From positions 2,382,501 to 2,446,500 of the forward strand of contig NZ_JBEWXT010000001.1 of assembly GCF_040538665.1 (NCBI RefSeq): DNA of 64,000 bases. Direction: 5' to 3'. Below, piece by piece: positions 1-64,000 of this stretch (within the stretch, counting starts at the first letter, position 1; each line of letters begins with the position of its first letter). The notes under the pieces are model-generated. The model searched no databases, had not been told where the DNA came from, and worked only from the letters and a program-made list of their open reading frames with translations. This stretch comes from Aureibaculum sp. 2308TA14-22. Lineage in GTDB: Bacteria; Bacteroidota; Bacteroidia; Flavobacteriales; Flavobacteriaceae. The position numbers were made by a program, and so were the translations under genes.

Positions 1-1207
1 TATTTGATAAATCTTCATTATCGACCATTTTTATGGTTAGTGTATCTGAAGGCTGAATATATAGCTCGTTTTTCTCAATTGAAGAACCTTCGTGTGCAAA
101 TTCAGCCCCTTGTCTTATTCCTAAATAAATAACAGAGAACAATGCAATAATCCAAATAGCTAGTAAAACTAACTTCGTTGCTCTACTCAATATTTTAGTT
201 TTATTAGATAGGATAAACAACCCTAAAACAAATAACATAAATAGTGGGATGCCTGCCAAAAGTAAAGCCAGTAAGGACATTACCCAAATTGGTGCAACCG
301 TAACATTAATCAAATCTAAGTCACCATTAAAAATACCATCTACACCAATAAAACTTGCAGTGCCCGCAGTAAACAAACTGACAACCAATGCAATTAAGCC
401 TATTACTGAACCCACAATAAACATTACACCAATAAACTTACCGATTACCATAAAAAAGGCTACGATTATTTTGCCTATGGTACTGATAAAATCTTGTAAG
501 CCATTTCTAGCTCTACTTCCGCTCCTTCTTAGATCTTTTTTTTTTACAGCGTTTGAAACATTTTCGTAACCATCTTTAACGGCGTCAGATACGTTACCGG
601 CAGCATCTTTTACGCGACCAGAAACGTCTTCAAATTCCTCTCTAATTTTCTTTTCAATATTAGAAATATTAACAGCCTCACCTTCCATTTGCAATTTGTC
701 AGCAGTAGTTTTTGCCTCAGGTAACAATATCCATAAAATGATATATAATAAGGGGCCAAAACCTAAACCAAAAGTAGCTACTAGCCAAGCAATTCTAATC
801 CAAATAGTATCTACATCAAAATAATGTGCAATACCAGATGATACACCACCAATAAATTTGTCGTCACCATCTCTGAACAATTTTTTCTTATTTGATCTGC
901 TACTGTAATTTCTGCCCGAATCATCTGTAAACAGTTCTTCGTCAATCATATAATCCTCTGGCTGCCCCATTACAGCTATTACTTCATCAATATCAATTTC
1001 ACTAATAACTTGACGCGGGTCTTTAACCCTTTCTGATAACAACTCACTAATTCGCGATTCTATATCATTAATAATTTCGTCTCTACCTTGTGGGTCGTCA
1101 CTTAACGAACGACGGATAGCATCTAAATATCTTCTTAATTTTTGATAAGCCAGTTCATCAATATGAAAAAAGATTCCCCCTAAATTTATATTTATTGTCT
1201 TGTTCAT
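1..1207 (-). CDS. PspC domain-containing membrane protein (3' end cut by window edge)
   Basis: Reading the minus strand from ATG at 1207, the frame stays open to the left edge (about 402 codons), so the C-terminus is missing. The N-terminus (MNKTININLGGIFFHIDE) is the soluble region typical of Bacteroidetes PspC proteins. The PspC domain follows (GDDKFIGGVSSGIAHYFDVD, about residues 105-170), then a coiled segment rich in Lys/Asp and at least three hydrophobic helices. PspC proteins are inner-membrane envelope-stress factors; the exact role here is unknown. Its ATG overlaps the TGA of the padR gene (ATGA), so the two are very probably translationally coupled, and the PadR protein is the likely regulator. 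Confidence 0.85.
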   Translation of the reverse strand, partial: MNKTININLGGIFFHIDELAYQKLRRYLDAIRRSLSDDPQGRDEIINDIESRISELLSERVKDPRQVISEIDIDEVIAVMGQPEDYMIDEELFTDDSGRNYSSRSNKKKLFRDGDDKFIGGVSSGIAHYFDVDTIWIRIAWLVATFGLGFGPLLYIILWILLPEAKTTADKLQMEGEAVNISNIEKKIREEFEDVSGRVKDAAGNVSDAVKDGYENVSNAVKKKDLRRSGSRARNGLQDFISTIGKIIVAFFMVIGKFIGVMFIVGSVIGLIALVVSLFTAGTASFIGVDGIFNGDLDLINVTVAPIWVMSLLALLLAGIPLFMLFVLGLFILSNKTKILSRATKLVLLAIWIIALFSVIYLGIRQGAEFAHEGSSIEKNELYIQPSDTLTIKMVDNEDLSN

Positions 1208-1545
1208 TTTTTTGTTGATTTTTTACTAGTTACTGTATTAACAGCCAGGACAAGATCTGCCCAAGTTGTGCTTAATTCTTTTAAAAACAAAATGCCTGTT
1301 TCAGTTAATCCGTAATATTTTCTTGGAGGGCCAGATGTTGATTCTTCCCACCGATAGCTTAATAAACCTGCATTTTTCAATCTTGTTAATAGTGGGTAGA
1401 TTGTACCCTCAACAACAAGCAATTTAGCATCTTTAAGGCTAGAAAGAATTTCATTGGTATAAGCATCTCCATCTTGTAATATGGACAAGATGCAAAACTC
1501 CAACACGCCTTTTCGCATTTGTGCTTTTGTATTTTCTATCTTCAT
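1204..1545 (-). CDS. PadR family transcriptional regulator
   Basis: This 113-aa protein has the PadR winged-helix layout: an N-terminal helix (MRKGVLEFCILSIL), the recognition helix region (YTNEILSSLKDAKLLVVEGTIYP) and the wing (SGPPRKYYGLTETG). PadR proteins are usually repressors of adjacent membrane or stress genes. It is the first gene of a two-gene unit with the PspC protein (4-nt overlap). A palindrome lies about 26 nt upstream and could be its own operator. The small C-terminal domain suggests the short PadR subfamily (PadR-s2). The inducing signal cannot be told from sequence. Confidence 0.88.
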   Translation of the reverse strand: MKIENTKAQMRKGVLEFCILSILQDGDAYTNEILSSLKDAKLLVVEGTIYPLLTRLKNAGLLSYRWEESTSGPPRKYYGLTETGILFLKELSTTWADLVLAVNTVTSKKSTKK

Positions 1546-1570
1546 TTTTATCTATTTAATTACTGATTAC

Positions 1571-1589
1571 GATTAATATAAAATTAATC
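1571..1589. promoter_or_regulatory. Palindrome upstream of padR, possible PadR operator
   Basis: GATTAAT, 5 nt, ATTAATC is a perfect 7+7 inverted repeat about 26 nt upstream of the padR start codon. PadR regulators commonly autoregulate by binding dyad sites over their own promoter, so position fits. AT-rich palindromes also occur by chance in this genome, hence the low confidence. Confidence 0.3.
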
Positions 1590-1650
1590 AGAAAAATGAG
1601 TAATGTTGTTAAAATTTGTATCATTTTTATTTAATTTAGGTTTGTTTGTT

Positions 1651-2109
1651 TTAGTTAATTTTATCTCTCTTTATAAAATTTATAGTTAAAGGATAATTAT
1701 AAATTTCTCCCCTACTCGCTTTTATGGCGGCTACTATAATTAGTATGAATCTTATAAATGCTATTATAGCTATTAAGCTTCCTATGCTTAAAAAACCAAA
1801 AAGGTGGTCAAAATCAAAGTGAAAATTAAAATTGTCCATATGATCAAAATCATCTATATGCCTCAAATAATTAAAAAAAGAACCAAAAGCAAAAGGGAAC
1901 ATTATCATTCCTAAAATGAACAAATAAAGTGTATAACTTAAGTTAAAGTTTACGGCTTCTATTCCGTTTTCATCCAAATAATTGCTCTTATCTTTACTTA
2001 TTGACCACATAATTACGGGACCAATAATACTTCCGAAAGGAAAAACAAAGCTTAAAAAAGCTGATAAATGAATTAAAAATCCTGTATTTTTTTCGTTTTG
2101 AGTTAACAT
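1651..2109 (-). CDS. DUF4870 domain-containing membrane protein
   Basis: This 152-aa protein shows the DUF4870 pattern: an N-terminal helix (LIHLSAFLSFVFPFGSIIGP), then WSISKDKSNYLDENGIEAVNF, and two further membrane helices (about residues 55-78 and 108-132). A loop rich in Asp, His and Phe (about residues 83-103) separates the last helices. The function of the family is not established; it is often found beside PspC and PadR genes, as here. It has its own promoter upstream, so it need not be transcribed with padR-pspC even though all three are co-directional. Confidence 0.85.
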   Translation of the reverse strand: MLTQNEKNTGFLIHLSAFLSFVFPFGSIIGPVIMWSISKDKSNYLDENGIEAVNFNLSYTLYLFILGMIMFPFAFGSFFNYLRHIDDFDHMDNFNFHFDFDHLFGFLSIGSLIAIIAFIRFILIIVAAIKASRGEIYNYPLTINFIKRDKIN

Positions 2110-2138
2110 AATTTTGACTTGTATAATACTTTCTTATG

Positions 2139-2170
2139 CAAATATATATATAAAAGATAATACTATGCAA
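2139..2170 (-). promoter_or_regulatory. Bacteroidetes-type promoter for the DUF4870 gene
   Basis: On the minus strand, TTG (2170-2168) is followed after 21 nt by TATATTTG (2146-2139), a full match to the flavobacterial sigma-factor consensus TTG-N17-23-TAnnTTTG. Transcription would start about 20 nt before the ATG at 2109. Confidence 0.6.
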
Positions 2171-2351
2171 TACAAAGTACTGTATTTTAACATTTTTTTA
2201 ACATTTTAGTTTCGCTTGATACAGGCTTGCGTTCTATTTAAAACCTTCTTTAATTGCTGTTTTTCAGCAACTTAAATGGTTTAAAATTGTAAATAAGCCT
2301 TAAAAATAATTAGAATATATAATTTCACTATCTTGCATTAAAATTTAGTAA

Positions 2352-2810
2352 ATGTCAAAATTCACGGTAAAAAATTTAAATAAATTCTTGTTTTTTAAAC
2401 TTCCATCTGCATACATTTCAGGTGTAAGGGTAAAGTCAATATCTGAAAATGAGGCAATTGTTACGGTAAAACATCGGTGGATTAATCAAAACCCATTTAA
2501 GTCATTGTATTGGGCAACTCAAGGTATGGCATCAGAATTGGCAACAGGTATATTAGTAATGAAACAAATTGACGAAAGCGGTAAAAAAATATCCATGCTT
2601 GTTACCAAACAGAATGGAACATTTACTAAAAAAGCAACAGGAAGAATAAACTTTATTTGTAAAGACGGTCATTTAATTAAGAAAGCCATTGATAAAACCA
2701 TTGCTACTGGTGAAGGTGAAACACTAACAATGATGGCCGAGGGTTTTAATGAGAGCGGAGATTCCGTTTCAAAATTCGAATATGAATGGAGTATTAAGGT
2801 ACGAGGTTAG
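2352..2810 (+). CDS. DUF4442 domain-containing protein (hotdog-fold thioesterase-like)
   Basis: This 152-aa protein matches the DUF4442 hotdog family: KLPSAYISGVRVKSISENEAIVTV followed by the NQNPFKSLYWATQGMASELA segment that corresponds to the hotdog central helix. Relatives are predicted acyl-CoA or acyl-carrier thioesterases, but no specific substrate is known. No signal peptide, so cytosolic. Its 3' end runs into a short low-complexity repeat of GTACRAG-type units. A possible -10-like TATCTTG sits about 17 nt upstream of the ATG. Confidence 0.8.
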   Translation: MSKFTVKNLNKFLFFKLPSAYISGVRVKSISENEAIVTVKHRWINQNPFKSLYWATQGMASELATGILVMKQIDESGKKISMLVTKQNGTFTKKATGRINFICKDGHLIKKAIDKTIATGEGETLTMMAEGFNESGDSVSKFEYEWSIKVRG

Positions 2811-2832
2811 AAGTACAAGGTACGAAGTAAAA
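2798..2832 (+). repeat. Degenerate short tandem repeat at the DUF4442 stop codon
   Basis: Units of 7-8 nt resembling GGTACGA/GTTAGAA/GTACAAG/GTACGAA are repeated through the stop codon and into the spacer before coaD. Such tracts are familiar in flavobacterial intergenic DNA. No function is assigned. Confidence 0.45.
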
Positions 2833-2904
2833 AATTTGTAACTTAGTGATCTGTTACCAATAGAACATGAGAACAGAAAAACTACAAACTAACAAACCCA
2901 AAAT

Positions 2905-3360
2905 ATGAAACGAGCATTGTTTCCTGGATCTTTTGACCCCTTAACCCTAGGGCACTACGACATCATTGAACGTGGTGTTAAAGTTTTTGATGAAGTAGTT
3001 GTGGCTATTGGTATTAATGCCGAAAAAAAATATATGTTTTCTCTAGAAAAACGTAAACAATTTATTGAAGATGCCTTTAAAGAATTTCCGAAAGTAAAAG
3101 TGGTTACTTACAAAGGATTAACGGTTGACTTTTGCAAAGAAATAGATGCGAAATTTATATTGCGTGGCTTGCGTAACCCAGCAGATTTTGAATTTGAAAA
3201 AGCTATTGCACATACCAATAGAGATTTAGCACCTGTTGAAACAGTGTTTTTATTAACCTCAGCAAAAACATCATATATCTCCTCCTCTATCGTTAGAGAC
3301 GTAATTAGAAATAATGGTGATTATAAAATATTGGTTCCTGAAAGTGTAAGGGTTGATTAA
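2905..3360 (+). CDS. coaD: Phosphopantetheine adenylyltransferase
   Basis: CoaD transfers AMP from ATP to 4'-phosphopantetheine, the fourth step of coenzyme A synthesis, in the cytosol. The 151-aa length is normal for the family. The nucleotidyltransferase signature is complete: ALFPGSFDPLTLGHYDII (residues 4-21, T/HxGH motif), then LRGLRNPADFEFE for pantetheine binding and the C-terminal SAKTSYISSSIVRD (ISSSxxR). It converges with ctlX, the two stop codons being only 2 nt apart, so there is no room for a separate terminator on either strand. Confidence 0.97.
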   Translation: MKRALFPGSFDPLTLGHYDIIERGVKVFDEVVVAIGINAEKKYMFSLEKRKQFIEDAFKEFPKVKVVTYKGLTVDFCKEIDAKFILRGLRNPADFEFEKAIAHTNRDLAPVETVFLLTSAKTSYISSSIVRDVIRNNGDYKILVPESVRVD

Positions 3361-3362
3361 TT

Positions 3363-4310
3363 TCAAACAATTTTAGGCAAAAACACCTCCGCCATCATAC
3401 ATCTGGCACTTCCTCCTCCACAAGTTTCAATAGTATCAATTGGGCTAGATAATATTTCGCAATGGGTATTGATTTTAGTAATCTGCTCAGTGGTCAAAGA
3501 TTTGTGTGCAGCCTCACTCATTACCAAATATCTTTTTTCGTCATTTCCTTTTACTTGCAACATATTACCCGCAAAACTGGCAACTTGTTCTTCAGTAATT
3601 GCAATAACTTCTAAACCGTCCTCTTTTAACTGTTTTAGTACGTTTTTCCGTTCTTTTTTATCATCAATACAATCCAAGCAAATAATGGCAAAGGTTTCTG
3701 CCAAACACATCATTACATTGGTATGATAAATAGGAAGCCTTTCATTTTCAACAGTTTGGTATGCCGTAAAAATAATTGGAGTGTATTCAAAGTCTTCACA
3801 AAATTCAATAATCAATTCCTCATCTGCCCTCGGCGATAATGCACAATATGCTTTTCTATGCTTTCTGTCCAGAGCCAAACTGCCAGTACCTTCTAAAAAG
3901 ATGTTTTCTTCTTCGGCAGCAGTATAATCTACAATATTATTAATGACATATCCTTCTTTTTCTATTATGTCAAAAATGTCTTCTCTACGTTCTGACCTTC
4001 TATTTTCGGCAAACATCGGATAAATGGCAACATCACCATTTTCATGAAAAGAAACCCAATTATTTGGAAAGATAGAATCTGGAGTATCTTGACTTTCAAC
4101 ATCTTGTACAACAATAATATGTAACCCTTTAGCTCTTAATTTCTCAACAAAAGCGTCAAATTCTTTTTGAGCTTCTTTATTTATTTCACTGTTTTTTAAA
4201 TCAATATCTTCTTGAAAATAATTATTGACCGCAGTCTGTTCGTTCATCCTAAATTTTATCGGACGAACCATTAAAATAGTATTGGTAATCTGTTGCATTA
4301 ACGTATTCAT
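3363..4310 (-). CDS. ctlX: Citrulline utilization hydrolase CtlX-type (arginine deiminase superfamily)
   Basis: This 315-aa protein belongs to the guanidino-group modifying (amidinotransferase/deiminase) superfamily. Visible motifs are VRPIKFRMNEQTAVNNYFQ, the Asp/Asn-rich FPNNWVSFH loop, FLEGTGSLALDR (substrate Glu/Gly motif), YHTNVMMCL (catalytic His) and CGGGSARCMMAE near the end, with the catalytic Cys. The ctlX name is the family label used for this group; the substrate (citrulline, arginine or a derivative) is inferred. The ATG at 4310 was kept; an in-frame ATG at 4298 would give the more typical N-terminus MQQITNTILMVRP. TAGATTTG (4329-4322, minus strand) is a possible -10 element. Confidence 0.88.
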   Translation of the reverse strand: MNTLMQQITNTILMVRPIKFRMNEQTAVNNYFQEDIDLKNSEINKEAQKEFDAFVEKLRAKGLHIIVVQDVESQDTPDSIFPNNWVSFHENGDVAIYPMFAENRRSERREDIFDIIEKEGYVINNIVDYTAAEEENIFLEGTGSLALDRKHRKAYCALSPRADEELIIEFCEDFEYTPIIFTAYQTVENERLPIYHTNVMMCLAETFAIICLDCIDDKKERKNVLKQLKEDGLEVIAITEEQVASFAGNMLQVKGNDEKRYLVMSEAAHKSLTTEQITKINTHCEILSSPIDTIETCGGGSARCMMAEVFLPKIV

Positions 4311-4416
4311 ATTTTAAGGCTCAAATCTAATCTAAAATTCAATAATATTTTACATTTTTGGTGATTCTATTAAAAATATTGTAAATTCGTATTATATAGG
4401 AGGTTACACATTAGCT

Positions 4417-5106
4417 ATGAAAAAAATATTTTTCTGCATTTTATTGCTTTGCATAACAATAGGTTTTGCTCAAAATTCAACTATTAAGAAACCTCATTAT
4501 GATAAGATAAAAAAGAACATCGCTCAAAAAACCTCAAATCTTTATTACCCAAAATTGGTAGAAAAATTTAGCAATGCAGATACTACAATGACATTGGAGG
4601 AGAAAAGGCATCTGTATTATGGTTTTATCCATCAAAAAAATTACTCACCCTACACACGGTCTGATTATACAGACAGTTTAAGAATCACTTTAAAAAAGAA
4701 AAATTATAGTCCTGATGATTTAAAAAATATTGTAAAGTTTTCTGATTCCTTGTTAAGATATAATCCATTTAGTTTAAAGGCAATTAACTATAAAATTTAT
4801 GCCGAAAAGCAAATGAATGATTCTATAAACCTTTTAAAAGATTATACGAAAATGAGAATTATCACCGATGCAATGTTAAGCTCAGGTGATGGTCACTCAA
4901 AAGAAACCGCTTATTATGTTATCAGTCCAACTCATGAATATAGTTTGTTAAATCTGTTAGGCTATAAATTTGGAGGCAAACAGAGCCTTACTGATCATTA
5001 TGATTATTTGACCTTAGAAGAAAATGAATATGAAATCAAGGGCTTATATTTTGATATTAGTGCAAGTCTAAACCATATGAACAATCTTTTCAGTAAAAAA
5101 GAATGA
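4417..5106 (+). CDS. DUF4919 domain-containing exported protein
   Basis: The protein (229 aa) starts with a signal peptide (KKIFFCILLLCITIGFAQ, cleavage probably after residue 18). It then matches DUF4919, including the stretch TMTLEEKRHLYYGF and the Tyr/Asp-rich YTRSDYTDSL. The family is Bacteroidetes-specific and of unknown function, probably periplasmic. An AGGAGG sequence (4398-4403) lies 13 nt before the ATG, unusual in this phylum and rather far for a working Shine-Dalgarno. The stop overlaps the start of the GH53 gene by 4 nt (ATGA), so the two are probably co-translated. Confidence 0.8.
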   Translation: MKKIFFCILLLCITIGFAQNSTIKKPHYDKIKKNIAQKTSNLYYPKLVEKFSNADTTMTLEEKRHLYYGFIHQKNYSPYTRSDYTDSLRITLKKKNYSPDDLKNIVKFSDSLLRYNPFSLKAINYKIYAEKQMNDSINLLKDYTKMRIITDAMLSSGDGHSKETAYYVISPTHEYSLLNLLGYKFGGKQSLTDHYDYLTLEENEYEIKGLYFDISASLNHMNNLFSKKE

Positions 5107-6170
5107 AGTACATTGTTTTTATAACTCTTTTATTATTTTTTTCCTGTACCACTAATAACCCCAAACCCAACATAGAACCTGAACCAAAAACTGAGTATAT
5201 TAGTGCAGTTGACTTATCCTCTTTACCTGAAATTGAATCAAAAAATATTACTTTTTACAACAATGACAATAACTCAGAAAGTGCTATTTCTATTCTTAAA
5301 AACAATGGAGTAAATACCGTTAGACTTAGAGTTTGGAACAATCCAGAGAACAAACATTCAAGTTTTGAAGAAGTAAAATCATTTTCTAACCAACTACATA
5401 ATTCAGGATTAAAAGTTTGGCTTACCGTACATTATTCTGATACATGGGCCGATCCAGGAAATCAGAACCCATCAAAAAATTGGCAAAACATTACGTTTTC
5501 AGTACTAAAGGATAGTGTTTACCATTATACCCGCAGGATTATGACTGAAATAAAACCTGATGTTATACAAATTGGCAATGAAATAAATTCCGGATTACTT
5601 TTACCATATGGAGATATTAACACTAATAAAAATCAGTTTTTAGAAATTCTAGATATAGGTACTCAAGCAGTTCGAGACATTTCAGCGGATACAAAAATAA
5701 TGATTCATTTTGCCGGAATTGAAAATGCTGATTGGTTTTTTCATCAAGTTAAAACAGTTGATTATGATTATATTGGCTTATCCTATTATCCTATTTGGCA
5801 CAGTAAAAATTTGAATAATGTTAAGGCTACCCTCTCACAATTAAGTAAAAAATATCAAAAAGAAATTCTGATTGCTGAAACCGCCTATCCGTTTACGTTA
5901 GACTGGAACGATTGGACTAACAATATTGTTGGTTTGGAAGAACAAATTTTACCGCAATATCAAGCATCGCCACAAGGACAGAAAGAGTTTATACTCAAAA
6001 TTAAAGAATTAATTATGGCAACAGAAAAAGGAATTGGCTTTTGTTATTGGGGCGGAGAACTTGTTGCATTCAATGGTAACGAAGCAAAAAATGGCTCTCC
6101 ATGGGAGAATCAAGCTTTGTTTGATTTTGACAATAAAATATTACCGGTAGTATCGGCGTTTAAATTCTAA
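5103..6170 (+). CDS. GH53 arabinogalactan endo-beta-1,4-galactanase, lipoprotein
   Basis: GH53 enzymes cut beta-1,4-galactan side chains of pectin and type I arabinogalactan. The N-terminus is a lipoprotein signal (LLLFFSCTTN, lipobox Cys at residue 15), so the enzyme is probably attached to the cell surface or outer membrane. Family motifs: NTVRLRVWNNP (71-81), LKVWLTVHYSDTWADPG (103-119), QIGNEINSG (acid/base Glu160) and IAETAYPF (nucleophile Glu259), ending with FCYWGGELV. Length 355 aa is normal. It is not beside susC/susD genes, so it is not in a usual polysaccharide utilization locus; its only close partner is the overlapping DUF4919 gene. Confidence 0.93.
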   Translation: MKYIVFITLLLFFSCTTNNPKPNIEPEPKTEYISAVDLSSLPEIESKNITFYNNDNNSESAISILKNNGVNTVRLRVWNNPENKHSSFEEVKSFSNQLHNSGLKVWLTVHYSDTWADPGNQNPSKNWQNITFSVLKDSVYHYTRRIMTEIKPDVIQIGNEINSGLLLPYGDINTNKNQFLEILDIGTQAVRDISADTKIMIHFAGIENADWFFHQVKTVDYDYIGLSYYPIWHSKNLNNVKATLSQLSKKYQKEILIAETAYPFTLDWNDWTNNIVGLEEQILPQYQASPQGQKEFILKIKELIMATEKGIGFCYWGGELVAFNGNEAKNGSPWENQALFDFDNKILPVVSAFKF

Positions 6171-6189
6171 TACCATATAATTCAAAGTT

Positions 6190-6900
6190 ATGACTAAAAT
6201 CTATTATAAAACTTTTTTCTTTATTGTTATTGTTTTCTTTAGTTCTTGTGCAGAATTACAACAAGTAGTTAATGAATTACCCAATGGCACTTTAACCAAT
6301 GCCGATATTGCAAGTGGTTTACGACAAGCTTTGGATAAAGGAATAGATGAGCAAGTAAAAAAATTAACGCTAGAAGATGGTTTTTATAAAAATGATTTGG
6401 TTAAAATAGGTTTACCAAATGAACTGAAAAAAGTTGACAAAGCACTAAGAGATATAGGTTTAAGTAAGTTAGCTGATGAAGGGGTAAAAATACTCAACAG
6501 AGCTGCTGAAGACGCAGTAAGTGAAGCTACTCCTATTTTTGTAGATGCCGTAAAAGGAATAACATTTACAGATACCAAAAACATTTTATTGGGAGAAGAT
6601 AATGCCGCTACAGAGTTTTTGAAATCCGGTACTTCAGATGCTTTATATAACAAGTTTGAACCCGTTATTAAAACTTCTTTTGACAAAGTTGGAGCAGATA
6701 AAATTTGGTCAGATTTAATTAACAAATACAATACTATTCCGTTTGTAAAAAAGGTAAATCCTGATTTAACAAATTATGTTACACAAGAAGCGTTAAATGG
6801 TGTTTATACGATGATTGCTGTTGAGGAAAAAGAAATTAGGACTAAAATTTCTTCTCGTACAACAGCTATTTTGCAAAAGGTATTTGCTTTGCAAGATTAA
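6190..6900 (+). CDS. DUF4197 domain-containing lipoprotein
   Basis: The N-terminus is a lipoprotein signal (FFSSCAEL, Cys at about residue 20). The rest matches DUF4197 from LTNADIASGLRQALDKGIDEQV through NKYNTIPFVKKVNPDLTNYVTQEALNG (motif given in two parts: NKYNTIPFVKK and NPDLTNYVTQEALNG). The family is widespread in Gram-negative bacteria and of unknown function, located in the cell envelope. It follows the GH53 gene after 19 nt, so co-transcription is likely, although the two are not known to act together. Confidence 0.85.
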   Translation: MTKIYYKTFFFIVIVFFSSCAELQQVVNELPNGTLTNADIASGLRQALDKGIDEQVKKLTLEDGFYKNDLVKIGLPNELKKVDKALRDIGLSKLADEGVKILNRAAEDAVSEATPIFVDAVKGITFTDTKNILLGEDNAATEFLKSGTSDALYNKFEPVIKTSFDKVGADKIWSDLINKYNTIPFVKKVNPDLTNYVTQEALNGVYTMIAVEEKEIRTKISSRTTAILQKVFALQD

Positions 6901-6908
6901 TTGGTTTT

Positions 6909-6928
6909 AAGTGTAAATACACTTTTAT
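6909..6928 (+). terminator. Short intrinsic terminator after the DUF4197 gene
   Basis: AAGTGT, 4-nt loop, ACACTT followed by TTATT. The stem is only 6 bp but sits 9 nt after the stop codon and before the separate pyrG promoter. Confidence 0.4.
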
Positions 6929-6968
6929 TCTCTAAATTCTTTTAAAAAAACATTCCCACAATTTTCAT

Positions 6969-6998
6969 TTGTCATTACATTTAGAGTTTGTACTTTTG
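6969..6998 (+). promoter_or_regulatory. Bacteroidetes-type promoter for pyrG
   Basis: TTG (6969-6971), 19 nt, then TACTTTTG (6991-6998): exact fit to TTG-N17-23-TAnnTTTG. The predicted start point leaves a leader of only about 10 nt before the ATG at 7016. Confidence 0.65.
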
Positions 6999-7012
6999 AC
7001 AAAACCAAATAG

Positions 7013-8623
<1,611 letters not shown>

Positions 8624-8645
8624 TTTTAGTACAAAATCAATAGAT

Positions 8646-9134
8646 ATGAAAAGAAGCATAACATTTTTGCTCATAGTATTGACTATTATTATTGTGCTTT
8701 CAAGTTGTGAACGTGATGAAATTTGTATCGACCCGATTACTCCAAAATTAGTTATTACGTTTTATGATGTTGATGAATCCGAAACAAAAAAATCGGTAAA
8801 CAACTTAGCTATTGAAATTCTAGATATAAATAAAAGTCTAGACACTATAGGAACTGATTCTATAGGAATTCCTTTAAATGTTTATGAAATAAAAACCACA
8901 ATCGTATTAACTACTGATAGTAAAGATAACAACCTAATCAATAGAGACACTATCCGTGTAAATTATGAGGCAGAAGATGTATTTGTAGGCAGGTCATGTG
9001 GTTATAAATCCATTTTTAAAAATGTTAGTATTAACAGAGATTTTAATGATACCGATAAATGGATAAACAGTTTGGTTGTAAATCAAACCGAAATTGAAAA
9101 TGAAACCGAAGCACATGTTACAATACTGCATTAA
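8646..9134 (+). CDS. DUF6452 family lipoprotein
   Basis: A 162-aa protein with a lipoprotein signal (VLSSCERDEICIDP, lipobox Cys at about residue 21). The conserved segment CERDEICIDPITPKLVITFY is characteristic of DUF6452, a flavobacterial family of unknown function. Members are typically encoded next to a DUF6048 gene, as here, and the 3' end overlaps that gene by 35 nt. Both are probably envelope components acting together, which is inference from the conserved pairing. Confidence 0.8.
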   Translation: MKRSITFLLIVLTIIIVLSSCERDEICIDPITPKLVITFYDVDESETKKSVNNLAIEILDINKSLDTIGTDSIGIPLNVYEIKTTIVLTTDSKDNNLINRDTIRVNYEAEDVFVGRSCGYKSIFKNVSINRDFNDTDKWINSLVVNQTEIENETEAHVTILH

Positions 9135-9810
9135 CATACTGTTTTTACTTTGGGTTACGATTTCTTTTTCGCAAGGCATCGGCTCTGAACAAAAAGACAC
9201 TATCTACTTGAATAAGTATGGGTTACGTGTAGGTGCAGATTTGTATAATCCTATTCATACGGCTTTTGATAATACTAGGAAAGGATTAGAAATTGTTGGT
9301 GATTATAGAATTTCTAAGAAATACTTTGTCGCTGCAGAGTTAGGCTATATGGACAATACTACCGATGAAGATTTTATCAATTTTACAACTAATGGTACTT
9401 ACATTAAATTGGGTGTTGACTATAATGCTTACGAAAACTGGTTAGATATGGAAAACATGATTTACGTAGGTTTTCGTTACGGGTTCAGTACTTTTAGCCA
9501 GACCTTAAACTCATTCACTATAAATAATGATGTGTTTTATGACGACTTAAGAACTGTTGAAGAAGGGCAAAAGTTTAATGGCTTAAATGCCCAGTGGGGC
9601 GAGATAGTTTTGGGTGTAAAAGCAGAACTGTTTAACAATATCTATTTAGGATTTAGCTTTAGCGGAAAAAAAATAATCAGCTCAAAACAACCAGATAATT
9701 TTAAAAACTTATTTGTTCCAGGGTTTAATCGTGTGTTTTTAAATAATTCAGGATTTGGATTTAATTACACACTTTCCTACTTAATTCCGCTTTATAAAAA
9801 GGCGAAATAA
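9100..9810 (+). CDS. DUF6048 family outer-membrane-like protein
   Basis: I chose ATG 9100 (MKPKHMLQYCINILFLLW), which gives a good signal peptide ending at ...SFSQG. An upstream in-frame TTG (9094) and a later ATG (9115) are alternatives. After the signal come beta-strand repeats (LRVGADLYNPIHTAF, YFVAAELGYMDN, YVGFRYGFSTFSQ, GFGFNYTLSYLIPLY) and a terminal aromatic strand, as in small outer-membrane barrels. The gene overlaps the DUF6452 gene. Function unknown. Confidence 0.8.
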   Translation: MKPKHMLQYCINILFLLWVTISFSQGIGSEQKDTIYLNKYGLRVGADLYNPIHTAFDNTRKGLEIVGDYRISKKYFVAAELGYMDNTTDEDFINFTTNGTYIKLGVDYNAYENWLDMENMIYVGFRYGFSTFSQTLNSFTINNDVFYDDLRTVEEGQKFNGLNAQWGEIVLGVKAELFNNIYLGFSFSGKKIISSKQPDNFKNLFVPGFNRVFLNNSGFGFNYTLSYLIPLYKKAK

Positions 9811-9848
9811 TAATTTTTATTTATTTTTACTACTCTAAAAAATATGTT

Positions 9849-10799
9849 ATGCAAAATATACCAAGCGTAGATTTATCAGATTTCTTATCCAATAATCCAA
9901 AAAGAAAACAAAAATTTGTTGATGAAATTGGTAAAGCATATGAAGATATAGGCTTTGTTGCATTAAAAGGGCATTTTTTAAGCGACAGCTTGGTTGATGA
10001 CTTATACGGTGAAATTAAAAAATTCTTCGCTCTTCCAACAGAAACTAAACGCAAGTATGAAATTGAAGGTATTGGTGGCCAACGTGGTTATGTTTCTTTT
10101 GGTAAGGAAAGTGCTAAAGGGAAAAAGGAAGGTGACTTAAAAGAGTTTTGGCATTTTGGCCAATATGTTGAAGACAATCCTAAATTGAAAGAAGAATACC
10201 CAGATAATGTATCCGTCAACGAATTACCTGAATTTAATAACGTTGGTAAGGAAACCTACAAAATGTTGGAGAAAACTGGTGTTTTTGTGCTAAGGGCATT
10301 GGCTCTATTCTTAGACTTAGATGAACATTATTTTGATGATTATGTTAAAAATGGCAATAGTATTTTAAGACCCATACATTACCCACCAATTACCAGTGAG
10401 CCCAAAGATGCAGTTAGAGCTGCAGCCCACGGTGACATTAATTTAATTACGCTGTTAATGGGAGCCCAAGGCCGTGGTTTACAAGTACAGAATCATAAAG
10501 GCGAGTGGTTAGATGCCATTGCTGAATCTGATGAATTGGTTATCAATGTTGGCGATATGCTCTCACGACATTCCAATAACCGGTTAAAATCCACCATACA
10601 CCGTGTGGTAAATCCACCAAGGGAAAAATGGGGAACCTCACGCTATTCTATTCCGTTTTTTATGCATCCAATCAGTGAAATGCCATTAAACTGTCTAGAA
10701 AATTGCATTGACGATGAGCACCCTAAATTGTATGAAGATATTACTGCTGGTGAGTTTTTAAATGAACGTTTGATTGAATTAGGATTGATAAAAAAGTAG
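9849..10799 (+). CDS. Fe(II)/2-oxoglutarate-dependent oxygenase, isopenicillin N synthase-like
   Basis: This 316-aa protein is a member of the isopenicillin N synthase-like dioxygenase family. The N-terminal DIOX_N part (NIPSVDLSDFLS ... YEDIGFVALKGH) precedes the double-stranded beta-helix core. The iron facial triad is visible: His194 and Asp196 in AAHGDINL and His251 in STIHRVVNPP. The 2-oxoglutarate-binding RxS is R265-Y-S267. Substrate unknown. It is ubiquitous in Flavobacteriia and probably acts in the cytosol. It is followed after 14 nt by the SUI1-like gene. Confidence 0.9.
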   Translation: MQNIPSVDLSDFLSNNPKRKQKFVDEIGKAYEDIGFVALKGHFLSDSLVDDLYGEIKKFFALPTETKRKYEIEGIGGQRGYVSFGKESAKGKKEGDLKEFWHFGQYVEDNPKLKEEYPDNVSVNELPEFNNVGKETYKMLEKTGVFVLRALALFLDLDEHYFDDYVKNGNSILRPIHYPPITSEPKDAVRAAAHGDINLITLLMGAQGRGLQVQNHKGEWLDAIAESDELVINVGDMLSRHSNNRLKSTIHRVVNPPREKWGTSRYSIPFFMHPISEMPLNCLENCIDDEHPKLYEDITAGEFLNERLIELGLIKK

Positions 10800-10813
10800 T
10801 AAGTATAAATTGC

Positions 10814-11140
10814 ATGGATTTACAAGATCAATTAAAAAATTTATTTCCAGATCATAAACCTGAAAAAGTAGAAAAACCAAAAGAAAAAAGTGATATTTGG
10901 CTACAAGACGATCTCATTATTTGCAAATATGAAAAACGCAAAGGGAAGCCTATTACCATTTTAGAAGGTTATACTGGTGCAACCTCAGATTTTAAAAAAC
11001 TGGCTAAAGAAATTAAAACTAAATTTAGTGTTGGCGGTAGTTTTAAAGATGATAAAATTATTATTCAAGGTGACCTAAGAGATAAGATTATGGAACTTTT
11101 AAAACAAAAAGGCTTTGCTGTGAAACGTGTAGGAGGTTAA
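10814..11140 (+). CDS. SUI1/eIF1-family translation factor
   Basis: A 108-aa protein with the SUI1 (YciH/eIF1) domain in its C-terminal two-thirds: RKGKPITILEGYTG, then KEIKTKFSVGGSFKDDKII and IQGDLRDKIMELLKQKGF. Bacterial members are thought to influence start-site fidelity at the ribosome but are not essential. The charged N-terminus with repeated Lys-Pro/Glu is typical of flavobacterial versions. Confidence 0.9.
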   Translation: MDLQDQLKNLFPDHKPEKVEKPKEKSDIWLQDDLIICKYEKRKGKPITILEGYTGATSDFKKLAKEIKTKFSVGGSFKDDKIIIQGDLRDKIMELLKQKGFAVKRVGG

Positions 11141-11192
11141 ATCAGTAAACAGTCTACAAAAATTATAAATACAATAGTTAAAACTTCTAAGA

Positions 11193-12104
11193 TTGAACGT
11201 GAAATCTAAAACTGCAAACCCTAAGCCAATACCTCCCTCTGAGCTAATTTTAAATAAAGATGGTAGCGTATATCACCTTAACCTAAAACCTAAAAACATT
11301 GCTAATACAATCATTTTTGTTGGTGACCAGGATCGAGTTGCTAAAGTTGCCAAACATTTTGATACCATCACTTTTCAAACTCAAAAGCGAGAATTTAAAA
11401 CTATCACAGGAGTTTATAAAGGGAAAAAATTATCTGTAATTTCGACTGGTATTGGTCCTGACAATATTGACATTGTACTCAATGAATTGGATGCTTTGGT
11501 AAATATTAACCTAAAAACCAGAACGATAAAAAAAGAGCATCTAAAACTTTCTATTGTACGTATTGGCACTTCTGGATCGTTACAGAGACATATTCCCGTA
11601 GATAGTTTTGTATTATCAACCTATGGATTAGGAATGGATGGTACTCTACATGCTTATGATTGTGAACATATTCTTGAAAATGACATTGAAGATGCTTTTA
11701 TAAAACATACCAATTGGAGTAAAAGAAAAGCCAGACCCTATATTGTTAAAGGGAGTGCTACTTTAGAAAAAATAATATCAAGTAACACAACTTTTAATGG
11801 TTTTACAGCAACTGCAAATGGTTTTTATGGCCCACAGGGCAGGGTGCTCAGGTTAAAACTACAAGATCAAGAATTAAACTCAAAAATTGATAATTTTACA
11901 TATAAAGACCTAAAAATAACCAATCTTGAAATGGAAACTGCGGCTATATATGGCTTGGCAAAATTATTAGGCCATGAAGCCCTCTCCATGAACGCCATTA
12001 TTGCCAATAGAGCAAATGGCACTTTTAGCGAGAATCCAGCTGAAACGATTGAAAACCTAATTAAGTACACCCTAAATAAGTTAATTAAATTATGCAAAAA
12101 ATAA
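11193..12104 (+). CDS. Nucleoside phosphorylase (uridine phosphorylase-like)
   Basis: The protein belongs to the PNP/UDP phosphorylase (NP-I) family, which splits nucleosides with phosphate in salvage. Motifs: IIFVGDQDRVAKVAKHFD, STGIGPDNIDIVLNELDAL (phosphate/ribose site), RIGTSGSLQ and TNLEMETAAIYGLAKLLGH (base/ribose-binding Met-Glu). No ATG lies upstream of the domain; TTG 11193 or GTG 11199 must be used (303 or 301 aa). The stop overlaps the next gene by 13 nt. Confidence 0.88.
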   Translation: MNVKSKTANPKPIPPSELILNKDGSVYHLNLKPKNIANTIIFVGDQDRVAKVAKHFDTITFQTQKREFKTITGVYKGKKLSVISTGIGPDNIDIVLNELDALVNINLKTRTIKKEHLKLSIVRIGTSGSLQRHIPVDSFVLSTYGLGMDGTLHAYDCEHILENDIEDAFIKHTNWSKRKARPYIVKGSATLEKIISSNTTFNGFTATANGFYGPQGRVLRLKLQDQELNSKIDNFTYKDLKITNLEMETAAIYGLAKLLGHEALSMNAIIANRANGTFSENPAETIENLIKYTLNKLIKLCKK

Positions 12105-12958
12105 CCATTGGTGGTGTGCCGGAACATTTTAATTTACCTTGGCATTTGGCCATAGAAAATCACAAATTCAAAAATAAAGGTATTGATTTGCAATGGAAAG
12201 AATTTCCAGGTGGTACAGGTGCAATGTGTTCTGCTTTACGTGATGGGAGTATTGATGCTGCCGTTATTTTAACCGAAGGCATCATTAAAGATATTATAGC
12301 AGGCAATCCCAGTAAAATTGTAAAAGTGTATGTTAATTCTCCCTTATTATGGGGCATTCACGTTGCAAAAAGTTCTAATTTTTACTCCGTGGCAGCTCTT
12401 GAAAACGCTAGAATTGCAATTAGTAGGTACGGGTCAGGTTCACATTTAATGGCAAAAGTAAATGCAGTAAAGCAAGGTTTTAATATTGACCAATTAGAAT
12501 ATGTCCCAATTAAAAATTTGGATGGAGGTGTAAACGCACTAACCAATAGTAATGCCGATTATTTTATGTGGGAACATTTTATGACCAAACCCTATGTTGA
12601 TAATGGTACTTTTAGAAGAATTGATAATATTGAAACTCCCTGGCCTTGTTTTGTAATTGCAGTTCGTAATAGTACATTAGAAGATGAATCAGAAGCTATA
12701 AAAACAATTATTAAAGTAATTAACAAACAACTCGACTATTTTGAAAACGCTCTGGAAAACGAGCAATTAATTAGGCTATTTTCTAAACGTTATCAACTTC
12801 AAATAGAGGATGTTAAAACATGGTTATCCTTGACAAAATGGAATAGAAAAAAAACTATTTCATCTAAATTAATTAATAGTATTCAAAATAAATTGACTGA
12901 CTATGACGTTATTAAGGAGACAGTACCTGAAAAGGTATTAATTAAAAAAATGTTTTAA
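12092..12958 (+). CDS. THI5/SsuA-like substrate-binding protein lacking a signal peptide
   Basis: This 288-aa protein has the type 2 periplasmic-binding fold of the NMT1/THI5/SsuA group: GVPEHFNLPWHLAIENHKF, a glycine-rich FPGGTGAMCSALRDGSID and VVILTEGIIKD-type segments. The N-terminus (MQKITIGGVPEHF) starts directly at the domain with no signal peptide or lipobox. It therefore appears cytosolic, unlike true ABC transporter binding proteins, and no permease or ATPase gene is nearby. It overlaps the nucleoside phosphorylase gene, which hints at a nucleotide- or cofactor-related substrate (inference). Confidence 0.75.
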   Translation: MQKITIGGVPEHFNLPWHLAIENHKFKNKGIDLQWKEFPGGTGAMCSALRDGSIDAAVILTEGIIKDIIAGNPSKIVKVYVNSPLLWGIHVAKSSNFYSVAALENARIAISRYGSGSHLMAKVNAVKQGFNIDQLEYVPIKNLDGGVNALTNSNADYFMWEHFMTKPYVDNGTFRRIDNIETPWPCFVIAVRNSTLEDESEAIKTIIKVINKQLDYFENALENEQLIRLFSKRYQLQIEDVKTWLSLTKWNRKKTISSKLINSIQNKLTDYDVIKETVPEKVLIKKMF

Positions 12959-13363
12959 TTTAGTTTAGTAACAACCAACGAATCTAGGTTATTTTTTAAA
13001 ATAACCGCAAAGTGCAATCAACCAACCAATCTTTAAGTCATTTTAATATTAGTATTGAAATGACTTTTTTTATATATCATTGTTTCTATTTATAAATTGA
13101 AGACTTAAACAAATTAAAAGAACTAACGGTAAAATTTATTTATATAATTTCCGTTTTATTTTGGCAAAGTTATTGTAATCTAAAAAAATAAAACAAATAC
13201 TGTTAAGGATTGGTAGGAAAATAACAATTTTGAAATCGCGAATCAATTCAAATTATATCTATATTTGTTGAACCCATTTTCTAAACTAAACGACTTATTT
13301 AAAATCAATAATCTTGTATTTCTTTTTTAATACAAACTAAAAAGAAATATCTATAGATAAAAT
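12959..13363. other. 405-nt gene-free stretch before the TolB-like gene
   Basis: It contains one intrinsic terminator (13035-13071) and a lone -10-type TATATTTG at 13260-13267 without a well-spaced TTG; this could drive the TolB-like gene with a leader of about 90 nt. There is a 7-bp inverted repeat TTGTATT/AATACAA at 13314-13335. No ORF or RNA gene is recognised. Confidence 0.6.
13035..13071 (+). terminator. Intrinsic terminator after the THI5-like gene
   Basis: AAGTCATTTTAATA (13035-13048) pairs imperfectly with TATTGAAATGACTT (13053-13066), with a 4-nt loop, and runs into a T-tract. Good rho-independent form about 75 nt after the stop codon. Confidence 0.8.
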
Positions 13364-14242
13364 ATGAGTAAAAAAATAAAAATACTTTGTTTGTTGTTTG
13401 CATTTGCCAACTATGGTTTCAGCCAAACCGATACAGAAATCTATTTATTTGATTTTGTTCAAGGTGACAGCATTATTGTGCTTGATAACCCTGTAAATAT
13501 TTCTGACAATAAAGGATATGATAACCAGCCTTCTTTTTTAAATGATGGTTCTGGCGTTTTATATTCCTCAACACGCAATGGGCAAACAGATATTGCACTT
13601 TATGATATAGAGAATAATGTAAATGTATGGCTGACGGAAACTGACGCCAGCGAGTACTCTCCTATTCAAACCCCTGATAAAAAATATTTTACGGCTATTA
13701 GATTAGAAAAAGATGGTAGTCAACTGCTTTGGAATTACAAATTCAATGGCAAAAAACAAGAAGTACTAATTGAGAATTTACGTGTGGGTTACCATGTCTG
13801 GATTTCTAAAAAAATGTTGGCTTCTTTTGTAATAGGTGATCCTTCTTCTTTAGAAGTTTCAAATCTAAAATATAAGATAAAGTACCCTATTGATAAAAAT
13901 ATTGGCAGATCTATCTTAAAAATACCCAATACAGAACTGTTAAGTATTATTAGCTTAGAACATGAAGATCCAGAAATTTATTCTATAGATCCGATAAACA
14001 GTGATAAAGAATATATTGCAGACCCCCTAGAAGGTGCACAAGATTTAGCTTGGACACCAGACGGAACTATGATTATGGGTAAAGGTGATAAATTATATAA
14101 ATTAAAACCTGGTACCGATAAAACTTGGGTAGAATTTGCCTCATTATCAACCTATGGATTAAACGGTATTACAAGATTGGCTATCAGCCCTTTTGGAAAT
14201 AAACTGGCTGTAGTAGTTGATGAAGCCGAAGCCTCTGAATAA
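13364..14242 (+). CDS. TolB-like beta-propeller exported protein
   Basis: A 292-aa protein with a signal peptide (KILCLLFAFANYGFSQ). The mature part contains WD40-like/TolB PD40 repeats: GYDNQPSFLNDGSGVLYSST, then TDASEYSPIQTPDKKYF and AQDLAWTPDGTMIMG, each with the D-x-x-x-x-Y/F-S/T pattern. PD40 proteins fold as beta-propellers and usually bind proteins or glycans in the periplasm. It is not beside tol-pal genes, so an independent role is likely. Confidence 0.82.
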   Translation: MSKKIKILCLLFAFANYGFSQTDTEIYLFDFVQGDSIIVLDNPVNISDNKGYDNQPSFLNDGSGVLYSSTRNGQTDIALYDIENNVNVWLTETDASEYSPIQTPDKKYFTAIRLEKDGSQLLWNYKFNGKKQEVLIENLRVGYHVWISKKMLASFVIGDPSSLEVSNLKYKIKYPIDKNIGRSILKIPNTELLSIISLEHEDPEIYSIDPINSDKEYIADPLEGAQDLAWTPDGTMIMGKGDKLYKLKPGTDKTWVEFASLSTYGLNGITRLAISPFGNKLAVVVDEAEASE

Positions 14243-14294
14243 AACCCTAACTACTTTAAACTGTTCATTTATCAACTATTCAAGAGAATTTTAA

Positions 14295-14302
14295 TAAGTT
14301 TG
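14295..14302 (+). promoter_or_regulatory. -10-type element upstream of the cyclophilin gene
   Basis: TAAGTTTG matches TAnnTTTG and lies 29 nt before the ATG at 14332. No well-placed TTG upstream was found, so this is only a partial promoter. Confidence 0.35.
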
Positions 14303-14331
14303 CGGATAACTTTTTAACTAAAATTCTACTG

Positions 14332-14967
14332 ATGAGATTATTTGTTTATACAGCTTTAATACTACTACTAATTGTACCAAGTGCCTGTGGCAAAAAAATA
14401 GTAAAGGACAAATGGCTAAAAAAGGAAGCACCCGCTGTATTTAAGGCACGTTTTGAAACCACAAAAGGTAATTTTGATATTGAAGCTCATCGCGAATGGT
14501 CACCTAAAGCCGTAGATAGATTATATCAACTGATTTCCACTGATTTTTATACCGATATTGCTTTGTATAGAGTTGTTCCTAATTTTGTGGTACAGTTCGG
14601 CATCCATGATAACGCCGATTTAAATAAAGCTTGGAGCAGTTATAAGGTACCAGACGAAGCTGTCAAAAAAAGTAATGCTGAAGGGACTATAGCATTTGCC
14701 AGAGGCGGAAAGGAAACTAGAGACACTCAGTTATTTATTAACTTAAAAAACAATGCTAGATTAGATTCTATATTTTATAGCGGAGTTACTGGATTTCCGG
14801 TAATTGCAGAAGTTACAAACGGAATGGATGTGGTAAAATCCTTTTATGATGTTTATGGAGAAAAACCTGGAAGAAAGCAGGACTCTATTCAAAAATCTGG
14901 TAATTCTTATTTAAAATCTACTTTTCCTAAATTAGATTATATAAAAAAAGCGTATATTGTCAAATAA
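14332..14967 (+). CDS. Cyclophilin-type peptidyl-prolyl cis-trans isomerase, lipoprotein
   Basis: Catalyses cis-trans isomerisation of proline peptide bonds, probably in the periplasm. Lipoprotein signal LLLIVPSACGKK with Cys at about residue 19. The cyclophilin domain covers residues 40-205: FETTKGNFDIEAHREWSPKA, FYTDIALYRVVPNFVVQFG (active-site strand with Arg and the usual F/Q positions), GTIAFARGG, TQLFINLKNN and FPVIAEVTNGMDVV. Length (211 aa) is normal for exported cyclophilins. It converges with guaB across a spacer with nested inverted repeats. Confidence 0.93.
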   Translation: MRLFVYTALILLLIVPSACGKKIVKDKWLKKEAPAVFKARFETTKGNFDIEAHREWSPKAVDRLYQLISTDFYTDIALYRVVPNFVVQFGIHDNADLNKAWSSYKVPDEAVKKSNAEGTIAFARGGKETRDTQLFINLKNNARLDSIFYSGVTGFPVIAEVTNGMDVVKSFYDVYGEKPGRKQDSIQKSGNSYLKSTFPKLDYIKKAYIVK

Positions 14968-15011
14968 TTGTTTGCTAAAACAAACCCTTACAAAAATATC
15001 TTTAAAGTCTA

Positions 15012-15104
15012 GGCACGTTATAAAAGAACATTCCGCAGCTAAGAAAATTGTAAAATTTTCATAAAACTACGGAATGGGAATTAAATGCAATAAAATAACG
15101 TGCC
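15012..15104. repeat. Three nested inverted repeats (93-nt structured element)
   Basis: Outer arms GGCACGTTAT (15012-15021) and ATAACGTGCC (15095-15104) are a perfect 10-bp inverted repeat. Inside lie CATTCCG (15029-15035) and CGGAATG (15070-15076), a perfect 7-bp pair. At the centre GAAAATT (15043-15049) pairs with AATTTTC (15054-15060). All three are coaxial and correctly nested, so the segment could fold as one long interrupted hairpin on either strand. It lies between two convergent genes and lacks a typical T-tract. Confidence 0.6.
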
Positions 15105-15203
15105 TTCTTTAATAAAAGTATAATTTACTTCAAAAGGTTTTGTTATTTTACACTTTTTGTACTAAAATTCCCGTTTTTTGACTTTTTCGTAGAATATATG
15201 GTC

Positions 15204-16676
15204 TTATCGTCTTGAATAATTAGGGGATTCCTTGGTAATCATCACATCATGTGGATGGCTTTCGTTAATACCTGAAGCAGTAATTTTAACAAATTTTCCA
15301 GTAGTTTTTAGTGTCTCGATATCTTTAGCTCCACAATACCCCATCCCCGCTCGTAATCCACCAATAAATTGATGAATGCTTTCAAACAAATCACCTTTAT
15401 AGGGTACACGACCTACAATTCCCTCGGGTACCAGCTTTTTAATATCATCTTCAACATCCTGAAAATAACGATCTTTACTTCCTTGCTTCATAGCTTCAAC
15501 AGAACCCATACCTCGATAGGATTTAAACTTTCTACCTTCATAAATAATCGTTTCACCTGGAGACTCTTTTGTTCCCGCTAATAATGAACCTAACATAACC
15601 GTATCTGCACCAGCGGCAATCGCTTTAGGAATATCTCCCGTATAACGGATTCCACCATCCGCAATTACAGGTACGCCGCTTCCTTTTATAGCTTCGGCAA
15701 CATCTAAAACAGCTGAAAATTGTGGAAAACCAACTCCAGCCACTACTCTTGTAGTACAAATAGAACCGGGCCCAATACCAACTTTAACAGCATCAGCACC
15801 AGCTTCTACCAAATATTTTGCAGCTTCGGGTGTTGCAATATTACCAACCACAACATCTATATCTCTAAATCTCTTTTTAATCTCTTTTAGTACAGTAACC
15901 ACACCTTTGGTATGACCATGAGCGGTATCAATAATAAGAGCATCTACCCCTGCATTTATCAGTGCCTCAGCCCTATCAATAGCATCAGGTGTTACACCTA
16001 TTGCCGCTGCTACACGCAACCTTCCATAGTTATCTTTGTTAGCAATAGGTTTCTGTGTTACTTTAGTTATATCTCTGAAAGTAATTAAGCCTTCTAATTT
16101 GTTTCCTTCTACAATTAAAAGCTTTTCAATTTTGTTTTGTTGTAATATTTTTTCAGCATCCTTTAAAGAAGTTCCTACTGGTGCAGTTACTAGATTTTCA
16201 CTAGTCATAACTTCTACGATGGGTCTATCATTTTGATGCTCAAAGCGTAAATCTCTGTTGGTAACAATTCCTTTAAGCATTCCGTTATCATCTACAATAG
16301 GAATACCACCAATGCTATGCTCTCGCATATTATTTTTTGCATCAATTACTGTTGCGGTTAAAGGTAAAGTTACCGGATCTATAATCATTCCACTTTCGGC
16401 ACGCTTCACTTTACGTACTTTGATGGCTTGTTGCTCTAAAGTCATATTTTTATGAAGTACCCCTATGCCTCCTTCGCGTGCCATGGCAATTGCCATTCTA
16501 CTTTCGGTTACCGTATCCATAGCGGCGGACACAATTGGGACATTTATAGTAATATTTCTAGTGAATTTTGACTGTATATTTACTTCACGTGGTAGTACTT
16601 CTGAAAAGGCTGGGACTAAAAGGACGTCGTCATAGGTTAAACCTTCACCAACGATTTTTGAATTTTGAATACTCAT
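15204..16676 (-). CDS. guaB: Inosine-5'-monophosphate dehydrogenase
   Basis: GuaB oxidises IMP to XMP with NAD+, the committed step of GMP synthesis. From ATG 16676 the protein is 490 aa, the usual length (a TTG two codons upstream is less likely). TIM-barrel core starts at [14 protein letters not shown]. Two CBS domains lie at about residues 95-205 ([14 protein letters not shown] ... [20 protein letters not shown]). The catalytic loop GPGSICTTR holds Cys307, followed by [14 protein letters not shown] and the flap [11 protein letters not shown] perfect inverted repeat abuts the start codon. The co-directional ung gene ends 101 nt upstream. Confidence 0.98.
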
Positions 16677-16709
16677 GTGCAATTAAAATTAGATAACAAT
16701 TAATTGCAC
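16677..16709 (-). promoter_or_regulatory. Inverted repeat directly before the guaB start codon
   Basis: GTGCAATTAA (16677-16686) and TTAATTGCAC (16700-16709) are perfect 10-bp inverted arms with a 13-nt spacer, and the proximal arm ends at the base before the ATG. As RNA this would be a hairpin holding the ribosome landing site; as DNA it could be a repressor operator in the ung-guaB spacer. Confidence 0.55.
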
Positions 16710-16777
16710 GCGAATTTACAATTATTAATTGATTTGCTCTGTTAAAAACTTTATTAATTCTAGTAAATCCATAAAAA

Positions 16778-17443
16778 TTACCAATTAATAATTTGCAAAC
16801 CTTTATTTTTTAAAAAAGAATTGGTTTTACTAAAGTGATTATTACCAAACCAATAACCACGATTTGCACTTAACGGAGAAGGATGACCACTAGTTAAGAT
16901 ATGGTGTTTGCTTTTAGCAATTAATCTTGTTTTTTTCTTGGCAAAGCCACCCCATAATAAAAAAACAACATTTTCTTTTTGCTCCGAAATTTGTGAAATA
17001 ACAGCATCTGTAAAAGTCTCCCAACCTTTATTTTGGTGCGAAGCTGCTTGATGGGCTCTAACAGTTAATGTTGCATTTAATAATAAAACACCTTGTTTAG
17101 CCCAACGCTCTAAATTGCCGTTTGGGGGAATTGCTAAACCCAAATCTGTTTCAATTTCCTTGAAGATATTTTGTAGTGATGGCGGTATTTGTATGTTTTC
17201 TTTTACAGAAAAACATAAACCATTAGCCTGCCCTACGCCATGATAGGGATCTTGACCAATAATTACCACTTTTAAATCGTGAAATGAACAATACTCAAAA
17301 GCTGCAAAAATGTCTTTTCCTTTAGGGTAGCACGTAAATTGTTTGTATTCAGATTTTACAAAAGAAACCAAGTTTTTAAAATACTCGGAATTAAATTCTT
17401 GCTCTAAAACTGGTTTCCAACTTTCAGCTATTTTTACATTCAT
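16778..17443 (-). CDS. ung: Uracil-DNA glycosylase (family 1)
   Basis: Removes uracil from DNA to start base-excision repair. The 221-aa length is normal. Family 1 motifs are intact: GQDPYHG (residues 63-69, water-activating Asp65), QANGLCFSV, LLNATLTVR, FLLWGGFAKKK and the minor-groove loop HPSPLSA with catalytic His187. It is transcribed towards guaB and diverges from the MutS2-like gene, so two DNA-repair genes share this intergenic region. Confidence 0.97.
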   Translation of the reverse strand: MNVKIAESWKPVLEQEFNSEYFKNLVSFVKSEYKQFTCYPKGKDIFAAFEYCSFHDLKVVIIGQDPYHGVGQANGLCFSVKENIQIPPSLQNIFKEIETDLGLAIPPNGNLERWAKQGVLLLNATLTVRAHQAASHQNKGWETFTDAVISQISEQKENVVFLLWGGFAKKKTRLIAKSKHHILTSGHPSPLSANRGYWFGNNHFSKTNSFLKNKGLQIINW

Positions 17444-17470
17444 ACATTCAGTGTTAGACTATTTTTTAGT

Positions 17471-17478
17471 TACTTTTG
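17471..17478 (+). promoter_or_regulatory. -10-type element upstream of the MutS2-like gene
   Basis: TACTTTTG matches TAnnTTTG in the divergent ung/mutS2-like spacer. A TTAG instead of TTG lies 17 nt upstream, so the -33 box is weak. Transcription would begin near 17485. Confidence 0.4.
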
Positions 17479-17535
17479 TTTAGAACTGATTTAAACTTTT
17501 CACGTTTAAGCGAAAATTAGATCTTTTTTGACCAA

Positions 17536-19869
17536 TTGAAGACTTTTTTGAGTTGCATAGCAGAGCTAAGTAAAGAAAAAAAGGCAAAAAGTGGGCGAAA
17601 AAGAATAATTTTTTTAGCAAATGGAAAAAGTTTAAATCAGTTCTTTACCAAAAATACAATTTTGAGCAGTAAAATTACCCATAAAACACTTAAAGATTTA
17701 GAGTTTGACGTTGTGTTGAACAGCATTGCAGCTTATTGTCATTCCGATTTAGGAAGGAAGACGGTATTGGAAATTACACCTATTCAAAATAAGTTAAAAT
17801 TAACCGACCAATTACAACAAACAAACGAGTATTTAGCCTCATTTGAAAATGAAAACAGAATACCAAACCATCAGTTTGATGAAATTACAAAAGAAATTCA
17901 TTTATTAGGTATAGAAAATAGTTTTTTAGAGCCTAATGCATTTCAGAAAATTGCTAAAATATCTGAATCCGTTATTGAATTACGCTCCTTTTTTAAAAAA
18001 TTTGCTGAATATTTTCCTACACTTTTTGGAGCTTCACAAAAAATTGAGGACACAAAAATAATCCATGAGAGCATTCATAAAATAATCAATCGCTTTGGAG
18101 AAGTATCGGACGATGCCAGTAATGAACTCAAAAGTATTCGTAAAGAAATAAGCAAAGCAAAAGGTGAAATTGGTAATAGTTTTACCAAAGCTTTAAACCA
18201 CTATGCTGCTAGTGATTATTTAGATGAAATTAGGGAATCTGTAATTGACAATCAACGGGTTTTGGCTGTGCAAGCCATGCATAGAAAAAAGGTAAAAGGT
18301 GCGTTGCTCGGTAATTCCAAAACTGGAAGTATTGTATATATTGCTCCTGAAGCAACTTTAAAGCTGAATAGAAAGTTACAGGATTTAATTTATGAGGAAC
18401 AGCAAGAGGTAGTTCGAATTTTAAAACTACTAACCAACCAAATTAGACCTTATAATGGCGTGTTAGAATATTATCAAAATTACCTTAGTCATTTAGATGT
18501 GGTTGCGGCCAAGGCCAATTACGCACAAAAAATAGATGGACTACTTCCAAAAATTTCTAATGAAAAAAAGGTATTATTGAGAAATGCCTATCATCCTATA
18601 CTATTAGAAAGTAACACAAAAAAGAATATCGACACTGTTCCTCAGACCTTAGAGCTTAATCAAAATCAACAAATTATTGTTATTTCGGGTCCCAACGCAG
18701 GCGGAAAAAGTATTACACTTAAAACGATAGGTCTATTGCAGGTTATGATGCAGTCGGCAATCCTAATTCCCGTTCACGAACGTAGTGAGGTGTATTTTTT
18801 CGATACCATCTTAACCGACATAGGTGACAATCAATCTATTGAAAATCAAATGAGTACTTATAGCTATCGCTTAAAAAACATGCGTAACTTCTTACGTAAG
18901 TGTAATGAAAATACATTGTTTTTAATTGATGAATTTGGTACAGGAAGTGACCCAGAATTGGGCGGTGCACTGGCCGAAATATTCTTAGAGGAATTTTACA
19001 ATAAGAATGCCTTTGGTGTAATTACCACACATTACTCCAATTTAAAAGTGTTGGCCAATGAGCTGGAAAACGTTACCAATGCCAATATGCAATTTGACGA
19101 GAGAACATTAGAACCGTTATTTAAATTATTTATCGGCCAAGCCGGAAGCTCTTTTACGTTTGAAGTGGCTCAAAAAAATGGTATTCCGTTCCGTTTAATA
19201 AACAGGGCAAAAAAGAAAGTAGAAAGAGGTAAAATACGATTAGACAAAACAATATCTAAACTTCAAAAAGAGCGTAATAAATTACAAAGAACTTCAGAAA
19301 ACTTAGAAAAAGAGCAAAACAGGGCAAAAACTCATACCGAGAATCTTTCCGAAAAAGAACAAAAAATTCAACAAAAACTGGAAAGTTTCCAAGAACTATA
19401 TGATAATAACCAAAAAATGTTATCCATTGGCAGAAAAGTAAATGAAATGAGCAATAGATATTTTCAGACCAACAACAAGAAAAAACTACTTGCTGATTTC
19501 ATGAAATGGATTTTAATTGAAAAAACTAAATATACCAAATTAAATAAGCCACAGAAAAAGACCAAAGTTCAGAAAAAAAAGGAAGTTGAGGCTAAAAAAA
19601 CAATCGAGAAGAAGCTAAACGAAACAAAAAATGAAGTGTTAGTTGAAGTAAAAAAGATTAGAAAAAAGAAAGCGGCAATTGAAAAAAAGGAAGAGAAAGC
19701 AAAAGCAGATTACAAATTTAAAATTAATGACAGGGTAAGGTTACCCGATGGAAAATCAGTTGGTACTATCGATAAAATTGAAAAAAATATTGCTACCATC
19801 AACTACGGATTATTCACCACAAAAACAAATACCAATCAATTAGAGTTGGTTGAAGCTGCTAAAAAATAA
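17536..19869 (+). CDS. MutS2-like ATPase without Smr domain
   Basis: The protein has the MutS2 core: the N-terminal clamp (KTLKDLEFDVVLNSIAAYC), a middle helical region and the MutS ATPase with Walker A GPNAGGKSITLK (about residues 386-397) and Walker B FLIDEFGTGSDPE (about 461-473), then TTHYSNLKVLA. A Lys/Glu-rich coiled coil (about 555-715) follows. The end is a small basic beta domain (FKINDRVRLPDGKSVGTI) rather than the Smr endonuclease domain of classical MutS2. No ATG precedes the core: TTG 17536 or TTG 17662 must serve, and the latter gives the more typical N-terminus. MutS2 proteins act on branched DNA or collided ribosomes; which applies here is unknown. Confidence 0.85.
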   Translation: MKTFLSCIAELSKEKKAKSGRKRIIFLANGKSLNQFFTKNTILSSKITHKTLKDLEFDVVLNSIAAYCHSDLGRKTVLEITPIQNKLKLTDQLQQTNEYLASFENENRIPNHQFDEITKEIHLLGIENSFLEPNAFQKIAKISESVIELRSFFKKFAEYFPTLFGASQKIEDTKIIHESIHKIINRFGEVSDDASNELKSIRKEISKAKGEIGNSFTKALNHYAASDYLDEIRESVIDNQRVLAVQAMHRKKVKGALLGNSKTGSIVYIAPEATLKLNRKLQDLIYEEQQEVVRILKLLTNQIRPYNGVLEYYQNYLSHLDVVAAKANYAQKIDGLLPKISNEKKVLLRNAYHPILLESNTKKNIDTVPQTLELNQNQQIIVISGPNAGGKSITLKTIGLLQVMMQSAILIPVHERSEVYFFDTILTDIGDNQSIENQMSTYSYRLKNMRNFLRKCNENTLFLIDEFGTGSDPELGGALAEIFLEEFYNKNAFGVITTHYSNLKVLANELENVTNANMQFDERTLEPLFKLFIGQAGSSFTFEVAQKNGIPFRLINRAKKKVERGKIRLDKTISKLQKERNKLQRTSENLEKEQNRAKTHTENLSEKEQKIQQKLESFQELYDNNQKMLSIGRKVNEMSNRYFQTNNKKKLLADFMKWILIEKTKYTKLNKPQKKTKVQKKKEVEAKKTIEKKLNETKNEVLVEVKKIRKKKAAIEKKEEKAKADYKFKINDRVRLPDGKSVGTIDKIEKNIATINYGLFTTKTNTNQLELVEAAKK

Positions 19870-19950
19870 AGCTATCTTGTTCAAAATTATACTCTTATAA
19901 AATTTTTGCTTACTTTTAACAAAACTAAATATTAACTAAAACTACATAAC

Positions 19951-20769
19951 ATGAAGAAATTTTTAGCATTATTGCTATTTCTTTTGTTTATTATTTTGGC
20001 ATGGTTTAGCTGGAAATGGTACAAAGAAACCATGCTCTGTTGCGATAACGCTGTGCAAGTTGAAACAAAAGAAAATGTAACACCAGTGGTTGATGAGGTC
20101 AAATACGGCCCATTAGTCTATAATTGGAATTCTGACAAGCCAATAACAAATGACCTTTGGCCCAACAAGAAAAATGTAATACAATCAGCTGATGCTGAAG
20201 GTAAAATTTTAAGAATAGTTGGCCCATATTATAAAGACGAAACCAACAACACTTCCTTTAAAAATATTGGTTTAGCAAGGGCTAATGCTGTAAGAGAAAT
20301 ACTATCTGATTCCATTCCAATGGAAAGAATGGAAATTGACAGTAAATTGATTTCCAATGCTAAAGATGCTAAAACAGCTCCTTTTGGTGGTACTATTCTA
20401 GATTGGAAAGTAAGAAATGATAACATTAAGGAAATTGATAATAAAACGTTAATCTATTTCCCTTATAACTCTGCTAAAAAGCTGGAGAATGAAAACATTA
20501 ACAATTACTTGAAAGATGTGGCCGAAAACCTTAAAGGAAATAAAAAAACAATAACGTTGACAGGACATACCGACAATAAAGGCAGACCTGGATATAACAT
20601 GAGGCTAGGCTTGATAAGAGCCAAAGAAATAAAAAAGATTCTGGTAAAATTAGGAGTTGAAGATAACCGGATCTCTGTTGGAACAGAAGGTGAAAACAAC
20701 CCTATCACATCAAACGATACCGAAGAAGGTAGGCAGAAAAACCGAAGGGTAGAGTTAGAAATTAAATAA
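19951..20769 (+). CDS. OmpA family protein
   Basis: A 272-aa protein with an N-terminal hydrophobic segment (FLALLLFLLFIILAWFSW) that may be an uncleaved anchor. The C-terminal OmpA-like peptidoglycan-binding domain (about residues 165-272) is complete: LTGHTDNKGRPGYNMRLGL, then RAKEIKKILVKLGV and the closing GRQKNRRVELEIK. A weaker OmpA-like half (IVGPYYKDETNN ... GLARANAVREIL) precedes it, suggesting an internal duplication. It is followed after 24 nt by the helix-hairpin-helix gene. Confidence 0.87.
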   Translation: MKKFLALLLFLLFIILAWFSWKWYKETMLCCDNAVQVETKENVTPVVDEVKYGPLVYNWNSDKPITNDLWPNKKNVIQSADAEGKILRIVGPYYKDETNNTSFKNIGLARANAVREILSDSIPMERMEIDSKLISNAKDAKTAPFGGTILDWKVRNDNIKEIDNKTLIYFPYNSAKKLENENINNYLKDVAENLKGNKKTITLTGHTDNKGRPGYNMRLGLIRAKEIKKILVKLGVEDNRISVGTEGENNPITSNDTEEGRQKNRRVELEIK

Positions 20770-20793
20770 ATCAACAATTAAAAAAATAAAATT

Positions 20794-21330
20794 ATGTTAG
20801 CATTACAAATAAATACTACAGCATGCGATGGTTCAGATATGTTTTGGCCATGGTTTTTATGGCTATTAGGAGCTTTTATATTAGGGTTACTTTTAGGTTG
20901 GTTACTATCAAAACTTTTCGGTGATGATAATGATACAATAGACTATTCAGCTAAAATAAAAAGCTTGGAAGCAGATTTAGCAGCTTGCCGTAAAGAAAAA
21001 AGTACACTGGCAGCAAGTGCGGCAGCCACTACTGCCTCATTAGCTGCAGCCGTAGTCCCTACTAAGGAGGATGATTCTGTTAAGGATGACTTGACCAAAG
21101 TAGAAGGTATTGGTCCAAAGATCAAAGGTTTACTAAATGACGATGGAATATGGAGCTTTGTACAATTGTCTGAAGCCGAAGTTAGTAGATTACAAAAGAT
21201 TTTAGATAATGCTGGACCGCGTTATAGGGTTCACAATCCTAAAACTTGGCCAGCCCAATCTAAAATGGCCGCAGAAGGCAAATGGAAAGAACTTGAAAAA
21301 TGGCAAGATGAATTAAAAGGAGGGTTGTAA
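20794..21330 (+). CDS. Membrane-anchored helix-hairpin-helix domain protein
   Basis: A 178-aa protein with one membrane helix near the N-terminus (WFLWLLGAFILGLLLGWLL). Next come a coiled segment, an Ala/Thr-rich linker, and a C-terminal H3TH/HhH-like domain (LTKVEGIGPKIKGLLNDDGI, then WSFVQLSEAEVSRLQKILD). Such domains resemble those of ribosomal L21-fused and NADH-dehydrogenase-associated proteins; binding to nucleic acid is possible but unproven for a membrane-anchored form. It shares a transcript with the OmpA gene and ends before a strong terminator. Confidence 0.8.
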   Translation: MLALQINTTACDGSDMFWPWFLWLLGAFILGLLLGWLLSKLFGDDNDTIDYSAKIKSLEADLAACRKEKSTLAASAAATTASLAAAVVPTKEDDSVKDDLTKVEGIGPKIKGLLNDDGIWSFVQLSEAEVSRLQKILDNAGPRYRVHNPKTWPAQSKMAAEGKWKELEKWQDELKGGL

Positions 21331-21353
21331 AATTAAACTTTAAATAATTTAGT

Positions 21354-21383
21354 AAAGCTCCAATTTTTAATTGGAGCTTTTTT
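21354..21383 (+). terminator. Intrinsic terminator after the OmpA-HhH operon
   Basis: AAAGCTCCAATT (21354-21365) pairs perfectly with AATTGGAGCTTT (21369-21380), followed by more T residues. A 12-bp stem with a 3-nt loop, about 24 nt after the stop. Since both sides carry A/T runs it could also act for the convergent porP transcript. Confidence 0.88.
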
Positions 21384-21465
21384 ATTCTTGATATCATTTT
21401 ATCTCTTAATTGCAAGAATAACTCTTATAAGATACTCCAATTGAATAAAAATTGGAACGTACTAA

Positions 21466-22452
21466 TTAAAATTGCCCATTAATATTTGGGCATCCTTTAG
21501 CCCGTTGGGGGGTACAAAATAAATTGACCCCCAATGTTATTTGATGGTGACCATTATTATCTAATACAATATTTCCAAACTGTTTAGTATAAGTATAGGA
21601 AAATTGAAATCTTTTATAATCAAATCCAATAATTGGGGTTAGTTGTTTAAGGTTTTCTATTACATTTTCCTCCATACTATTCCTGTAAGATAATCCAGCC
21701 CAAATTTGTTTATAATCTCCAATTTTTTTATAAGCTTTTAGATTTATATCCATTGATAATTCACTAGTCCGTTCAATAAGTTGTAACATAATCGATGGTT
21801 CAAATTGCACACCGTTATTTCTCCCCCAATAGTAACCCAAAGTAAATAAATACCGCCTTAAATTTAAAGACTTATAATTGTAATTCTTGGACTTATTGGT
21901 TTGTAAAAGAACATTTTTTATGGTTAAATAAGAAAAGGCATCTATGTAATGATAACCAATACTAAAATCGGTATTATAATAAGAGTCAGATTTTATAATT
22001 TCTGAAAGAGCAACATCTGGGATTATAGATACAAAATCACTTCCATCAACGCTATTTTGCACAAAAGCACCAGTTAAGGCCAAAGATAATTGATTTAATG
22101 CTTGCTCTCTTCCAAAATTAACGTGATATGCATAAGTAATTGATATCCCCTTTTGAGCATGATAACCATTTTTGTCGTTAAATATAACCCCTCCTAAACC
22201 AACACTCTCACCTATCCTTTGATGATAACTTAATGTCTGCAATGCTGGAGATTCAGAAACTCCAGACCATTGTTGTCTATGTGTTAATCTTAGTTTTGCA
22301 CAATTTCCTATACCAGCTGCAGAAGGGTGTAACAAAAATACATTATCTGATAAATAATCTGTATAAACTGGTAAGGTTCCTTGAGCCTTTACTAGCATAA
22401 AAGTAATACTAAAGACAAAACATAATAATTGAATTTTATAATTACTAATCAT
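21466..22452 (-). CDS. Type IX secretion system membrane protein, PorP/SprF family
   Basis: A 328-aa outer-membrane beta-barrel with signal peptide (LLCFVFSITFMLVKAQG). It carries the PorP/SprF hallmark YTDYLSDNVFLLHPSAAG and LRLTHRQQWSGVSESPALQT. These proteins help secrete or retain type B-sorted T9SS cargo, classically SprF for SprB. The gene starts 4 nt inside the 3' end of the LamG gene, whose product ends in a type B sorting domain, so the two form a cargo/partner pair. The C-terminus GCPNINGQF is short and lacks a sorting domain. Confidence 0.93.
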   Translation of the reverse strand: MISNYKIQLLCFVFSITFMLVKAQGTLPVYTDYLSDNVFLLHPSAAGIGNCAKLRLTHRQQWSGVSESPALQTLSYHQRIGESVGLGGVIFNDKNGYHAQKGISITYAYHVNFGREQALNQLSLALTGAFVQNSVDGSDFVSIIPDVALSEIIKSDSYYNTDFSIGYHYIDAFSYLTIKNVLLQTNKSKNYNYKSLNLRRYLFTLGYYWGRNNGVQFEPSIMLQLIERTSELSMDINLKAYKKIGDYKQIWAGLSYRNSMEENVIENLKQLTPIIGFDYKRFQFSYTYTKQFGNIVLDNNGHHQITLGVNLFCTPQRAKGCPNINGQF

Positions 22453-24020
22453 TTTCCTATCAAACTAAAATGTCCTTTTAATTGTTCTCTTGATTTTAAC
22501 TGGATCACATACCAATAATCTGTATTTTCCATACGCTTTCCATTATACTTCCCATCCCAAATTAAATTACCTTGAATTAATTTTGACAACACTTTACCAT
22601 ATCTATCAAAAATAAAAATATATTCAACAGCGTTATCATTGTCAATTACTTCCCAATTATCATTTACACCATCATTATTTGGGCTAAAAAATTTAGGTAT
22701 TGTTATAGGGTTGGTAGTAGTTTGACTAGTAGTTATGAAACTTATTTCTGAACAGTTTATTGCGTTACCAACCGAATTATAAGCATCAACTCTTACAAAA
22801 TAATTAGTGCTTCTATTCCATTTACTTAAATAATTATAAACATTAACATTTCCTAAATCAACTTCGTCTAATACATCTGAAGCTCCAGCACTTGTGCCAA
22901 TTGAAATTCGGTATCCATCAGCATCAGATACTAAATTCCAGCTTATTGAAGAATTTAATGAAACATTGGTTGATCCATTTGATGGAGATGTTACTTCAGC
23001 ACAATTGGGAATGTTTTGATTTATTACTGTTGTAAAAGTGCTTTCTGTACAGTTTATTGCATCTCCAAATGAATTATACGCATCTATCCTTACAAAATAA
23101 TCAGTATTTTCCTCCCATCTATTAGAATGTGTATAAACATTAAGATCACCAACATCAACAGCATCTAATACATCTGAAGCTCCAGCACTTGTGCCAATTG
23201 AAATTCGGTATCCATTGGCATTAGACACAGAATTCCATTCTATTGAGGAATTTAACGAAACATCAGTTGCACTATTTGATGGAGATGTTACGCTAGCACA
23301 ATCAGGTAAAGCTTCACAGAGTAATTCAATTTCAGATTCTGTCAATTCTCTATTCCAATACCTAAACTCATCTAAAATACCATCAAAATAATACGCTGGT
23401 AGTGCTGAATGTCCGTCTTTTCTTCCAATACTACCAGGATTTGAAGTGTAATTTACTGCTCCACCTGAACCTTGGTAAGTTCCATTATCATTTTCACAAT
23501 CTATATACAATTCCATATCTGTTGGACCATTAACTATACCAACAATATGATACCATCTATTGACTTCTAGTTGAGTAGTTCCGATTTTTGATCTTCTGTT
23601 GGAACCTGTAGTATTTCCAGTATTGTCTCCATAATTGATAGCTAAATACCCTGAAGATAAATTCATCCATACACCAGTATGATTGTTTTGGGCAAAATCT
23701 GTAGTAAAAATTACAGACTTTTCATTTGAAACATCATTAAAGTTTATCCAAAAAGAAAAACTAACAGGTAAATCTGGTTTTAAGCTTACATCATTAGGGA
23801 AATTTATATATTCATTGACACCATTGAAGCTATAGGCTTCATTAGCATTTCCAAACCTATCATTAGTTAAAGTTGCATTCGACACTCCGTGGAGCCCATT
23901 TCCACTTGCATCATTAGTATCGCCAGAAAATGGATAGTAAAGTAATAAATTATCGTTGATACTTTGAGAATATAGATTTCCCAAAACCATTAGAATAATG
24001 ATATTAATAATATTTTTCAT
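22449..24020 (-). CDS. LamG surface protein with two fibronectin-like repeats and T9SS type B sorting domain
   Basis: ATG 24020 gives a signal peptide (NIINIIILMVLGNLYSQS). A LamG/concanavalin-like domain follows (YYPFSGDTNDASGNGLHG, FSFWINFNDV, DGILDEFRYWNRELTESEI), about residues 25-240. Then come two fibronectin-III-like repeats of 99 residues each. They share a 52-bp stretch that is identical at the DNA level (22867-22918 and 23164-23215). The C-terminus is the type B (gliding) sorting domain: FFSPNNDGVNDNWEV, IFDRYGKVL, IWDGKYNGKRM. It is probably exported by T9SS and retained with its PorP/SprF partner; binding target unknown, perhaps a glycan. Confidence 0.92.
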   Translation of the reverse strand: MKNIINIIILMVLGNLYSQSINDNLLLYYPFSGDTNDASGNGLHGVSNATLTNDRFGNANEAYSFNGVNEYINFPNDVSLKPDLPVSFSFWINFNDVSNEKSVIFTTDFAQNNHTGVWMNLSSGYLAINYGDNTGNTTGSNRRSKIGTTQLEVNRWYHIVGIVNGPTDMELYIDCENDNGTYQGSGGAVNYTSNPGSIGRKDGHSALPAYYFDGILDEFRYWNRELTESEIELLCEALPDCASVTSPSNSATDVSLNSSIEWNSVSNANGYRISIGTSAGASDVLDAVDVGDLNVYTHSNRWEENTDYFVRIDAYNSFGDAINCTESTFTTVINQNIPNCAEVTSPSNGSTNVSLNSSISWNLVSDADGYRISIGTSAGASDVLDEVDLGNVNVYNYLSKWNRSTNYFVRVDAYNSVGNAINCSEISFITTSQTTTNPITIPKFFSPNNDGVNDNWEVIDNDNAVEYIFIFDRYGKVLSKLIQGNLIWDGKYNGKRMENTDYWYVIQLKSREQLKGHFSLIGK

Positions 24021-24081
24021 CGTCAATACAAAATAATCTTAAAAAGCGAAAATTTTAAATCATTAGCAAAAAATAACGCTA

Positions 24082-24312
24082 TTATTCCTTATCATATCGC
24101 TCCATTTCCCTATCGTAGAATGAAGAAACCTGTTCTATAAGGTTGTTAACTTCATTGGTAAGATCTTCTTGATTTTCACCTCTTGCATCTTCCAACCATT
24201 CTATTTCATCGTTGACCAAATTAATTATAAACTGTGGATAGTCGGTATGGATTATAAAAATATCATCTGGAAAATCGGTATTATCGCCAAGTAAAAATTT
24301 TGGTAATTGCAT
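24082..24312 (-). CDS. Small conserved acidic protein
   Basis: A 76-aa acidic cytosolic protein (QLPKFLLGDNTDFPDDIFII at the N-terminus; helical ending with RYDKE). It lies 3 nt after wecB and 62 nt before the LamG gene on the same strand, so it is part of the glycan transcript. I recognise a conserved flavobacterial style but no named domain. Codon use is like its neighbours. Function unknown. Confidence 0.65.
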   Translation of the reverse strand: MQLPKFLLGDNTDFPDDIFIIHTDYPQFIINLVNDEIEWLEDARGENQEDLTNEVNNLIEQVSSFYDREMERYDKE

Positions 24313-24315
24313 ATA

Positions 24316-25398
24316 TTAATTTATTAAATTCATTATTTCCTTATACATTTTTTCACCAACATTGTCTCCGTACAAGTTTTTGGAAAAATCAGATTTTTTT
24401 AATTTAAACCCCTCAAAAGCGGTTAACATTTTTTTGGCATGACTTCCAACAATTTTAGCGAATCCGTTTTCGGTCAACTCAATCCATTCGGTTTCTTCTC
24501 TTGCAATGATACAATGTTTTTTATTAAAATAGGCTTCTTTTTGTAGTCCTCCGCTATCGGTTAACACCATTTTACAATTGTTTAACAGGGCTAACATATC
24601 AAAATACCCAACAGGATTAATCATAGTAATATTATATGATAAATTATATTTTTGTAAAATATTCTTTGTTCTTGGATGCAACGGCAAAACAACATTACAA
24701 TCCACATTAATTCTTTCTAAACCTTCAAAAATAGATTTTAACTTTTTAACATCATCAGTATTTTCTTGTCGATGTATGGTTGCCAAAATGAAATTATCTC
24801 TTTGTAAGGATAATGAATGTATAATATTCGATTTTTCCTCTAATGTTTTACTATAAAATTCAACGGCATCTTTCATAATATCGCCCGAGTTCACAATTTT
24901 ACAATCAATACTTGTAAAACCCTCCTTATTTAAATTGTCAACTGCTGTTTGGGTGGGGCATAATAACAAATCGGAAATTCTATCGGTTAAAATCCGATTG
25001 ATTTCTTCGGGCATGCTCATATTAAATGATCGTAACCCGGCCTCAACATGTACTACTTTAATTCCCAGTTTTTTTGCTGCCAATGCACCCGCTATTGTGG
25101 AATTGGTATCACCGTAAACCACAATTAACGCGGGTTTTTCATCCAACAACACTTTTTCAATTTTTTCGAGCATCTGCCCGGTCATAGCCCCGTGGCCCAT
25201 CCCATTGATATTTAGATTGTATTTGGGCTTGGGTATTTCCATCTCTTCAAAAAAAACAGCACTCATATTACTATCAAAGTGCTGACCCGTATGTACAATT
25301 ACTTCTTCAAGTTCTTTATGATTTGCAATAATTCTGCTCAATACAGCTGCCTTAACAAATTGTGGTCTCGCTCCAAGTATGGTTACTATTTTTTGCAT
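24316..25398 (-). CDS. wecB: UDP-N-acetylglucosamine 2-epimerase (non-hydrolysing)
   Basis: Interconverts UDP-GlcNAc and UDP-ManNAc, supplying ManNAc-type sugars for surface polysaccharide. The 360-aa length is normal. Motifs: GARPQFVKAAVLSR, HTGQHFDSNMS, VVYGDTNSTIAGALAAKKL, HVEAGLRSFNMSMPEEINR, ATIHRQENTD, LTDSGGLQKEAYFNKKHC. Its ATG overlaps the stop of the upstream glycosyltransferase (TAATG), indicating coupling. Confidence 0.95.
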   Translation of the reverse strand: MQKIVTILGARPQFVKAAVLSRIIANHKELEEVIVHTGQHFDSNMSAVFFEEMEIPKPKYNLNINGMGHGAMTGQMLEKIEKVLLDEKPALIVVYGDTNSTIAGALAAKKLGIKVVHVEAGLRSFNMSMPEEINRILTDRISDLLLCPTQTAVDNLNKEGFTSIDCKIVNSGDIMKDAVEFYSKTLEEKSNIIHSLSLQRDNFILATIHRQENTDDVKKLKSIFEGLERINVDCNVVLPLHPRTKNILQKYNLSYNITMINPVGYFDMLALLNNCKMVLTDSGGLQKEAYFNKKHCIIAREETEWIELTENGFAKIVGSHAKKMLTAFEGFKLKKSDFSKNLYGDNVGEKMYKEIMNLIN

Positions 25399-26672
25399 TA
25401 ATCCAATTGATTTAAAATTTTTACTAAACTTTTCGTTAAATTTTTGCGATGGTATTTTTCAATATTCTTCGTTCTAGAATATAGCGACTTATCCTTAAAA
25501 TTTGAATACAAATTGAGTATAGTTTTTTTCATATTCATTGCATCATTAAAATCAACTACCGCTCCTGAACTTGTTTGGTTTATTATATCTGCTAAATCTC
25601 CATCTTTTGGACCAATTGCAAAAATAGGACGTTTAGCTTGTAGGTACTCAAATATCTTACCTGTAATAATTCCTTTAGCACTTGGCACATTGTTTACTAG
25701 CAATAATAATACTTGAGCTTTGTTATGAAAATCAACAACTTCATTATGTGGTAAATAATCTATTATTTTGGTATTAGATTTTAAATTGTTATTTTCTATA
25801 CTTGCTACAACTTCATTTGCCAACTTACCGACAAGAGTAAGTTGAAAGTCTTTTGCAAAAGATTCATTTTCATTGATTAATTCAGATAATACAGTAAATA
25901 AAACTTTCGGATTCCTATCGACATTTACCATACCCACATGAACCAAACTGAATTTATTATCCAGCTCAACTTCAGAAGTATTCAGTTCTCCATCATAACC
26001 ATTCGTAATTACCTCAATGTTTTTATTATACTTTAAGAAATTATGTTTCATGGTATTACCCACTACCAAAACACAATCAGCTGTACTAACAACTTCTTCT
26101 TCCAATTGATTATGTTTTTTAATACTCTTTTGGGTTAAAGGTAATTTATGAAAATAATCGATGTCCGTCCATGGATCTCTAAAATCAGCAATCCATTTTA
26201 AGCTTAAACTCTTTTTTAATTGTAAACCTATTAAATGTAAACTATGAGGTGGACCAGTGGTGATAATTACATCAACGGGGTTGTCTTTAAGATAGTCGGT
26301 TAAATAATTCAAAGACGGTTTTATCCAATATTTACGAGCATCTGGTATAAAATAATTTGCCCTAACATATTGCAATACTTTACCAAAAAAAGAGGGGTTA
26401 TCAGTTAAAAATCCTGCACTTGTTTTTTTGTTCTTATTGCCAAAAAAACTTAAAATGGTATTGGGTTCTTTGATAGGCTGCTTTAGGGCATCAACAGAAA
26501 CTGGAATTTCATGTTGTAAAGTATAATCTTCAATGGCGTAATTAGCATTATCAACGGTATAGACAATAGGTTCAATACCAAATTCGGTTAAGTATTTTAC
26601 AAACTTTAACCAACGTTGAACGCCCGAACCACCAGCTGGTGGCCAATAATATGTAATGATTAGGACTTTCAA
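25398..26672 (-). CDS. Glycosyltransferase, group 1 (GT4-like)
   Basis: A GT-B fold transferase with N-terminal LKVLIITYYWPPAGGSGVQR (glycine-rich donor/acceptor loop), VDVIITTGPPHS, WIADFRDPW and a C-terminal GT4 region (GKIFEYLQAKRPIFAIGP with the conserved Glu). I place the start at TTG 26672, where the TTG overlaps the TGA of the upstream gene (TTGA). The open frame extends to another TTG at 26726, which would add 18 residues unlike the family start and overlap the previous gene by 58 nt. Substrates unknown; probably acts on a lipid-linked surface glycan. Confidence 0.88.
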   Translation of the reverse strand: MKVLIITYYWPPAGGSGVQRWLKFVKYLTEFGIEPIVYTVDNANYAIEDYTLQHEIPVSVDALKQPIKEPNTILSFFGNKNKKTSAGFLTDNPSFFGKVLQYVRANYFIPDARKYWIKPSLNYLTDYLKDNPVDVIITTGPPHSLHLIGLQLKKSLSLKWIADFRDPWTDIDYFHKLPLTQKSIKKHNQLEEEVVSTADCVLVVGNTMKHNFLKYNKNIEVITNGYDGELNTSEVELDNKFSLVHVGMVNVDRNPKVLFTVLSELINENESFAKDFQLTLVGKLANEVVASIENNNLKSNTKIIDYLPHNEVVDFHNKAQVLLLLVNNVPSAKGIITGKIFEYLQAKRPIFAIGPKDGDLADIINQTSSGAVVDFNDAMNMKKTILNLYSNFKDKSLYSRTKNIEKYHRKNLTKSLVKILNQLD

Positions 26673-27865
26673 TTTTCTAAATTTTGATAAATTTGAATCA
26701 AACTGTTTGATGTTTTTTCCCAACAAAATTCATCATCAATAAATTTTTTCCCATTTCTACCAAAGTTATCACACAAAGGTTTATCGTTATACAATTCTAA
26801 AACTTTTGTTTTAAAATCATCTGTATCTTTTTCGACATGTACCAATCCACTTTTGGTCTTTTCAACGATATTTTTTTGAGCAATTGCATTACTTACCAAA
26901 ACTGGTTTGGCAAAGCTCATATATTGAAATATTTTATTGGGATAGGCCACATCATGCTGTACATTTCTATACAAAGGGGAAATACCAATAGAAGAACTTA
27001 AAATATAGGATGGAAATAAAGAAACATCTTGCCATCCCTGAAAATCAACATATTGATTTACGCCAAGTTCTGTTACTTTTTGTTTTAATATTTCATCTGC
27101 AGAGCTTGATCCAACAATTACCAATTTAATATTCGATATCGTTGTTTTTATATCTGGAATAGCCTCAATTGCGGTTAATAAACCCCTCCGAATTCCCGTA
27201 TCTCCCAAATATAAGATTACAAAATCATTCTTATATTTTGATATTATACTTTCATCTTTAATAAAATCCTGATAAAACGATTGATTTACTGTATTAGGAA
27301 CGACTGCTATTTTATTATTATTTATTTTAGTTCTGCTTAGTATTTCTTCTTTAAAATCATTAGACACAGTAATAACTTTATCCGCACGTTGAATAAACTC
27401 TTCCTCTTTCTTTTTCCATTTTTTTGAAGAAATCAATATATTCCCTGGGAATTTCTTAACATGAGGATAGTGCTTCATAATTTCAGGCATATTGTCATGT
27501 AAATCTAACACTACCGGTAGATTTAAGCCTTTATTTGCTTTAAAAACTGCCCCTGCCACTCTCATATCATGAATGTGAATAGCTTCAATATTATTATCTT
27601 GCAAAAAATGGGAAATCTTTTTTGATAACATATTGGAATAAAAGGGAAAAGTATAAGCTAAAGCGGATAATTTATATGTCAGCTTGTTAGAAATATATCG
27701 TTTTACATAAAAACCATTTACGGTTTCACTATCTGGTCGGTTATCATCTTTATACTTCAGGCAAAATAAAAATACTTCGAAACCATTTTTTACTAAGGAA
27801 GTTGCCTCGTTTTCAACCCGGGGATCGGGTGGAAAAGTTTTGTCGAGTATCATCCCTATTCTCAT
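26669..27865 (-). CDS. Glycosyltransferase family 4
   Basis: A 398-aa retaining GT-B enzyme. N-terminal part MRIGMILDKTFPPDPRVENE (the DPRV motif is frequent in glycan GTs), IEAIHIHDMRVAGAVF, DLHDNMPEIM; C-terminal part VPNTVNQSF, LGDTGIRRGLLTAIEAIPDI, ISPLYRN and PNKIFQYMSFAKPVLVS with the conserved E/Q position occupied by Gln. It overlaps the downstream transferase by 4 nt and the upstream methyltransferase by 1 nt. It most likely adds a sugar to a surface polysaccharide. Confidence 0.92.
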   Translation of the reverse strand: MRIGMILDKTFPPDPRVENEATSLVKNGFEVFLFCLKYKDDNRPDSETVNGFYVKRYISNKLTYKLSALAYTFPFYSNMLSKKISHFLQDNNIEAIHIHDMRVAGAVFKANKGLNLPVVLDLHDNMPEIMKHYPHVKKFPGNILISSKKWKKKEEEFIQRADKVITVSNDFKEEILSRTKINNNKIAVVPNTVNQSFYQDFIKDESIISKYKNDFVILYLGDTGIRRGLLTAIEAIPDIKTTISNIKLVIVGSSSADEILKQKVTELGVNQYVDFQGWQDVSLFPSYILSSSIGISPLYRNVQHDVAYPNKIFQYMSFAKPVLVSNAIAQKNIVEKTKSGLVHVEKDTDDFKTKVLELYNDKPLCDNFGRNGKKFIDDEFCWEKTSNSLIQIYQNLEN

Positions 27866-28383
27866 TATTTAAATTGTTTTTCAGCGTAAACAGCGTAATA
27901 GCGAGGGGTAAATTTTCTTAGAATTGGTCTAAATCCTATCTTTTTTACCGGACTAGTCCATTTTTCAGTTTCTTTTATATTCCAACCTGCTTTTTGAAGC
28001 AACCAATCGAATTGCCAATCTTCAAATTCGTGATAATGTCGGTCCCATTCCTCAGTCTTCGACCTATAGGCTTTTGCAAACCATAAATTAAGAGGAATTG
28101 TTGCAACGATTTTCGACGAATTTAACGCTCTTAATACGTTAAAGGGAGCAATTAGATGTTCAAATATTTCAAAAGCTGTAACAGCGTCAACATTGTGTTT
28201 TTTAACTACCTCTGGTAGAATATCTAAATCCTCTCCTTCTGTATTTATAACCGTGTATCCATGCTTTTCCATAATTTCACTAAAAACATTTCTTGTTCCT
28301 AAATCAAGAATTGTGGCTGGTGCAGGGACTACTTTTTGTAAAAATTCTAATGTATGTGCGTATCTTTTATTATGATGACTCAT
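27865..28383 (-). CDS. Class I SAM-dependent methyltransferase
   Basis: ATG 28383 (MSHHNKRYAHTLEFLQKVV) is preferred over a TTG at 28404. SAM-binding motif I is ATILDLGTRNVFSEIM, followed by VINTEGEDLDIL and AVTAFEIFEHLIAPF (Glu/His motif). It is short at 172 aa. Its place between YfhO and two glycosyltransferases suggests methylation of a glycan or lipid-linked intermediate, which is inference. It overlaps the YfhO gene by 14 nt. Confidence 0.85.
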   Translation of the reverse strand: MSHHNKRYAHTLEFLQKVVPAPATILDLGTRNVFSEIMEKHGYTVINTEGEDLDILPEVVKKHNVDAVTAFEIFEHLIAPFNVLRALNSSKIVATIPLNLWFAKAYRSKTEEWDRHYHEFEDWQFDWLLQKAGWNIKETEKWTSPVKKIGFRPILRKFTPRYYAVYAEKQFK

Positions 28384-30796
28384 TATTCTTTTTCTTTGTA
28401 TCAACTAAAAACCATCCTACAGGGACTAATAACAATAGAGCATAAGAAATCAAAGTAATAGTATTTCCCTTTTTTACAATAGTTGGTTCAAATTTAAAAA
28501 CAATTTCATTTTTTCCCGCTGGTATTACCATAGCTCTCAACACATAATTTGCTCTAAAGTGTGGCGTTAACTTACCATCAATATATGCATTCCAGCCATC
28601 TTTATAATAGATGTCTGAGAAAACAGCTACTTGTTTTCTATCGGTATTACTTTCATATTTTAAGACATTGGGCTGATACGCTATTAATTTTATAGAAGCT
28701 AAGCTATCTTTAGCAAAAGGAGCTTCTTTTAGCTGACTTCTAAATTTAGCATTAACAACAACTTTTTGTTTGGTATTTAAACTATCTAACGCCTTAATTT
28801 CTTCATCAGCCGAATTCACATATTCAACATCATTTACAAACCAGGCGTTACCATTAGCTTCTTCGTTTTGCTGTAATCTTTTGACACGATTGTTATCTTC
28901 AAAAATGATGTATTTAGTATTTAACATATTTAATACTTCAACATTATTTTTGGCAATCTGATATTCAAATAATTCTTGATAACGCCTCGGTTTTGCAGCA
29001 TGATAGCCACCAATTGAATTATGAAAATAAGAAGTACTACCATCATTTATAGGGTTTACGGTATAATTGGCAACTCTGTAATAAGATTTATCCTTAAGAA
29101 TTTCTTTATCAATATCAGAGGCCGTAAATGGGACTTCTTCTTGTTTTTTGGACACAAAATCATCAGCATTTACATAGCGTTTATCCACACCAACCAAATC
29201 AAACAAAATCAAAACAGCAAAGGAAATAATTACTACATTCTTATTGATTTTCCCTTTTAAAAACACCCATAAAAGTCCACTTGAAATTAAAACTAATAAA
29301 AAAGAACGTAAACTATCTTTAAAAAAAATTGACTTTCGGTCTTCAATTATCGCTTCCGAAAACCCAGGAATTTGCTGTTCTAAACCCGCATCTCTAAAAC
29401 TTTCAAAACTAAATAAACTTGTTCCAAACAATGTAAATAACAAAGTGAGGCCTCCTACTCCGTACAGAGCATATTTTAAATGTTTTAACTTATCGACATG
29501 GTTATCCTTATCTTTTAAAAATTGATTTAAGGTGATAATAGCCAATAATGGAACTGCTAATTCAGCAATTACTTGTATTGATGATACTGCCCTAAATTTA
29601 TTATACAGTGGCACATAGTCTATAAAAAAGTTAGTCAATGCCGGAAAATGTTTACCCCAACTCAACAACAACGAAAAAATAGTAGCCGCCAATAACCACT
29701 TTTTTAGATTTCCTTTGACAAGAAACAAGCCGAGCACAAATAAAAAAATCAATACTGCACCAATATAAAATGGAGCTTCAATTATAATTTGTTCTCCCCA
29801 ATAGGTAGGTAAATTTTCAGAAAATTGTTTGGCTTGTTGTCTCCCTATTTTATCTTTTAAAAACAGATAGGTATTAGAGTCTTTACCCAAATTTTCACCA
29901 CTTCCACCGCCATAAAACCTCGGAATTAAAAGACTAAAACTTTCCGCAATTCCATAACTGTATTGGGTAATATACTCCCTATCCAGTCCGGTAGTTATAT
30001 GTTCTTTAGGCGTGCCGTCAGAATTAATGGTCAATTCACTTTTACTACGTGTACTGTGTGCGGCATACTCATTTGTGGCCAATAAACTGGTCGCGTTAAC
30101 TCCAATTGCTAATATCGCGGCTCCAGCCAATATGAGTGTACTTTTTATAAAATGTGGGATGGTTTTTTGTTTAAGTGCATCTACTAAATAGACAATGCCT
30201 AAAATCAATATCATGAAAAGCAAATAATAGGTCATTTGGGGATGGCTGGCATTTACTTCAAATGCTAAAGCAAGAGCAGTTAATATAAATCCTGACAGGT
30301 ATTTTCTTTTAAAAACCAGTAATATACCCGCCAAAACCATGGGCATATAAGCAATGGCATGGGCTTTAGCGTTGTGCCCAGCACCAAAAAGGCTAATAAA
30401 ATAGGTCGAAAACCCAAAAGCCAATGCACCTAAAATAGCCAGCTTCCATTCCACTTTCAGTACGTATAAAAGCACAAAAAAACCTAGAAAGTATAAGAAT
30501 AAATAGTCTGCTGGTCTGGGTAAGAATCGTAAGGCTAAATCAATTTTTTTAATGTAATTATGTGGATAATATGCACTAACATTATAGGCTGGCATTCCAC
30601 CAAAAGCCCTATTTGTCCAATAAGGTTCTTTATTATTTTCTTTTCTATAATCAACTATTTCTTTAGACATACCTCTAAACTGGGCTATGTCACTTTGAAA
30701 AATTTTTTTCCCTTCTAACACAGGTGAAAAATAAGCCACAGAAGCAATAACAAATACTAAAATAGCGACAACAAAAGGGATAAGTTTATTATTCAT
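28370..30796 (-). CDS. YfhO family polytopic membrane protein
   Basis: An 808-aa protein with about a dozen membrane helices in the first 530 residues. There is an N-terminal GT-C-like loop (FQSDIAQFRGMSKEIVDYRK, DIAQ motif) and EPYWTNRAFGGMPAYN, then a C-terminal soluble domain (YKDGWNAYIDGKLTPHFRAN) closed by a final helix. YfhO proteins are GT-C-type enzymes linked to glycosylation of teichoic acids or lipids in Firmicutes. The Bacteroidetes versions are less studied. It is the second gene of the glycan transcript. Confidence 0.9.
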   Translation of the reverse strand: MNNKLIPFVVAILVFVIASVAYFSPVLEGKKIFQSDIAQFRGMSKEIVDYRKENNKEPYWTNRAFGGMPAYNVSAYYPHNYIKKIDLALRFLPRPADYLFLYFLGFFVLLYVLKVEWKLAILGALAFGFSTYFISLFGAGHNAKAHAIAYMPMVLAGILLVFKRKYLSGFILTALALAFEVNASHPQMTYYLLFMILILGIVYLVDALKQKTIPHFIKSTLILAGAAILAIGVNATSLLATNEYAAHSTRSKSELTINSDGTPKEHITTGLDREYITQYSYGIAESFSLLIPRFYGGGSGENLGKDSNTYLFLKDKIGRQQAKQFSENLPTYWGEQIIIEAPFYIGAVLIFLFVLGLFLVKGNLKKWLLAATIFSLLLSWGKHFPALTNFFIDYVPLYNKFRAVSSIQVIAELAVPLLAIITLNQFLKDKDNHVDKLKHLKYALYGVGGLTLLFTLFGTSLFSFESFRDAGLEQQIPGFSEAIIEDRKSIFFKDSLRSFLLVLISSGLLWVFLKGKINKNVVIISFAVLILFDLVGVDKRYVNADDFVSKKQEEVPFTASDIDKEILKDKSYYRVANYTVNPINDGSTSYFHNSIGGYHAAKPRRYQELFEYQIAKNNVEVLNMLNTKYIIFEDNNRVKRLQQNEEANGNAWFVNDVEYVNSADEEIKALDSLNTKQKVVVNAKFRSQLKEAPFAKDSLASIKLIAYQPNVLKYESNTDRKQVAVFSDIYYKDGWNAYIDGKLTPHFRANYVLRAMVIPAGKNEIVFKFEPTIVKKGNTITLISYALLLLVPVGWFLVDTKKKNNESS

Positions 30797-30819
30797 TGTA
30801 TAATTTTCTGTTATTGTTT

Positions 30820-31095
30820 TTATTCAACATCTTCATAATCAACATATTCTCCCACATCGCTATTGCTTTTCGAATTGGCATTTGGAGTTTTATCTATTAC
30901 CGTCTCACCTTCCTTTACATTTTGGTTTTGAGATGCAGTTCTTCCCTGTTGTTCATTAAACTTTTTCTCTACATTTTGCATCATTTTATTCATAAAAATA
31001 GGAAAAACATACCTGCCTATAATTTTGAGAGCATAATAAATAGCCAAAATAATGAGTATTGTTCTTATAAAATTCATAATACCAGCTTCTTGCAT
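30820..31095 (-). CDS. DUF4834 family membrane protein
   Basis: A 91-aa protein: one N-terminal membrane helix (FIRTILIILAIYYALKIIG), then the conserved RYVFPIFMNKMMQNVEKKFNE (motif RYVFPIFMNKMM) and an acidic disordered tail ending VGEYVDYEDVE. DUF4834 is restricted to Bacteroidetes, typically encoded immediately upstream of the large YfhO gene as here (23-nt gap). Function unknown. An in-frame ATG at 31077 is an alternative start. TATTTTTG (31141-31134, minus strand) is a possible -10 element. Confidence 0.85.
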   Translation of the reverse strand: MQEAGIMNFIRTILIILAIYYALKIIGRYVFPIFMNKMMQNVEKKFNEQQGRTASQNQNVKEGETVIDKTPNANSKSNSDVGEYVDYEDVE

Positions 31096-31209
31096 AAATT
31101 AAAATCTAAAAAAAGATTTTTAAAATTTGTTCCCAAAAATAACAATTTGAACGCAACAAATACGTTAAGTAATACATAAATTGGTAATTTTTAGTATTAA
31201 TACTCCCGT

Positions 31210-32364
31210 ATGAGAAAATTCATCTTGTTTTTATTCTTAAGTTTATGCTTCCAAATAAGTTTTGCACAATATACTGAGGTAATAAATTCTAAACGACCAG
31301 GTTTTTCCGATAGCCCATATAGTGTAGGAACAGGAGTTTATCAAGTCGAGGCAGGATTTTTCTATAAAAACATTGGTAATTATTTATATTACGATCAAAC
31401 TCTAGAAGAAACATTTAATTACAATAGCAAGGCATACGGAACAGACGTTATGCTAAGGACTAGTCAATTTTTTGAAAGATTAGAAATTAATCTGGATTTG
31501 TCTTTTGGTCATGAAAGTAGGAATTTCACACAGCCAAACGTTTATAGCGAATCTGCTCTAGGATTGAGTAAGTTTACTGTTGGAGCAAAATATCTAGTAT
31601 ATTCCCCCACATATACAGATAAATCAAAAGAAATACGTAGTTGGAAAAAAAGAAATAGTTATGACTGGAAAAGATTGATTCCTGCTGTAGGGGTTTACGC
31701 TGGTTTAAATACTAATCTTTTAAGTAAGTTACATAAAAACTCAGGTGGATTAAGCCCTAGATTTGCCTTATTTACACAAAACGATTTATCCAATAAATTT
31801 GTATTGATAACAAATTTTATAATGGATAAAACCTTCACAGATGAAGCGGAAAATTCCTATATTATTACTACAACATACTCATTAACAGAAAAAGTTTCTG
31901 TTTTTGCCGAAAACCAAGGCTTTTTAAGAAAAAATGTTCCTAATGATTTTCAGTATGGAATTGGAGGTGCCTATTTGTTAACTAAAAACATGCAAGTTGA
32001 TGCTGCTTTTCGTTACATAAAAGATGAACGCGGAGATGATACCTATTTTTTTGGTGCTGGAGTTGCTTGGCGATTGGATAGGCATATAGACAAGTTTAAT
32101 ACGTTAGATTCTGAAGGTAAGGTTACGAAAAATAAAAAAGAAGGTGGTTTCTTTTCGAGGCTATTTAACAAGAAGGATAAAAAGCAACGCAAGGTTAAAA
32201 AAGTGAAGGCTAAAAAGAAAAAGGTAAAAAAGTTGAAGCCTAAACAAACTAAAGCTCAAAAACGTTTAGAAAAAGAGGCTAAAAAGAAAGCAAAAGAGGA
32301 GAAAAAACAGGAGAAAAAAGACGCTAAGAACTACAATAAAAATTATGACCCTGACAATAATTAA
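31210..32364 (+). CDS. Outer-membrane transporter-like barrel with Lys-rich tail
   Basis: A 384-aa protein with signal peptide (FILFLFLSLCFQISFAQ). The barrel part resembles the MetA-pathway/phenol-degradation transporter family (PF13557): INSKRPGFSDSPYSVGTGVY at the start, then repeated aromatic strands and FGAGVAWRLD near residue 285. The last about 75 residues are extremely Lys-rich (KKDKKQRKVKK, KAKKKKVKKLK, KEAKKKAKEEKK) and have no barrel character. Such a cationic tail on a barrel protein is odd. Function unknown. Confidence 0.75.
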   Translation: MRKFILFLFLSLCFQISFAQYTEVINSKRPGFSDSPYSVGTGVYQVEAGFFYKNIGNYLYYDQTLEETFNYNSKAYGTDVMLRTSQFFERLEINLDLSFGHESRNFTQPNVYSESALGLSKFTVGAKYLVYSPTYTDKSKEIRSWKKRNSYDWKRLIPAVGVYAGLNTNLLSKLHKNSGGLSPRFALFTQNDLSNKFVLITNFIMDKTFTDEAENSYIITTTYSLTEKVSVFAENQGFLRKNVPNDFQYGIGGAYLLTKNMQVDAAFRYIKDERGDDTYFFGAGVAWRLDRHIDKFNTLDSEGKVTKNKKEGGFFSRLFNKKDKKQRKVKKVKAKKKKVKKLKPKQTKAQKRLEKEAKKKAKEEKKQEKKDAKNYNKNYDPDNN

Positions 32365-32401
32365 CTTGTCGCTAATAAATTAATTATCTATTTCTTTTTT
32401 G

Positions 32402-32409
32402 TAGATTTG
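32402..32409 (+). promoter_or_regulatory. -10-type element upstream of the GNAT-like gene
   Basis: TAGATTTG matches TAnnTTTG, 30 nt before the ATG at 32440. No TTG at the right distance. Confidence 0.3.
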
Positions 32410-32439
32410 GGCTAATTAAAAGCCTATAATTATTCTCGG

Positions 32440-33567
32440 ATGATAACCATAAAAAAAATTACTTCAAAAAGTGATTTAAAGAAATTCGTCAAGTTTCCAT
32501 TTACTATTTTTAAAGACAATCCGTATTGGATACCTCCTATTATAAAGGACGAATTAGAAGGTTTTGATAAATCAAAAAACCCTGCTTTAGATAATGCCGA
32601 GGCTCACTTTTTTTTAGCTTATAAAAACAACACCATAGTTGGTAGAATTGCGGCTATTATAAATTTTGTTGAGGTTAACCAACAAGGATTAAAAAAAATG
32701 AGATTTGGTTGGTTTGATGTTATTGATGATATTGATGTAACTGAAGCTCTCTTAAATAAAGTAAACGAAATAGGCAAACAACACAATTTAGAATATATTG
32801 AAGGTCCATTGGGCTTTTCGAATTTGGATAAAGTTGGTGTTTTAAGCGAAGGGTTTGACCAATTGGGAAATATGATTACTTGGTACAGCCAACCTCATTA
32901 CAAAGTCCATTTTGAGCAATTAGGCTATTTTAAAGAAAAAGAATTTATTGAAAGTATTTTTTCGTTTAATAATGTGAAAAATCCTGAAGTTTTTCAAAAA
33001 GCACAAGCCTTAATTAAAAGAAGATATGGATTAAAAGCTATCACTTTTACTAAGACCAAGCAGATTATGCCTTATGTTGATGAAATGTTTGACCTTTTTA
33101 ATGCGACCTACGCTAAGCTACCTACTTTTGTTCCAATTTCTGAAAAACAAAAGGCTTACTTTAAGAAAAAATACATAAGCTTTATAAATCCTGAATACAT
33201 AAAATTTGTTGCAGACAAAGAAGGTGAAATAATTGCTTTTTCTATTGTCATGCCAAGCTTCGCAAAAGCATTACAAAAAGCCAAAGGCAAACTATTTCCA
33301 TTTGGATTATTCCATCTTTTAAATGCTAGAAAAAACAGCAAAGAAGTTCTATTTTATCTTATTGGTATACGTCCAGATTATCAAAATAAAGGAGTAACTG
33401 CTATTATTTTTGATGAATATTATAAAGTTTTTAAAGAAAAAGGTATAGAAGATTGTATTAGATCATCAGAATTAGAAGAAAACCACGCTATACATCAATT
33501 ATGGAAAAATTTTGACCCAGTCATAAATAAGAGGAGAAGAACGTACAGAAAGGAAATTAAAAATTAG
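32440..33567 (+). CDS. GNAT-like N-acetyltransferase family protein
   Basis: A 375-aa cytosolic protein with two acyltransferase-like halves. The N-terminal segment FPFTIFKDNPYWIPPIIKDE is typical of a Bacteroidetes family, followed by a GNAT-like strand (HFFLAYKNNTIVGRIAAIIN). The C-terminal half has LIGIRPDYQNKGVTAIIFDE, resembling the acetyl-CoA pyrophosphate loop (Q/RxxGxG/A), and ELEENHAIHQLWKNF. Substrate unknown. Similar proteins sit near lipid or amino-acid genes in related organisms; here the next gene is rsmE. Confidence 0.75.
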   Translation: MITIKKITSKSDLKKFVKFPFTIFKDNPYWIPPIIKDELEGFDKSKNPALDNAEAHFFLAYKNNTIVGRIAAIINFVEVNQQGLKKMRFGWFDVIDDIDVTEALLNKVNEIGKQHNLEYIEGPLGFSNLDKVGVLSEGFDQLGNMITWYSQPHYKVHFEQLGYFKEKEFIESIFSFNNVKNPEVFQKAQALIKRRYGLKAITFTKTKQIMPYVDEMFDLFNATYAKLPTFVPISEKQKAYFKKKYISFINPEYIKFVADKEGEIIAFSIVMPSFAKALQKAKGKLFPFGLFHLLNARKNSKEVLFYLIGIRPDYQNKGVTAIIFDEYYKVFKEKGIEDCIRSSELEENHAIHQLWKNFDPVINKRRRTYRKEIKN

Positions 33568-33606
33568 TATTTATATTTTGCTGGCAGTAAGTGCTAAAAT
33601 AACACT

Positions 33607-34314
33607 ATGCAACTTTTTTACACATCTAAAATAACCAAAGACTCCAATACTTTTACTTTTGATAAAACAGAGAGTAGGCACATTGTTAAGGTACTTCGTA
33701 AAAAACCAAATGACCAACTTTTTATAACTAACGGAAAAGGCGAATTATTTACTTCTGAAATTAGTATAGCTAATGATAAAAATTGTACTGTTAAAATTAT
33801 CAATGTTGAAACTAGAGAAAAATCTTGGAATTACTATTTACATGTTGCCATAGCTCCCACTAAGAATATTGATAGGTTTGAATGGTTTTTAGAAAAAGCA
33901 ACAGAAATTGGCATTGATGAAATAACTCCAATACTTTGCGACCACTCTGAAAGAAAAATAATTAAAATGGATCGGTTGACTAGAATTTTAGAGTCTGCAA
34001 TGAAACAATCACTTAAGTTTCAGTTACCAAAATTGAATAGCTTGACTTCCTTTTCTGACCTTATTATGCATAATAATAGCGAAAATTTATTTATAGCTCA
34101 CTGTGAAGATTCCGATAAAAAAACACTGAAACAACTATTAAAACCTCAACAAAATGCAACCATTTTAATTGGACCAGAAGGCGATTTTTCAAACGCTGAA
34201 ATTGAAACCGCTATAGATAAAAACTTTAAGCCAATTTCGTTAGGTAAAAGTAGACTACGCACAGAAACTGCTGGGATTGTTAGTTTACAAACGGTTTCAG
34301 TAATTAATCAATAA
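33607..34314 (+). CDS. rsmE: 16S rRNA (uracil1498-N3)-methyltransferase
   Basis: RsmE methylates N3 of U1498 in 16S rRNA. The 235-aa protein has an N-terminal PUA-like domain (KTESRHIVKVLRKKPNDQL) and a C-terminal SPOUT (trefoil-knot) domain: KNIDRFEWFLEKATEIGIDEI, ILIGPEGDFSNAEIETA and SLGKSRLRTETAGIVSLQTV, the SAM-binding knot. All parts are complete. A perfect palindromic terminator follows directly. Confidence 0.96.
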   Translation: MQLFYTSKITKDSNTFTFDKTESRHIVKVLRKKPNDQLFITNGKGELFTSEISIANDKNCTVKIINVETREKSWNYYLHVAIAPTKNIDRFEWFLEKATEIGIDEITPILCDHSERKIIKMDRLTRILESAMKQSLKFQLPKLNSLTSFSDLIMHNNSENLFIAHCEDSDKKTLKQLLKPQQNATILIGPEGDFSNAEIETAIDKNFKPISLGKSRLRTETAGIVSLQTVSVINQ

Positions 34315-34343
34315 AAAAAGCATCACAAATTTGTGATGCTTTT
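34314..34343. terminator. Bidirectional intrinsic terminator between rsmE and the YceI gene
   Basis: GCATCACAAA and TTTGTGATGC (34320-34339) form a perfect palindrome flanked by A- and T-runs, so it terminates rsmE on the plus strand and the convergent YceI gene on the minus strand. Confidence 0.9.
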
Positions 34344-34401
34344 TAACTTATTCAAATATACATTCAGTAATAAAAACGAATGATAGCTAAGCTATCCTTA
34401 A

Positions 34402-35052
34402 TTATTTTGCTCCTTTCACTTCAACTTGAAGTTCGATATTGTCATCAATTAATTTATCTTTTGCTAAATCCGTAATTCTAGTTGATCTATATTCAATACC
34501 CCATTCCGTTCTATCAATTGTAAATGGTTCACTTTTTAAAGTAACACCGCTATCACTAACAGATACTACAGCAGGAAATTCAATATTTTTCTTAATACTT
34601 TTTACAGTTAAGTTACCTTTCACAACAGTTTTACCATCTTTTTCTTCAACTCCAGTAATTGCAAAAGCACCGTTTGCATGGTTCTCAACATCGAAAAAGT
34701 CTCCACTTTTCAAATGTCCGGTTAATTTTCCATTTTTCTCAGGGTCCTCTAGGTCTAGAACAACGATAGAGTTCATATCAATAATAAAATTACCACCAAC
34801 TAATTTACCTCCTTCTACAGAAAAATTACCTTCAGAAATTTTTATAGTACCATTATGTGTACCTGTTAATTTAGACCCTTTCCATGCTAAGGTAGAACCG
34901 TCAACATCAGCAGCGTAAGATACCGTCTTTGCTGTTGTTTTTGCAACCTCTTCAGCCTCGCTAGCTTCCGTCTTGTTTTTTGCATCTTTACATGCCACCA
35001 TTGCCAATCCTATAAAAAGAATTGTAACCACCTTTAAAATTTGATTTTTCAT
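34402..35052 (-). CDS. YceI family lipoprotein
   Basis: A 216-aa protein with lipobox (GLAMVACKDAKN, Cys at about residue 21) and a linker rich in Glu/Ala/Thr. The YceI lipocalin-like domain follows: GSTLAWKGSKLTGTHNGTIK, IDMNSIVVLDL, LKSGDFFDVENHANGAFAIT, IDRTEWGIEYRST. YceI proteins bind polyisoprenoids or other lipids in the periplasm. Here it is a tethered lipoprotein. It has a full promoter and a shared terminator, so it is monocistronic. Confidence 0.93.
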   Translation of the reverse strand: MKNQILKVVTILFIGLAMVACKDAKNKTEASEAEEVAKTTAKTVSYAADVDGSTLAWKGSKLTGTHNGTIKISEGNFSVEGGKLVGGNFIIDMNSIVVLDLEDPEKNGKLTGHLKSGDFFDVENHANGAFAITGVEEKDGKTVVKGNLTVKSIKKNIEFPAVVSVSDSGVTLKSEPFTIDRTEWGIEYRSTRITDLAKDKLIDDNIELQVEVKGAK

Positions 35053-35078
35053 TTTATTTTAGTTTAAATTTAGAAGTG

Positions 35079-35108
35079 CAAAAATACAAAAGAAACTCTG
35101 ATATTCAA
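35079..35108 (-). promoter_or_regulatory. Bacteroidetes-type promoter for the YceI gene
   Basis: On the minus strand TTG (35108-35106), 19 nt, TATTTTTG (35086-35079). Full consensus match; the start point would be about 20 nt before the ATG at 35052. Confidence 0.6.
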
Positions 35109-35145
35109 TATTGTTTTATTAACATCATATTAAATAAAAAATTAA

Positions 35146-35153
35146 TAGATTTG
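35146..35153 (+). promoter_or_regulatory. -10-type element upstream of the DUF4159 gene
   Basis: TAGATTTG matches TAnnTTTG and lies 21 nt before the ATG at 35175; the -33 box is not evident. Confidence 0.35.
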
Positions 35154-35174
35154 TAAATATACTTTTTCATTTCT

Positions 35175-35810
35175 ATGTATAGGTTTTTATTTTTTCTTCT
35201 TTTTTTATGTGCTTCTGCACATTCCCAAGAAGTTGCTATTTTAAAATATAAAGGTGGTGGCGATTGGTATGCAAACCCTACGGCAGTACCAAATTTGATT
35301 GAATTCTGTAATACAAATATAAATACAATAATTACCGAAAAACCCGAAACGGTTGATGCTAATAGTTTAGATATTTTTAATTATCCTATACTTTTCATGA
35401 CTGGGCATGGAAATGTTTTTTTTGATGACAACGATGTTCAAAACTTAAGAAATTACTTATCCTCAGGAGGATTTTTACATATTTCTGATAATTATGGATT
35501 GGATAAATTCGTTAGAACTGAATTGGAAAAACTTTTCCCTGAGTCTGAGCTCCAAGAAATACCCTACAACCATGCAATTTACAATCAAACGTACAAGTTT
35601 GAAAGTTTACCAAAAATTCATGAACATGATGGTAAAGCACCGCAAGGGTTTGGCTTATTTGTTGAAGGTAGATTAGTCCTTTTTTATGATTACGAAAGTG
35701 ATTTGAGCGATGGCTGGGAAGATGAAGCCGTTCATAACAACCCTGCACCTAAAAGAGAAAAAGCTCTGCAAATGGGTGCAAATATTATTGAATATGTTTT
35801 TAAACATTAA
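35175..35810 (+). CDS. DUF4159 domain-containing exported protein
   Basis: A 211-aa protein with signal peptide (FLFFLLFLCASAHSQE). The DUF4159 domain is recognisable by LKYKGGGDWYANPTAVPNL, YPILFMTGHGNVFF and LRNYLSSGGFLHISDNYG, a GATase-like/flavodoxin-type alpha/beta fold. In Bacteroidetes such proteins are encoded near MoxR/aerotolerance genes, but here the neighbour is a BASS transporter, overlapping by 17 nt. Function unknown. Confidence 0.87.
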   Translation: MYRFLFFLLFLCASAHSQEVAILKYKGGGDWYANPTAVPNLIEFCNTNINTIITEKPETVDANSLDIFNYPILFMTGHGNVFFDDNDVQNLRNYLSSGGFLHISDNYGLDKFVRTELEKLFPESELQEIPYNHAIYNQTYKFESLPKIHEHDGKAPQGFGLFVEGRLVLFYDYESDLSDGWEDEAVHNNPAPKREKALQMGANIIEYVFKH

Positions 35811-36729
35811 CACGAATGAACTCGTTGACAAAGTCCAGATTAACTTTGACAGTGGCGGGCTTTGGGTATTAAACATTACCTTAGCCATTATAATGTATGG
35901 CGTTGCTTTGGGCATTACTAGTGATGATTTTAAACGTCTGTTTAAAAACCCTAAAATTGTATTGGTTGGTATTTTTAGCCAGTTTGTACTTTTCCCTTTA
36001 ATCACGTTTATTTTGGTCTCAATTATTAACCCTACACCCAGTATTGCGTTGGGTATGATTATGGTTGCGGCCTGTCCTGGTGGTAATATTTCAAATTTTA
36101 TGACCCAATTAGCAGGAGGTAATGCGGCACTATCCGTCAGTTTGACGGCTTTTGCCACCTTGGTTGCTGTGTTAATGACTCCTATAAACCTAGCATTTTG
36201 GGGTAATTTATATGAGCCAACTTCACAAATATTGAGAACAGTCCAGTTAGATCCTTTTACATTGGCAAAATTAGTTACCTTAATTCTGGGTGTGCCTTTA
36301 ATTTTAGGTATGTTAACACGAAAATACTATAAACAGTTAGCCTTTAAATTGGCGAAAATTTTAAGACCACTATCTATCGTTATATTTTTAATATTTATTA
36401 TAATCGCATTTTCCCAAAACCTTGATGTTTTTACAGAATACATTCATTTTGTGTTACTTATTGTTATTTTTCATAATATTATGGGATATCTTGGCGGATT
36501 CTATTTTGCTAAAGCCATGCGTCTTAGCTATTATGATCAAAAAACGTTGGCCATAGAAACTGGTATTCAAAATTCCGGGTTGGGTCTGTTATTATATTTT
36601 AACTTTTTTGGAGACCTAGGTTTAGGCGGAATGGCTCTTTGTATTGCTTTTTGGGGTATTTGGGATATTGCCTCAGGATTGGGTCTGGCCTATTACTGGT
36701 CTTTAAAAACCGCTAAAATTACTTCTTAG
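35794..36729 (+). CDS. Bile acid:sodium symporter (BASS) family transporter
   Basis: ATG 35794 (MFLNINTNELVDKVQINFDS) is preferred; the open frame extends upstream to 35710, but that would overlap DUF4159 by 101 nt. The protein has about nine to ten membrane helices and the family signature MVAACPGGNISNFMTQLAGGN (within residues 85-110; key part CPGGNISNFMT) plus ETGIQNSGLGLLL, the two crossover sodium-site motifs. BASS proteins import organic anions with sodium; the substrate is unknown. The next gene begins after 2 nt. Confidence 0.9.
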   Translation: MFLNINTNELVDKVQINFDSGGLWVLNITLAIIMYGVALGITSDDFKRLFKNPKIVLVGIFSQFVLFPLITFILVSIINPTPSIALGMIMVAACPGGNISNFMTQLAGGNAALSVSLTAFATLVAVLMTPINLAFWGNLYEPTSQILRTVQLDPFTLAKLVTLILGVPLILGMLTRKYYKQLAFKLAKILRPLSIVIFLIFIIIAFSQNLDVFTEYIHFVLLIVIFHNIMGYLGGFYFAKAMRLSYYDQKTLAIETGIQNSGLGLLLYFNFFGDLGLGGMALCIAFWGIWDIASGLGLAYYWSLKTAKITS

Positions 36730-36731
36730 TT

Positions 36732-37772
36732 TTGAAACGTATTTGGTATCAGTTAGTTAAAGTTTATATTAGCACAGGACTCTTCTTTTTCTATAAAAAA
36801 ATAATAGTAAAAGGCAAAAAAAATATTCCCAAAAAAGGAGCAGTTTTACTGGTTGCTAATCATAAAAATGCTTTAATAGATCCCCTTTTAATTGCCACAA
36901 CCACACCTAGAGATATTCATTTTTTAACCCGAGCCAGTGCCTTTAAAATAGGTTTTGTTAAATGGATTTTGTCAACGGTTAATATGTTGCCTATTTACAG
37001 GTTAAGAGATGGTAAAGAAACCTTAGCAAAAAACGAAGCCATTTTTAATCAATGTTTTGACTTATTAAACAAGCAGCGGTCTTTATTGATTTTCCCTGAA
37101 GGTACTCACGATATTAGGCGTTGGGTAAGGCCACTTAGCAAAGGCTTTACTAGGATTGCTTTTGGTGTTTTTGATAATTATCCTAATGTGCAATTACATA
37201 TTATTCCCGTTGGCCTAAATTATACCCAAGCTGATAAATTTGCAGAAAGTGTTTCTATCTATTATGGAAAACCAGTATTAGCAAATGATTTTTATGATAA
37301 AAATGATTTTAACGGTTCAGCTCTTAAATTAAAAGATGTAGTTAGAGAAAAAATGCAAGAGCTGACTACTCATATAGCTATTGAAAATTACGACGAAACG
37401 ATAAACAAATTAGGAAATGTAGATTTTTTGCAACCCGAACTTGTAAATAATCAAATAGTAAATTCTAAATTCCAAAAGACAAGTATTAAAAATGGTATCA
37501 GCCAAAACGGATCTTCATTTCTTTGGAAACTATTAAAAAACATAGTCGGCATAAACAGCATCCTACCTCTGTTAATCTACAAAGCTATTGAACCCAACAT
37601 ACAAGAAATAGAATTTGTGAGTACCACAAAATTTGCAGTTGGTATTACTGCCTTTCCACTATTTTATACACTACAAAGTTTGGTAATTAATTATTTTTTT
37701 GGAGGTTACTTTGCCCTACTCTATTTGGGGCTAAGTATTTTATCGGTATTAATTTTAGTTAAAACTAAATAA
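36732..37772 (+). CDS. PlsC-type acyltransferase (1-acyl-glycerol-3-phosphate acyltransferase-like)
   Basis: Starts at TTG 36732, 2 nt after the BASS stop; no ATG is available before the domain. The LPLAT domain has block I as VANHKNALIDP, with five residues between His and Asp as in the Gpt2/GAT-like subgroup rather than the usual four, and block III as LLIFPEGTHD. C-terminal hydrophobic segments (about residues 295-345) suggest a membrane-bound enzyme of phospholipid synthesis. It converges with the Kelch gene, 5 nt apart. Confidence 0.9.
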   Translation: MKRIWYQLVKVYISTGLFFFYKKIIVKGKKNIPKKGAVLLVANHKNALIDPLLIATTTPRDIHFLTRASAFKIGFVKWILSTVNMLPIYRLRDGKETLAKNEAIFNQCFDLLNKQRSLLIFPEGTHDIRRWVRPLSKGFTRIAFGVFDNYPNVQLHIIPVGLNYTQADKFAESVSIYYGKPVLANDFYDKNDFNGSALKLKDVVREKMQELTTHIAIENYDETINKLGNVDFLQPELVNNQIVNSKFQKTSIKNGISQNGSSFLWKLLKNIVGINSILPLLIYKAIEPNIQEIEFVSTTKFAVGITAFPLFYTLQSLVINYFFGGYFALLYLGLSILSVLILVKTK

Positions 37773-37777
37773 GCTTT

Positions 37778-39121
37778 CTAAAAATTAAGTTTCTTAAATT
37801 CTTGTATTTTAGTGTTCTCCAATTCTTTAAGATCGATACTAAATACTTTTGGTGAAGCTAATTTGGAAAAGTTACTTGGCACATAACCCCCTAAAATATA
37901 TAGCTTATCTTTATGATAATACATTTCGGGAGACTTTAATCTTAAATTAATATGATATTTATTTAGTTGGTTAGTTAATGTGTTAAAAGTCAAGAACAAA
38001 TTATCATCGAAAATATAAATCATAGTTCCGTCGGTAGTTAACCCAGGTCGTTCCATCCGCTCAAATAATTTACCAATCCTCTGCCACTTTCCAGATACTA
38101 AATCGAAAGATTCGATAGTATTCAAAACATTGTTTTTAAATCCTCCAAATAAATAAAAAGTGTTTTTAACCAATATACCCTTAGCTTCTTTTGCTACTGG
38201 CATATTATTTAATTCGTGCCAATATCCAGATTCAGGGTTATAGACATGTGCTTTATTTGTAAATATCTTACCGCCACTGGTTTTTACTTTTGTAGAGCCA
38301 CCCAATACAATTAGTGTACTGTCGTAAACAAAAGAAGCTGCATTTATGGCTTGGTGCGGATTAGAATTATCTATTTTTATAGTATTGGTTTCAATATCAA
38401 ACCGTTCAATCTTATCATCTAAATACTCTAATTTTCTGTTTCTTGATAATCGCTTACCTCCATGTACATATATTTTGCCCTCAAAATAATTTAAATTGTG
38501 ATACGCACGCTCTCTAAATTCTAGTTCAGGGTATTCCCATGCATCTCTTTCAATATCATAAATTTTAATGCTCCCATCGTACTTTTCCCAAGAAGGATTA
38601 AGCCTCAGATTCTTCATAAGACCTCCGTTCTCCATACTTTCATCTGCCGCTCTTATCGCTATATTCTCAATATATGATTTATCCCCTCCAATGATATATA
38701 TTTTACCATCTATTATAATAGAACCGAAGGAATGCACTGGGTCTTTTATTGAAGAAAGTTCTTCAAAATCCAAACTATATTTTAACTTTCGCTTAGCAGA
38801 AATATTAACTTCTTGAAGTTGTTCAGTATTCTTTTTGAGACGAATGGTTACTAAACTCTTATTAAATCGTGAAAGCGGGTATTTTTTAGTAAAGTATCCT
38901 ACAAAGGAAAATGCAATAGTATCTGTATTCTTAAAAGTCTTTTTTGAATCGATAAGGAATTTTCCGAGCCTATCCGTGGTAGTACCCTTAGCTATACTTT
39001 TTACATAAACATTAACATTCTGAATAGGTTCGTTAGTGATTTCGTCTATAACAACACCTTTTATTTGTTGCCCATGAACGGTTAAACCAGCTAGCAAAAA
39101 CACCAACAAAACGTTTTTCAT
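37778..39121 (-). CDS. Kelch-repeat protein with carboxypeptidase-like regulatory domain
   Basis: A 447-aa exported protein with signal peptide (VLLVFLLAGLTVHGQQ). A CarboxypepD_reg-like beta-sandwich comes first (GVVIDEITNEPIQNVNVYV, TTTDRLGKFLID), but no TonB plug or barrel follows. The rest (from about residue 125) is a Kelch beta-propeller with repeated G-G pairs: GKIYIIGGDK, KIYVHGGKR, TLIVLGGSTK, TFYLFGGFK, KLYILGGYV. No sorting domain, so probably periplasmic. It lies 31 nt downstream of the SASA esterase gene and is probably co-transcribed with it. Confidence 0.88.
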   Translation of the reverse strand: MKNVLLVFLLAGLTVHGQQIKGVVIDEITNEPIQNVNVYVKSIAKGTTTDRLGKFLIDSKKTFKNTDTIAFSFVGYFTKKYPLSRFNKSLVTIRLKKNTEQLQEVNISAKRKLKYSLDFEELSSIKDPVHSFGSIIIDGKIYIIGGDKSYIENIAIRAADESMENGGLMKNLRLNPSWEKYDGSIKIYDIERDAWEYPELEFRERAYHNLNYFEGKIYVHGGKRLSRNRKLEYLDDKIERFDIETNTIKIDNSNPHQAINAASFVYDSTLIVLGGSTKVKTSGGKIFTNKAHVYNPESGYWHELNNMPVAKEAKGILVKNTFYLFGGFKNNVLNTIESFDLVSGKWQRIGKLFERMERPGLTTDGTMIYIFDDNLFLTFNTLTNQLNKYHINLRLKSPEMYYHKDKLYILGGYVPSNFSKLASPKVFSIDLKELENTKIQEFKKLNF

Positions 39122-39152
39122 AACTTTTAATCTTTATTGAAAATGCCAAAAC

Positions 39153-42100
39153 TTAATACTTAATCGCTTTTTTACTAATCTCAGTACCGTTTTCAAAAGT
39201 TGTATTTAAAATAAGTACAGTACCTTTTCTAATGTTATGTGTGTTTATTCTAAACTCACTATCATTGGGTAACATATTTACCAATAATCTACCTGTAATG
39301 TCATATATCTTTAATTCACTTATTATCGTTTTTGATTTAACTAACAATGCATTGTCTTCATTAACTACAATAAAGTCATTATTTAACTCCAAGTCATCAA
39401 CACCTAAAGTTGATTTGGCAAATTGTAATGTAAACCTATCATCGTAACTGCCCCAACTTGGTAACGTAAAGTTATAAGGCTCTTGTTTTAAATCATGAGT
39501 TACATTCAATTCATTATCAACTAAATAAATATCATTATCTTTTAACACACCTTCAAAACGGTCTATACTAATAGTATAATCTATAGAAGTATTATCTATA
39601 TAAGAATTGAAAGCCAGTGGCACTTGTTTATCAGTAGTAAAACTGCTCAAGCCTTGAATACCATATTTTAAAGTGTCTATTTTCGAGTATAGGTTTATCC
39701 ATCCTTCGCTAATTTTAATACCATCATATAGTCTATCAAAATTATCAGTGGCATTTTCAAAAAAGCCAATTAAAATTTGACTAAAGGCCCCACCTTCACT
39801 ACTTTCAAAATTCAACCAAACTCTATCTTTTTCGGTTGCTGACTCTTTTTTGTTATCTGAACCTCTAAAAAACTGTGTGTTTAAGTCTTTTTCACGCATA
39901 GCATCAGTAAAAGTTAGGGTATCACTTACGGACGAAATGGCTCGCACCATAAAACCTTGACCCGATCCAATATAACGAGTTGGAACTGCACCAGTTGGAT
40001 TCGATGGAGATGGAGAACCAGTGCCAATACCGCCTGCTAAATTATAAGAAGCATAATCATCACTTGTGTATTGTTCACCACTCGAGCTACCATTGTTAGG
40101 CGTATAATGCGTCCAAAACCAAATTGTACCTCCTACTGACAATTTATTAGTACTATAATCAAGTAATTCATGAGCATCAATGGCTGAAGGGTATGGATTT
40201 CCAACTAAATTTAAATCGTCCAATAAATTTGGATTATCATTAAAAACCAAATCGTTACTTCCAATAAGTTGAATTTTTCCAGTATTAGGTTTGCCGGAAA
40301 AAGTAATATCTGTTGTCGAAGGGTAACTAACTCCCGTGGTTGGTCCTTGAGAAATGTATCCTTTACCTGGCGTCATTACTGAATTAGATGCATTAATCCA
40401 TTCACCTAGAACTTCACTACCTCCTGTACCGTTACTATTGGCTACGGATTGATCCCAATAATAAATACGCCCTTGGTTGTAATTTGATGGTGGAAAAACA
40501 TTTATTGTATTTTCATTTTCTAGTGGCGAAGACCAATAAGTATAATCGCCATTGTTTGTTAATTGCGTTGTTGTTTCTGTTTTACCAATAACACCTATTA
40601 TGCTTACCAAACTATCAGGGCTAAATTCATTAACGGTATATAAAGAGGCCTTATCTCCAAGTGTTAGGAGACCACCATTACCATTATCAACAATTAAACT
40701 ATCAGACACTTCAATATAATTGGTGCTTGTGTTGTTAAAATCGACAATACTTTGTATTAGTAATTTACCTGCACTTAATGATCCATAAGTTTGATCATAA
40801 CTACCAGCAATAATAGCACTTCTAGTTCTGTCGGAAGTTCCATTATCCCAAATACTTCCAAATGTCCAAGTAGTTGCACCTGTATTCTGCGTACCTAAAG
40901 CAATATTCATATCACTAAGTGCATTATCAACTTCAGATAATGCTAATTCTGTATAATTAGTTGCAGTAAAAACAGTAGAAGACTCCATGGAGTTAGTATA
41001 ACCTTTTGCGAAACTTTTATTTTGACCCCAATTTGGTGGTGAACCACTAGAGGCTACAACTCCTACAATATCAACCATATTATCAAAACTAGTATTGTCA
41101 TTAGTGCTTGAAATTAAAATAACATCATCACCATCAAAATTACAAACTTGGTCTGAAATTGTATGTGCCGAACCTAAATTCAGTGGCGGTGGCAGAGCTG
41201 CAGACGGGTTTTTAAACAATATTACCTCTCCGGGTAAAATTGGGTTATTTAACCCTGCACTCCCTACAATCTGAACGCTTTGATCTGGATTACTTATTTG
41301 GATAGTTCCGTCTATCGCTTTTGTCTCATCAAATAAAGCCAAATAATAATCACCTCCATTTATAGGATTTGAAGAAATGTTTTTAACCTCTACCCATTGG
41401 TCGTTGTTTGCCCCTTCATAATATTGTGTTATTAATAGCGAAGGAGTAGCGTTAGATGGCGGTACTATTGGGTACCTATAGAAACTTATAATTTCAATGC
41501 CCGATGTATTAATTATAAAACCACTTGATGTATCATTTGGGTAAGGATTACCGTCTTGGCCCAAATAAGAAATTGTAGCTCCGTTACCGGGATTTGCAGA
41601 TAAATGAAATAAGATTTTATTTCCTTGTGTTTTAATGCTATCAATTGTTGAGGTTAAATCATTTAATGCTGAATCTTCAAGTCTAAAATCAACCGCATTG
41701 CCGTCAATTGACAAAGCCACAGCATCGGTATCAACCACCAACGTAGTGTCGTTTTGCATAAAAGCATCGGTAATAAGAGGGGTTTCTATTTCTTGAGGAA
41801 AAGTTTCGCCATACAAATCTCTGAGTACAAGAGGGGAAATTCTGTTGGCAAAGGTTTTGTAACCATCTATATAAGGAAAATGGCACGCATCACCCATCTG
41901 ACCTATTCCTTGTGTAGACATAATTGAAATATTGCCATTTTCAAATGCCATCTGCCGTTGTGCCTCTTTTATTAAGTATAAGCCATCATAACAAGCTCCA
42001 TTTCTTGTTTGAAAAATATAAATATGCTCTATATTAATATAATCACTTAACCAATTATTTTTTAATGTTGTGAATTTATTCTTATACTCGGCTACAGTTA

Positions 42101-42920
42101 AGGATGCTGACGCCCAAGGAGTAGCAGTAGCATTACTTTCGCCTTGAGCCCAAAAAACGGCTCTAACTTTATCTCCAAGACCAGTCTTATTAAGTCGATA
42201 ATCTAATTTTTGATAAACATTGTAATAATTCGGATTTGAACTATTAAAATCTTTAGCGAAATACCTGATAGGCAATCCAGGTGCAGCTCCATTAAATATG
42301 GCCACGGGAACTTGTATTGAATCTAACAACGTTTTAGCCAACGTTAGGCCCCATTGTCCAGTATTTCCATTAGAGTCATTATCACCATCGCCTTGAGCTA
42401 TATACCAATTATCGTTATTTATGAGATCAACGAGTGAATTAGCGTCAGATGCTTGAGCATATACCCTTATAAAAGGGCTTTGGTTACCATTAGCACTCCC
42501 TCCATATTGTTTTGCCTGGGCATTTGATTGTCCGTTGATAATAAACGCATCACCGGCCACCAAACTATCAACCGTATGTTCTATGGTTTCTACAATACCT
42601 GTTTTACCATATATTTCAACTTTGTAATTAGCTAATTCTGCCAAAATTGGAATTTCAAAATCAAATGGAGCGTTAATTCCAGAATAAACTAAAGGTTTAG
42701 AAATTGAATCTTGAAGTAAATTATTTCTATACAACTTTACTTTAAGAGAGTCATAAGGCGTTAAGGTGTTCTCTACATTACCATTAATAATAATATCTCC
42801 TTGATTTGTAACCAAATCTCTACCTATTAACTGTTTATTTATGGGTACAGTATCATACACCACCTGTGCATAACCTACACTACACAGTAATATAAATACC
42901 AATGATGAAAGTAATTTCAT
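39153..42920 (-). CDS. Large SASA/SGNH esterase-like protein with lamin-tail-like domain and T9SS type C sorting signal
   Basis: A 1255-aa secreted protein with signal peptide (SLVFILLCSVGYAQ). The sialate-O-acetylesterase-like (SASA) domain (about residues 120-370) has IINGQSNAQ with nucleophile Ser132, FWAQGESNAT and the C-terminal Asp/His block ACHFPYIDGYKTFANR. A lamin-tail-like domain follows (LLITQYYEGANNDQWVEVKN), then a beta-rich region of unknown type (YWDQSVANSNGTGG, NLVGNPYPSAIDAHELLD). The end is the T9SS type C sorting region (LQFAKSTLGVDDLE, LKIYDITGRLL). It probably removes acetyl groups from glycans at the surface or outside the cell; the exact substrate is inferred. Confidence 0.88.
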   Translation of the reverse strand: MKLLSSLVFILLCSVGYAQVVYDTVPINKQLIGRDLVTNQGDIIINGNVENTLTPYDSLKVKLYRNNLLQDSISKPLVYSGINAPFDFEIPILAELANYKVEIYGKTGIVETIEHTVDSLVAGDAFIINGQSNAQAKQYGGSANGNQSPFIRVYAQASDANSLVDLINNDNWYIAQGDGDNDSNGNTGQWGLTLAKTLLDSIQVPVAIFNGAAPGLPIRYFAKDFNSSNPNYYNVYQKLDYRLNKTGLGDKVRAVFWAQGESNATATPWASASLTVAEYKNKFTTLKNNWLSDYINIEHIYIFQTRNGACYDGLYLIKEAQRQMAFENGNISIMSTQGIGQMGDACHFPYIDGYKTFANRISPLVLRDLYGETFPQEIETPLITDAFMQNDTTLVVDTDAVALSIDGNAVDFRLEDSALNDLTSTIDSIKTQGNKILFHLSANPGNGATISYLGQDGNPYPNDTSSGFIINTSGIEIISFYRYPIVPPSNATPSLLITQYYEGANNDQWVEVKNISSNPINGGDYYLALFDETKAIDGTIQISNPDQSVQIVGSAGLNNPILPGEVILFKNPSAALPPPLNLGSAHTISDQVCNFDGDDVILISSTNDNTSFDNMVDIVGVVASSGSPPNWGQNKSFAKGYTNSMESSTVFTATNYTELALSEVDNALSDMNIALGTQNTGATTWTFGSIWDNGTSDRTRSAIIAGSYDQTYGSLSAGKLLIQSIVDFNNTSTNYIEVSDSLIVDNGNGGLLTLGDKASLYTVNEFSPDSLVSIIGVIGKTETTTQLTNNGDYTYWSSPLENENTINVFPPSNYNQGRIYYWDQSVANSNGTGGSEVLGEWINASNSVMTPGKGYISQGPTTGVSYPSTTDITFSGKPNTGKIQLIGSNDLVFNDNPNLLDDLNLVGNPYPSAIDAHELLDYSTNKLSVGGTIWFWTHYTPNNGSSSGEQYTSDDYASYNLAGGIGTGSPSPSNPTGAVPTRYIGSGQGFMVRAISSVSDTLTFTDAMREKDLNTQFFRGSDNKKESATEKDRVWLNFESSEGGAFSQILIGFFENATDNFDRLYDGIKISEGWINLYSKIDTLKYGIQGLSSFTTDKQVPLAFNSYIDNTSIDYTISIDRFEGVLKDNDIYLVDNELNVTHDLKQEPYNFTLPSWGSYDDRFTLQFAKSTLGVDDLELNNDFIVVNEDNALLVKSKTIISELKIYDITGRLLVNMLPNDSEFRINTHNIRKGTVLILNTTFENGTEISKKAIKY

Positions 42921-43188
42921 AGGAATTCTTTTTCATTTGGTGGAACCATCTTAGCAGAACAGTTCAACCTATTATTTTTATAGCAACTTTTTCTTGCTGT
43001 AAAGGTATTATAATAATAGCATATAGCAAAATCATAAATCTTTAAGCCTTAATTGGATACATCTATTATCTACAGGTTGCGTACTATTCGATAAATTTTA
43101 TATATAGTATATGCTTATCCATTAGTAAAACAACTAAGTGATTAATAATCCTAGTTTTCCAATTTTTATTTGAAAATGGTCAAAGCAA

Positions 43189-46113
43189 TTATTCATTAAT
43201 AATCGCATCCTGAATAATCTGTTGAGCTTCGGTTCTGATGCTATTCTTTACCAAACCTGAATTGGTTGCACTGGGGTACACTCTATTGGATAAAAATACA
43301 TAAACCAGTTCCGTTTCTGGGTCGGCCCAAGTATAAGTACCAGTATAACCACTGTGACCAAAACTTTTCGGAGATACACAACCACAGGTAGCTTTTTCTC
43401 TAGGATTTATTTGAGGCTTGTCAAAGCCTAAACCTCTACGGACATTATTTTTTGAGTAATACCGTTTGTTAAATTTTCTAACAGTTTCTGCTTTAAAATA
43501 GCGTTTACCTCCATAATATCCTTCTTGCATATACATCTGCATCATTTTGGCTACATCGTTAGAATTGGCAAATAAACCTGCATTACCGTTTACACCACCA
43601 AACATGGCAGCACCCTGGTCATGTACATAACCATGGAGCAATTGATTTCTAAAATATAAATCGCGTTCGGTTGGTACTATTATTTTTTTAGAAAATCTTT
43701 CTAAAGGTTTATAGGTTAATGTTGTTGCACCCAGAGGTTTGTAAAAAAACGAATTATTGGAAACGTCCATTGTCTGTTTATATTCCTTTTCAAAATAATC
43801 TTTAAACAAGTAAAAAATAAGACCACTATATTTATATCGTTTTCTATTCAACAAAGGGGCATTGGCTATGGCTTGATACATACTATCTTTATAGTCAGTT
43901 CTCAAGTATAATTTGTTAGCAACCTGAATAGAAAACTCTTTTGAAGGTTTGTGTCTGTAATATTTATTAGAAATTTTTTGGGTAGTACTGTCAATGGTTT
44001 TTAAATAATAAGGTATCCATGACCGTAAACGACCATAATGCGATAAGGCCTCTTTAACCGTTATGTCTTTTTTATCGGTAGTATCTAAAACCTTGAATAG
44101 TTTTCCGATTGGTGTATCCAACGTAATCTTACCTTCCTCTTCAGCTTTCATAACCAATGGCAAACCGCCTAAAATTTTAGTGATAGATGCGAGATCATAC
44201 AAATGCGTATTCTGAACCCTAGTTTGTTTTTTATCTGTATGGTACCCAAAACTTTTTCTATATACCACCTTACCCTTTCTTGCAACCAATACCTGTAAAC
44301 CAGGTGCCATTTTAGATTTTACTACTTGCTGAGCTAGAGAATCAACACGTTCTAATTTTTTCTTACTCATGCCCACACTTTCAGGTACTCCGTAAGACAA
44401 TCTGTACAAATTAGAAGAGTTTAAGCCAGAGCCAGCAGCAAACTCATTATGTATTGAAACTGGAAGTCTTCCTTTTGTACTTAATGCCCCAAAAATTTGC
44501 TGTGCAGAAACATCTTGAGCTATTTTACTATTCTGATAAGAAACCAATACACTTTCAATATTGGTAAATGTTTTAATATCTAATAAGCTATAAGCACTTG
44601 CAAAAACATTTAAAATAACACGATTGTTTCTCGCAATTTCTTGTAGCCAAACTAATTCTTTATTTGAAAATTTAAAATCTTTCCAAGCACTTGCGTTCGA
44701 TTTGTGATACCCTATAATTACGAGGTTGTACTTCTTTAATTTTTTGATGACATCATCGAGTTTTTTGCCAGAGACAACATCAACCTGCGTATAATCATTT
44801 AAGCGATTGATAAAAGTAGTATTATCATCGTCATCGCCTAATTTCACATAGGCAATTTTTGCTTGAGCCAAATCTTTTACAGGAAATACATCCAATTCGT
44901 TTTTTAATAATGTTGTTGCATTTTCAACCAGTTTATGATGCAACACCTCAGCATCTTGTCCATTTAAATCATCTTGTAAACCACTTAGCTGTATGGGCTC
45001 AGCATTTCTTAATCCTGCCCAATATTTTGCTTTTAAAATCTTTTTAACCGATTCATCCAATCGTGCTATTGTAATAGTACTATCTGCAACGGCTTGTTGT
45101 AACGCCACAAACGACCCTGGAATATCCTCGGGCATGGTAATAATATCATTCCCCGCTTTAACTACCTCCAAATTAATCTCAGCCGAACTGGAAAAATTGG
45201 CCGCACCTTTCATGTTTAAGGCATCCGTAAAGATCAGGCCTTTAAAACCCATTTTTTCCTTGAGCAAATCGGTTACAATATTTTTAGATAGCGACGAGGG
45301 TAATGCCGTATTGGGTTCCAATTCCGGCACACTTAAATGAGCCACCATTAGGCTAGCTAAGCCGTTTTTAAACAATTCTTTGTATGGGTATAACTCTACA
45401 GCGTTAAGTCGTTCCTTAGAAAAAGGAATTGAGGGTAAGGCTAAATGAGAATCAACATCAGTATCACCATGTCCAGGAAAATGCTTTGCATTGGCCAAAA
45501 CATTTTGACTCTGCATACCTTTTGTAAAAGCAACGGCTTTAGAAGCTACATTTTTTGGATCTTCACCAAAAGAACGGTTACCGATTATCGGGTTGGCAGG
45601 ATTTATATTTACATCCACCACAGGAGCAAAATTCACATGAATTCCTAAACGACTATGGTGTTTCCCTAACATTGCACCAAATTCCTCAATTAAACTTTCA
45701 TCTTGAATGGCACCCAATGTCATGTTCCAAGGAAATCGGTAGGTATTGTCCAAACGCATGTCCAATCCCCATTCGCCATCAATAGCAACTAACAAAGGTA
45801 TTTTAGCCTGACTTTGAAAATCATTGGTCATCTGAGCCTGTTTTTCAGGTGTACCTTGAAAAAACACGAGCCCACCCACATGATATTTTTGTATCAGAGC
45901 CGTTACATCGGCTTCATGTTTGGCATCTCTATTAGAATAAGCGGGAATCATAAACAATTGACCTATTTTTTCGTCAATGGTCATAGATTTCATGATGCTA
46001 TCTACCCAAACATTTTGACCATACGTATCAAATTTATCTAAAGGATCTGTCTCTTGTGCGATACTAATAGTAGTTATAAAAAGAAAAATAACGGAGAGAA
46101 TTCTGGTATTCAT
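43189..46113 (-). CDS. GH3 beta-N-acetylhexosaminidase fused to a beta-lactamase-type serine hydrolase
   Basis: A 974-aa exported protein. Signal peptide (ILSVIFLFITTISIAQ). The N-terminal half is a GH3 NagZ-like domain: IDGEWGLDMRL, KHFPGHGDTDVDSH (210-223, the GH3 catalytic His loop) and FTDALNMKGA with nucleophile Asp297. A GH3 C-terminal domain follows to about residue 580. The C-terminal half is a class C beta-lactamase-related serine hydrolase with SITK (SxxK, about residue 643) and HSGYTG near the end. The fusion, common in Bacteroidetes, combines muropeptide glycosidase and peptidase/esterase functions for peptidoglycan turnover (inference). Confidence 0.92.
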   Translation of the reverse strand: MNTRILSVIFLFITTISIAQETDPLDKFDTYGQNVWVDSIMKSMTIDEKIGQLFMIPAYSNRDAKHEADVTALIQKYHVGGLVFFQGTPEKQAQMTNDFQSQAKIPLLVAIDGEWGLDMRLDNTYRFPWNMTLGAIQDESLIEEFGAMLGKHHSRLGIHVNFAPVVDVNINPANPIIGNRSFGEDPKNVASKAVAFTKGMQSQNVLANAKHFPGHGDTDVDSHLALPSIPFSKERLNAVELYPYKELFKNGLASLMVAHLSVPELEPNTALPSSLSKNIVTDLLKEKMGFKGLIFTDALNMKGAANFSSSAEINLEVVKAGNDIITMPEDIPGSFVALQQAVADSTITIARLDESVKKILKAKYWAGLRNAEPIQLSGLQDDLNGQDAEVLHHKLVENATTLLKNELDVFPVKDLAQAKIAYVKLGDDDDNTTFINRLNDYTQVDVVSGKKLDDVIKKLKKYNLVIIGYHKSNASAWKDFKFSNKELVWLQEIARNNRVILNVFASAYSLLDIKTFTNIESVLVSYQNSKIAQDVSAQQIFGALSTKGRLPVSIHNEFAAGSGLNSSNLYRLSYGVPESVGMSKKKLERVDSLAQQVVKSKMAPGLQVLVARKGKVVYRKSFGYHTDKKQTRVQNTHLYDLASITKILGGLPLVMKAEEEGKITLDTPIGKLFKVLDTTDKKDITVKEALSHYGRLRSWIPYYLKTIDSTTQKISNKYYRHKPSKEFSIQVANKLYLRTDYKDSMYQAIANAPLLNRKRYKYSGLIFYLFKDYFEKEYKQTMDVSNNSFFYKPLGATTLTYKPLERFSKKIIVPTERDLYFRNQLLHGYVHDQGAAMFGGVNGNAGLFANSNDVAKMMQMYMQEGYYGGKRYFKAETVRKFNKRYYSKNNVRRGLGFDKPQINPREKATCGCVSPKSFGHSGYTGTYTWADPETELVYVFLSNRVYPSATNSGLVKNSIRTEAQQIIQDAIINE

Positions 46114-46135
46114 AGATGAATAGTATGTTTTATAA

Positions 46136-46624
46136 TTAATGTGCTAAAAACTTTGCATGCCAACTTTTACTCGCTTGTACTTCCCAAGCGGATTGTAAAT
46201 CTGCCTTAGAATTTATCATATTGTTAAAAACGATGGTGTCAGCATTTATTTTATTTTGTGCCGCATATTTTTTAAAATCGCTTAACGAAACGGTATTTAT
46301 GTTTGTACCATCTTTAAAAGAAACATTCATTTTATTTAATAAATCAATAGCAAAGGCTTTTTCTATTTCTTTGATAATATGAACCGAACTATCTATGGAG
46401 CAACCTGAAACTTCATTTACGTTTTCGTCAACAGCTAAGATAACAAACTGATTGTATTCAATTTTAAACGAAGCCGTTAAATCATCACCATGGCGTTTCC
46501 AATTTTCAACAAAATTTCTTAGATAGTCGGAAATTTGTTCCACCTCGTGCTTGGTCAATGTTCTGTCTGCTTGATACACCCAAACTCTTGAAGTATTGGG
46601 CAATTCATTAAAATTTACATACAT
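46136..46624 (-). CDS. Conserved Bacteroidetes protein often labelled 'ABC transporter ATPase'
   Basis: A 162-aa cytosolic protein (NFNELPNTSRVWVYQADRTL; later SGCSIDSSVHIIKEIEKAF). Databases commonly call this family 'ABC transporter ATPase', but there is no Walker A, Walker B or signature motif, so that name is not supported. The conserved Gly-Cys-Ser-Ile-Asp-Ser-Ser block suggests a ligand or metal site. It follows the exonuclease gene after 9 nt on the same strand. Confidence 0.82.
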   Translation of the reverse strand: MYVNFNELPNTSRVWVYQADRTLTKHEVEQISDYLRNFVENWKRHGDDLTASFKIEYNQFVILAVDENVNEVSGCSIDSSVHIIKEIEKAFAIDLLNKMNVSFKDGTNINTVSLSDFKKYAAQNKINADTIVFNNMINSKADLQSAWEVQASKSWHAKFLAH

Positions 46625-46633
46625 AAGCTTACT

Positions 46634-47410
46634 TTAAAATAATTTAGTGTTTAAACTGCGTAATTTAATGGCAGTCAATACTTTTTTGGTGTATAACGGA
46701 AAATCTGCATTTTGTATCCATGAGTAATAGCCTTTGTCTTTTTCTAACACATCGGCTACTTTTTTTCCTTTATACTTACCAAAGGTAAAAATTTCTTCGT
46801 CTTTTTCATTAAACATAATAAAACCTGCAAAATCAGCTCGTTTTTTATGCGAAGAAAACTCATGTAAAAACTTTACATCATTTTCTAAATCGTCATATTT
46901 ATCTAATTGAGCTTTTAAAATTTCGTAGGTAGCAATGGTATCTGCCTCTGCCGAATGTGCATTTTCTAAATCCTTATCGCAATAATATTTATACGCTGCA
47001 CTTAATGTACGTTGTTCTTTTTTATGATAAATAACTTGCACATCAACCCCTACTCTATTCTTCATATCAAAATCAATACCAACCCGTAAAAATTCTTCAG
47101 CTAATAGCGGAATATCAAACCGATTCGAGTTAAAACCAGCCAAATCACAACCTTCAATTAATTGATTAATTTCTTTGGCCAATTCTGCAAACGTGGGTTC
47201 GGTTACTACTTTTTCATTATCAATACCGTGTATGGCAACAACCTCAGCAGGTATTTCCATTTCAGGGTTTACCAACCAGGTTTTACTTTCTTTATTTCCG
47301 TTTGGGTGTACTTTTAAAATGGAAATTTCTACAATACGGTCTTTGGCAATGTTAATGCCTGTCGTCTCTAAATCAAAAAATACAATAGGTTTATTTAGTT
47401 TTAATTTCAT
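46634..47410 (-). CDS. DnaQ-like 3'-5' exonuclease (DEDDh)
   Basis: A 258-aa exonuclease. ExoI FFDLETTGI (Asp-Glu), ExoII GFNSNRFDIPLL (Asp), ExoIII HSAEADTIATYEIL (His-x4-Asp) are all present, giving a complete DEDDh site. The C-terminal part (FTFGKYKGKKVADVL, YYSWIQNADFPLYTKKV) is the small domain found in exonuclease X-like proteins. It may process DNA or RNA ends; not the replicative proofreading subunit, judging by the tail. A palindrome and -10 element sit upstream. Confidence 0.92.
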   Translation of the reverse strand: MKLKLNKPIVFFDLETTGINIAKDRIVEISILKVHPNGNKESKTWLVNPEMEIPAEVVAIHGIDNEKVVTEPTFAELAKEINQLIEGCDLAGFNSNRFDIPLLAEEFLRVGIDFDMKNRVGVDVQVIYHKKEQRTLSAAYKYYCDKDLENAHSAEADTIATYEILKAQLDKYDDLENDVKFLHEFSSHKKRADFAGFIMFNEKDEEIFTFGKYKGKKVADVLEKDKGYYSWIQNADFPLYTKKVLTAIKLRSLNTKLF

Positions 47411-47427
47411 AGTTATTTTTAAAAAAC

Positions 47428-47446
47428 CAAAGATACAATTTGTATC
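47428..47446 (-). promoter_or_regulatory. -10 element and overlapping palindrome upstream of the exonuclease gene
   Basis: On the minus strand TATCTTTG (47435-47428) matches TAnnTTTG, 18 nt before the ATG. It overlaps the 15-bp palindrome GATACAATTTGTATC (47432-47446). This could be an operator covering the promoter; no TTG is found at the usual spacing. Confidence 0.4.
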
Positions 47447-47490
47447 AAGATATTTTATTATTTAACATTTTGTTTATTAGTAGATATTAA

Positions 47491-47525
47491 CTAAATTTAT
47501 TGGCTCTACGAGTCGCTAAATTTAG
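47491..47525 (+). repeat. Inverted repeat upstream of the PIN-domain membrane protein gene
   Basis: CTAAATTTA (47491-47499) and TAAATTTAG (47517-47525) are perfect 9-bp inverted arms with a 17-nt spacer that itself contains CTC-TAC-GAG. It lies 55 nt before the gene, where no consensus promoter is visible. Confidence 0.4.
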
Positions 47526-47579
47526 ATTTAAAAGTGTTTAAGCTTCTCGCTGGTACAAAGTGAAAACCGAAACCCAAAA

Positions 47580-49628
47580 ATGAATAAAGAAAGAGCAATT
47601 ACATATAGTTTATTATCTCACATTAGAAATAATGGAACGTTGGCAAAAGGTCCAATTGATATTTTTATTCCTTTGATTAAGCGAACCCTATCTAAAATGA
47701 ATATGGAAGGAATATTTAAAGGAAAAAGTATTTTAGAAATAAAAGCGGCAAGTGAAAAACTCTATCAAATTGATTTTCCTATCCCTGTCTTAAATAAAAT
47801 ACTGACACAAATTTGCAATGAAATAAATTCAGATGAAATGGAACATTTCATTTTATATCAAGATGGTTCCTTCGCTCTAAATCAATATTCTTTTACTGAT
47901 TATGAGGATTTAATTGAAACTCAAACAAATGAAATCAATGAACTGGAAGATTTGTTTAAAGATTTTTGTAATTCTTCCGAGTTGGAGATTGAAAATAGTA
48001 ATTCAATATTCAATTTTATTGAAAAAAATAAATTTACTCTTTCAAAATACATATCACATAGTCAAGAAACAAATGCAGCTGATTATACTAAAGAAGCACA
48101 ATTCATAGATTTTTTTAAGAGATTCCCAACAATATATGACAGAATCAAAAACATCTATATAGGTTCAATTATAGCTGGGTATATAGAGTATAATTCCGAT
48201 GATGCAAAAAGAGAGATAATATTACTTCTTGATACTAATTTTATAATTGGCTTGATCGATTTAAACACACCCGAATCAACACATACTTGTAATACTTTAT
48301 TAAAAATTGCTCAACAACAAAATTTTAAAATTCGCATATTAAAAGATACAATTGAAGAAACTATTAATTTATTAGAGGCGAAAGCAGAATATTTTGACAA
48401 ATCCTTTTTACAGAGAAAAATTAATGCAGAAGATGTTTATAATGCTTGTGAGAGAAGAAATTTATCAAGAACTGATTTAGAGCGTATAGCTGACAATTTG
48501 GAAAAAACAATAGCTGAATTAGGAATTACTATTTTACATAGCACAGATAAACTGAAAAGGGAGGCAAAATATACCGATTTATATAAAGTTTTCCAAGAAG
48601 TTCGGAATTCGAAAAAATCGGCTCTTCACGATGCTGCAGCAATTCTGTACGTAAGCAAACAACGTAAAAAGAGAATTAAAGAATTTGATAAAGTAAATGC
48701 TTGGTTTGTAAATAATTCATCTTCAGTAGTTGGTGATTCAATTTTTTTAAAAAATGGTTTTCAACCAGAAACAATTAAAGCAGATGATTTATTAAATATT
48801 TTATGGTTAAGTAACCCACAAGTTAACAAATCTATAGGCACAGACGATTTAGCGGAAATTGGTTTGACTTCAGCTATTTCATTAACTTTAAGCAAGGACT
48901 TACCAAAGTCAAAAATAATTCGAGACTTAGATGACAACATACACAAATACGCTAAAGAGGAAATTAGTGATACCGATATTATTAGAGTTGCAACACGAAT
49001 TACAAATAAGCAACTAAAAAATATTGAAGAATTAAATTTACTGGCGACAAATGACAAAGAAGAATTTGTAAAAAGACTTCAAGATGAAGCGAATAGACAA
49101 AAAACAATTGAAGAAAAAAGAATTCGAAAATTAGAAGAAGTATTTAAAAATATTTCAGCAAGAACAGATGAGCTAGAAAAATCAAAGAATGAATTTCGAG
49201 AAAAATCAAAAAATATTGATTCACTTTTAAAAGAAAAGGAGTCCAAAGAGAGTGAGTTAGAAGAAAAACTACTTGTTGAACAGAATAAAAACAGAGAAAT
49301 ATTAAGGGATACTTGGTACTCGGAACAACTAACTAAGTGGAGAAGAAAAACATGGATTGAATTCTTTATTTTTGCCTTAATTTTCATTCTTGGTATTATT
49401 TATATTCTTTTTGAATCTAATTGGAATTTAAAACAAGCTATCGCCTATTTCAAAGTATTAAAAGCAAACATTATTGTAAGTGCTTTGATTTCTTTGATTC
49501 TATTTATTTGGAACTATTTTAACATCAAAACTCTTTATGCCAAATACAGGAGTCATTCTAACATTCAAAATTTCAAAAAAGGGCTGAAGATACCTGAAAA
49601 AATGAAGGAGTTGAAGAAAGCCAAATAG
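47580..49628 (+). CDS. PIN-like nuclease domain protein with coiled coil and two C-terminal membrane helices
   Basis: A 682-aa protein I do not recognise as a named family. Residues 1-130 look like a helical, possibly winged-helix, region. Residues 213-400 look PIN-like: IILLLDTNFIIGLIDL (Asp218), acidic KDTIEETINLL (Glu259/260), LHDAAAILYV (Asp351) and VNAWFVNNSS followed by GDSIFLKNGF, in the order and spacing of a PIN active site. A charged coiled coil covers about 490-575. Two membrane helices (592-611 and 629-646) end the protein with a short basic tail. No toxin/antitoxin partner is adjacent. It sits alone, opposite in strand to its neighbours, between an exonuclease and odhB. A defence or RNA-cleavage role is inference. 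Confidence 0.72.
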   Translation: MNKERAITYSLLSHIRNNGTLAKGPIDIFIPLIKRTLSKMNMEGIFKGKSILEIKAASEKLYQIDFPIPVLNKILTQICNEINSDEMEHFILYQDGSFALNQYSFTDYEDLIETQTNEINELEDLFKDFCNSSELEIENSNSIFNFIEKNKFTLSKYISHSQETNAADYTKEAQFIDFFKRFPTIYDRIKNIYIGSIIAGYIEYNSDDAKREIILLLDTNFIIGLIDLNTPESTHTCNTLLKIAQQQNFKIRILKDTIEETINLLEAKAEYFDKSFLQRKINAEDVYNACERRNLSRTDLERIADNLEKTIAELGITILHSTDKLKREAKYTDLYKVFQEVRNSKKSALHDAAAILYVSKQRKKRIKEFDKVNAWFVNNSSSVVGDSIFLKNGFQPETIKADDLLNILWLSNPQVNKSIGTDDLAEIGLTSAISLTLSKDLPKSKIIRDLDDNIHKYAKEEISDTDIIRVATRITNKQLKNIEELNLLATNDKEEFVKRLQDEANRQKTIEEKRIRKLEEVFKNISARTDELEKSKNEFREKSKNIDSLLKEKESKESELEEKLLVEQNKNREILRDTWYSEQLTKWRRKTWIEFFIFALIFILGIIYILFESNWNLKQAIAYFKVLKANIIVSALISLILFIWNYFNIKTLYAKYRSHSNIQNFKKGLKIPEKMKELKKAK

Positions 49629-49669
49629 TTAACAGCGATAAGTGTAATCCTAATTTTATATTAAATAAA

Positions 49670-49768
49670 CTAAAACTCCCTATCCGTATCAAAGCCCTCT
49701 AAATACTCAGCAACACGTTTTACAAACATACCACCTAAGGCACCGTTGACCACTCTATGATCATAAGA
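49670..49768 (-). pseudogene. Detached 3' copy of odhB (last 32 codons)
   Basis: On the minus strand this encodes SYDHRVVNGALGGMFVKRVA and the remainder of the E2 C-terminus through EGFDTDREF and a TAG stop. It aligns without gaps to the true odhB end (50342-50439): 87 of 97 positions identical, all 10 differences being transitions. It has no start of its own, although an open frame from the flanking element runs into it (to 49954). It includes the catalytic DHRVVNG motif. Confidence 0.9.
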
Positions 49769-49774
49769 AGTTTT

Positions 49775-49798
49775 GTCTGGTCGAGCGGAGTCGAGACC
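49775..49798. repeat. GC-rich palindromic repeat, inverted copy
   Basis: GGTCGAGCGGAGTCGAGACC (49779-49798), preceded by GTCT, is the inverse complement of the core TCTCGACTCCGCTCGA found in the direct copies at 49821 and 50303. This sequence type is common between genes in Flavobacteriaceae. It directly adjoins the detached odhB tail. Confidence 0.7.
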
Positions 49799-49820
49799 TA
49801 TTACAACGGGAATAGTGAAT

Positions 49821-49852
49821 AACCTCTCGACTCCGCTCGAGGAGACACTCTG
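49821..49852. repeat. GC-rich palindromic repeat, direct copy 1
   Basis: A 32-bp sequence built around CTCTCGACTCCGCTCGAGG, then AGACACTCTG. It is identical at 31 of 32 positions to the copy at 50303-50334. The two copies flank the GIY-YIG gene in direct orientation. Confidence 0.75.
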
Positions 49853-49930
49853 ACTCCACTTAAGAAGACATACCTTAAGGAATGACAGAAGTACAGAAGT
49901 AACGTGTCTTGATTTTCGCCTTTTAATGTT

Positions 49931-49955
49931 GTCAGGTCGAGCCTTTCGGCTCACA
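49931..49955. repeat. Related hairpin repeat near the GIY-YIG 3' end
   Basis: GTCAGGTCGAGCCTTTCGGC and following TCACA contain the hairpin GAGCC-TTTC-GGCTC; the leading GTCAGGTCGAG resembles the GTCTGGTCGAG of the inverted copy at 49775. Probably a variant of the same repeat family. Confidence 0.5.
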
Positions 49956-49980
49956 CTTAAGACAGGATTAAGTTGAGACC

Positions 49981-50298
49981 TCAGTCATTTAATTTATTAT
50001 CCGAATGACTTTCATTTCTGCACTGAGCCAGTAACTGCAATAAATCGTAATCGCCATTAGCTAAAGCTAACTTCTTTTTACCGCTCCATTTTTTTATTTT
50101 CTTTTCAAAATAAATAGCCTGATTAACATCATTGAATTCTTGATGGAAAACAACTTCAACAGGTCTTCTCTTGTAAGTAAAGCTAGATTTATTTAATCCT
50201 AAGTTATGTTCATCTAATCTTCGAGATATGTCATTGGTTATACCTGTATACAATAAACCATCATTGCATTTTAGTATATAAACGTAGTATAAATTCAT
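49981..50298 (-). CDS. GIY-YIG nuclease family protein
   Basis: A 105-aa single-domain GIY-YIG endonuclease of the small YhbQ/SLX1-like type: YYVYILKCNDGLLYTGITND (the GIY and YIG strands appear as YVY and YTG), SRRLDEHNLGLN with the catalytic Arg, RRPVEVVFHQEF, and AIYFEKKIKKWSGKKKLAL with the conserved Glu. It lies directly downstream of odhB, in the same orientation, between two copies of a 32-bp palindromic repeat. Beyond these lies a second copy of the odhB tail. Related genes occur in multiple scattered copies in Bacteroidetes. It is probably the nuclease of a small mobile element. Confidence 0.9.
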   Translation of the reverse strand: MNLYYVYILKCNDGLLYTGITNDISRRLDEHNLGLNKSSFTYKRRPVEVVFHQEFNDVNQAIYFEKKIKKWSGKKKLALANGDYDLLQLLAQCRNESHSDNKLND

Positions 50299-50302
50299 GA
50301 TA

Positions 50303-50334
50303 AACCTCTCGACTCCGCTCGAGGAGACATTCTG
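50303..50334. repeat. GC-rich palindromic repeat, direct copy 2
   Basis: Same 32-bp sequence as 49821-49852 with one change (AGACATTCTG). It lies between the odhB stop codon (7 nt away) and the GIY-YIG ATG (5 nt away), filling almost the whole intergenic gap. Confidence 0.75.
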
Positions 50335-50340
50335 TTAATT

Positions 50341-51678
50341 TTAAAACTCCCTATTCACATCAAAACTCTCCAAATATTCAGCAACACGTTTTACAAACAT
50401 ACCGCCTAAGGCACCATTGACCACTCTATGGTCATAAGAGTGAGATAAGAACATTTTATGACGTATGCCAATAAAATCGCCTTCTGAAGTTTCAATAACT
50501 GAAGGTACTTTGCGTATAGCACCTAAAGCTAAAATGGCTACCTGTGGTTGGTTTATAATGGGTGTACCCATAACACTACCAAAACCGCCTACATTGGTAA
50601 CGGTATAGGTACCGCCTTGTGTGTCGTCTGGTTTTAATTGGCTGGTTCTGGCACGTTGTGCCAAATCGTTAACCGCTTTGGTCATGCCCATTAAATTCAA
50701 TTGGTCGGCATTTTTAATTACGGGTACAATCAGGTTGCCATCCGCTAAGGCAGTTGCCATCCCTAAATTGATGTTTTTCTTTTTAATTACTTTGTCGCCA
50801 TCCACCGAAATATTTATCATCGGGTAATCTTTAATGGCTTTGGCAACGGCTTCCATAAAAATTGGGGTAAACGTAATTTTTTCGCCTTCTCTTTTTTGGA
50901 AACTGTCTTTTATCTTGTTACGCCAATTGACAATTTTGGTAACGTCAACTTCAATAAAAGACTGTACATGAGCAGAAGTCTGTATTGAATTTACCATATG
51001 CTGAGCTACCAATTTGCCCATTCTGGTCATTTCTATGATTTCATCTTGTCCATTAACCGAAACTGGAGCTACAGGCGTTGTTTTTTGAGATTGAGCAGGT
51101 GTTTTGGCTTCAACTGGCTTGGTTTGTGTAGCTTGTTGAGGCATATTTCCTCTATTTGCTACATAAGCCAATATATCATTTTTAGTAACTCTATTATCTT
51201 TCCCTGTTCCTATTATGGCTTCTAATTCCGCCATAGAAATATTTTCCTTTTTAGCAATGGTTTTTACCAAAGGAGAGTAAAATTTACCCGAAGGAGAATT
51301 CCCAACCTCAGCAACAGGTTCATTTATAGCTGTAACTTCTGCAATCGAATTTTGAATCTCAATAACTTCTTGTGGTTCTTCAATTTTTGCTTCTTGTATA
51401 GGGACTTCAACTTTTGTATCTTCAACTACTCCATTTCCTGAAATTTCAATAATGGCCAGTGTTTCTCCAACTTTTACAACGGCATCTACATCATATAACT
51501 TTTCAACCAAAACGCCTTCTACTTCACTTGGCACTTCTGAGTCTACTTTGTCAGTAGCAATCTCTACAATGGCTTCATCTAACTCAATAGTATCCCCAAC
51601 CTCTTTTAACCAAGAAGTGATGGTTGCTTCTGCAACACTTTCGCCCATTTTAGGCAATTTCAGTTCAAATTTAGCCAT
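50341..51678 (-). CDS. odhB: 2-oxo acid dehydrogenase complex E2 (dihydrolipoamide acyltransferase)
   Basis: Transfers the acyl group from lipoyl-lysine to CoA in a 2-oxo acid dehydrogenase complex. A 445-aa protein: an N-terminal lipoyl domain (EIATDKVDSEVPSEVEG, lipoyl Lys44), an acidic linker, a peripheral-subunit-binding domain (FYSPLVKTIAKKENISMAEL) and the catalytic domain with SYDHRVVNGALGG (catalytic His). Whether it serves the 2-oxoglutarate or branched-chain complex is uncertain, so the symbol is tentative. The last 32 codons have a second copy 0.6 kb downstream, so this 3' end may have been replaced. The heme gene hemF lies 88 nt upstream. Confidence 0.93.
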   Translation of the reverse strand: MAKFELKLPKMGESVAEATITSWLKEVGDTIELDEAIVEIATDKVDSEVPSEVEGVLVEKLYDVDAVVKVGETLAIIEISGNGVVEDTKVEVPIQEAKIEEPQEVIEIQNSIAEVTAINEPVAEVGNSPSGKFYSPLVKTIAKKENISMAELEAIIGTGKDNRVTKNDILAYVANRGNMPQQATQTKPVEAKTPAQSQKTTPVAPVSVNGQDEIIEMTRMGKLVAQHMVNSIQTSAHVQSFIEVDVTKIVNWRNKIKDSFQKREGEKITFTPIFMEAVAKAIKDYPMINISVDGDKVIKKKNINLGMATALADGNLIVPVIKNADQLNLMGMTKAVNDLAQRARTSQLKPDDTQGGTYTVTNVGGFGSVMGTPIINQPQVAILALGAIRKVPSVIETSEGDFIGIRHKMFLSHSYDHRVVNGALGGMFVKRVAEYLESFDVNREF

Positions 51679-51766
51679 TGTTAGAATCTATTTAGAGTAG
51701 TGCAAAGGTATTAAATTGATAAATTAATACCCCCTTTTATGGTCAAAATTATTAAACTCCTAAGTT

Positions 51767-52675
51767 TTAAACCCAATCCTTGGGATTTTGCAATACGTTA
51801 AGCAATTTCTCTTCTTCGCTTCCCTTTTCAGGTTGATGGTTATATTTCCATTGCACATGAGGCGGCAAACTCATTAGAATACTTTCGATACGTCCGTTCG
51901 TTTTTAATCCGAACAAGGTGCCTTTATCATGTACTAAGTTAAACTCCACATAACGGCCACGACGAATTTCTTGCCAATTGCGTTGTGCTTCAGTGTAGGG
52001 TAATTCTTTTCTTTTTTCTACAATAGGCACATAGGCTTCTAAAAAACTATTGCCCACTTCGGTTACAAAATTGTACCAGTTTTGCATGGACATTCCGTCC
52101 GTTTTTTTACAATAATCGAAAAATAAACCTCCCAGACCTCTGGCTTCGTTACGGTGTGTATTGTAAAAATATTCATCGCAACGCTCTTTGTATTTTGGAT
52201 AAAATTCAGGATTGTGGTTATCACAAGCTTGCTTACACACTCGATGAAAATGTTTGGCATCTTCTTCAAACAAATAATAAGGGGTTAGGTCTTGACCACC
52301 ACCAAACCAACTATCCACGATTTCGCCTTGCTTATTGTACATTTCAAAATACCGCCAATTGGCATGTACCGTTGGCACAAATGGATTTTTAGGATGCAAC
52401 ACTAAGCTCAATCCACACGCAAAAAAGTCAGCTTCTTTAACGCCAAAATGCTGTTGCATGGTTTTTGGTAATTCGCCGTGGACCGCAGAAATATTTACAC
52501 CTCCTTTTTCAAAAAAGTGACCATTTTCTATAACTCTAGTTCTTCCACCACCACCTTCAGGTCGTTTCCAAATATCTTCTTTGAACTTGGCTTTACCATC
52601 AACTTCTTCTAGCTTTGAGGTTATGGTATTTTGTAAGTTTTCTATGTAGTTGTAAAATTTATCTTTCATAATCAT
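51767..52675 (-). CDS. hemF: Oxygen-dependent coproporphyrinogen III oxidase
   Basis: Converts coproporphyrinogen III to protoporphyrinogen IX with O2. The 302-aa length is normal. Signature blocks: WKRPEGGGGRTRVIENGHFFEKGG-type (key part GGGRTRVIENG), NPFVPTVHANWRYFEM, WFGGGQDLTPYYL, RNEARGLGGLFFDY, and RRGRYVEFNLVHDKGTLFGL (dimer/active site). It is the last gene of the heme transcript. The requirement for O2 points to an aerobic organism. Confidence 0.97.
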   Translation of the reverse strand: MIMKDKFYNYIENLQNTITSKLEEVDGKAKFKEDIWKRPEGGGGRTRVIENGHFFEKGGVNISAVHGELPKTMQQHFGVKEADFFACGLSLVLHPKNPFVPTVHANWRYFEMYNKQGEIVDSWFGGGQDLTPYYLFEEDAKHFHRVCKQACDNHNPEFYPKYKERCDEYFYNTHRNEARGLGGLFFDYCKKTDGMSMQNWYNFVTEVGNSFLEAYVPIVEKRKELPYTEAQRNWQEIRRGRYVEFNLVHDKGTLFGLKTNGRIESILMSLPPHVQWKYNHQPEKGSEEEKLLNVLQNPKDWV

Positions 52676-52730
52676 TTTTCTAATAAATCAACTCCAACTT
52701 CCGAGTTTGAACTATTTAAATCGACTGGCG

Positions 52731-53285
52731 TTATCCTTTTTTCATAAAATGTCCATTATGGGCTTCATATAACTCCATGTCTAAAGGTTGTTCACCAGGA
52801 GGGGTAAATTCTTTTATTAGCGTTTTAATCCACTTATATCCGCATTTTTTAGCTACACCAACACTAGGCAAATTATCTTTATGCGAAATAATTTGTAATG
52901 TTTCTAAACCTAATGTTTCAAAGGCATAATTTGACAAGGCCTTGACGGCTTTAGAAGTTAAACCTTGGCCCTCAACTTCATATCCAATACAATACGCAAA
53001 CTCTCCTTGTTTTTTCTCCCAATCTAATTCTTTAATATAAATAACCCCAGCAAGTTCCCGTGTTTCTGAATGTTTCAATGTAAAAAGAAATTCTTCTTTA
53101 TTCTCAAATTGTTTTACTTTTTTTTCTACAAAGAGTTTAGATAATGTAGGGCTTAAGTTTTCGGCTAAGGTATTTGGAAAGTAACGTTGTAATCGGTCTG
53201 CATTTGCCACCATAAAATTACAGATTTTCCAAGCGTCACCCGAATGTATCGGGTTAATTTCAAAACCGTCGAATTGATCAATCAT
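52731..53285 (-). CDS. GNAT family N-acetyltransferase (RimJ/RimL-like)
   Basis: A 184-aa acetyltransferase of the RimJ/RimL-like group: INPIHSGDAWKICNFMVANA, LAGVIYIKELDWEKKQGEFA, YCIGYEVEGQGLTSKAVKAL (acetyl-CoA loop Q/GxGxx) and HKDNLPSVGVAKKCGYK (conserved Asn). The substrate is unknown; relatives acetylate ribosomal protein N-termini or small molecules. It lies within the heme operon, and its start overlaps the stop of the EI24 gene. Confidence 0.9.
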   Translation of the reverse strand: MIDQFDGFEINPIHSGDAWKICNFMVANADRLQRYFPNTLAENLSPTLSKLFVEKKVKQFENKEEFLFTLKHSETRELAGVIYIKELDWEKKQGEFAYCIGYEVEGQGLTSKAVKALSNYAFETLGLETLQIISHKDNLPSVGVAKKCGYKWIKTLIKEFTPPGEQPLDMELYEAHNGHFMKKG

Positions 53286-54040
53286 AAAACATCAGTTTTA
53301 TGATTAATACGTTCAACAGTACCGATAGAAGCCGCGGTAACCGAAAATGGTAACACTAAAATTACTCCAATAATGGGAATCATTAAAAATAACATAAAAA
53401 CGATGCCGTTACCAATTGCCAACCCTTTATGTTGCTTTACAAAAGTTATACTATTACTATAGTTGTAGTGTCTCTCTAACGTATAATCCATATTTCCAAA
53501 CCCAGCATAATAGGCTTGAATTAAAAATAACAAAGCCGTAGTAAAAATATTAAGTACAGGAATAAAACTTAACAATAAAATTGGAATGGTAAATAGTAAT
53601 TCCTTTCCTAAATTCCGAACATTAATTCTTATACCTCGCCAAAGTTGATTGCTAAACGTTGTATTTCTATGATGATGTTTGTCTGATAAAGCCACTCCAG
53701 AAAAATGAGCTTCTATTTTTTCGGAAACAGGACTCATAAAAGGAGCGGACAATGCCATAATAATGTGTTTGTACAATATCAATCCCAACACAGCAATTGA
53801 CAAACCACCTATAACACTGCTTATGGTTGTGAAAGTTTCTTTGCCCCATTCCCATCTCCAAATTTTCGCAATATAGTACCCAATATTATCTGATAATCCA
53901 TAAGCTAAAAAACCGATAATTATAGCCGTAACAATGCTGATTACAATAGGAATAAAAAAATATTTCCATAGTTTTAGTTTGGAGATTAATCCGAAAGATT
54001 TGGTATAAGCTTGAATACTTTTAAAAACATTCTTAATCAT
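53282..54040 (-). CDS. EI24/CysZ-like membrane protein
   Basis: A 252-aa protein with about four to six membrane helices and the EI24 domain (PF07264): LISKLKLWKYFFIPIVISI, MALSAPFMSPVSEKIEAHF (the conserved P-F-x-x-P-V/I block) and QAYYAGFGNMDYTLERH. CysZ members are sulfate channels; Bacteroidetes EI24 proteins are usually just called EI24. It lies inside the heme operon downstream of hemE, overlapping the GNAT gene by 4 nt. Confidence 0.88.
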   Translation of the reverse strand: MIKNVFKSIQAYTKSFGLISKLKLWKYFFIPIVISIVTAIIIGFLAYGLSDNIGYYIAKIWRWEWGKETFTTISSVIGGLSIAVLGLILYKHIIMALSAPFMSPVSEKIEAHFSGVALSDKHHHRNTTFSNQLWRGIRINVRNLGKELLFTIPILLLSFIPVLNIFTTALLFLIQAYYAGFGNMDYTLERHYNYSNSITFVKQHKGLAIGNGIVFMLFLMIPIIGVILVLPFSVTAASIGTVERINHKTDVL

Positions 54041-54064
54041 GTATGAAGTAACTATTTTACAAAA

Positions 54065-54562
54065 TCAATGGTCAAGTTTTTCAATATAGACTAAATTATT
54101 ACTATTCTTTTTAATCTCCTCAGTTGAATACACGAGTTTGGCGTCTGCCACTTTTTCAATTAAAACATCAATAAATTGCTGTGTCTCTCTTTCATCATTT
54201 TGAATAAATATTTTTCTACCAACATGATTATTGTGCGAGTCCATTTCTCTTTCTAACGGCTCATTTGGCGAAAATTCTTCGTGCCAATCAGTTATTTTTT
54301 GGGCAAAGCGAATAGCCTTTCTTGTATTTCCTCTCCATCTTGAGCATTTTTTTGCAATTAAAATATTCCAGAGTGCATGTCTAAAAGCATTGGTAACATT
54401 ATTTTTATGATGTAGTTTCCCATATAATTGGTCAGAAACTTTTACTGTTTGATAGGTTGCCAATAGAGTTGGAATAAAGTTTAATGGATGCCTAATAAAT
54501 AATAGAATAAATGACCAAGCATTACCCTTATTTACTAATTTTATGAACTCTAATTTATCCAT
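54065..54562 (-). CDS. DUF6973-like conserved protein
   Basis: A 165-aa protein with the segments NAFRHALWNILIAKKCSRW, WHEEFSPNEPLEREMDSHNN and HVGRKIF. The His/Asp pattern (RHAxW, DWHE, DSHNNHVG) resembles a metal-dependent hydrolase-like site typical of DUF6973. Function unknown. Its ATG overlaps the hemE stop by 1 nt, so it is translated from the heme transcript. Confidence 0.75.
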   Translation of the reverse strand: MDKLEFIKLVNKGNAWSFILLFIRHPLNFIPTLLATYQTVKVSDQLYGKLHHKNNVTNAFRHALWNILIAKKCSRWRGNTRKAIRFAQKITDWHEEFSPNEPLEREMDSHNNHVGRKIFIQNDERETQQFIDVLIEKVADAKLVYSTEEIKKNSNNLVYIEKLDH

Positions 54563-55587
54563 TAACTATTATATTCTTTAACAGCTTCAATGAAGGCTTT
54601 TGCATTATCTAACGGAATGTTAGGTAAAATTCCATGCCCCAAATTTACAATATATTTATCTTTACCAAACTCATTTATCATCTGGTGCACCATCTTTTTT
54701 ATAGTAGCTGGTGGGGACAATAATCGTGATGGATCAAAATTACCTTGAAGCGTAATTCTTCCACCAGACAAGTAACGTGCGTTTTTTGCTGTGATTGTCC
54801 AATCAACCCCTAAGGCACTTGCATTAGATTTTGCCATTTCATGTAATGCAAACCAACACCCTTTACCAAATGCAATGACCGGAGCATCATCTTTTAATGC
54901 CTCTATTATTTGATTGATATATTGCCAAGAAAACTCTTGATAATCAGTGGGTGATAACATTCCACCCCAGGAATCAAAAATTTGAACTACATCAACACCT
55001 GCCTTTACTTTTGCTTTTAAATAAGCTATTGTAGTATCTGTAATTTTTTGCAATAGTTGGTGTGCAGCTAACGGTTGTGTAAAACAAAATGCTTTTGCTT
55101 TATCAAAGTTTTTACTCCCTTGACCTTGCACCACATAGCACAAAATTGTCCATGGAGAACCCGCAAAACCGATTAATGGAATATCATTATCCAACAATTC
55201 TTTGGTCGCTTTGATTGCTTTATATACATAATCCAATTCCACATTTACATCAGGTACAATAACTTCATCAACTCCCTTTTGGTCTCTCACCGGATTTGGT
55301 AAATAGGGTCCAAAATTCGGTTTCATTTCAACCTCAATATTCATAGCCTGTGGTATTACCAAAATATCACAAAACAAAATGGCAGCATCCATGCCATATC
55401 TTCTGATGGGCTGCACTGTGATTTCACTTGCCAATTCGGGTGTACGACATCTTGTAAAAAAATCGTATTTCTCGCGAATAGCTATAAATTCCGGTAAATA
55501 TCTACCCGCCTGACGCATCATCCAAACAGGTGGACGGTCAACAGTTTCACCTTTTAAGGCTCTTAAAAATAAGTCGTTTTTTATCAT
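54562..55587 (-). CDS. hemE: Uroporphyrinogen decarboxylase
   Basis: Decarboxylates uroporphyrinogen III to coproporphyrinogen III. A 341-aa TIM-barrel enzyme with the two signatures [16 protein letters not shown] (near residue 19-34) and [19 protein letters not shown], plus [19 protein letters not shown] and [20 protein letters not shown]. All catalytic features are present. It lies 57 nt after hemL. Confidence 0.97.
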
Positions 55588-55644
55588 TATTCTGCTTGAA
55601 GACTAAAACTTATCAGGTTTTGAAAACCCACCGTTTCATTCGGT

Positions 55645-56940
55645 TTATTTAAAATTATTTGCCACGCTTTCCATGGCTTTATCAATTGCTTTTTCTGTTT
55701 TTAATAGATTTTTTTCGCTTAAAGCTGATGACAAAAACCATGCTTCAAATTGCGAGGGAGGTAAAAATATACCATTTTTTACCATTTCCCAGAAAAATAC
55801 AGCAAATTTTTTGGTATCGGATTGTTGTGCTTCTTCAAAATTAGTTACGTTGCCTTTCTTAAAAAAAGGATTAATCATTGAACCAAAACGATTTACTTCA
55901 ATATCAACGTCGTATTTTTTTGCTTTCTCTTTTAAAAAGTTCTCTATTTTTTCAGCAACCTCATCAAATTTCTGATATGGGTTTTGTTTTTTCAATTCGG
56001 TTAACGTAGCAATTCCTGCAGCCATGGCGATAGGGTTACCGCTTAAGGTTCCTGCTTGATACATAGCACCCAAAGGAGCCACCATTTCCATAATTTCATT
56101 TCGTGCTCCATAAGCTCCTACCGGAAAACCACCACCAATTACCTTACCCAAACATGTAATATCAGCTTCGACACCTAATAATTCTTGGACTCCTCCAAAT
56201 TTTGAACGGAAACCCGTCATTACTTCATCAGCAATCAGTAACGCATTTTTAGAGGCTAAATATTCTTTTAATTTAATTAAAAAATTATCTTGTGGTAACA
56301 CCACACCCATATTCCCCGCAATAGGTTCAATAATTACACCGGCGATATCATCATGCTTTTCAAAATGTGCTTTAACACTATTTAAGTCATTATAATTAGC
56401 AATCAACGTATTTTTTACCGCCCCTTCGGGCACTCCTTTGCTTCTAGGCAGACTCAACGTAGCTAAACCTGAACCCGCAGCAACCAATAAAGCGTCAGAA
56501 TGACCATGATAACAACCTGAAAATTTAATGATTTTATCTTTACCTGTATAAGCTCGTGCCAGACGCAAAGCACTTAAAACGGCCTCCGTCCCTGAGTTTA
56601 CAAAACGCACTTTATCCATTCCAGGAAAAGCATTACAAACTATTTTAGCAAGTTTAATTTCGTTTTTGGTTGAAGCCCCAAAAGTATAGCCATTTTTTAA
56701 GGCTTTTTTAATTGCCTTTTCAACTTTTTTATGTCTGTGTCCCAAAATAATTGGGCCATAAGACAATACATAATCTATATAGTTATTACCATCAACATCC
56801 GTAATTTTTGTGCCTTTTGCCTTCTTGATAAATAGCGGATTACCGCCGACAGAAGCAAATGCCCTCACGGGTGAATTTACCCCACCAACTAAGTGCTTTT
56901 GTCCCTTTTTATATAGTTTTTCTGAATTTTTGTAATTCAT
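55645..56940 (-). CDS. hemL: Glutamate-1-semialdehyde 2,1-aminomutase
   Basis: PLP enzyme making 5-aminolevulinate from glutamate-1-semialdehyde in the C5 pathway. A 431-aa fold type I aminotransferase: LVGGVNSPVRAFASVGG, VRFVNSGTEAVLSALRLAR, GCYHGHSDALLVAAGSG, LIADEVMTGFR and CLGKVIGGGFPVGAYG (PLP Lys). Together with hemA it shows this organism uses the C5 route rather than ALA synthase. A strong hairpin separates it from hemB upstream. Confidence 0.97.
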   Translation of the reverse strand: MNYKNSEKLYKKGQKHLVGGVNSPVRAFASVGGNPLFIKKAKGTKITDVDGNNYIDYVLSYGPIILGHRHKKVEKAIKKALKNGYTFGASTKNEIKLAKIVCNAFPGMDKVRFVNSGTEAVLSALRLARAYTGKDKIIKFSGCYHGHSDALLVAAGSGLATLSLPRSKGVPEGAVKNTLIANYNDLNSVKAHFEKHDDIAGVIIEPIAGNMGVVLPQDNFLIKLKEYLASKNALLIADEVMTGFRSKFGGVQELLGVEADITCLGKVIGGGFPVGAYGARNEIMEMVAPLGAMYQAGTLSGNPIAMAAGIATLTELKKQNPYQKFDEVAEKIENFLKEKAKKYDVDIEVNRFGSMINPFFKKGNVTNFEEAQQSDTKKFAVFFWEMVKNGIFLPPSQFEAWFLSSALSEKNLLKTEKAIDKAMESVANNFK

Positions 56941-56956
56941 TCTTTGTCAGTATTTT

Positions 56957-56989
56957 AACCCCGAAAGGATTTAGAACCCTTTCGGGGTT
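56957..56989. terminator. Strong hairpin between hemB and hemL
   Basis: AACCCCGAAAGG (56957-56968) pairs perfectly with CCTTTCGGGGTT (56978-56989); 12-bp stem, 9-nt loop. It lies 4 nt after the hemB stop codon and 16 nt before the hemL ATG. The minus-strand side lacks a T-tract, so it is more likely an attenuator, mRNA-processing site or dispersed palindromic repeat than a full terminator. Confidence 0.6.
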
Positions 56990-56993
56990 GTTC

Positions 56994-57953
56994 TTAGTTA
57001 AGTCTTTTAGCAGCCTCTTTTGCAAAATAGGTAATGATAATATCTGCTCCTGCTCTTTTCATGGACAATAAGCTTTCTAGCATTACGCTTTCTTCATCAA
57101 TCCAACCTTTTTGCCCAGCAGCTTTTATCATGGCGTACTCGCCGCTTACATTATAACAGGCAATTGGCCTATCAAAATTATTCTTTAGATCGCGAATAAT
57201 ATCTAAATATGATAATGCTGGTTTTACCATTAATATATCTGCCCCTTCTGCATCATCAAAAGTGGCTTTTCGTATTGCTTCATCTCTATTAGCGGCATCC
57301 ATCTGATAGCTTCTCCGATTTCCAAAACTTGGGGCGGAATCTGCTGCATCTCTGAAAGGACCATAATATGCCGATGCATATTTTACAGAATAGGCCATAA
57401 TCGGTAAATCTGAGAATCCTGAATTATCAAGAGCTTCTCTAACCATAGCAACGGTACCATCCATCATTCCAGAAGGGGCAATCATATCAGCACCTGCCTT
57501 TGCATGTGATATGGATTGTTTGGCAATATTTACCAATGTGGCATCATTATCAACATCGTTATCCTTTAAAATTCCACAATGCCCATGAGAAGTATATTCG
57601 CAAAAACAAACATCAGTAATCACATATAAATCAGGATAATTCTTTTTGATAAAACGAACTGCCTTTTGAACAATACCATCATCGCTCCAAGTTTCTTTAC
57701 CTTCATCATCTTTTTCTGATGGAATACCAAATAATAAAACTGCGGGAATATTAAGGTTAACTACCTCGTCTAACTCTTTTGAAACTCTATCTAAAGAAAA
57801 ACGTTTAATTCCTGGCATGGAAACAATCTCTGTTTCGATATTTTCACCTTCTTCAATGAATAGCGGATAGATTAAATCATCAACCGATAATTTAGTTTCT
57901 CTTACCAACCTGCGAATGTTATCAGATTTTCGAAGTCTTCGTGTTCTATACAT
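56994..57953 (-). CDS. hemB: Delta-aminolevulinic acid dehydratase (porphobilinogen synthase)
   Basis: Condenses two 5-aminolevulinate molecules to porphobilinogen. A 319-aa protein with [26 protein letters not shown], the metal site [15 protein letters not shown] (Cys residues, zinc type), [36 protein letters not shown] (Schiff-base Lys) and [16 protein letters not shown] (second Lys). It starts 1 nt after the hemCD stop. Confidence 0.97.
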
Positions 57954-57954
57954 G

Positions 57955-59541
57955 TTACTGCGATTTTACAAAGTGTAAATTTGCCAATTCTATAACACTT
58001 TCTATTGTGGGTACTTGTGCAACTTTCACTTCTTTAAAATGTTTTCTTGCCTCTGATGCTGTGGTTTCTCCAATACAAAAAGCAATTCCAACTGGATCAT
58101 TTCCTTGAATATAACTTTGAACAGTAGATGGACTGTAAAATAAAATTCCATCCGTATTGTCCCTAACCTTTTGTGGACTAAACATCGTTTTATACGCCTC
58201 CACTTCATTTACTTCTACATCATTTTCTGCTAAAAAATTTGGCAGCTCATCCAAACGCAAACTACTTGTAAAATAGGTAACCTCTTTCCTTTTTATATCT
58301 TCAAGTAAAAGTGGGGCTAATTTCTTTGCGTTTTTAGCCGTCAATTTTACGGAGCCAATTTTTTTCTCAACCAATGCTTTGGTTCTACGACCTACGCAGT
58401 AAATATTTTTAAATTGTAACTCGGACAAAGAAAAATTAGTTGCCAATGATTCCACTGTGTTCTTACTGGTAATTATTACATTTTCCAATTCACTTTTTAG
58501 TACTGGTTGCGGAATTCTACTAAACCTAATTTTAATAAAATCACTATCGGTAACACTAATATCTTCATGAACCAACTTGGACTGTGAAACTGTTAATTTT
58601 TTAGTAGAACAAATTTTGAACTTCTTTTCAAATTTATCGTAATTGGGCATCAACTTTTTACCCCCTCTTTTGATGATGATTTCAGCGGTATCTTCAGCCA
58701 AATACCTATGCTTCCTTAGTTTTACAGTCTTGTTTACTTCTTTCTTACTAGTTCCATCCTCACTTAAAATAATTCCTTTCAGGGTAATTTCTTCGTCGTT
58801 AATGTAACATAGTGCACCAATAGGAGCCGAACAGCCGCCTTCTAATATATTCAAAAACTTGCGCTCTACAGAGGTACAAATTTCCGTTTCCTCATGATTT
58901 AATTTTGCACAGGCTTCTTTAGTAAACTCATCTTCTTCAAGAGCTGTCATCATAATAGCTCCTTGTGCAGGAGCAGGAATCATCCAACTTAGGGTTACTA
59001 TATTTTCTGGTTTTATACCAATACGCTTTAGCCCAGCAGCAGCGAAAATAGCTCCATTCCAATCTTCGTTATCCTTTACTTTTTGTAATCGTGTATTTAT
59101 ATTTCCGCGTAAACCTACTACTTTGTGAGATGGATACCGATATAACCATTGTGCTTTACGTCGTAAACTACCTGTTGCAATAATAGCATCTTTTTGAGCT
59201 AGAAATTCCTCATTGTCTTTAAAAACCAATACATCTTCTGAAGGGCCTCTTCTCAATACTGCAGCTTGAATAATACCTTCGGGCAGAATTGTTGGAACGT
59301 CTTTTAATGAATGTACCGCTATGTCAATTTCATGATTAAGCATGGCGATATCTAAATTACGCGTAAAAACTCCTGTAATTCCCATTTCATAAATGGGTTT
59401 ATTCTGCACTAAATCTCCCGTGGCTTTAACCGGTATTAACTCCGTCTTATAACCTAAATATTCTAATTGTTCTTGTACGGTTTTTGCTTGCCACATCGCG
59501 AGTTCACTATCGCGTGTGCCTATTCTAATTACCTTCTCCAT
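57955..59541 (-). CDS. hemC: Hydroxymethylbilane synthase fused to uroporphyrinogen-III synthase-like domain
   Basis: A 528-aa protein. Residues 1-300 are HemC (porphobilinogen deaminase): [53 protein letters not shown] and [11 protein letters not shown] with dipyrromethane-cofactor Cys237. Residues about 340-528 resemble HemD (uroporphyrinogen-III synthase): [46 protein letters not shown] and [17 protein letters not shown]. So two consecutive heme steps appear in one polypeptide. Its ATG overlaps the hemA stop by 1 nt. Confidence 0.92.
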
Positions 59542-60791
59542 TATGATTCATTCAGTTGAAAAACCTTTGAAATTAGTGCAATACTTTCGTCGGAGGAGGA
59601 ATCATTATCTTTTAAATGATTAGCAAATTGCTTCGTTATTTTCTGAACTATTCTATCCGACAACAATTGAGCTTGTTGTTCATTAAAATCAGATACTTTT
59701 TTACGTTGATAATCAATCTCTTCTAATTTAATCTCTTCCAATCGCGATTTTAAGGCTTTTATTGTTGGAGCAAATTTACGTGTTTCTAACCAAGCCTTAA
59801 ATTCTTTTTTTACGTCTTCAATAATACCTTCGGCTATTGGAATTTGTGATTTTCTTCTTTTTAACGTACTATCAGTAATTTGCGAGAGATCATCTAAATG
59901 AACCAAATTCACATTTTTCAATTCAAGCACATCATTAGATACATTTTTAGGAATTGACAAATCTAAAATCAACAACGCCTTATCCTTAGAAAGGATATCT
60001 TTAGATACTGTTGGATGTTCAGCACCAGTAGCTACGATTAAAATATCAGTTTTTTTGATTTCGTTTCTCAAATCGGAATAATCAGCCACGGTAACATCAA
60101 ACTTACCTGCTACTTCCAATGCCTTTTCTTTGGTTCTATTCACCAAAGTAATATTTTTATTATGTGTATGCTTTACAAGATTATCACAAGTATTCCTACC
60201 TATTTTACCTGTTCCAAATAACAATATATTCTTATTTGAAATTTGCTCGGTGGTGTTTAAGATAAATTGTACAGAAGCGAAAGACACAGAAGTTGCTCCC
60301 GAACTAATTTCTGTTTGTGTTTTTACCCGTTTACTTGCAATAATTACGTTATTTACCAAACGCTCTAAAAAAGCATTTAATAAATTTAAGTTTTTAGACG
60401 CTAATACACTTTTTTTTAACTGACCAATAATTTCAAAATCGCCCAAAATTTGACTTTCCAGCCCAGTTCCTACACGGAAAATATGGTTAATTGCATCATT
60501 ATTTTTATAAATGAATGCCACTTTTTCAAATTCTTCAACTGTTCCGTTTGAATGTTTACAAAGCAATTTAATTAGTTGAAAAGGGTGTGCAACAAAGCCA
60601 TAAATTTCGGTTCTATTACATGTAGAAATAACAATAATTTCATCAATACCGTCTTCTGAAGCTTCTTTTAATAAATTTAGCCTAGTTGATTCAGTTAAAC
60701 TAAAACGACCCCGAATTTCGGCATTGGCTTTTTCGTAGCTCAAGCCGATACAATAAAAAGAATGATGTTTAGAGATGTTATAACGTTGCAT
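59541..60791 (-). CDS. hemA: Glutamyl-tRNA reductase
   Basis: First enzyme of C5 heme synthesis, reducing glutamyl-tRNA to glutamate-1-semialdehyde. 416 aa, standard length. Motifs: GLSYEKANAEIRGRFSL, VISTCNRTEIYGF (catalytic Cys), GTGLESQILGDFEIIGQLKK, GATSVSFASVQFIL, NKNILLFGTGKIGRNTCDNL (NADPH) and ILDLSIPKNV. First gene of the operon, with its own strong promoter; the divergent neighbour is an AraC regulator. Confidence 0.97.
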   Translation of the reverse strand: MQRYNISKHHSFYCIGLSYEKANAEIRGRFSLTESTRLNLLKEASEDGIDEIIVISTCNRTEIYGFVAHPFQLIKLLCKHSNGTVEEFEKVAFIYKNNDAINHIFRVGTGLESQILGDFEIIGQLKKSVLASKNLNLLNAFLERLVNNVIIASKRVKTQTEISSGATSVSFASVQFILNTTEQISNKNILLFGTGKIGRNTCDNLVKHTHNKNITLVNRTKEKALEVAGKFDVTVADYSDLRNEIKKTDILIVATGAEHPTVSKDILSKDKALLILDLSIPKNVSNDVLELKNVNLVHLDDLSQITDSTLKRRKSQIPIAEGIIEDVKKEFKAWLETRKFAPTIKALKSRLEEIKLEEIDYQRKKVSDFNEQQAQLLSDRIVQKITKQFANHLKDNDSSSDESIALISKVFQLNES

Positions 60792-60808
60792 AATCTTTAG
60801 GTCGGAAG

Positions 60809-60840
60809 CAAAAATAAAATTAGTAACTTAAAAAAAACAA
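60809..60840 (-). promoter_or_regulatory. Bacteroidetes-type promoter for the heme operon
   Basis: On the minus strand TTG (60840-60838), 21 nt, TATTTTTG (60816-60809): full consensus match. The start point would leave about 10 nt before the hemA ATG. The divergent AraC gene starts 191 nt away. Confidence 0.6.
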
Positions 60841-60911
60841 CGCCAAAAGGGTTTTTTATATCGCTATACGTTTTTTACTTGCTTTTAAAGTATCAAATTA
60901 ACTATAAACCC

Positions 60912-60919
60912 TATATTTG
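60912..60919 (+). promoter_or_regulatory. -10-type element upstream of the AraC regulator gene
   Basis: TATATTTG matches TAnnTTTG in the hemA/AraC divergent spacer, about 64 nt before the ATG. No TTG at standard spacing. Confidence 0.35.
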
Positions 60920-60982
60920 CTAACATTATGATATTTCAATCTTATCAATTTAGAACAATTCTAAATAATAAAATTTTAACAG

Positions 60983-61867
60983 ATGCCTAAAATTATGTTA
61001 AAAAATAACGCCAAAAGTTCTCTACAAAAAAATGAAGTTGAGTCTGGTATATTGTTGCTAAAATCTCAAAATGAAAGCAATGATATTCAAATAGTTACCC
61101 ACCGAACAGACAGTAGTTATATTCAATTTCATTTCTGTTTAAAAGGAGCTTCAAAATTCTTATTTAACAATGGTAATTACAGTTTTGATGTAGCTGATGA
61201 AAATTCATTATTACTCTACAATCCTCAAACCGATTTACCCCTAAATTTAGAACTAGCCGCAAAATCTTGGGTTATATCACTATTTATATCCATAAAAAAA
61301 TTCCATTCGCTATTTTCAGAAGAAGCAGATTTTATTCATTTTTTAACCGATGACAACAGGGGCAAAAAATACTACGATACTAAAGCGATATCTCCAGCAA
61401 TATCTGTTGTCCTTAATCAAATGGTAAACTTTAACATAAATAGTTCAGTTGAAAAGTTGTATTTAAAAGGTAAAATATATGAATTACTGAGCCTATATTT
61501 TAATCATGGCGGAGAAGCAGACATTGAACAATGCCCTTTTTTAGTAGATGAACAAAATGTACTTAAAATCAGGAAAGCGAAAGACATTATTATTGCCAAT
61601 ATGACGGAACCTCCAAGTTTACAGGATCTGGCCAATGAGGTAGAACTCAATTTAAAAAAACTTAAAACAGGGTTTAAACAAATATATGGTGATTCCGTGT
61701 ATAGCTTTTTGTTTGACTATAAGATGGAGGTAGCTCGTAAATTATTGGAAACCAATCAATACAATGTGAATGAGGTGGGTTTAAAAGTTGGTTATAGTAC
61801 CTCCAGCCATTTTATAGCCGCTTTTAAGAAAAAATACGGGACGACACCGAAGAAGTATAAAAAATAG
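60983..61867 (+). CDS. AraC family transcriptional regulator
   Basis: A 294-aa regulator: an N-terminal cupin-like sensing region (YIQFHFCLKGASKFLFNNG) and a C-terminal AraC/XylS HTH pair (SLQDLANEVELNLKKLKTGF, KQIYGDSVYSFLFDYKMEVA, ARKLLETNQ, VGLKVGYSTSSHFIAAFKKK). It diverges from hemA across 191 nt. This adjacency suggests it controls heme synthesis or iron use, as the related PchR-type regulators do; this is inference. An alternative ATG lies at 60995. Confidence 0.92.
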   Translation: MPKIMLKNNAKSSLQKNEVESGILLLKSQNESNDIQIVTHRTDSSYIQFHFCLKGASKFLFNNGNYSFDVADENSLLLYNPQTDLPLNLELAAKSWVISLFISIKKFHSLFSEEADFIHFLTDDNRGKKYYDTKAISPAISVVLNQMVNFNINSSVEKLYLKGKIYELLSLYFNHGGEADIEQCPFLVDEQNVLKIRKAKDIIIANMTEPPSLQDLANEVELNLKKLKTGFKQIYGDSVYSFLFDYKMEVARKLLETNQYNVNEVGLKVGYSTSSHFIAAFKKKYGTTPKKYKK

Positions 61868-61869
61868 CC

Positions 61870-61911
61870 CTCCCGATAGCCATCAGGACTAAATCCTTCC
61901 ACAAGGGAAGG
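61870..61911. repeat. Tandem hairpins downstream of the AraC gene
   Basis: TCCCGAT-AGCC-ATCAGGA (one mismatch) is followed by TCCTTCC (61893-61899) and GGAAGGA (61905-61911), a perfect 7-bp stem. Sequences of this kind recur between genes in Flavobacteriaceae. There is no T-tract, so it is not a clear terminator. Confidence 0.5.
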
Positions 61912-61942
61912 ACTTCTACTCAGACGTAAAAGAAAACGCCTA

Positions 61943-62449
61943 ATGAAACAACTTACCCATAACGAAATAGACAACAAGCAACAGAAATTTCCGATAACCA
62001 TTGTTTGTGATGCAATTAGAACACCCGAAAATATTGGAATGTGTTTTAGGATTGCAGAATCTTTTGGCGTTGAAAAGATATATATTCACGAGAATTCGAT
62101 AGGTTTAGAAAACAGAAAAGTTAAAAAAACAGCAAGAAATACAATACATCAAATTGAACATGAAAGATATGGCGATTTTAACAAGCTGATATCAAACCTT
62201 AAAAATGACGGGGTTTTTATTGTTGGTCTTGAAATTACCGATAAGAGCAAAAAAATTCAAGATTTTGATTTTAAAAAATATCCTAGAACAGCTCTAATAG
62301 TAGGTAGTGAACGAAACGGAATTTCTGATGTAAACTTGTTAGACCAAAGTGTTGCCATCCCCATGTATGGAAAAAACTCTTCAATGAATGTAATTCACAG
62401 TTTAGCTATTGCACTTTATGAAATTACAAATCAATTAGATAAATTTTGA
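61943..62449 (+). CDS. TrmH family (SpoU) RNA methyltransferase
   Basis: A 168-aa SPOUT methyltransferase without an extra RNA-binding domain: IVCDAIRTPENIGMCFRIAE (motif 1, conserved Asn/Arg), LIVGSERNGIS (motif 2, Gly-Ser-Glu) and IPMYGKNSSMNVIHSLAIAL (motif 3, the SAM knot). It methylates a ribose 2'-OH in tRNA or rRNA; the target nucleotide cannot be given. The short length suggests a TrmL- or TrmH-like stand-alone enzyme. Confidence 0.9.
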   Translation: MKQLTHNEIDNKQQKFPITIVCDAIRTPENIGMCFRIAESFGVEKIYIHENSIGLENRKVKKTARNTIHQIEHERYGDFNKLISNLKNDGVFIVGLEITDKSKKIQDFDFKKYPRTALIVGSERNGISDVNLLDQSVAIPMYGKNSSMNVIHSLAIALYEITNQLDKF

Positions 62450-62461
62450 ATATTACTCGTC

Positions 62462-62517
62462 ATGCTGAACTCGTTTCAGCATCTCATTACCATTTGATGA
62501 TTTCAATATTATTGAAA
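62462..62517. repeat. Dispersed repeat with two hairpins after the TrmH gene
   Basis: ATGCTGAA (62462-62469) with TTCAGCAT (62475-62482), preceded by CGTC, matches the familiar Bacteroidetes intergenic repeat form CGTCATGCTGAAC. A second hairpin TTTCAAT-ATT-ATTGAAA covers 62501-62517. It lies between convergent genes and may also end transcription. Confidence 0.6.
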
Positions 62518-62567
62518 ACGACCCTGAAATCGAAGATTCATGAATTCCATTGAAAAAGAACAGGAAA

Positions 62568-64000
62568 TTAATAATGAATACCTGCAGAAATATCGTTATA
62601 TTGATTAGGGTTCAATCGCTTTCTCTTTTTATACTTAATCAAATTCAATGCCTCCTTAACCAATTCATTATCAGTTTTAGTATCGTTTAACATGACGCCC
62701 CTGTTTGCCGTTATATAATAGGGCTTTGTTTTTATGCTAGTATCTTTCTTTTCAAAAGCAATATAATACAACCAATCTGTGTTGCCATAATCATTCAGAT
62801 TTTTCAATTTGAAAAAATACACATCTATAGTTTTCTCATCAATTATTATCTTTTCTTTTTTAAAGAAAGAAATTTTATCTTTCTCTTTATCATAATAGGC
62901 AGTTGAAAATAACTTGGATTGAGCATATTTTTGTTGAAACTCTTCAGTTTCTAAAACTTTTGGCAATAGCTTGTTCACCTTCAGCTTATCAATCAAAACA
63001 CTAATATTTTCTATTTTACCGATCGTTTTGTCGTTCAATTTTTTTGGTATGGATAACCTTTCGGACTTTAACAATACATAGTAATCGCTCAAGGCATTTA
63101 CATCGTTACTTTCTAAAAGCTTAGAATAGAATTGTTTAATATTACTATCCTCTTTAAAAGGGTATAATAGATTAACATAATAGCCCAATAACGATTCAGT
63201 AGCGTTGGAATTGCTGTATGAATTTCGATCGGTAAGGCTTCGTTTTAATTCAATTTTAGCATCATTTAAAAGTTGTGCTTTGTATTTTTTATAAATTTTT
63301 GGTTTAATTAAACTACTATCTTTAAGTCTAGACAATAAGCTATAAATTGGTTTTTTATATTCTCTTATGCTAGAGTATTTTAAAAGCTCTGGAAACAATT
63401 TCTTTTTTAAACGTAAAGAATCTTTTTTATACGGGCTATCAAAAATAGTATTCATTGAATAATTACCTATTGGAAAATCTTTCTCCAATAAATCCAATAC
63501 CAACTGATATGATTCACTGTTTTTCTTATCGATTAATGCTTTTATAATATCAATCTGCGTTTCCGGTTCGCTATATGATTCTATGTATAACTGCTTTAAA
63601 AATGGTGATGTTTTTTCACTTTTTAAGTCCGACAATTCACGTATAATATATCCTTTAGCATATTTTTCGTCTTTAGAGAATTTATATGTTTTTAACATAG
63701 AAATCATTGCATCAACATCTTTTTCTGTAAAATTTATCAGATAATGAGCATTGTCGGCAATGCTATCCTTATTTTTAAGTGCTTTAAAATAATCGCCAAC
63801 TTTATTTTCAAAAACGTCCTTGCCTAAAAGTGTATCTAAAGGGATAAATGTATTGTAAAAAGTTTCAACGAATTTTGAGGAAGTGCTTAAACTGTCTTCC
63901 ATAGTTTTCAGTTCAAACAATACTCCTTTTTTAAGTATGTTTTTTATTCTAACACGTTTTGCACTTAAACTGTCTTTTGCCAAAAAAGAATAGGTATAAA
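62568..64000 (-). CDS. Large protein of unknown function, C-terminal part (5' end beyond the window)
   Basis: The frame is open to the right edge (residues read YTYSFLAKDSLSAKR before the first candidate start), so the N-terminus is missing. About 477 residues are visible. They are Lys/Leu/Ser/Asp-rich and helical, with a pattern of paired helices (LIDKKNSESYQLVLDLLEKD, RLKDSSLIKPKIYKKYK) that resembles HEAT-like repeats. The last part has beta-type KTIDVYFFKLKNLNDYGNTD and WLYYIAFEKKDTSI. I do not recognise the family; the C-terminal portion of a large TraB/GumN-like exported protein is one possibility. Confidence 0.6.
   Translation of the reverse strand, partial: YTYSFLAKDSLSAKRVRIKNILKKGVLFELKTMEDSLSTSSKFVETFYNTFIPLDTLLGKDVFENKVGDYFKALKNKDSIADNAHYLINFTEKDVDAMISMLKTYKFSKDEKYAKGYIIRELSDLKSEKTSPFLKQLYIESYSEPETQIDIIKALIDKKNSESYQLVLDLLEKDFPIGNYSMNTIFDSPYKKDSLRLKKKLFPELLKYSSIREYKKPIYSLLSRLKDSSLIKPKIYKKYKAQLLNDAKIELKRSLTDRNSYSNSNATESLLGYYVNLLYPFKEDSNIKQFYSKLLESNDVNALSDYYVLLKSERLSIPKKLNDKTIGKIENISVLIDKLKVNKLLPKVLETEEFQQKYAQSKLFSTAYYDKEKDKISFFKKEKIIIDEKTIDVYFFKLKNLNDYGNTDWLYYIAFEKKDTSIKTKPYYITANRGVMLNDTKTDNELVKEALNLIKYKKRKRLNPNQYNDISAGIHY

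Follow-up and report, generated by a model that had tools for sequence, protein, structure and literature searches.

A GIY-YIG nuclease gene among palindromic repeats between two odhB tails in Aureibaculum sp. 2308TA14-22: a likely recombination scar

The 3' end of the odhB gene of Aureibaculum sp. 2308TA14-22 is present twice, and an element made up of a predicted GIY-YIG nuclease gene and REP-like palindromes lies between the two copies. The arrangement is best read, with a probability of about 0.6, as a recombination scar at this element, by which an odhB gene with its active tail (T) and the element behind it would have been joined to the detached tail (D) of an odhB gene and the 682-aa gene that adjoins it. 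The whole stretch of 64,000 nucleotides that was analysed (contig NZ_JBEWXT010000001.1, positions 2,382,501 to 2,446,500) is called the window; all coordinates below are positions in it. The features concerned are the following.

46634..47410, minus strand: exonuclease-like gene (name judged from its sequence), next after odhB in several relatives
47580..49628, plus strand: 682-aa gene adjoining D, rare in the genus and the family
49670..49768, minus strand: tail D, a detached odhB 3' end of 33 in-frame codons ending in TAG (repeat search and alignment)
49769..50340, minus strand: the whole element of 572 bp, a GIY-YIG unit plus a REPIN-like unit, between T and D
49774..49799, minus strand: palindrome P4, AGGTCTCGACTCCGCTCGACCAGACA, with its outer end 5 nt from D
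49822..49847, minus strand: palindrome P3, identical to P1, which opens the non-autonomous REPIN-like unit
49930..49982, minus strand: degenerate palindrome P2, with the end GCTCGACCTGACA, which closes the GIY-YIG unit (hairpin z -3.2)
49981..50298, minus strand: predicted GIY-YIG nuclease gene, 105 aa (Pfam GIY-YIG, 65.8 bits)
50304..50329, minus strand: palindrome P1, TGTCTCCTCGAGCGGAGTCGAGAGGT, 5 nt upstream of the GIY-YIG start codon, a layout similar to that in many relatives
50341..50439, minus strand: tail T, the final 33 odhB codons including TAA (repeat search and alignment)
50341..51678, minus strand: intact odhB (E2, dihydrolipoyl acyltransferase) with active tail T, 86-87 % identical in amino acids to odhB of G010, G008 and G007

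The two tails of odhB

T and D form a gapless direct repeat of 98 nt (50342-50439 and 49671-49768), in which 88 nt (90 %) are identical and which is found by blastn with an E value of 1e-28. When the alignment is taken over all 33 codons, stop codon included, 88 of 99 nt match and all 11 differences are transitions; the repeat and its restriction to transitions, both claimed by an earlier note on this DNA, are upheld and the coordinates hold. The tails have the same orientation on either side of the 572-bp element. D retains its own stop codon TAG, and the similarity between the two ends at the stop codon. At the other end, the first matching base lies 6 nt upstream of the DHR codons. The earlier note had correctly placed the break just before these codons, while its distance of 8 nt has to be corrected. 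Between D itself and the outer end of palindrome P4 there are 5 nt. An assembly duplicate was considered as well, and the 10 % divergence between T and D speaks against it.

Relatives were expected to lack the duplication, and this was indeed found. The loci of the 29 best-scoring of 59 other genomes searched for odhB, fetched with up to 1.5 kb of flank, contain one tail each when tails are sought as 99-nt stretches with at least 55 matches to T or D. No comparable direct repeat (at least 60 nt, at least 75 % identity) was obtained at any of 87 control split points in these 29 loci. A GIY-YIG match at E 1e-10 is present in a single one of the fetched stretches, that of G001.

Nine codons differ between T and D, six of them synonymously and three nonsynonymously, and the three altered residues of D are all attested at the same positions among the tails of the 29 relatives. 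In a constraint test with random transitions and T as starting sequence, P was 0.00025 if all 11 changes were taken as neutral and 0.012 if six were; with fewer neutral changes the test is not significant (P 0.06 for four, 0.12 for three). Protein constraint was probably at work while T and D diverged, and for much of the time since the two tails split D most likely served as the 3' end of a functional odhB. As their differences keep the protein constraint, T and D look like two odhB alleles rather than a decayed tandem copy. The idea of two alleles, of which one left an intact odhB and the other a displaced tail 5 nt from the end of the element, is right as far as the constraint test goes.

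The tail of G001 is matched by T at 82 of 96 nt and by D at 74 of 96, and in a sliding-window comparison there is a hint of closer affinity to G001 in the 3' third of odhB. The possibility that T is a tract from a G001-like donor was not borne out: sites that separate G001 from G010, G008 and G007 divide 6 to 2 for T and D alike, and no significant breakpoint was found within odhB (permutation P 0.62).

The element and its family

A GIY-YIG gene and palindromes between the two tails, with the gene in the orientation of odhB, had been described before, and both the Pfam score and the four palindromes listed above confirm this. The protein has the invariant residues Y4, Y17, G19, R27 and E65 in an alignment of four proteins, and 1zg2 and 1ywl are related solved structures. 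The inverted palindromes P3 and P4 pair with each other in a single long hairpin (-22.3 kcal/mol, z -7.0), and P1 on its own forms no unusual hairpin (z 0.2). An ending like that of P2 was recognized by eye in G001. Throughout the element family, the outer ends of the palindromes read TGTC...GACA. With a GIY-YIG gene among its palindromes, the element represents a REP-like system.

The GIY-YIG protein has homologues in 16 of the 17 genus genomes, counting the window's own (E 1e-6), and in 83 of 199 family genomes (E 1e-12), where their spread is patchy by genus. A first set of 129 loci was assembled (10 from the genus search, 29 from the family search, 40 fetched stretches and 50 named loci), of which 122 were distinct and had flanks long enough for the 130 nt upstream and the 130 nt downstream of the gene to be compared for inverted matches. 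In 59 of these 122 loci the two flanks share an exact inverted match of at least 12 nt, as against one of 610 control intervals of the same size from the same loci. The window's own gene does not belong to the 59; with P2 degenerate, its longest exact match is 7 nt.

The palindrome TCGAGCGNAGTCGAGA is present in 96 of the 199 genomes, and many of the places listed are inverted pairs with about 30-70 nt between them; the reversed control pattern occurs once in total. The number of copies per genome has a median of 12.5 in the 36 genomes that encode a close relative of the GIY-YIG protein (E 1e-33 or better), of 1 in the 47 with a weaker match and of 0 in the 116 without a match at E 1e-12. Between the first and the last of these groups, the Mann-Whitney P is 4e-15, a value that overstates independence on account of kinship among the genomes. 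Sixteen of the 116 genomes without a GIY-YIG match nonetheless contain at least five palindromes. In the window's genome there are 17 palindrome sites, some of them in inverted pairs.

In REPIN-RAYT systems, inverted pairs of a short palindrome are dispersed in the genome, and a longer unit carries the gene of an enzyme, a Y1 (HUH) transposase. The window's system shares with them the dispersed inverted pairs and the longer unit with an enzyme gene. It differs in the partner, which is a Y1 transposase in REPIN-RAYT, whereas the gene of the element matches GIY-YIG only in Pfam. The Ssn proteins of Neisseria are a family of small GIY-YIG proteins that cut single-stranded repeat DNA, have many NTS repeats as partner and affect transformation. 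Likened by this general description, the window's system also pairs a short GIY-YIG protein with a repeat present in many copies. No paper that combines GIY-YIG with 'repetitive extragenic palindromic' was found in the literature searched.

Copies of gene ends beside other elements

The frequency of gene-end copies was determined for close and distant homologues at 172 distinct loci, which remained of 185 (the 129 mentioned above and 56 further ones) after removal of nine identical loci and four with short flanks. In a protein-level screen, flanking genes were checked for a copy of their end beyond the GIY-YIG gene. Such a copy was found in two of the 172 loci, the window and L109. Tail duplication is not a habit of the window's element type, and the suggestion of the earlier note that it is a property of this element family, for which absence from other copies had been named as a refutation, is not supported. 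Tandem paralogues (L113, L201, L269, L277) and repeats or short low-value matches (L166, L188, L251, L280) were not counted as gene-end copies, nor was a possible 28-nt copy of a gene head in L085 and L154 (E 0.001), which lies within a paralogue family. Nucleotide screens yielded short and weak direct repeats, for instance in L134, L145, L158 and L244, none of which is a gene-end copy in the protein-level screen.

L109, in genome G072, is the mirror image of the window. The 5' part of a methyltransferase gene, some 25 codons long, is found upstream of the element; this partial copy ends at the base before the TGTC of the element, and the intact methyltransferase gene begins beyond the element. 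In G301, one other genome of the genus of G072, a single methyltransferase start is present in the fetched stretch. In both the window and L109, the truncated copy meets the element at the palindrome or at most 5 nt from it. Palindromes without a GIY-YIG gene were inspected for gene-end copies in the window's own genome (L037-L053, 17 loci, including three that belong to the window element), and nothing but a paralogue-like pair of 63 % in L042 came to light.

Elements can also be located behind a gene that is undivided. In G001, a GIY-YIG gene and a like palindrome are present about 1.1 kb downstream of odhB, at the end of a contig, and the rest of such a GIY-YIG gene precedes the exonuclease-like gene at a different contig end. 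The G001 gene looks as if it has been split by an insertion sequence, and the two contig ends would then represent one locus; no second odhB tail is present in the sequence of the two ends. In G390, which belongs to another genus, an undivided paralogue of E2 is followed by a palindrome at about 30 nt and by a GIY-YIG gene at about 95 nt from its stop codon, without a gene-end copy. Layouts such as those of G001 and G390 could be the source of a strand carrying a gene end together with an element.

A second GIY-YIG family at tRNA genes

The window's genome contains another solitary GIY-YIG gene, which is located directly before tRNA-Asn and has a truncated tRNA-Asn start on its far side. Relatives of this protein are encoded by 37 of the 199 family genomes (E 1e-10), and ARAGORN found a tRNA in 26 of the 30 loci returned. 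With L068 added from a separate search, a further copy of the same tRNA (E 0.05) was detected in 24 of 27 loci; among these 24, L214 has a full tandem copy and in L228 the query is the remnant itself. Since a control with tRNAs of other isotypes gave 93 matches in 570, short tRNA matches alone are weak. A second control, using tRNA genes far from GIY-YIG genes, gave a partial copy in one of two cases, a number too small to use. In L211, nt 41-75 of tRNA-Met (94-100 % identical) follow each of the five GIY-YIG genes in the stretch; L216, L218, L219 and L221 have an exact copy of nt 1-22 of tRNA-Arg, and L231 has a copy of tRNA-Pro of up to nt 1-55 (83-86 %). Inspection by eye of the remnants in 22 loci revealed a palindrome of about 16-19 nt at the former D loop, anticodon loop or variable loop; that of the remnant in L214 is imperfect.

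Beside odhA, 17 loci of the genus could be compared. Three of these have a GIY-YIG gene before tRNA-Asn (G000, G013 and G001), ten have tRNA-Asn without a GIY-YIG gene, one has a tRNA on the other strand, and three have no tRNA. In G008 and G010, whose loci are empty, the intact tRNA follows directly on the leader TATATTTGCA...TTAGAGAAATCTAA, whereas in the window's genome the same leader enters the tRNA remnant and the intact tRNA lies behind the nuclease gene. Because of this difference, the tRNA-Asn gene appears to have gained a new end together with the nuclease gene. The same arrangement would also result from Campbell-like integration of a circle or from unequal crossing-over, and a part of the nuclease in the events at tRNA genes is therefore something that we only infer.

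The tRNA-associated elements resemble that of the window in that part of the adjacent gene is repeated on the other side of the nuclease gene and in that a palindrome lies at the break. They differ from it in that their GIY-YIG proteins form another clade (24 % identity), their hosts are tRNA genes, and a partial copy is present in most loci examined. The tRNA-associated family is a better fit than the window's element type to the proposal that a GIY-YIG element restores the gene it enters: such a proposal has its counterpart at tRNA genes in the same genome, and it does not describe a rule for the window's own family.

Origin of the arrangement at odhB

The region beyond D is unlike that of the relatives. 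D is separated by 41 nt from the end of the convergent 682-aa gene, which is present in one of 17 genomes of the genus, the window's own, and in four of 395 family genomes, own included, when two candidates were scored per genome. The 682-aa gene gave no family above the cut-off in Pfam, NCBIfam or PADLOC. Homology to relatives resumes only at about 47475, before the exonuclease-like gene.

In the preferred reading, a recombination scar at the GIY-YIG/palindrome element, odhB, ending in T and with the element behind its stop codon, would stem from one lineage, and D, the 682-aa gene and the downstream region from another. The process may have started with a break in odhB, or with an incoming strand that the GIY-YIG nuclease had cut back to the palindrome. 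On the side of odhB, repair would have taken place by homology, i.e., by ordinary homologous recombination; on the other side, the outer end of the palindrome would have been joined to the middle of an odhB gene without homology. A nuclease that cuts at the foot of the palindrome, either on the incoming strand or on the chromosome, would create an end of this kind. The outcome would be a whole odhB with the tail of the other allele left downstream. The contribution of the nuclease to the odhB scar is one that we infer. Gene-end copies are rare (2/172), and chance joining therefore needs no nuclease. As to a vehicle, no plasmid match was obtained at E 1e-10, and the 11 phage records that match at E 1e-8 each cover less than 80 % of the query.

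The joining could also have been passive, an anchored illegitimate recombination after DNA uptake for which the palindrome was merely a weak spot and in which the nuclease took no part. This reading, which we consider unlikely, requires no special enzyme and agrees both with the rarity of gene-end copies and with the lack of a significant breakpoint or of sites separating T from D. However, the breaks in the two protein genes are both at, or at most 5 nt from, the end of an element, a position that random joining would not favour, although the number of cases is two.

Somewhat less weight still is given to true homing, in which the GIY-YIG enzyme would cut odhB at the DHR codons and the element, carrying the tail that restores the gene, would move to empty alleles. 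The anatomy of the window matches that of the mobile ORFs (mORFs) of fungal mitochondria. In Glomus, the mitochondrial genes atp6, atp9, cox2 and nad3 have received a new C-terminal end and are followed by an endonuclease ORF and then by their displaced native end. The enzyme is of the GIY-YIG type in the case of atp9, and the authors name atp6 of Allomyces as the first such case reported; the cases were interpreted as probable horizontal transfers by a mobile ORF (PMC3630166). These examples show that the gene-end anatomy is already known outside bacteria, with an endonuclease ORF, predicted in the window, between the functional gene end and the displaced copy. The fungal cases are mitochondrial, whereas the element of the window is bacterial and has REP-like palindromes, and a gene-end copy is not regular in the window's family. 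No bacterial account of such an arrangement was among the matches listed in the literature search, which mostly did not reach subscription papers and bioRxiv preprints. Homing is further favoured by the GIY-YIG family that lies between truncated and intact tRNA in the same genome, with empty sites in congeners, and by the elements downstream of odhB in G001 and of the E2 paralogue in G390. What weakens it is that two of 172 loci of the window's GIY-YIG type have a gene-end copy, that the recurrent companion of the nuclease gene is the palindrome and not odhB, and that no second case at the DHR site was found. Cutting at the DHR codons would also yield the scar, yet no finding points to odhB as the target, and both odhB of G001 and the E2 gene of G390 are undivided in front of their elements.

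Least probable is a local tandem duplication of the odhB tail that was later split by insertion of the element: direct repeats do flank the element, and T and D (88/99) are more alike than either tail is to that of any of the 29 relatives (at most 85/99), but the similarity ceases at the stop codon, D has kept its frame, its stop and orthologue-attested residues, which is unlikely in a long-dead copy (P 0.012 or 0.00025), and the long time that D seems to have spent as part of a working odhB argues against a local duplication.

Concluding remarks

A broader and more tentative proposal, less secure than the scar itself, is that minimal bacterial GIY-YIG elements enter genes at palindrome-marked breaks and supply a new end, the old end staying behind as a truncated remnant. 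tRNA genes, in arrays, would be the usual hosts, the tail of odhB and the head of the methyltransferase gene would be rarer ones, and the palindromes would have been left behind by the enzymes of these elements. As one genus offers both occupied and empty tRNA sites, the idea can be tested directly in its tRNA form. If it is true, very small nuclease genes would swap the ends of central genes between bacterial lineages while the genes stay unbroken, in parallel to the role thought for endonuclease ORFs in fungal mitochondria, and the abundant palindromic repeats of the Flavobacteriaceae would gain a partner enzyme and a way to spread.

Elements beside other host genes

The arrangement at odhB has a mirror image in genome G072, where a truncated copy holding the 5' part of a methyltransferase gene stops at the palindrome of the GIY-YIG element and the undivided methyltransferase gene stands past the element:

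G072:C1:1956621-1956917 (L109), GIY-YIG element at methyltransferase gene

An element of the same type as the one at odhB was also seen in another genus (G390, L246/L302), about 30 nt 3' of the stop codon of a paralogue of the E2 acyltransferase gene; no tail copy was found at this paralogue and its element. In the relative G001, the GIY-YIG gene near odhB is divided between two contig ends (L289 and L290), and the split point looks like an insertion sequence.

The window's own genome carries another solitary GIY-YIG gene, which is preceded by the palindrome TGCTGAACACGTTTCAGCA and flanked by genes whose names were judged from sequence:

G000:C1:2948273-2948497 (L002), GIY-YIG gene with a trpC-like gene on one side and a trpF-like gene on the other

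In three genomes (L291, L292, and L103), GIY-YIG elements occupy two positions amid similar genes, by sequence an aldehyde dehydrogenase, a short-chain dehydrogenase, and a RidA-like gene. Distant GIY-YIG homologues occur in Chloroflexi, Treponema, proteobacteria, and others (L194-L198, L200, L202), and in several of these loci repeats edged by TGTCAT/ATGAC were seen by eye close to the nuclease gene.

The gene beside the detached odhB tail

One further gene adjoins tail D, the detached odhB 3' end:

Window 47580-49628, + strand, 682-aa gene

No family above the cut-off was found for it in Pfam, NCBIfam, or PADLOC. It is present in 4 of the 395 family genomes, its own included, and is likely a recent arrival next to tail D.

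A tRNA-associated GIY-YIG family

A separate GIY-YIG clade, comprising G000:C1:432193-432480 (L005, L203, L303) and most of L205-L232, is associated with tRNA genes. An intact tRNA adjoins the nuclease gene, across which lies a truncated copy of the same tRNA, marked by a short palindrome. The host tRNAs are those for Asn, Met, Arg, Pro, Phe, Asp, and Val. A tandem array of this family adjoins tRNA-Met in G147 (L211). An array of GIY-YIG genes is present in G174.
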